Shown here: positions 1 to 22,005 of the stretch, one piece after another | Layout: each line of letters opens with the position of its first letter | Position numbering within the stretch: the stretch's first letter is position 1 | Source: Bacteroidota bacterium | GTDB lineage: Bacteria; Bacteroidota; Bacteroidia; Flavobacteriales; Flavobacteriaceae | Reading direction: 5' to 3' | Length of the DNA stretch: 22,005 nucleotides | Assembly: GCA_022560715.1 (NCBI GenBank) | Contig: JADFSQ010000002.1 | Span: 1 to 22,005, forward strand | Notes under the pieces: generated by a model | Databases searched by the model: none | What the model saw: only the letters and a program-made list of their open reading frames with translations | What the model was told of the DNA's origin: nothing | Position numbers and translations under genes: made by a program

Positions 1-141
1 GTCACTAACCTTGCTGGATTGGATGTTACTGAAAACGGGTTTAGACTTTTGGAACGTGCTCCGGGAGTTTCGGTTGAAGAGATACAAAATGCAACCGAAG
101 GAACTTTAATTATTGAGGGAGATATTCCTGAAATGAGTTGA
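1..141 (+). CDS. scoB: 3-oxoacid (succinyl-CoA:acetoacetate) CoA-transferase subunit B, C-terminal fragment
   Basis: The window opens inside a reading frame of 46 codons ending in TGA at 139-141. The visible peptide has the run GFRLLERAPGVSVEEIQNAT followed by an acidic tail ending in EGDIPEMS. The pattern of a hydrophobic strand, then APGVSVEEI, then a Thr-rich end is the usual C-terminus of CoA-transferase B subunits, which with an A subunit move CoA from succinyl-CoA to acetoacetate in ketone-body and branched-chain catabolism. The catalytic Glu and the start lie outside the window, so the assignment rests on the C-terminus only. It is transcribed towards the leftward exonuclease gene (convergent). 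Confidence 0.7.
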   Translation, partial: VTNLAGLDVTENGFRLLERAPGVSVEEIQNATEGTLIIEGDIPEMS

Positions 142-588
142 TATACTTAATACACATAGTTTTTTGGTTTTTCACTCCTTCTTTTTCCTTTTCCTGTGTT
201 AAAATTTTAAACCGTAGCTACGACTATGCTTGAAAATTTTGCCTTGACAAAGAAAAAACCAAGTTCGTCAAAATTTCAGAAAACCTAAATGCGTTGAGTA
301 TGCTTAATTTTAATATTGAGAAATACTTCACAAATTATCGTTAAATGTTAAAATTTAATGTATTTCATCGATTATTTATGCTTTTAAGCTGATATATTAA
401 TTTAATGTTTCATATTAGCAGTCCCCAAATTAGTCAGATAGAATTCCTAAATCTATCATGAATTTAACTTATGAATGTTATTTCAAATTTACCATAACCT
501 GCTTATCGATTCTAAATAACATTCATAAGTTTTTTAACAGAAAGTTTTCTAAAAAGTATAAAGCTATAATTTTTTCGGAAGCTTAATT
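142..588. other. 447-bp non-coding spacer between convergent genes
   Basis: No credible gene is seen. The first part (about 200-290) read on the minus strand gives a short open stretch containing ELGFFFVKAKFSSIVVATV then stop, with an in-frame stop just upstream and no start codon, so it looks like a remnant or dispersed repeat rather than a gene. It also contains a 10-bp perfect palindrome (cgtagctacg, 213-222). The second half carries the long hairpin at 466-531, listed separately. The remainder is plain AT-rich DNA. Confidence 0.6.
466..535 (+). terminator. 18-bp perfect inverted repeat followed by a T tract
   Basis: Left arm 466-483 (aacttatgaatgttattt) and right arm 514-531 are exact reverse complements, separated by a 30-nt loop. 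On the + strand the right arm runs into a T tract (530-535), so the simplest reading is a rho-independent terminator for rightward transcription from the CoA-transferase operon, although it sits some 325 bp after that stop codon. No matching T tract follows on the minus strand. The long loop is unusual for a terminator, so a decayed miniature element or a small-RNA 3' end are alternatives. Confidence 0.45.
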
Positions 589-1302
589 TTAAATGTGAAT
601 TATTTCCTCATCTGTCAGGATATCATTACCACGAAGGCGTAAGAATATTTGTGCAACTGCAATCGTATCTTTTTCGCAATAGTTAATAATTCTATCAATA
701 TTGTTTTCTTCATAATAAACACGATATACTTCACTACCATCGATATCATCTTTTGGTGAAGGAATCCCAAGCACATTAGTTAACAATTTTAAAGAAGTAT
801 AACTTTTATAATCTCCAAATTTCCATAAATCTAAAGTGTCGAGATGAGGTACTTCCCAAGGTTTTTTACCAAACAAATTGAGTTTATAAGGAAGCTCGAT
901 TGAGTTTATTATCATGCGTCTTGCAATGTATGGAAAGTCGAACTCCTTTCCATTATGAGCACAAAGCAGATGCTTGGCTTGACTAAAATGTGAAATGAGT
1001 AGGGCTTTAAAATCTTTTAATATTTTTATTTCTTCACCAGAAAACGAAGTCGTTCTAAAGGTGCGTTTATCTTCTTGAAATGTAAAATAGCCAACCGAAA
1101 TACATATTATTTTCCCAAACTCTGCCCAAATTCCTGCTCTTGGATAAAACTCTTCAGCAGTAAATTCATCTTTGCGTTGGTATTGCGATTTAGCTTCCCA
1201 AAGTTCTCGTTTGGTTGTGTCTAAATTAGAAAAATGCTGTGTTTCTGGAACGGTTTCTATGTCCAGAAATAAGATGTTTTCTAAATTTAATTTACTAATC
1301 AT
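589..1302 (-). CDS. Predicted 3'-5' exonuclease, DnaQ/PolB-exonuclease fold
   Basis: The 237-residue protein has the three exonuclease motifs of the RNase H-like DEDD superfamily. Exo I is FLDIET with D14 and E16, Exo II is HNGKEFD at 116-122 (D122), and Exo III is YCEKD at 208-212 (D212). These four acidic residues bind the two metal ions that hydrolyse nucleotides from DNA or RNA 3' ends. It resembles the stand-alone family described as related to the exonuclease domain of family B DNA polymerase; there is no polymerase domain and no signal peptide, so it is probably a cytoplasmic repair or RNA-processing nuclease. It starts at ATG 1300-1302. It is the last gene of the leftward run, 118 bp after a serine hydrolase, with a 20-bp palindrome just upstream of its start. 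Confidence 0.8.
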   Translation of the reverse strand: MISKLNLENILFLDIETVPETQHFSNLDTTKRELWEAKSQYQRKDEFTAEEFYPRAGIWAEFGKIICISVGYFTFQEDKRTFRTTSFSGEEIKILKDFKALLISHFSQAKHLLCAHNGKEFDFPYIARRMIINSIELPYKLNLFGKKPWEVPHLDTLDLWKFGDYKSYTSLKLLTNVLGIPSPKDDIDGSEVYRVYYEENNIDRIINYCEKDTIAVAQIFLRLRGNDILTDEEIIHI

Positions 1303-1326
1303 AATTGTTTATATTGTTTTTGAATC

Positions 1327-1346
1327 CAATGGGATTAATCCCATTG
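1327..1346. promoter_or_regulatory. Perfect 20-bp palindrome 25 bp upstream of the exonuclease gene
   Basis: The sequence caatgggatt followed by its exact reverse complement aatcccattg occupies 1327-1346. It lies between the end of the serine hydrolase gene (1421) and the exonuclease start (1302). With no T tract on the minus strand it is a poor rho-independent terminator. A homodimer operator or a mRNA hairpin in the exonuclease leader are the other readings. Only the symmetry is directly seen. Confidence 0.4.
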
Positions 1347-1420
1347 AAACCTAAAACAGATGCTTTTAATAGTTGGATTTCAGTTTTATGGTTGTTGTAC
1401 TTTTTCAAATTTTATTTCGC

Positions 1421-2590
1421 TTACTTTGGTTTGCTTGCAGCTAACATTTTATAAGCCTCATCTATATACGTGTAAAAATTTGGGGAATGTGGATCCTTGC
1501 TCATATCTTTTGGTATTTCAATTCTATGACCTAAACGAACAATAATAACATCGTCTTGAGGAATAACAATAACCATTTGACCGAGATGCCCTCTCATATA
1601 AAAAATATCTTTATTATTATGTTTTGCAAGCCACCATCCATAACCGTATTCAGGGCTTGCTGCAAAACGCGGTGTTATAGATTTTGCAATAAAAGCTGAA
1701 TCTAAAAGTTGCTTTCCATTCCATTTACCATATTGTTTGTATAATTTTCCAAAACGCGCAAAATCACGCGCATTACTGGCAACACAACAGTAGGTTTTTT
1801 CTAAACCACTTTCTTCGCTATCTAATTGCCAAAAAGCTTCATTTTCGGCACCCAGAGGTCTCCAAAAACTGTTACTTAAATAATCTGATAGTTTTACGCT
1901 TGTTGCTTTTTCAATTACCATTCCTAAAAGCTGGGTATTACCACTTAAATATTTATACGATTGTCCGGGATCTTCGGTTACTTTTACACCAAGCATCATT
2001 TTTTCTAAATCATCATAAAAATAGGCTCTAGTCATAATAGATAAAGGAGAATAATAATTTTCATCCCAATTTAAACCTGAAGCCATTGACGACAAATCTC
2101 CAACAGTTAATTTATCTGCCAAGCCTTCCTTAAATTCAGGATAAAAATCACTAACAAGCTGATCTAAACTTTTAATTTTGCCTTCCATAATGGCTTTGCC
2201 CAACATAGCAGAAATCATACTTTTTGCCATTGAGAACGAATTACTTTTAGAATTTTTATTATAACCATCGTAGTAGTTCTCAAACCAAATACTATCGTTC
2301 TTAATAATTAAATAAGCAACTGTTCCTTTATCGTTGTTAAGATTAGTAAGTACCTCTGTTTCTTTTACTGTATTATAGTCTTTATGAAAATTCCAAGGTT
2401 GTGTTGTTCCTTTATTGATAGTTCTGTTATCAAACACTTTATAATCTGAAAGGTAAGAAGTTGTATGACCTTTTGCATAAATGGTTCTTACCGCTTTAAT
2501 TATGTAGTCATAATCAAATACATAAAGCGTAATAATAAGTAATCCGAATAGAATAAGGATCCATTTAAGAAGTGTTTTTAGAAATTTCAT
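1421..2590 (-). CDS. Membrane-anchored serine hydrolase, class C beta-lactamase / NylB-like fold
   Basis: The 389-residue protein begins with a single hydrophobic segment (about residues 5-25) after a Lys-rich start, which fits an uncleaved membrane anchor with the enzyme in the periplasm. The catalytic SxxK motif is S120-M-A-K123. The second motif region reads YKYLSGNTQLLG (212-223), a form seen in the 6-aminohexanoate-dimer hydrolase branch rather than the Y-x-N of true class C beta-lactamases. The third is GHLGQ at 334-338. Relatives are esterases, amidases or peptidases of unknown substrate, and antibiotic hydrolysis should not be assumed. The gene follows the methyltransferase gene by 88 bp. 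Its start at ATG 2588-2590 gives the expected N-terminal anchor. Confidence 0.8.
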   Translation of the reverse strand: MKFLKTLLKWILILFGLLIITLYVFDYDYIIKAVRTIYAKGHTTSYLSDYKVFDNRTINKGTTQPWNFHKDYNTVKETEVLTNLNNDKGTVAYLIIKNDSIWFENYYDGYNKNSKSNSFSMAKSMISAMLGKAIMEGKIKSLDQLVSDFYPEFKEGLADKLTVGDLSSMASGLNWDENYYSPLSIMTRAYFYDDLEKMMLGVKVTEDPGQSYKYLSGNTQLLGMVIEKATSVKLSDYLSNSFWRPLGAENEAFWQLDSEESGLEKTYCCVASNARDFARFGKLYKQYGKWNGKQLLDSAFIAKSITPRFAASPEYGYGWWLAKHNNKDIFYMRGHLGQMVIVIPQDDVIIVRLGHRIEIPKDMSKDPHSPNFYTYIDEAYKMLAASKPK

Positions 2591-2678
2591 TTAAGTAATG
2601 TTTATTAGAAAATAAATATAGTAATTTAACTTGAGATTCACACTTTCGTTGGAACAAGATTAAGATATCTAATTTTAC

Positions 2679-3152
2679 TTAAAACAATGATTGTTGTTTG
2701 TAAGGACTTTCATGTTCTAACAACCATTGTTTTCTATGTAATCCACCAGCATATCCTGTTAAACTTCCATCGCTTCCAATCACGCGATGACATGGCACTA
2801 TAATCCAAATAGGATTTTTACCATTTGCGTTTGCCACAGCACGAATTGCTTTTAAGTCGCCTAATTGTTTCGATAATTCTAAATAAGATAGTGTTTTACC
2901 ATAAGGAATAATTTGTAGCTCTTCCCAAACTCGCTTTTGAAATTCTGTGCCTTGCAGATTCAGTTTTATGCTGAAATGTTCTCGTTCACCATTAAAATAC
3001 TCTTTAAGTTGATATACACAATCCTGAAGTTCTTCGGGAATAATATCTGTAATAATTTCATTTGAATTTAAAATAGTAACAGAAGAAATTCCATCTTCAT
3101 CTCCAATTATTTTAGCTATCCCAATAGGAGTATTAATTAAACAGTCTTTCAC
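2679..3152 (-). CDS. ogt: Methylated-DNA--[protein]-cysteine S-methyltransferase (O6-methylguanine repair)
   Basis: This 157-residue single-domain enzyme moves the methyl or alkyl group from O6-alkylguanine in DNA to its own cysteine and is consumed in the process. The acceptor site is IVPCHRV with C121. The Asn hinge and the RAVANANGKNP segment with the likely Arg finger R104 are present, as is the winged-helix run FQKRVWEELQIIPYGKTLSY. The length matches the short Ogt-type enzymes, without the Ada N-terminal domain. The start codon is GTG at 3150-3152. It overlaps the TGA stop of the preceding CNNM gene by four bases (GTGA), which suggests translational coupling. Confidence 0.93.
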   Translation of the reverse strand: MKDCLINTPIGIAKIIGDEDGISSVTILNSNEIITDIIPEELQDCVYQLKEYFNGEREHFSIKLNLQGTEFQKRVWEELQIIPYGKTLSYLELSKQLGDLKAIRAVANANGKNPIWIIVPCHRVIGSDGSLTGYAGGLHRKQWLLEHESPYKQQSLF

Positions 3153-4225
3153 TTATCTTCAGGGTTTTGCTCTTCAATTAGTCCTAAACGTTTTGCTCTA
3201 TTTTCCCAAGCCTTTCTTGCCAATTTTTGAAGGTCTTCCACATTATCGCTTTCGTCCATAATTTCTAAACCCAAAAGAGTTTCTATAACATCTTCAAGAG
3301 TTACTATTCCGCTCACCGAGCCATATTCATCTACAACCAAAGAAATATGCTCTCTTTTTGCAATAAAAGTCTCAAACAACTCAGGAATTGGCAAATTTCT
3401 TGTGCTAACCAATAACTCTCGCTGTATGGATTTAAGCGATTTTCCTCCATTCCCATTTATTATCGCTTCAAGTAAGTTGTCTTTTAAAAAATATCCTGAT
3501 ATGTCATCGGTATTATCTCCATAAATTGGAATACGAGAAAACTTTAACTTCGGATTTGCATCAAAAAAGGATTTTATTTTCATTTTTTCGGAAGCAATTT
3601 TCATAACGGTTCGTGGTGTCATGATATCCTTTACATGGATTTCTTTAAGGTTGATGAGGTTTTTTATAATGGTACTTTCCGATTCTTGAAAAACGCCTTC
3701 CTCTTGAGCAATATCAGCCATAACATGAAAATCTTCACGACTTAAAACGCTAGCATGACCTCTTTTGCCAAACAGTTTTGTAACTAATTGTAAGGTCCAA
3801 ATAAAACCTGTCCATTTAAAGAAAAATATTAGGATGTTTAAAATTCGTGTAGAAATGCCTGCCAATTGTTTCCAATAAGATGCCCCAATAGTTTTAGGAA
3901 TAATTTCAGAAATTACTAAAATTAAAAGCGTCATTGCAGCAGATACAATTAGTATTGAATTATCGCCGTTACCGAAGACTTTTTCGGCTTGTACACCAAC
4001 TAAAATAGCACCAACAGTATGTGCAATGGTATTTAAAGTAAGAATTGCAATTAAGGGCTTATCGATATCTTCTTTAAGTATCTCGAGAGAAGAAGCAAAG
4101 ACTTTGCCTTCTTTCTTTTTTATATTGATAAAAGTTGGTGAGACACTCAATAAAACAGCTTCGAGAATAGAACATAAAAAAGAAATAAAAACAGAAATAA
4201 AGGCGTAAAAAACGAGTAATCCCAT
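3149..4225 (-). CDS. CNNM (DUF21) transmembrane and CBS-pair protein, CorC/HlyC-like family, short form
   Basis: The 358-residue inner-membrane protein has an N-terminal CNNM/DUF21 domain with hydrophobic segments at about 4-28, 58-80, 90-110 and 125-147, including the conserved SEIIPKTIG run (106-114). A cytoplasmic CBS pair follows, from VKDIMTPR (198-205) to VVDEYGSVSGIVTLEDVIE (297-315). Relatives are implicated in Mg2+ or other cation efflux, with CBS domains sensing nucleotides. It ends about 40 residues after the CBS pair with a charged tail and lacks the C-terminal CorC_HlyC domain of longer members. Its stop overlaps the methyltransferase start by 4 bases, and it begins 40 bp after the serine hydrolase gene. 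The transported ion cannot be told from sequence. Confidence 0.82.
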   Translation of the reverse strand: MGLLVFYAFISVFISFLCSILEAVLLSVSPTFINIKKKEGKVFASSLEILKEDIDKPLIAILTLNTIAHTVGAILVGVQAEKVFGNGDNSILIVSAAMTLLILVISEIIPKTIGASYWKQLAGISTRILNILIFFFKWTGFIWTLQLVTKLFGKRGHASVLSREDFHVMADIAQEEGVFQESESTIIKNLINLKEIHVKDIMTPRTVMKIASEKMKIKSFFDANPKLKFSRIPIYGDNTDDISGYFLKDNLLEAIINGNGGKSLKSIQRELLVSTRNLPIPELFETFIAKREHISLVVDEYGSVSGIVTLEDVIETLLGLEIMDESDNVEDLQKLARKAWENRAKRLGLIEEQNPEDK

Positions 4226-4265
4226 ACAGTACTTTTAAAACTCTAAAATACTAATTATTTGCCAA

Positions 4266-5561
4266 TTAATTTTTCAATTTTGACACTGTATAGAATACTT
4301 GTTGTAAGGCTGGACGAATATTTAAATTGTAAATATTTCTATGTTTTCGTGTAGGATATACCCTATTGGAAAGAAAGATAAAAACCATTTCATTTTTTGG
4401 GTCTGCCCAAACAAAAGTGCCCGTATAACCTGCATGCCCAAAACTTTGGGTGCTAACTTCTGGAGCAGGATAGGCCTCTTTTACAGTTAGAGTGTCATTC
4501 CCAATTAATGGTTTATCAAATCCTAAGCCACGACGATTATTGTTTTTTGGGTATTGAATTTTAGTAAATTCATTTAATGTTGTTTCTTTTATATATCGTT
4601 TGCCATCATAAATGCCTTTTTGCATATACATTTGCATCAGTTTTGCTAAATCAGTAGCTGTACCAAACAAACCAGCATTCCCAGAAATACCGCCAAGCAA
4701 TGCTGCATTTTCGTCATGAACCCAACCTTTGGTAAGCGTTTTTCTGAAGAGGGAATCTTTTTCGGTTGGAACAATACTGTTTTTAAAACCTTCAGACATT
4801 GGGAGATAGTCCAGAGTATTACATCCTAATGGGCGATAAAAGTTTTTTTGAAGATATGTTGTATATGATTCTCCAGTGATGTTTTCAATAAGTTGAGGAT
4901 AGATTAAAGAAGCTAATCCTGAATATTTATAGATTTTATCGTCGCTTACTTCAGATTTTTTTATTTTTCGGAAGACTTTCTTTTTAAAACGTTTTGTGAT
5001 AAAAATATTTTTATAAACTTGTAGGGGAAATCGTTTACTCGATTTTTCTCTAATAAAACGTCTTTTTAGTTTTCCGTTTTTAAGAACTTCGTTTAAGAAC
5101 ACAATATAAGGTTGTAGCCCAGATTGGTGTGCTAACAATTCACGAAGCGTAATATTTTTTTTGTCTTTTCTATGCTTCCAGGATTTCCAGTAAGTACTAA
5201 AAGGAACGTCTAAATCAAGTTTCCCCTCGTCATACAATTTCATTAAAGCTGGAAGAGGTCCAATTATTTTGGTTACTGATGCCAAATCGTAAATATCATT
5301 TAATGCAACTTTTTGGATACTATCGTAAGTATGATAACCATACGCCTGATGAAAAATAATTTTATTGTTTTTTGCAACTAATAATTGTGCTCCTGGAAAA
5401 GCGTTCTCTTTTATCCCAAGTGTCATTATGGAATCTATTTTTCTCTGAATATAATTAGAGTTTAAACCAATTTCTTCAGGAGTTGCATATTGTAATTGTG
5501 CACTAATAAATGTTGTGGTTAAAAGAAAACAAGAAAGAATAAAAAACAGGGTTTTAAACAT
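4266..5561 (-). CDS. Secreted serine hydrolase, beta-lactamase/penicillin-binding fold
   Basis: The 431-residue protein starts with a signal peptide (residues 1 to about 21, ending ISAQ). The active-site SxxK is S95-V-T-K98, the second motif is Y213-S-G, and the third is H376-A-G within SFGHAGYTGT. GGISGNAGLFGTATDLAKLM (290-309) is characteristic of the serine hydrolase domain that, in many Bacteroidota, is fused behind a family-3 glycosidase; here it stands alone. A basic insert (about 160-203) lies between motifs one and two. The likely role is periplasmic ester or peptide hydrolysis, perhaps cell-wall related, with unknown substrate. It lies only 28 bp after hemB in the same direction, so it probably shares that transcript, with no obvious functional link to haem. 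Confidence 0.82.
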   Translation of the reverse strand: MFKTLFFILSCFLLTTTFISAQLQYATPEEIGLNSNYIQRKIDSIMTLGIKENAFPGAQLLVAKNNKIIFHQAYGYHTYDSIQKVALNDIYDLASVTKIIGPLPALMKLYDEGKLDLDVPFSTYWKSWKHRKDKKNITLRELLAHQSGLQPYIVFLNEVLKNGKLKRRFIREKSSKRFPLQVYKNIFITKRFKKKVFRKIKKSEVSDDKIYKYSGLASLIYPQLIENITGESYTTYLQKNFYRPLGCNTLDYLPMSEGFKNSIVPTEKDSLFRKTLTKGWVHDENAALLGGISGNAGLFGTATDLAKLMQMYMQKGIYDGKRYIKETTLNEFTKIQYPKNNNRRGLGFDKPLIGNDTLTVKEAYPAPEVSTQSFGHAGYTGTFVWADPKNEMVFIFLSNRVYPTRKHRNIYNLNIRPALQQVFYTVSKLKN

Positions 5562-5589
5562 TATTTCAAAACAAGAATTATCCTGAAAG

Positions 5590-6579
5590 TTAAGAAATCA
5601 ATTTCACAATGTCTTTCGCGAAGTAACTGGCTATAATATCTGCTCCAGCACGTTTAAATGCCATTGTGGTTTCCATCATAATTTGGTCGTGGTCTAACCA
5701 GCCTTTTTCGGAAGCCGCTTTAATCATCGCATATTCACCACTTACCTGATACACAGCTACTGGAATATCGAATTTATTTTTTACATCTCTAACAATATCT
5801 AAATATGCCATTCCAGGTTTTACCATCACAATATCTGCACCTTCTTCAATATCCATTTCGGTTTCTCGAAGTGCTTCATGACGATTTGCAAAATCCATTT
5901 GATATGTCTTTTTGTTTTTGGGAACATTTACCAAATCTACAGGAGATGAATCTAAAGCATCCCGAAATGGGCCATAAAAAGCAGATGCATATTTTGCAGA
6001 GTAACTCATTATTCCTGTATCTGTAAAGCCTTCATCTTCTAATGCTTCCCTAATTGTGAGAATACGACCATCCATCATGTCGCTTGGTGCTACAAAATTT
6101 GCTCCCGCTTGCGCATGAGAGATACTCATTTCAGCTAAAAATTCAACAGTATCGTCGTTTATAATCTTTCCGTTTTTAACAATCCCATCATGGCCATAAA
6201 TAGAATAAGGGTCAAGAGCCACGTCTGTCATAACTAACATTTCTGGGCACACATTTTTCACTGTTTTAATAGCACGCTGCATTAATCCATTTGGATTTAA
6301 GGCTTCTTTTCCTGCATTGTCTTTTAAGTTGTCAGGCACTTTTACAAATAATAAAACCGATTTCAATCCAAGTGACCAAAGTGTTTTTACTTCATTCTCT
6401 AATACATCTAAACTGAATCTAAAATAGTTTGGCATGGAAGCAATATCTTCTTTAATACCTTTGCCATCTACTACAAAAAGCGGTACTAAAAAATCGTTTG
6501 GTGTAATTGTGTTTTCCCGAACTAAAGAACGAATAACTTCGTTGGTTCTTAATCGTCTATTTCTTCGTAATGGATACAT
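5590..6579 (-). CDS. hemB: Porphobilinogen synthase (delta-aminolevulinic acid dehydratase)
   Basis: HemB condenses two 5-aminolevulinate molecules into porphobilinogen in the cytoplasm. The 329-residue protein is full length. The two Schiff-base lysines are K196 (SYSAKYASAFYGPFR) and K254 (IVMVKPGMAYLD). The N-terminal arm RNRRLRTNEVIR is present. The metal region reads TDVALDPYSIYGHDGI (118-133): Asp and Ala replace the three cysteines of zinc enzymes, so this is the Asp-type, Mg2+-dependent variety. The start is ATG 6577-6579. It follows the RAYT-hemF gene by 54 bp, a gap that holds a short degenerate tandem repeat. Confidence 0.96.
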   Translation of the reverse strand: MYPLRRNRRLRTNEVIRSLVRENTITPNDFLVPLFVVDGKGIKEDIASMPNYFRFSLDVLENEVKTLWSLGLKSVLLFVKVPDNLKDNAGKEALNPNGLMQRAIKTVKNVCPEMLVMTDVALDPYSIYGHDGIVKNGKIINDDTVEFLAEMSISHAQAGANFVAPSDMMDGRILTIREALEDEGFTDTGIMSYSAKYASAFYGPFRDALDSSPVDLVNVPKNKKTYQMDFANRHEALRETEMDIEEGADIVMVKPGMAYLDIVRDVKNKFDIPVAVYQVSGEYAMIKAASEKGWLDHDQIMMETTMAFKRAGADIIASYFAKDIVKLIS

Positions 6580-6590
6580 CTTTTTAGTGT

Positions 6591-6618
6591 TCAGTTAGCA
6601 GTATTCAGTCTGCAGTTA
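6591..6618. repeat. Two degenerate 14-bp tandem units in the hemF-hemB gap
   Basis: Units tcagttagcagtat (6591-6604) and tcagtctgcagtta (6605-6618) agree at 10 of 14 positions and sit directly upstream of hemB. From general knowledge, cagt-rich tandem units of this look are common in flavobacterial intergenic DNA. No function is evident. Confidence 0.45.
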
Positions 6619-6633
6619 AATTATTTTTTAATT

Positions 6634-8109
6634 CTAAATCCAATCTACAGGGTTTTTTAAAACTTCAATAAGTTTTTCTTCTTCGCTTCCTTTTTCAGGA
6701 TGATGGTTGTAAACCCATTGTACATGAGGCGGTAAACTCATCAAGATACTTTCTATTCTTCCGTTGGTTTTTAATCCGAAAAGTGTGCCTTTATCGTGAA
6801 CCAAATTAAATTCCACATAACGACCACGACGAATTTCCTGCCACGTCCTATTGGCTTCAGTATAAGGTAAATCCTTTCGTTTTTCAACAATAGGCACGTA
6901 AGATTCTAAAAAACTATCTCCAATTTCGGTTACAAAGTTATACCAATTTTCCATACTCATATCTTCGGATGCTTTGCAATAATCGAAAAACAAACCGCCA
7001 ATACCTCTTGCTTCATTACGGTGTGAGTTGTAAAAATAGTCGTCGCAACGTTTTTTATAGATTGAATAGAATTCGGGGTTATGCTGGTCGCAAGCCGTTT
7101 TACAAACCTGATGGAAGTGTTTGGCATCTTCTTCAAACAGATAATAAGGCGTTAAATCTTGTCCGCCACCAAACCAACTATCAACTACCTTTCCTTGTTT
7201 GTTATACATTTCAAAATAACGCCAATTTGCATGCACGGTAGGCAACATGGGGCTTTTAGGGTGCAGGACTAAACTTAAACCACAGGCATAAAAATTAGCC
7301 TCTTTTACGCCAAAATGTTTGCGCATGGTTTCTGGCAATTCTCCATGTACTGCCGAAATATTCACACCTCCTTTTTCAAAGATATCCCCATCTTGGATAA
7401 CTCGCGTTCTTCCTCCACCACCTTCTGGGCGTTCCCAAATATCTTCATGAAACTGTGCTTTGCCATCTATTGCTTCAAGTTTAGAAGTTATAGTGTCTTG
7501 TAAATCTTGAATATAATGATAGAACTTGTTTTTTAAAGATTTGTTTATACCTGTTAGGTTTTCAAAACCTGACAGGTCTTGTTCAATATCTTTATTGGTA
7601 TGCGTGTACATAAAGTTTTCCAGATTCTCGAAAAGACTTAAAACATAATCTTTCTTTGAAATAATTATATTTTTTTCTTCGAATAAAAAAGAGTTATACG
7701 AGGAGTATTTATATTCAGAAAAATTGGAAACCACATCATGCTTTTGTGGATTTTTATGAATGTATAATATCAGTTTTTTTAAGTAGTCTTCATTTTTTAT
7801 GTGAACACGCTTAAAAGGTCTTTCAAATAGAGTGCCTGTTCTTGAGTTTTTTTTGTTAAAAGCTTTGGTATAAGAATTAAATAAATTTGAAAAGGCTTGA
7901 GACACTTCTTTTCCATCAACTAAAATTTCAACTGCTAAATGAAAATGATTATTCATTAAACAGTAAGCGAGAACGTTAGCTTTAGATTTTAAATGAAGTC
8001 CTATCAATTTTATAAAATAAGTCATATTATATTCATTTTTGAATATAATTGCACTATTTATTCCTCTGTTGAAAATATGATAATGCTGTCCTTTTTCTAG
8101 TCTCTCCAC
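6634..8109 (-). CDS. hemF: Fusion of REP-associated tyrosine transposase (Y1_Tnp) with oxygen-dependent coproporphyrinogen III oxidase
   Basis: One uninterrupted 491-codon frame. Residues 1 to about 177 are a RAYT/Y1_Tnp domain: start MERLEKGQHYHIFNRGINS, HUH motif H55-F-H57 inside MNNHFHL, and YIHKNP with candidate catalytic Y116. Residues 178-187 are encoded by a REP palindrome. From about residue 192 the rest is a complete HemF: WERPEGGGGRTRV (225-237), GGVNISAVHGELP, HANWRYFE, DSWFGGGQDLTPYY (310-323), RNEARGIGGLFFDY and RRGRYVEFNLV, ending PVDWI. HemF oxidatively decarboxylates coproporphyrinogen III to protoporphyrinogen IX with O2. The start is GTG at 8107-8109. No in-frame ATG, GTG or TTG exists between the palindrome and the WERPEGG core, so HemF is made either as this fusion or from the internal ATG at 7609-7611 (M167). 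The gene sits in hemF's usual place between hemE and hemB. Confidence 0.9.
   Translation of the reverse strand: MERLEKGQHYHIFNRGINSAIIFKNEYNMTYFIKLIGLHLKSKANVLAYCLMNNHFHLAVEILVDGKEVSQAFSNLFNSYTKAFNKKNSRTGTLFERPFKRVHIKNEDYLKKLILYIHKNPQKHDVVSNFSEYKYSSYNSFLFEEKNIIISKKDYVLSLFENLENFMYTHTNKDIEQDLSGFENLTGINKSLKNKFYHYIQDLQDTITSKLEAIDGKAQFHEDIWERPEGGGGRTRVIQDGDIFEKGGVNISAVHGELPETMRKHFGVKEANFYACGLSLVLHPKSPMLPTVHANWRYFEMYNKQGKVVDSWFGGGQDLTPYYLFEEDAKHFHQVCKTACDQHNPEFYSIYKKRCDDYFYNSHRNEARGIGGLFFDYCKASEDMSMENWYNFVTEIGDSFLESYVPIVEKRKDLPYTEANRTWQEIRRGRYVEFNLVHDKGTLFGLKTNGRIESILMSLPPHVQWVYNHHPEKGSEEEKLIEVLKNPVDWI
7549..7578. repeat. REP-like palindrome, inner copy, inside the RAYT-hemF reading frame
   Basis: Left arm 7549-7562 (acctgttaggtttt) and right arm 7564-7577 pair at 13 of 14 positions around one central base. 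Read on the minus strand it codes for residues 178-187 of the fusion protein. It matches the copy at 8129-8161 almost exactly, so the RAYT coding part is bracketed by two palindromes, the organisation typical of a RAYT with its REP partners. Confidence 0.85.
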
Positions 8110-8128
8110 TTTTACATATTTGTGTTTG

Positions 8129-8161
8129 AGACCTGTCAGGTTTTTAAAACCTGACAGGTCT
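8129..8161. repeat. REP-like palindrome, outer copy, 20 bp before the RAYT start
   Basis: Perfect 16-bp arms flank a single central T: left arm agacctgtcaggtttt at 8129-8144, and right arm its reverse complement at 8146-8161. It lies between the end of hemE (8183) and the GTG start of the RAYT-hemF gene (8109). The same motif recurs at 7549-7578 and, decayed, at 13234-13265. As RNA it would form a very stable hairpin at the end of the hemE message, close to the start of the fusion gene. Confidence 0.88.
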
Positions 8162-8182
8162 GGGTTTTATTGATGGCAGAAT

Positions 8183-9208
8183 TTATACTTCATACTCTTT
8201 CACAGCATCAATAAACGCCTTGGCATTATCTAATGGAATGTTTGGCAAAATACCATGGCCTAAATTAACAATATATTTGTCTTTGCCAAAATCGTTAATC
8301 ATTTGGTGTACCATTTTTTTAATTTCTGATGGAGGTGAAAGTAAGCGAGAAGGGTCAAAATTACCTTGAAGGGTAATGTTTCCGCCAGTTAAATAGCGTG
8401 CGTTTTGTGCCGTAATAGTCCAGTCAATCCCTAAAGCGGAAGCATTGCTTTTCGCCATTTCGTTTAATGCAAACCAACATCCTTTTCCGAAGGCAATTAC
8501 TGGAGCATCATCTTTTAAGGCTTCAATAATTTGATTGATATATTTCCACGAAAACTCTTGATAATCGGTAGGAGACAACATTCCTCCCCAAGAATCAAAA
8601 ATTTGTACTACATCTACTCCAGCATTTACTTTTGCTTTTAAATAAGCTATAGTAGTATCGGTAATTTTTTGCAATAATTGATGCGCTGCAATAGGATTTG
8701 TAAAACAAAATTCTTTTGCTTTATCGAAGGTTTTAGAGCCTTGACCTTGTACGCAGTAACATAAAATAGTCCAGGGAGAACCTGCAAAACCGATTAAAGG
8801 AATCTCGTTATTCAACAACTCTTTAGTTGCTTTTATGGCTTGCATTACGTAATCTAACTCAACATTTACATCTGGGACAATGACATTATCTACTCCTTTT
8901 TGGTCGCGAACAGGATTTGGAAGATAAGGGCCAAAATCAGGTTTCATTTGCACCTCAATATTCATCGCTTGTGGGATTACCAGAATATCGCAAAATAAAA
9001 TTGCAGCATCCATCCCAAAACGGCGAATGGGTTGTACCGTAATTTCGCTTGCTAATTCTGGGGTTCGGCAACGTGTAAAAAAATCGTACTTATCACGAAT
9101 TGCAATAAATTCTGGTAAGAAACGTCCAGCTTGACGCATCATCCAAACTGGAGGGCGCTCTACAGTTTCGCCTTTTAAAGCTCTTAAAAATAAGTCGTTT
9201 TTTATCAT
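8183..9208 (-). CDS. hemE: Uroporphyrinogen decarboxylase
   Basis: HemE removes the four acetate carboxyl groups of uroporphyrinogen III to give coproporphyrinogen III, the substrate of the next gene's HemF domain. The 341-residue protein is full length and has the signature [17 protein letters not shown] (18-34) with substrate-binding R25 and R29. The proposed catalytic Asp is D74 in LFCDILVIP, and the conserved C-terminal LGHGILP contains H318. The start at ATG 9206-9208 matches the usual N-terminus ([13 protein letters not shown]). It follows the hemC-hemD gene by 100 bp; that gap holds two palindromic repeats. It precedes the RAYT-hemF gene by 73 bp. Cytoplasmic. Confidence 0.96.
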
Positions 9209-9224
9209 ATTTATTTCCCGCTAA

Positions 9225-9242
9225 TCCCGATGGCTATCGGGA
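9225..9242. repeat. Short palindromic repeat upstream of hemE
   Basis: The sequence tcccgatggctatcggga folds into a near-perfect 18-base hairpin, with seven Watson-Crick pairs closed by a G-T and a G-C. It sits 17 bp upstream of the hemE start, in the hemCD-hemE gap. GC-rich hairpins of the form CCCGATAGCTATCGGG are familiar dispersed elements in flavobacterial intergenic DNA (general knowledge, not tested here). It may act as a terminator or processing stem between the two genes. Confidence 0.5.
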
Positions 9243-9275
9243 GGAATCTTTTTAATTACACTTCAATTTTATTAC

Positions 9276-9302
9276 GAGATACCGAAACTAGTTCAGGATG
9301 AC
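9276..9302. repeat. Dispersed intergenic repeat (GTCATCCTGAAC...GGTATCTC type) after hemCD
   Basis: Read on the minus strand, the segment starts gtcatcctgaactagtttcg and ends gtatctc. It carries an imperfect dyad around the central actagt (9282-9297). It begins a few bases after the hemC-hemD stop codon. GTCAT...ATCTC units of this type occur widely as dispersed repeats in bacterial intergenic DNA; membership here is judged by eye only. Confidence 0.4.
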
Positions 9303-9308
9303 AATGGC

Positions 9309-10883
9309 TTAAACATAATTCAAATTCACTAATTCTATTACACTTTCAACAGTTGGAACTTTAGCAACTCTAACATCTTTAAAATGTTTTGATGCTTCTG
9401 TAGCTGTTGTTTCACCAATACAAAAAGCAATCTTATCTCCATTGTTTTCTAACAAATAACTTTTTATTGTTGATGGACTGTAAAACATTACACCTTCTAC
9501 TTTTTCATCAATTTTTATTGAAGCCAATCTCGTACTGTATGCTTCAATTTCATTTACAGTAATGTGATTTTTGGTTAGAATATTTGGTAAATCATCAAGA
9601 TGTAAATCACTACAAAAATAAGTGACTTCAGTACCTTCAATATATTCTACGAGATATTTAGCTAACTTTTTAGCGTTTGGTTCAGAATGTGTGACTTTTC
9701 CAATTTTTTGTTCTATCAAACGCTTTGTTCGTCTGCCAACGCAATAGATATTTTTGAATTGTAATTCTTCCGCAGAAATATTTGTGATTAATGATTCAAC
9801 AGCATTTTTGCTGGTAATAATCACATTTTTAATTTCGGATTTTAAAATGAACGGATTTATTCTATTAATATTAATTTGAATAAAATCACTGCTTTCAACG
9901 TTAATATCGTTATGAAACAAATCTGATTGTGAGTTTGATAGTGATTTTGTAGAATATACAGTTACTTTTTTATCTACTTGCTTTAATTCATTCATCAATC
10001 GTTTTCCACCACGTTCGATAATAAAATTTGCACAGTAGGCAGCCATATCCTGATGTTCGCCTAATTTTTCGTTTCGAGTAACTTCAATCTTTTTTGTTCC
10101 GTCAATATTTAAAAGCACGCCTTGAAATGATACTTGCTCATCTTTTATAAAAGCAATTGCTCCAATTGGAGCTGTACAACCACCTTCTAAAAGATTTAAA
10201 AACTGACGCTCAATAGAAGTGCAAATTTCTGTTTCCTCATGGTTTAATTCGGCACAAATAGCTTTTATATCTTCATCTTCATCTAAAACGGTAATCATTA
10301 TTGCTCCTTGTGCCGGAGCAGGAATCATCCAATCTAAATTGATTGCGTTTTTAGGTCTTAATCCGATTCGCCCTAAACCAGCAGCAGCGAAAATGGCTCC
10401 ATTCCAATCGTTGTTTTCTAATTTTTGTAAACGAGTATTTACATTACCACGTAAATCTACAATCGTGTGAGTTGGATATCGATTTAACCATTGCGCTCTA
10501 CGGCGTAAACTACCAGTAGCAATAACAGCATCTCGTTGAGATAAAAACTCTTCATTATTTTTATAAACGAGAGTGTCTCTTATATTTCCCCGTTTTAAAA
10601 CTGCAGCTTGCACAATACCTTTTGGTAAAATTGTTGGTACATCTTTAAAGGAGTGCACAGCAATATCGATATCGTTATTGAGCATTGCGATATCTAATGT
10701 ACGTGTAAAAATCCCAGTAATTCCGAGTTTGTACAAAGGTTTATCTAAAACTAAATCTCCAGTAGATTTTTCAGGGACTAACACGGTTTTGTGACCGAGT
10801 TGTTCCAACATTTGTTGTACAGTTTTTGCCTGCCAAAGAGCAAGTTGGCTCTCACGTGTGCCAATTCTAATAATTTTAGACAT
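9309..10883 (-). CDS. hemC-hemD: Bifunctional hydroxymethylbilane synthase / uroporphyrinogen-III synthase
   Basis: This 524-residue fusion covers two successive pathway steps. Residues 1 to about 303 are HemC, which polymerises four porphobilinogens into hydroxymethylbilane: start IRIGTRESQLALWQA, catalytic D81 in HSFKDVP, GSLRRRAQ, and dipyrromethane-cofactor cysteine C236 in LLEGGCTAPIGA. Residues about 306-524 have the HemD fold, which closes and inverts ring D: IITSKNAVESL, the run GVMFYSPSTIKSYL and CIGETTATEA. Fusion may hand the unstable linear tetrapyrrole directly to HemD and limit non-enzymatic cyclisation (inference). The HemD half is weakly conserved in sequence, as is normal for the family. 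The ATG at 10881-10883 overlaps the end of hemA by 8 bases. Confidence 0.92.
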   Translation of the reverse strand: MSKIIRIGTRESQLALWQAKTVQQMLEQLGHKTVLVPEKSTGDLVLDKPLYKLGITGIFTRTLDIAMLNNDIDIAVHSFKDVPTILPKGIVQAAVLKRGNIRDTLVYKNNEEFLSQRDAVIATGSLRRRAQWLNRYPTHTIVDLRGNVNTRLQKLENNDWNGAIFAAAGLGRIGLRPKNAINLDWMIPAPAQGAIMITVLDEDEDIKAICAELNHEETEICTSIERQFLNLLEGGCTAPIGAIAFIKDEQVSFQGVLLNIDGTKKIEVTRNEKLGEHQDMAAYCANFIIERGGKRLMNELKQVDKKVTVYSTKSLSNSQSDLFHNDINVESSDFIQININRINPFILKSEIKNVIITSKNAVESLITNISAEELQFKNIYCVGRRTKRLIEQKIGKVTHSEPNAKKLAKYLVEYIEGTEVTYFCSDLHLDDLPNILTKNHITVNEIEAYSTRLASIKIDEKVEGVMFYSPSTIKSYLLENNGDKIAFCIGETTATEASKHFKDVRVAKVPTVESVIELVNLNYV

Positions 10884-12135
10884 TTGTAGAAGTTTCTAAC
10901 TGAAACACTTTTTTTATAAGTTCAAGGCTTTCGTCGGCAGAAGCGTCATCACTTTTTAAATGATGCGCAAAGTGATTGGTAATTTTTTGAATAATATTGT
11001 TACTGATTAATTCGGCTTGTTCTTCGTTGAAATTGGATAATTTTTTACGTTGTAATTCTAATTCAGTAGTTTTAAAATCTAATAATTTGTGTTTTAGAGC
11101 CTTAATAGTTGGTGCAAACTTTCGCGCTTCTAACCAACTATTAAACTCGTTTTTAACCTCTTCTATTATGACTTCGGCATGCGGAATATGTTTTTTTCTT
11201 TTTTCTAAAGCTTCATCTGTTATTTGAGATAAATCGTCTAAATGTACAAGTGTTACGCTCTTTAATTCTTCAACGTTTTCATTCACATTTTTCGGTATAG
11301 ATAAATCTAAAATTAAAAGCGGTTTATTGGTCTGAATAATTTGTTTATCTATTGTTGGGTTTTGAGCTCCTGTTGCAACAATTAAAACATCTGACATATT
11401 TATTTCTTCTTGTAAATTAGCGTAATCTTTAACAACAAGATTGAATTTTCCAGCTATTCGCTCTGCTCTGTGTTTTGTTCTATTAATTAAAGTAATTTTT
11501 TCATTTTTGGTGTGTTTTACAAGATTTTCGCAAGTATTTCTTCCGATTTTTCCAGTACCAAAAAGTAAAATATTTTTCTCTGAAATATCCTTAACATTCT
11601 TAAAAATATATTGCACAGAAGCAAAAGAAACAGAAGTGGCTCCTGAAGAAATTTTGGTTTCAGTTTTAATTCGCTTACTGGCTTGTATAACAGAATTTAT
11701 TAGACGCTCTAAAAAAGCATTTAATAAACCATGTTTTTTTGAAGTTTTTGCACTAATCTTTAGTTGACTTATAATTTCAAAATCACCGAGTATTTGACTG
11801 TCAAGCCCAGATCCAACCCTAAACATATGCGAGATGGCTTCTTTATTTTTATAAACGTAAGCTACTTTTTGAAATTCGTCTATAGTCCCATTAGTATTAT
11901 CGCAAAGTAATTTTATGAGTTGAAAAGGATGCTGTGCAAAACCATAAATTTCGGTTCTATTGCAAGTAGATGTAACTAATAAACTCTCAATATTTTTTTC
12001 TTTAGCTTGATTAAGCAAAGTAGATTTTGAGGTTATATCTAAACTAAAACGGCCTCTAATTTTGGCATCTGCTTTTTTATAGCTTAAACCTATAGCATAA
12101 AAGGAGTTTCCTTTAGAATTATTATATTGCTTCAT
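10876..12135 (-). CDS. hemA: Glutamyl-tRNA reductase
   Basis: HemA reduces glutamyl-tRNA(Glu) with NADPH to glutamate-1-semialdehyde, the first committed step of the C5 route. The 419-residue protein has the catalytic-cysteine motif LLVTSTCNRTEIYG (C58), the GSGLDSQILGDFEI block (108-121), a dinucleotide-binding LLFGTGKIGRNTCENL segment (190-205) and a helical C-terminal dimerisation region. Its partner HemL is not in the window. The start is ATG 12133-12135. The TAA stop overlaps hemC by 8 bases. It is the first gene of the leftward operon, transcribed from a candidate TATTTTTG element at 12159-12166, so its expression would set the supply for the whole haem run. Confidence 0.96.
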   Translation of the reverse strand: MKQYNNSKGNSFYAIGLSYKKADAKIRGRFSLDITSKSTLLNQAKEKNIESLLVTSTCNRTEIYGFAQHPFQLIKLLCDNTNGTIDEFQKVAYVYKNKEAISHMFRVGSGLDSQILGDFEIISQLKISAKTSKKHGLLNAFLERLINSVIQASKRIKTETKISSGATSVSFASVQYIFKNVKDISEKNILLFGTGKIGRNTCENLVKHTKNEKITLINRTKHRAERIAGKFNLVVKDYANLQEEINMSDVLIVATGAQNPTIDKQIIQTNKPLLILDLSIPKNVNENVEELKSVTLVHLDDLSQITDEALEKRKKHIPHAEVIIEEVKNEFNSWLEARKFAPTIKALKHKLLDFKTTELELQRKKLSNFNEEQAELISNNIIQKITNHFAHHLKSDDASADESLELIKKVFQLETSTNV

Positions 12136-12158
12136 TATCTAACTTGTATTGTCGGAAG

Positions 12159-12166
12159 CAAAAATA
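12159..12166 (-). promoter_or_regulatory. Candidate -7 element of the hemA operon
   Basis: On the minus strand the bases read TATTTTTG, a full match to the Bacteroidota -7 consensus TAnnTTTG. It is placed 23 bp before the hemA ATG, giving a short leader. A clear TTG -33 box is not seen; the expected place is a T-rich run. Confidence 0.5.
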
Positions 12167-12245
12167 TGCAGCTAACGACTAAAAAAATAACGCTTAAAGA
12201 ACTTTTTATATCGTTTGTGGTTTTTTAAACTTTATTTTTATTATT

Positions 12246-12263
12246 ATATGATAAATGTCATAT
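12246..12263. promoter_or_regulatory. CRP/FNR-geometry dyad overlapping the regulator gene's promoter
   Basis: The segment atatga-taaatg-tcatat is an inverted repeat with 6-bp arms and a 6-bp spacer. The core TGA-N6-TCA has the geometry of CRP/FNR-superfamily sites. Its right arm overlaps the TATTTTTG element at 12261-12268, a position more suited to repression of the AraC-type gene. The binding protein is not known from this window. Confidence 0.4.
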
Positions 12264-12268
12264 TTTTG
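12261..12268 (+). promoter_or_regulatory. Candidate -7 element of the AraC-type regulator gene
   Basis: TATTTTTG is a full match to TAnnTTTG and lies 51 bp upstream of the ATG at 12320. No convincing -33 TTG is seen at the usual spacing. With the hemA element at 12159-12166 it makes this spacer a divergent promoter pair. Confidence 0.5.
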
Positions 12269-12319
12269 CACTTAAATTGACCCTTTTTAACAAGTTAGTT
12301 TAGAATTAATATAAATAAT

Positions 12320-13225
12320 ATGAATGTAAATAATGATAATAGCGCGTTAGAAAATGTCGCTAAAGGTACTTTTGATGAAACTAAAGTTGACGAAGGGTTT
12401 ATTATACTATTAAATAAAAATGAAAGTGATAAATTACAATATATTGAACGCGAAATAGATAGCGACTTCATTCAATTTCATTTTTGTTTAAAGGGATCAA
12501 TCAAATTTAATTTCAATAGCGGCAGATATGTATTAGATATTTTAGAAGAAAATTCCTTGCTCTTATATAATCCGCAACGAGAATTGCCAATTAATCTTGA
12601 AATTAGCCCTAAATCATGGTTAATTACGGTCCTGATTTCTATTAAAAAGTTTCACGGTTTGTTTTCTCAAGAGGCAGATTATATTACGTTTTTAAGTGAT
12701 GACAATAGAGATAAGAAATATTATAAAGATGGAAAAATATCGCCTTCAATGGCTATAGTTTTGAACCAATTAATAAACTATAATCTTAACCGGTCAATAA
12801 AGAATTTATACTTTAAAGGAAAGGCATACGAAATCTTAAGTTTGTATTTTAATAGAAATGAGGACGCAGATATTGAACAATGTCCATTTTTAGTAGATGA
12901 ATCTAATGTTATTAAAATAAGAAAAGCAAAGGATATTATTATTTCAAGAATGGTAGAACCCCCAACACTACAAGAGTTATCTGAAGAAATAGGTTTAAGT
13001 TTAAAAAAGTTAAAAGAAGGATTTAAGCAAATTTATGGAGATTCGGTATATAGCTTTTTGTTTGAATACAAAATGGAAGTGGCTCGAAAACTATTAGAAT
13101 CGGGTAATTATAATGTTTCCGAAGTTGGTTTAAAAGTAGGCTACAGCACAGCAAGTCATTTTATAGCTGCATTTAAAAAGAAATATAGAACAACGCCTAA
13201 AAAATATATAATGTCTTTGAGTTAA
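12320..13225 (+). CDS. AraC-family transcriptional regulator next to hemH
   Basis: The 301-residue protein has a variable N-terminal ligand or oligomerisation domain (about 20-190) and a C-terminal AraC double helix-turn-helix. The first HTH is about 216-236 (LQELSEEIGLSLKKLKEGFK), and the second is about 266-289 with the family signature GYSTASHFIAAFKKKY, followed by P293. The N-terminal part resembles the PchR-like group in layout; some members of that group sense iron-siderophore complexes, but no ligand residues can be named here. It is divergent from hemA and 57 bp upstream of hemH, so control of haem synthesis by iron, haem or oxygen is a reasonable inference. The start ATG at 12320 lies 51 bp after the candidate -7 element. 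Confidence 0.85.
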   Translation: MNVNNDNSALENVAKGTFDETKVDEGFIILLNKNESDKLQYIEREIDSDFIQFHFCLKGSIKFNFNSGRYVLDILEENSLLLYNPQRELPINLEISPKSWLITVLISIKKFHGLFSQEADYITFLSDDNRDKKYYKDGKISPSMAIVLNQLINYNLNRSIKNLYFKGKAYEILSLYFNRNEDADIEQCPFLVDESNVIKIRKAKDIIISRMVEPPTLQELSEEIGLSLKKLKEGFKQIYGDSVYSFLFEYKMEVARKLLESGNYNVSEVGLKVGYSTASHFIAAFKKKYRTTPKKYIMSLS

Positions 13226-13233
13226 TTGACAAT

Positions 13234-13265
13234 AGACCTGTCAGGTTTTTAAAACCTTATAGGTT
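13234..13265. repeat. Decayed third copy of the REP-like palindrome, upstream of hemH
   Basis: The left half (13234-13250) is identical to the outer RAYT-flanking copy at 8129-8145. The right half (13251-13265) keeps aaaacct and aggt but differs at three positions. It lies after the regulator's stop codon and ends 17 bp before the hemH start, so the hemH leader would carry a partly paired hairpin. It shows the element spreading, or once spreading, within this locus. Confidence 0.75.
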
Positions 13266-13282
13266 ATGATAATGAAATAAAT

Positions 13283-14314
13283 ATGAAAGGAATTTTACTC
13301 GTAAATTTAGGTTCACCAGAAAGCCCAAACCCAAAAGACGTTAAGAAATATTTAGGTGAGTTTTTAATGGACGAACGTGTGATTGATGTTCCGCTTTGGG
13401 CAAGAACACTACTTGTAAAAGGCATAATTTTAAATACAAGACCAAAAGCATCGGCATCAGCTTATAAAAAAATATGGTGGAAAGAAGGCTCGCCTCTTAT
13501 TGTGATTTCAGAAAAACTTAAGGAAAAGGTTAAAAAGCAAGTAAACATTCCAGTTGCATTAGCCATGCGATATGGAAGTATGACAATAAAAAAAGGATTA
13601 CAAGAATTAGTTAACAAAGGTGTGGATGAGATTTTATTATTTCCGTTATATCCACAATTTGCTATGGCAACAACCGAAACAATTTTGGTGAAAGCGGAAG
13701 AAGAACGACGCAACTATTTTCCAAATCTTAAAATAGAATCAGTTCCGGCATTTTATAACAAACCAGATTATATTAAAGTGCTTTCCAATTCAATACAAGA
13801 CGCATTAAAAGATATAGACTACGAGCATCTTTTATTCTCATATCATGGTGTTCCCGAACGGCATATTAAAAAAAGGGATATTACAAATTCACACTGTAAA
13901 ATAGATAAGACTTGTTGTGAAACACCTTCAAAAGCTCACGAATTTTGTTACAGGCATCAATGTTATGAAGTAACACGATTGGTTGCTAAAAAACTTCAAT
14001 TTACAGTTGGGACATTTTCAACTTCATTTCAATCCCGATTAGGATTTGATCCTTGGTTGCAACCATATACTGACCTTACAATCGAAAGATTGGCAAAACA
14101 AGGCATTAAAAAAATGGCAATAGTAACTCCAGCTTTTGTTAGTGATTGTTTAGAAACACTTGAAGAAATTGCCATGGAAGGTAAAGAGATTTTTAAAGAA
14201 TTGGGAGGAAAGGAATTTACAACTGTTGCCTGTTTAAACGATAATGATGATTGGGTAGCCTTATTATCAAAATGGATACATGATTGGGTTTTAAAAGAAA
14301 CAATTTTAAGTTAA
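13283..14314 (+). CDS. hemH: Ferrochelatase
   Basis: HemH inserts Fe2+ into protoporphyrin IX, the last step of protohaem synthesis, usually at the inner face of the membrane. The 343-residue protein begins MKGILLVNLGSPESP and has the conserved metal-site histidine H188 in FSYHGVPERH and the acidic E291 in SDCLETLEEI. Between them is a cysteine-rich stretch with C205, C211, C212, C222 and C227. Some bacterial ferrochelatases bind a [2Fe-2S] cluster through cysteines in this region, so that is possible here but not shown. The start ATG 13283 follows the REP-like copy. It probably shares a transcript with the upstream AraC-type gene. Confidence 0.95.
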   Translation: MKGILLVNLGSPESPNPKDVKKYLGEFLMDERVIDVPLWARTLLVKGIILNTRPKASASAYKKIWWKEGSPLIVISEKLKEKVKKQVNIPVALAMRYGSMTIKKGLQELVNKGVDEILLFPLYPQFAMATTETILVKAEEERRNYFPNLKIESVPAFYNKPDYIKVLSNSIQDALKDIDYEHLLFSYHGVPERHIKKRDITNSHCKIDKTCCETPSKAHEFCYRHQCYEVTRLVAKKLQFTVGTFSTSFQSRLGFDPWLQPYTDLTIERLAKQGIKKMAIVTPAFVSDCLETLEEIAMEGKEIFKELGGKEFTTVACLNDNDDWVALLSKWIHDWVLKETILS

Positions 14315-14327
14315 AATTGAATTCGCA

Positions 14328-14353
14328 TAATAATTAATAGCTATTAATTATTA
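14328..14353. promoter_or_regulatory. Perfect 26-bp palindrome between hemH and the BNR-protein gene
   Basis: The arm taataattaatag (14328-14340) is followed at once by its exact reverse complement (14341-14353). It begins 14 bp after the hemH stop and ends 34 bp before the ATG at 14388. A T-rich run follows, so a weak terminator of hemH is possible. The length and lack of a loop also fit an operator for the downstream secreted protein. Being purely A/T apart from the central GC, some symmetry by chance is easier here than in mixed sequence. Confidence 0.45.
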
Positions 14354-14387
14354 CTTTTATTTGCTCATAACTAAACCAAAAATAATT

Positions 14388-17300
14388 ATGCGATTTTCGA
14401 CAGTAATTGTAGCAATGCTACTTTTCTTATTAAGCAATACCCAAATTAATGCACAAACATTTAATGAAGCACAATACGATGCTTTAGAATATAGGCTTGT
14501 AGGACCTTTTAGAGGAGGTCGGAGTGCAGCAGTAACTGGTGTTACCAACCAGCCCAATCTATTTTATTTTGGAGCTGCTGGAGGAGGAGTTTGGAAAACT
14601 TCAAATGGTGGGCGAGAATGGGAAAACATTTCTGACGGTTATTTTGGCGGAAGCATAGGAGCAATAACAGTTTCGAAAAACGACCCAAATGTAATTTATG
14701 TTGGCGGAGGAGAAAAAACCGTTAGAGGAAATGTGTCTTCTGGATATGGTATTTGGAAAAGTGTTGACGCAGGAAAAACATGGACTGAATCTGGATTAAA
14801 AAACTCAAGACATGTGTCTCGTATTGCTGTACATCCAACAAACCCCGATATTGTTTATGCAGGAGTGTTAGGAAATATTTACAAGCCAACTCTAGAAAGA
14901 GGTCTTTATAAAAGTACAGACGGAGGGAAAACATGGCGTAAAACATTATTTGCTAATGACCATGCTGGCGTTGTCGATTTAATTATCGATCCAACAAATC
15001 CTAGAATTTTATACGCTTCAACATGGCGTTTACAACGTACACCTTATAGTTTAAGTTCTGGAGGAGAAGGTTCTGCAATATGGAAAAGCACAGATGAAGG
15101 AGAAACCTGGAAAGAGATTTCAAAAAACAAAGGATTTCCAAAAGACACTTTAGGAATTATTGGTGTAACCGTTTCATCGGTGAATAACCAACGTGTTTGG
15201 GCAATAGTAGAAAACAAAGAAAAAGGCGGATTATATCGTAGTGACGATGGAGGAGACACTTGGAAACAAGTAAATAGCGAACGTAAATTACGACAAAGAG
15301 CTTGGTATTATACACGTGTTTATGCAGACACAAAGAATGTAGATGTCGTGTATGTTTTAAATGTTCGCTATCATAAAAGTACAGATGGAGGAAAAACCTT
15401 TAACACTTACAATGCACCTCATGGCGATCATCATGATTTATGGATTGCTCCCGAAGATCCAAATCGTATGATTATGGGAGATGATGGAGGAGCACAAGTG
15501 ACTTACGATGGTGGAAAAACCTGGAGTATATATCACAATCAACCCACAGCACAATTTTATCGTGTGACAACAGACAATCATTTTCCATATCGGATTTATG
15601 TAGCTCAGCAAGATAATTCGGCTATAAGAATACCTCACAGAACTAATGGCAGATCCATTGGAGAAGACGATTGGGAAAGTACTGCTGGAGGAGAATCTGC
15701 TCATATTGCAGTCGATCCAGAAAACGATGATATTATTTATGGAGGAAGTTATGATGGTTTTTTAACAAGAGTAAATCATAAAACCGGAACTGTAAGAGCC
15801 ATTAATGTGTGGCCAGATAACCCAATGGGTCATGGAGCCGAAGATATGAAATATCGCTTTCAATGGAATTTTCCTATAATTTTTTCCAAGCACAACACAA
15901 AACGATTATATACATTTTCTAATCAAGTTCATGTTACCGAAAATGAAGGTCAATCATGGAAAATTATTAGCCCGGATTTAACAAGAAACGATCCTGAAAA
16001 ATTAAAATCTTCGGGAGGTCCAATTACTCAAGACAACACGTCTGTTGAATATTATTGCACCATTTTTGCTGCACAAGAATCGGCATTACAAGAAGGCTTA
16101 CTTTGGGTTGGAAGCGATGATGGTTTGGTACATGTTACAAAAGATGGTGGCGAAAATTGGGAAAATGTAACTCCTAAAGGTATGCCAGAATGGATGATGA
16201 TTAATAGTGTTGAGCCAAGTGTTTTTGATGCGGGAACTTGTTATATTGCAGGTACAAAATATAAATCGGGAGATTTTGCACCTTACCTTTACAAGACTGT
16301 AGATTATGGAAAAACTTGGACGAAAATTACTAACGGAATTGCTTCAGAGCACTTTACAAGAGTACTTCGCGAAGACCCTAAACAAAAGGGATTGTTATAT
16401 GCAGGTACCGAAACAGGAATGTATATTTCGTTTAATGACGGAAAAAACTGGAATCCTTTTCAATTGAATTTACCAATCGTTCCAATTACAGATTTAACGA
16501 TAAAAGACAATAATTTAATTGTCGCAACACAAGGGAGGAGCTTATGGATAATAGACGATTTAACAGTTTTACATCAGCTCTATAATAGTAGTGAAAACGA
16601 AAATATTTTGTTTCATCCTAAAGATACTTATAGAATGCGTGGAAGAAGTAAAAAAGGAAGTAAAACCGAAGGCACAAATCATCCTAATGGTGTAATGACC
16701 TATTTTAATTTAATGGATTATGATGAAAAAGACGAAATATCCCTGACGTATTTTGATACAAAAGGTGATACCATTAAAACGTTTAGTACTAAAAATAAAA
16801 AGAAAGACAAATTAGAGATAAAAAAAGGAGCAAATCTGTTTGTTTGGAATATGACTTATAAAGGTGCTGAAAAATTGGATGGTATGATTTTGTGGTGGGC
16901 AAGTTTAACAGGGCCAAAAGCAATTCCTGGAGAATATAAAGTAAGTCTTAATGTAAATGGTAAAAGTATTTCACAGCCTTTTATTATTGTTGCCGATCCA
17001 AGATCCGAAAGTTCTTTAGCCGAAATGCAAACGCAATTTGAGTTTATAAAAGATGTAAATAAAACAATGGATAATGCTCATAAATCCATAAAGAAAATTA
17101 GAAAGATAAACGAACAATTAACTGCTTTTGAAATCCAATATAAAGATGATGAAAGTGTAAAAGAACTTTTAGAGAAAGCCGAAAAACTAAAAGAGCAATT
17201 TTCAGAAATTGAAAAAGCACTATATCAGACCAAAAATAAAAGCGGTCAGGATCCTTTAAATTTCCCTATACGATTAACTAATAAATTAGGACATTTAAAT

Positions 17301-17480
17301 TCTTTGGTAAGAATGGGAGATTTCCCGCCGACCGAGCAAGATATAGCTGTGAAGAATGAATTATCGAAACAAATTAATAATCAACTTACAACATTTAATG
17401 ATTTGGTGGATAATGAGATTAAAGAGTTTAATGCAGCATTTAATAATAAAAAATTGAATTATTTATTTGTTGAGGATTAA
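14388..17480 (+). CDS. Large secreted BNR/sortilin-like beta-propeller protein (often annotated glycosyl hydrolase)
   Basis: I place the start at ATG 14388 rather than the TTG nine codons upstream. This gives a clean signal peptide MRFSTVIVAMLLFLLSNTQINA and 1030 residues. Roughly the first 700 residues contain ten or more Asp-box/BNR motifs of the form S-x-D-G-G-K-T-W (for example KSTDGGKTWRK, RSDDGGDTWKQ, VTYDGGKTWSIY), as in seven- or ten-bladed propellers of sialidases and VPS10/sortilin proteins. No sialidase Arg triad or catalytic Tyr can be assigned, so a binding or scaffold role is as likely as hydrolysis. The end (about 880-1030) is charged and predicted helical, probably coiled coil. 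No type IX sorting domain is visible. Its stop overlaps the hemJ start by one base (TAATG). Confidence 0.82.
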   Translation: MRFSTVIVAMLLFLLSNTQINAQTFNEAQYDALEYRLVGPFRGGRSAAVTGVTNQPNLFYFGAAGGGVWKTSNGGREWENISDGYFGGSIGAITVSKNDPNVIYVGGGEKTVRGNVSSGYGIWKSVDAGKTWTESGLKNSRHVSRIAVHPTNPDIVYAGVLGNIYKPTLERGLYKSTDGGKTWRKTLFANDHAGVVDLIIDPTNPRILYASTWRLQRTPYSLSSGGEGSAIWKSTDEGETWKEISKNKGFPKDTLGIIGVTVSSVNNQRVWAIVENKEKGGLYRSDDGGDTWKQVNSERKLRQRAWYYTRVYADTKNVDVVYVLNVRYHKSTDGGKTFNTYNAPHGDHHDLWIAPEDPNRMIMGDDGGAQVTYDGGKTWSIYHNQPTAQFYRVTTDNHFPYRIYVAQQDNSAIRIPHRTNGRSIGEDDWESTAGGESAHIAVDPENDDIIYGGSYDGFLTRVNHKTGTVRAINVWPDNPMGHGAEDMKYRFQWNFPIIFSKHNTKRLYTFSNQVHVTENEGQSWKIISPDLTRNDPEKLKSSGGPITQDNTSVEYYCTIFAAQESALQEGLLWVGSDDGLVHVTKDGGENWENVTPKGMPEWMMINSVEPSVFDAGTCYIAGTKYKSGDFAPYLYKTVDYGKTWTKITNGIASEHFTRVLREDPKQKGLLYAGTETGMYISFNDGKNWNPFQLNLPIVPITDLTIKDNNLIVATQGRSLWIIDDLTVLHQLYNSSENENILFHPKDTYRMRGRSKKGSKTEGTNHPNGVMTYFNLMDYDEKDEISLTYFDTKGDTIKTFSTKNKKKDKLEIKKGANLFVWNMTYKGAEKLDGMILWWASLTGPKAIPGEYKVSLNVNGKSISQPFIIVADPRSESSLAEMQTQFEFIKDVNKTMDNAHKSIKKIRKINEQLTAFEIQYKDDESVKELLEKAEKLKEQFSEIEKALYQTKNKSGQDPLNFPIRLTNKLGHLNSLVRMGDFPPTEQDIAVKNELSKQINNQLTTFNDLVDNEIKEFNAAFNNKKLNYLFVED

Positions 17481-18028
17481 TGGAGTTATACAACTATATA
17501 AAAGCACTACATCTTATTTTTGTTATTACTTGGTTTGCAGGATTATTTTATATTCCAAGATTATTTATATATCAAATAGAAGCTTTCTATAAACCTTCAC
17601 CTGAAAAAGAAATTTTAGGCAAACAATTAAAACTAATGGCGAAGCGTTTATGGTTTATTATAACATGGCCTTCAGCCATATTGTCAACACTATTTGCCAT
17701 CTGGCTTTTGTTTTTAATCCCAATATGGCTCGAACAAGGATGGATGCATGTTAAATTAGGATTTGTAGTTTTACTTTTCTGGTATCACCTTAAAACACAT
17801 CAAATATTTAAACAATTGCAAAAAGACGACGTAAGATATACATCAAAGTTTATGCGAATCTGGAATGAAGGCGCAACACTCATTTTATTCTCCGTGGTTT
17901 TTTTGGTCATTTTAAAAGATGCTATCAATTGGGTTTTTGGAGTTATAGGAATAGTCGTACTGTCAATCTTATTAACGATAGGGATTAAATGGTATAAAAA
18001 AATTAGAGATAAGAATCCTAAAGCATGA
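17480..18028 (+). CDS. hemJ: Protoporphyrinogen IX oxidase HemJ (CopD-like membrane protein)
   Basis: HemJ oxidises protoporphyrinogen IX to protoporphyrin IX in the inner membrane, between HemF and HemH. The 182-residue protein has four to five hydrophobic segments. It shows the HemJ N-terminal pattern KALHLIFVITWFAGLFYIPRLFIY with H11, the position reported as essential and haem-binding in characterised HemJ proteins. It also has MHVKLGFVVLLFWYH with K92, and a RIWNEGATL segment (126-133). It could be mislabelled as a CopD-family or UPF protein, but the surrounding haem genes support HemJ. No HemG or HemY is seen, so this is the only protoporphyrinogen oxidase in the window. ATG 17480-17482 overlaps the TAA of the preceding gene, implying coupled translation. 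Confidence 0.88.
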   Translation: MELYNYIKALHLIFVITWFAGLFYIPRLFIYQIEAFYKPSPEKEILGKQLKLMAKRLWFIITWPSAILSTLFAIWLLFLIPIWLEQGWMHVKLGFVVLLFWYHLKTHQIFKQLQKDDVRYTSKFMRIWNEGATLILFSVVFLVILKDAINWVFGVIGIVVLSILLTIGIKWYKKIRDKNPKA

Positions 18029-18032
18029 CATC

Positions 18033-18095
18033 AAATTTCAAGCACCAAATTCCACAGTATATGTATTGAATTTTGGAGTTTAATTGTTGGGATTT
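18033..18095. terminator. Imperfect long inverted repeat after hemJ
   Basis: The segments 18033-18054 and 18074-18095 pair at 15 of 22 positions, several of the rest being G-U compatible in RNA, around a 19-nt loop. The element starts 4 bp after the hemJ stop and fills most of the 121-bp gap before the kinase gene. A transcript-end hairpin is the likeliest role. The wording caaattcc/ggaattt resembles filler repeats common in flavobacterial spacers. Confidence 0.4.
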
Positions 18096-18149
18096 ATCCG
18101 AAGGATAGTTGGTTTAATTATTGTTATATTTATGAAGTAAATTTAGTAG

Positions 18150-19601
18150 ATGGCTACAAACAGATTGTCTTTACGTTCCCGTATTTTTTTGTATATGATA
18201 TTATTGGTAGTTGTTGCATCAATATTGATTGCTTTAGTAACTATTTATCAATATAGTGAGCAATCTAAAGATTATCATATGCAGCGCCTTGCGCGAAAAG
18301 AAGTTCAACTGCTTTCAAGTATGAATTATGTATTGAAAGAAACTTCTTGGCCTATAGACACAGAACATTTAGGGCTTATATTCAAAGATGAAATTTATAA
18401 AATTGCCGATTATTTAAATGTTGGATTTAATCTATATGATTTAGATGGGACCTTAATTAAAAGCTCAAAATCTGCTTTTGAAAGCGATTCTTTAACAAAA
18501 TGTATTTCAACAGATATTTTAAATAAACTATCACAAAGCATTGATAAAAAATATATAGAGCATATTGATATTATGGGAGGAAATTTCCATTCTTCGTATA
18601 TCATATTTTCCGATTCTAAAGCAAAACCTTTGGGGATATTAAATGTACCCTATTATCAAGACGATTCGTTTAGTAATGCAGAACTTAAAGAGTTTTTAAT
18701 ACGCTTGAGCTATACTTATTTTGTAATGCTGTTAGTTGCTGTTGCCTTTGCTTATTTTGTATCTAAATATATTACACGTTCACTTAAAACTATTAGTGAT
18801 ACGATGAATGAAACTCGATTAGAAAAATTCAATAAAAAAATAGAATTAAAAGGCGCGAGTCAGGAAGTTTCTATATTGGTAGAGTCGTATAACAGTATGA
18901 TAGATGAATTGGAAGAAAGTGCGGTAAAATTAGCACAAAGCGAAAGGGAACACGCTTGGAGAGAAATGGCGAAGCAAGTGGCACACGAAATTAAAAATCC
19001 GTTAACACCTATGCGATTGAGTGTGCAAAGCTTTCAACGAAAATTCGATCCTAACGACCCAAACGTTCTTCAAAAAGTTGACGAGTACAGTAAAACCTTA
19101 ATACAACAGATTGATACATTGAGTTCTATTGCATCAGCGTTTTCAAGCTTTGCTAAAATGCCAGCACAAAAAAATGAAATGCTCAATATTGTTGAGGTTG
19201 TAAATTTAGCGCTGGATATTTTTACTGAAGATTATATTAGTTTCACATCAAAGGAAAAGGAGGTTATTGCAAAATTTGATAGAACACAACTTATTCGTGT
19301 AGTTACTAATTTAGTAAAAAATGCCATACAGGCTATTTCAGAAGAGCAAGAACCAAAAATTATGGTAAGCGTTTATTCTCAAAATAATACTGTTTTTATT
19401 ACAGTGAAAGACAATGGAGATGGAATTTCAGAAGAAAATAAACCAATGGTTTTCGAGCCAAAGTTTACTACTAAATCAAGCGGAATGGGATTAGGGCTGC
19501 CAATGCTTAAAAAAATTATTGAAACTTATAACGGAAGTATTACTTTTACGTCACAAGAAGGAGAAGGAACTACGTTTATTGTAACGTTTCCTAAAGAATA
19601 A
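18150..19601 (+). CDS. Membrane sensor histidine kinase, NtrY-like
   Basis: The 483-residue protein runs: TM1 about 12-33; an extracytoplasmic sensor region about 34-185; TM2 about 187-206; HAMP about 207-260; the HisKA dimerisation helix with phospho-acceptor H279 in VAHEIKNPLTPM; and an HATPase domain with N-box NLVKNAIQA (387-395), G1 DNGDGI (421-426) and G2 GMGLGL (445-450). The HEIKNPLTP(M/I) form is typical of NtrY/PilS-like kinases, whose partners are usually NtrC-type regulators. No receiver-domain gene lies beside it, so it is an orphan here. The sensor domain gives no clue to the signal. The start ATG 18150 yields a short basic N-terminus before TM1. Confidence 0.9.
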   Translation: MATNRLSLRSRIFLYMILLVVVASILIALVTIYQYSEQSKDYHMQRLARKEVQLLSSMNYVLKETSWPIDTEHLGLIFKDEIYKIADYLNVGFNLYDLDGTLIKSSKSAFESDSLTKCISTDILNKLSQSIDKKYIEHIDIMGGNFHSSYIIFSDSKAKPLGILNVPYYQDDSFSNAELKEFLIRLSYTYFVMLLVAVAFAYFVSKYITRSLKTISDTMNETRLEKFNKKIELKGASQEVSILVESYNSMIDELEESAVKLAQSEREHAWREMAKQVAHEIKNPLTPMRLSVQSFQRKFDPNDPNVLQKVDEYSKTLIQQIDTLSSIASAFSSFAKMPAQKNEMLNIVEVVNLALDIFTEDYISFTSKEKEVIAKFDRTQLIRVVTNLVKNAIQAISEEQEPKIMVSVYSQNNTVFITVKDNGDGISEENKPMVFEPKFTTKSSGMGLGLPMLKKIIETYNGSITFTSQEGEGTTFIVTFPKE

Positions 19602-19605
19602 ACCT

Positions 19606-19625
19606 ATTCCTGTGTAGGCAGGAAT
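19606..19625. terminator. Hairpin of dispersed-repeat type after the kinase gene
   Basis: The arms attcctg (19606-19612) and caggaat (19619-19625) are exact reverse complements with a 6-nt loop, starting 4 bp after the kinase stop. With the following ctc it resembles the GTCATTCCTGC...GCAGGAATCTC repeats found in many bacterial spacers. It probably acts as a transcript end or processing stem. Confidence 0.5.
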
Positions 19626-19640
19626 CTCATTTAATTAATT

Positions 19641-19709
19641 ATGAAACATCCATTACTAAATCTCGATACTCAAGAAAATAATTATATGGATGCTACATGT
19701 GACCAATAA
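19641..19709 (+). CDS. Possible 22-residue leader peptide upstream of the enoyl-CoA hydratase
   Basis: ATG 19641 to TAA 19709 encodes a polar 22-residue peptide starting MKHPLLNLDTQ and ending CDQ. No family is recognised. It lies 20 bp before the hydratase start, and between them is a further minimal frame (ATG AAC ACA TGA, 19722-19733) whose stop overlaps the hydratase ATG by four bases. It may be a remnant of a decayed gene, a leader, or chance. Confidence 0.2.
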   Translation: MKHPLLNLDTQENNYMDATCDQ

Positions 19710-19729
19710 AAAACAATAAATATGAACAC

Positions 19730-20512
19730 ATGAATTACGATAATATCTTATCCCAATTCCAAAATGGGATTACAACAATAACCATTAATCGTCCAAACAA
19801 ATTGAATGCTTTAAACATAGAAACCATTCAAGAATTACATGAAGCTTTTAATATGGCTGATTTAGATAAAAGCACGAAAGTCATCATCATTACAGGAAGT
19901 GGGGAAAAAGCCTTTGTCGCTGGAGCAGATATTAGTGAGTTTGCAGATTATGATGTTGAAGAAGGACAAGAACTATCTGCCGAAGGACAAGAATTATTGT
20001 TTAACTATATTGAAAACTTGTCAACTCCTGTAATTGCAGCTGTCAATGGTTTTGCTCTTGGTGGAGGATTGGAATTGGCAATGGCAGCTCATTTTAGAAT
20101 TGCAAGTGATAATGCAAAAATGGGCTTACCTGAAGTTTCACTTGGTGTTATTCCAGGATATGGAGGTACACAACGCTTACCTCAATTGGTTGGTAAAGGT
20201 CGCGCTATGGAAATGATAATGACTGCAGGAATGATAGATGCTAATCAGGCTCTTAACTATGGTTTAGTAAATCATGTAACTACATTGGAAGAACTTATTC
20301 CGCTTTGCGAAAAAATTGCAGGAAAGATTATGCGTAACTCTTCAGTAGCTATTAGTTCGGCAATTAAAGCTATTAACGCAAACTTTAAAGACGGAATAAA
20401 TGGGTTTGATATTGAGATTGAAGAATTTGGAAACTGTTTTGGTACTGAAGACTTTACCGAAGGCACTACTGCTTTTTTAGAAAAGAGAAAGGCTAATTTT
20501 CCCGGAGAATAG
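19730..20512 (+). CDS. Enoyl-CoA hydratase/isomerase (crotonase family)
   Basis: The 260-residue cytoplasmic enzyme is of full crotonase length. It shows the oxyanion-hole segment AFVAGADI (61-68), ALGGGLELAMA (109-119) with catalytic-type E115, and LPEVSLGVIPGYGGTQRL (133-150) with E135. Both glutamates of true hydratases are present, so hydration of trans-2-enoyl-CoA (for example crotonyl-CoA) in fatty-acid or amino-acid breakdown is likely. The chain-length preference cannot be read from sequence. The start is ATG 19730-19732; this ATG overlaps the stop of a four-codon frame. A hairpin after the gene (20545-20558) separates it from the radical SAM gene. Confidence 0.92.
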   Translation: MNYDNILSQFQNGITTITINRPNKLNALNIETIQELHEAFNMADLDKSTKVIIITGSGEKAFVAGADISEFADYDVEEGQELSAEGQELLFNYIENLSTPVIAAVNGFALGGGLELAMAAHFRIASDNAKMGLPEVSLGVIPGYGGTQRLPQLVGKGRAMEMIMTAGMIDANQALNYGLVNHVTTLEELIPLCEKIAGKIMRNSSVAISSAIKAINANFKDGINGFDIEIEEFGNCFGTEDFTEGTTAFLEKRKANFPGE

Positions 20513-20544
20513 ATTTTTACAATCAGAAGTTTTTATAATTAAAT

Positions 20545-20558
20545 CTCGATTTATCGAG
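20545..20558 (+). terminator. Hairpin downstream of the enoyl-CoA hydratase gene
   Basis: ctcgat and atcgag pair perfectly around a 2-nt loop; after a T-T mismatch further A-T pairs extend the stem on each side. It is 33 bp after the stop codon, and T-rich DNA follows. It is a plausible rho-independent terminator. Confidence 0.5.
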
Positions 20559-20633
20559 TTTGTTAATAACCCTTTTTTATTTAACATTTTTCAATTCAAT
20601 TAATAAGTAATTTTAGGGGAATATCCACTCTCT

Positions 20634-20641
20634 TATTTTTG
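20634..20641 (+). promoter_or_regulatory. TAnnTTTG element immediately before the radical SAM start codon
   Basis: TATTTTTG ends only four bases before the ATG at 20646. If it is a genuine -7 box, transcription would start at or just inside the start codon, giving a leaderless message. No strong -33 TTG is visible. Confidence 0.3.
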
Positions 20642-20645
20642 CTTT

Positions 20646-21719
20646 ATGAACCCCAAGTCTATTATTAAAGGACGAGGTGCACAACGTAATGTACACAATC
20701 GTTTCTTCGAATTAAGCCACGAAATCCGTGATGATTTTTTAGAATACTGTCAAAAAGAAGGCGAAGAACCAGATAAAAACAAGACACTTTATCTTGATGT
20801 ATTTCCTAAAACGATAGTCAATAAAGTAACGAGTCCAGATGTTGGTATGATGTATTCTATGAATCCATATCAAGGCTGCGAACATGGTTGTGTGTATTGC
20901 TATGCACGTAATACTCATGAGTTTTGGGGCTATAGTGCAGGGTTGGATTTTGAACGTCGCATTTTAATAAAAAAGGAAGCTCCAAGACTTTTGGAAGAAC
21001 TGCTTAAAAAGAAAAGTTGGAAAGCGCATCCAATAGTTTTATCAGGAAATACAGATTGTTATCAACCAGCCGAAAAACAATATAAAATTACACGGCAGTG
21101 CTTAAAAGTATTTTTAAAGTATAGACATCCTGTCGCTATCATTACAAAAAACGCATTGATATTACGTGATTTGGATATTTTAAAGGAATTGACAAAAGAT
21201 AATTTAATAGGAGTAAATATATCGATCACAACTTTATCTGAAAACACAAGACGTATTTTAGAACCTCGTACTGCAACTATAAAAAAACGGTTGGAAACTG
21301 TTAAAATTTTAAGCGATAATGGGATTCCTGTAAATGTGATGTTGGCTCCAATAATTCCGTCAATAAATAGCCATGAAATTTTACCAATGGCAAAAGCGGC
21401 TTCAGACTATGGTGCAATATCTATTGGTTATACTATTGTGAGGTTAAACGGCGCTATTGGTCAAATTTTTACAGATTGGATTCATAAAACCATGCCAGAC
21501 AGAGCAGATAAAGTTTTACATCAGATAGCGGAATGCCATGGCGGAAATCTTAATGACAGTCGTTATGGAACAAGAATGCGAGGAGAAGGAAAAATTGCAG
21601 AACAAATACATGCATTAATGCGTTTAGCAAAACTAAAATATTTTAAAAATAAATCCATGCCAAAGTTAAACGCACAACTTCATCAAGAATATAAAATCGG
21701 ACAATTAAAATTGTTTTAA
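20646..21719 (+). CDS. Radical SAM protein, SplB-like (PA0069 family)
   Basis: The 357-residue protein carries the radical SAM cluster motif CxxxCxxC as C78-EHG-C82-VY-C85, which binds the [4Fe-4S] cluster that cleaves S-adenosylmethionine. The preceding MNPYQGCEHGC and the following YARNTHEFWGYSAGLDFERRI match the COG1533/SplB-like family, as does the N-terminal IKGRGAQRNVHNRF. Spore photoproduct lyase belongs to this superfamily, but PA0069-type proteins in non-spore-formers have no settled substrate; nucleic-acid repair or modification is only a guess. The conserved N-terminus supports ATG 20646. The gene appears monocistronic, with hairpins on both sides. Confidence 0.88.
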   Translation: MNPKSIIKGRGAQRNVHNRFFELSHEIRDDFLEYCQKEGEEPDKNKTLYLDVFPKTIVNKVTSPDVGMMYSMNPYQGCEHGCVYCYARNTHEFWGYSAGLDFERRILIKKEAPRLLEELLKKKSWKAHPIVLSGNTDCYQPAEKQYKITRQCLKVFLKYRHPVAIITKNALILRDLDILKELTKDNLIGVNISITTLSENTRRILEPRTATIKKRLETVKILSDNGIPVNVMLAPIIPSINSHEILPMAKAASDYGAISIGYTIVRLNGAIGQIFTDWIHKTMPDRADKVLHQIAECHGGNLNDSRYGTRMRGEGKIAEQIHALMRLAKLKYFKNKSMPKLNAQLHQEYKIGQLKLF

Positions 21720-21720
21720 T

Positions 21721-21733
21721 CCCTCATTGAGGG
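21721..21733 (+). terminator. Short hairpin right after the radical SAM gene
   Basis: ccctc and gaggg pair around an att loop, starting 1 bp after the stop codon and followed by tttaattt. A second candidate, ttcttg/caagaa at 21807-21824 followed by a T-rich run, lies farther downstream. Either could end the transcript. Confidence 0.45.
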
Positions 21734-21882
21734 TTTAATTTCCCAAGGCTTGTCTCGAAATCAAAATATTTTTTTCGGAAACATACCTTGTATCCTTGGG
21801 TTAAAGTTCTTGATTTAACAAGAATTTTCTTATTTTCGAGTTTAATTTCTAACTCAAATTTATTTTGAATAAACTTAACTCA

Positions 21883-22005
21883 ATGAAGAAAATTTTATTA
21901 TTTACTATTTCAATGCTGTTAATAGTTAGCCTTAATGCACAAGATGACCAAGAAGCTAATATTCCTTTAGACATCAAAATGACCGAAGTTTTTAAAGACA
22001 AGAAG
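21883..22005 (+). CDS. Secreted protein, N-terminal fragment
   Basis: The first 41 codons of a frame that leaves the window begin MKKILLFTISMLLIVSLNAQ, a Bacteroidota-style signal peptide with cleavage expected before or after Q20. An acidic start DDQEANIPLDIKMTEVFKDK follows. Too little of the mature protein is present to assign a family. Confidence 0.7.
   Translation, partial: MKKILLFTISMLLIVSLNAQDDQEANIPLDIKMTEVFKDKK

Follow-up and report, generated by a model that had tools for sequence, protein, structure and literature searches.

A RAYT gene and hemF share one open frame, with a REP palindrome as the putative linker, in many Flavobacteriaceae

We report a gene in which a RAYT (TnpA-REP) domain and a complete HemF share a single open frame and show that the same arrangement recurs in the Flavobacteriaceae. 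A REPtron lying beside hemF has probably become the 5′ half of that gene, likely giving a two-domain protein that combines an active nuclease with a working HemF.

Results

Anatomy of the fusion gene

The window, that is, the whole stretch of 22,005 nucleotides that was analyzed, contains an open frame with a GTG start that encodes 491 amino acids (Table 1). Its HemF half matches PF01218 with 448.8 bits and NF003727 over its full length with 418.9 bits (cut-off, 297), and it has a fold match to 2aex. The RAYT half has a fold match to 4er8, a REP-bound TnpA-REP, and lies between two REP palindromes that belong to a set of 10 copies in the genome. It scores 54 to 57 bits against NCBIfam NF047646, below the 80-bit cut-off, and sits on a divergent branch; therefore, we call it a RAYT by motif, fold, and REPs and not as an NF047646 equivalog. 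Further upstream, positions 9309 to 10883 on the minus strand hold one 524-amino-acid frame, which looks like HemC joined to HemD.

Table 1. Features of the RAYT-HemF gene and its surroundings in the window
Feature	Position	Strand	Remark
RAYT-HemF fusion gene	6634..8109	-	Open frame; 60 fused relatives
RAYT (TnpA-REP) domain, residues 1-177	7579..8109	-	
HUH motif H55-F56-H57	7939..7947	-	H55 in 59/60 and H57 in 60/60 fused proteins
Catalytic tyrosine Y116 (YIHKNP)	7762..7764	-	60/60 fused proteins
REP palindrome in gene, translated DLSGFENLTG (residues 178-187), putative linker	7549..7579	.	Repeat family D1/I2
Loop codon GAA (E183)	7561..7563	-	Polaribacter L093 has TAA at the same place
HemF (oxygen-dependent coproporphyrinogen oxidase) domain, residues 193-491	6637..7533	-	
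ATG of M167, closest candidate internal HemF start	7609..7611	-	29 codons ahead of HemF
Upstream REP palindrome, interval between hemE and RAYT start	8129..8161	.	
Third palindrome copy in the window	13234..13264	.	Extragenic, imperfect
hemE, upstream flank	8183..9208	-	About 76 nt from RAYT start (script estimate)
hemB, downstream flank	5590..6579	-	

The preliminary description of this DNA had reported a Y1_Tnp domain in frame with HemF between hemE (upstream) and hemB (downstream), had named H55, H57, and Y116 as motif residues, and had suggested searching for other such proteins. The open frame, both flanks, and the three residues are all present, and a search with the RAYT part recovered 60 fusions among database proteins. 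The same description had considered a sequencing error that hides a stop or frameshift. The source genome is fragmented (444 contigs, 81.6% complete), which would favor an assembly or sequencing error; yet the architecture recurs in the 60 proteins and in the single-contig genomes G266, G175, G186, and G143. An error as the origin of this architecture is thus hardly conceivable, and the fusion is neither an assembly artifact nor peculiar to this genome.

Distribution in Flavobacteriaceae

The RAYT-part search covered about 5.8 billion proteins, with candidates limited to 0.55 to 1.75 times 491 amino acids. Of the 62 proteins matched, 60 (387 to 531 amino acids) combine RAYT with HemF, and the other two, of 276 and 288 amino acids, are RAYT proteins; within the reach of this 62-match search, HemF is the sole fusion partner of this RAYT branch. 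Among 299 genomes drawn from the family, 254 gave any match and at least 13 carry the fusion, nine as one match and four as two matches that were confirmed in DNA. At least 80 RAYT loci (80 of 537 matches) came from the named genome collection, and DNA was read for 39 fused genes (37 distinct). By record titles, the latter belong to at least nine genera, namely, Winogradskyella, Flavivirga, Algibacter, Aequorivita, Gelidibacter, Hanstruepera, Polaribacter, Maribacter, and Luteirhabdus; the protein search adds Olleya, Mariniflexile, and Hyunsoonleella. RAYT adjoins hemF without being fused to it in Flavobacterium, Arenibacter, Mesonia, and Dokdonia. The fusion had been pictured as a possible one-off snapshot, a view that this distribution does not support: RAYT is a long-standing neighbor of hemF that has been fused to it recurrently.

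No publication on a RAYT-HemF fusion was found in the open-access papers that were searched. Some fusions are named “coproporphyrinogen III oxidase/REP element-mobilizing transposase RayT” in JGI records, by automatic annotation.

The linker as a translated REP palindrome

In the window, the in-frame linker contains ACCTGTTAGGTTTTCAAAACCTGACAGGT, which has a matching counterpart about 50 nt ahead of the gene start; the palindrome is one of 10 copies in its own genome. The preliminary description saw the fusion itself and missed that its linker reads as a translated REP palindrome. Residues 183 to 190, in or near the linker, are the lowest short stretch of the structure model. A linker hairpin with at least 10 of 14 pairs is found in 31 of the 37 distinct loci (32 by the script rule, minus L050, a trinucleotide run), and none of this quality is found in L083, L089, L098, L113, and L114. 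Upstream of the gene, 34 of the 37 have a hairpin with at least 11 of 14 pairs. Judged by eye, linker and upstream copies are often of one lineage-specific kind, such as CCTGTCAGG, CCTACAAGG/CCTTGCAGG, a GACCC type in Luteirhabdus, or CCTGACAGG in G153, and they are unlike each other in L075, L079, and L082. The 27 distinct linker 31-mers pair at 92%; 500 shuffles gave 83% on average and at most 88%. This result is weak because the 31-mers were chosen for self-complementarity. One paired change is seen in the L077 linker.

Translated in the DLSGF-NLTG frame, the canonical palindrome stays open unless its loop codon is TAA. This is the case for the Polaribacter locus L093, where RAYT ends in DLQGF and hemF begins 28 nt further on in the same frame. 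The proposal that the fusion arose by loss of the RAYT stop codon is supported by this locus, which keeps the stop within the palindrome loop. In Winogradskyella, linkers of the RPARFEKPARS kind derive from a related palindrome translated in another frame, which argues for more than one fusion event. Across the 39 DNA loci, the joined frame is open despite varied linker lengths and REP types.

Two further kinds of linker were seen. RPARSS-kind linkers (P0014, P0016, P0022, P0026, P0027, L050, and L089) resemble RPARFEKPARSS minus the hairpin center, as would result if a REP collapsed without loss of frame. Those of L125, L153, L154, L155, and L156 contain two tandem REP-like stretches, a DLQGF type followed by an NLQGLKDLVG type; judging by sequence, this is a REP doublet translated within the protein.

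Internal starts and the HemF half

The two halves could instead be made separately, with HemF translated from an internal start and the joined frame a neutral by-product of gene packing. In keeping with this alternative, 13 of the 39 loci have an ATG no more than 5 codons from the start of HemF, and the nearest start codon in the window is the ATG of M167, 29 codons ahead of HemF. The other 26 loci have no ATG within 5 codons, however, and the linker lacks ATG in 25 of 39 and all of ATG, GTG, and TTG in 19. In 14 of the 37 distinct loci, the nearest of these codons is more than 30 codons upstream, i.e., inside RAYT, and the frame remains open across differing linker lengths and REP types. Separate initiation of HemF is therefore unlikely in many carriers but may occur in the window and in the 13 loci with a nearby ATG; taken as a whole, we regard separate products as unlikely. 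From the sequences, we infer fusion at the protein level.

Every fused genome tested (13/13) has exactly one HemF, the fused copy, and all 13 also encode HemN, so losing HemF is not necessarily fatal. Hence, the earlier suggestion that a mobile element captured an essential gene is doubtful as far as “essential” is concerned; HemF as the only coproporphyrinogen oxidase was rejected on the same count. A 482-codon HemF frame in G061, considered as another fusion, proved in DNA to be an ordinary HemF of 310 codons.

Catalytic residues and selection on the RAYT half

H55, H57, and Y116 are all intact in 38 of the 39 DNA loci. H55 is replaced by Q in one DNA locus (L156) and in one protein (P0049), and these two fused RAYTs may possibly have lost catalysis. 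Rates were compared in the 39 listed pairs whose RAYTs are at least 72% identical, some of which recur through the duplicate L073. Where dS is finite, dN/dS in fused pairs is 0.05 to 0.23 for RAYT and 0.03 to 0.14 for HemF; both halves are under purifying selection.

Gene neighborhood and phylogeny

The order hemE, RAYT, hemF, read 5′ to 3′, is found in 27 of 39 fused loci, with hemE out of view in the other 12, and in 17 of 20 unfused loci; RAYT precedes hemE in the remaining three (Mesonia, Flavobacterium rakeshii, and G011). The distance to hemE varies. The end of hemE is at most 300 nt from the RAYT start in three fused loci (the window, L078, and L079) and 0.7 to 2.8 kb away in 24, and 11 of the 12 loci where hemE was unseen have at most 1.5 kb of upstream DNA, the other, L076, having 3.5 kb. 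The notion of a cassette that invariably adjoins hemE was thus dropped, as it holds in 3 of 39 fused loci. An empty site is found in G002, of the same genus as the window, where one base separates the hemE stop from the hemF ATG and there is no RAYT. DNA identity between G002 and the window is 81 to 100% per 60 nt across hemE, falls to next to no match over the roughly 650 nt between hemE and hemF, and resumes at the hemF start. Insertion at the start of hemF, as the preliminary description had it, agrees with this empty site.

RAYT and HemF trees were built by quick searches with SH-aLRT support only and midpoint rooting. In the RAYT tree, a branch with SH-aLRT 99 sets the hemF-linked RAYTs apart: 63 rows (40 fused, 20 adjacent, and 3 unlinked in the DNA examined) are separated by it from 36 others. 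The fused label requires 4 changes on the RAYT tree versus 19 on the HemF tree, where 42 rows are labeled as without RAYT, 22 by tblastn and the others by HemF-length frames; starred branches force at least one and at least six of these changes, respectively. The tblastn of the 22 loci gave one match, L027, with RAYT before hemE. Overall, fusions cluster on the RAYT tree and are scattered on the HemF tree.

Replacement of the RAYT-REP unit

Winogradskyella psychrotolerans D3R19 (L089) and RS-3 (L126) have HemF sequences that are 97% identical, RAYTs that are 54% identical, and linkers of different types. Their DNA identity drops about 100 to 150 nt before the RAYT start and is back at the start of hemF. 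dS is ordinary in both flanks, 0.55 for hemE and 0.73 for hemF, and is 3.1 (1.26 to saturated) for RAYT, values above about 1 being rough, and dN is 0.38 for RAYT versus 0.016 for hemE and 0.022 for hemF. The same local divergence of RAYT is seen in L080/L126, L089/L111, and L085/L100, while L100/L111, L073/L074, and L083/L084 show no gap between RAYT and its flanks. These local gaps indicate that the RAYT-REP unit has been replaced several times just upstream of hemF, either by the action of RAYT or by homologous recombination in the flanking genes. For L077/L081, the dS of RAYT, 0.45 (0.29 to 0.67), is lower than that of hemE, 0.67, and of hemF, 0.99 (0.72 to 1.33), which hints at a transferred RAYT. 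RAYT and HemF identities over 666 fused pairs give an r of 0.47; thus, vertical descent also plays a part.

Descent alone, with a single ancient fusion passed on vertically, repeated losses, and no exchange of cassettes, would explain why fused RAYTs cluster and why starred branches force just one change on their tree. It is nevertheless very improbable, given the mismatch between local RAYT and HemF divergence in four Winogradskyella pairs, the at least two palindrome reading frames used in linkers, and the six or more changes forced on the HemF tree.

REP copies elsewhere in the genomes

Copies of either of two REP patterns were found in 12 of the 13 fused genomes and in 4 of the 20 unfused ones (Fisher p 5.9e-5), counts that include copies at the gene itself; the unfused genomes used for comparison lack phylogenetic independence, and other RAYTs are present in some of them. 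The patterns read backwards, as a control, gave no match in the 33 genomes. Counted by hand among the copies listed, at least two lie away from the gene in 11 of 13 fused versus 3 of 20 unfused genomes. Neither pattern is present in the fused genome G093, which is consistent with its different palindrome, and G171 and G150, which are also fused, have few apart from those at the gene.

Of the copies inspected elsewhere, most lie outside long frames: the 16 REP loci of G266 and G278 include a single one within such a frame, namely, the linker copy. We discarded the idea that REPs enter genes in frame as a rule: in three genomes, just 3 of 24 copies (26 loci were tried, 2 of which were not re-found by pattern) are situated 100 or more codons inside a frame, and one of these is the RAYT-HemF linker of G278. 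The script scored the copy nearest the locus center and thus left the window linker unscored. The flanks of 10 REP copies in the window's own genome were also read, unscored, for a GTAG-type tetranucleotide at the REP foot; GTAG occurs beside none of the CCTGTCAGG type; the CCTTGTAGG type itself contains GTAG.

The same genome holds other associations of this sort. On contigs C301 and C60, a REP copy reads as the translated C-terminal tail DLSGFKNLTGL of two proteins, presumably MobA-like and aminotransferase-like, respectively. Contig C96 carries a second RAYT of 173 amino acids (L004, 1477 to 1998), flanked by REPs of the other type at 3232 to 3258 and 3816 to 3842; it lacks the YIHKNP segment and so looks dead. 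At the end of contig C71 (L003, 1 to 1671), a methylase-like frame continues into part of a Y1_Tnp domain; this could be another kind of transposase fusion, or the contig could be misassembled.

Discussion

We favor a scenario in which a REPtron, a RAYT gene between its own REP palindromes, would have taken up residence beside hemF in the Flavobacteriaceae and become the 5′ half of that gene here and in many relatives. A stop codon was probably lost inside the REP loop, so that the downstream REP, read in a stop-free frame, would form the linker. The gene most likely yields a two-domain protein, presumably made and stable, with a flexible linker. Its RAYT half would be an active HUH-Y1 nuclease that acts on, and presumably cleaves, single-stranded REP hairpins genome-wide, and its HemF half would be a working enzyme. 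Tying a heme gene to the RAYT frame may help RAYT persist.

RAYT and its two hairpins could alternatively serve translational or transcriptional control of heme synthesis, REP spread being secondary. Such a device would fit the hairpins before the start and within the frame, the purifying selection on RAYT, and its long association with hem genes. But fusions are patchy on the HemF tree and RAYTs can differ by 50% beside near-identical HemF, which fits a guest better than a regulator, and unfused relatives manage without RAYT; a control function is accordingly improbable.

Returning to the REPtron as guest, we tentatively extend the scenario, in a form that may well prove wrong: the 5′ end of hemF could be a preferred home of the REP-RAYT cassette, replaced as a unit and ending in a REP that can be translated in the HemF frame, with each arrival yielding a RAYT-HemF protein and welding averting loss. 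Proteins of the HemF family are homodimers. If HemF is a homodimer here as well, fusion would pair two RAYT active sites, which could then act on REP doublets.

The persistence of RAYTs, domesticated transposases with a wide distribution, is unexplained. Many carriers cannot remove RAYT from the frame without touching the heme gene, and as a recurrent natural arrangement in culturable marine bacteria, the fusion makes the question of RAYT maintenance testable. It also presents REPs as protein linkers and REP-RAYT cassettes as units replaced at one site. On the practical side, some public “coproporphyrinogen oxidase” entries of about 490 to 530 amino acids hide an unlabeled nuclease domain. PMC3116915 describes RAYTs as single-copy genes that are apparently unable to move themselves and asks what prevents their extinction; if the preferred-home reading is true, welding to a metabolic gene would be a domesticated transposase's escape from loss.

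Compared with ordinary HemF (PF01218, 2aex), the protein shares the full-length domain, the fold, and the presence of other hem genes nearby; it differs in its N-terminal RAYT of about 180 residues, and the window has no ATG at the usual HemF start. With known RAYTs and REPtrons, as described in PMC6006769, PMC8266576 (which treats TnpA-REP as a domesticated transposase), and PMC3116915 and as represented by 4er8, it shares the HUH-Y1 motifs, the fold, the flanking REPs, and the genomic REP copies; the differences here are the fusion to HemF and the translation of the downstream REP. A parallel by description is TnpA-Y1 subclass 2.4 (PMC6006769), also from Bacteroidetes, in which frame-keeping REPs are inserted within the RAYT gene between HuH and Y; here, the REP comes after the RAYT core and is followed by a different enzyme. 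That study discarded unexpectedly long proteins, and the word coproporphyrinogen is absent from its main text. Palindromic repeats translated inside protein genes are likewise known from Rickettsia, where, in the account of PMC10969869, elements of about 150 bp lie in frame within many unrelated genes, whereas the element described here is about 31 nt long, occupies one gene, and joins that gene to RAYT.
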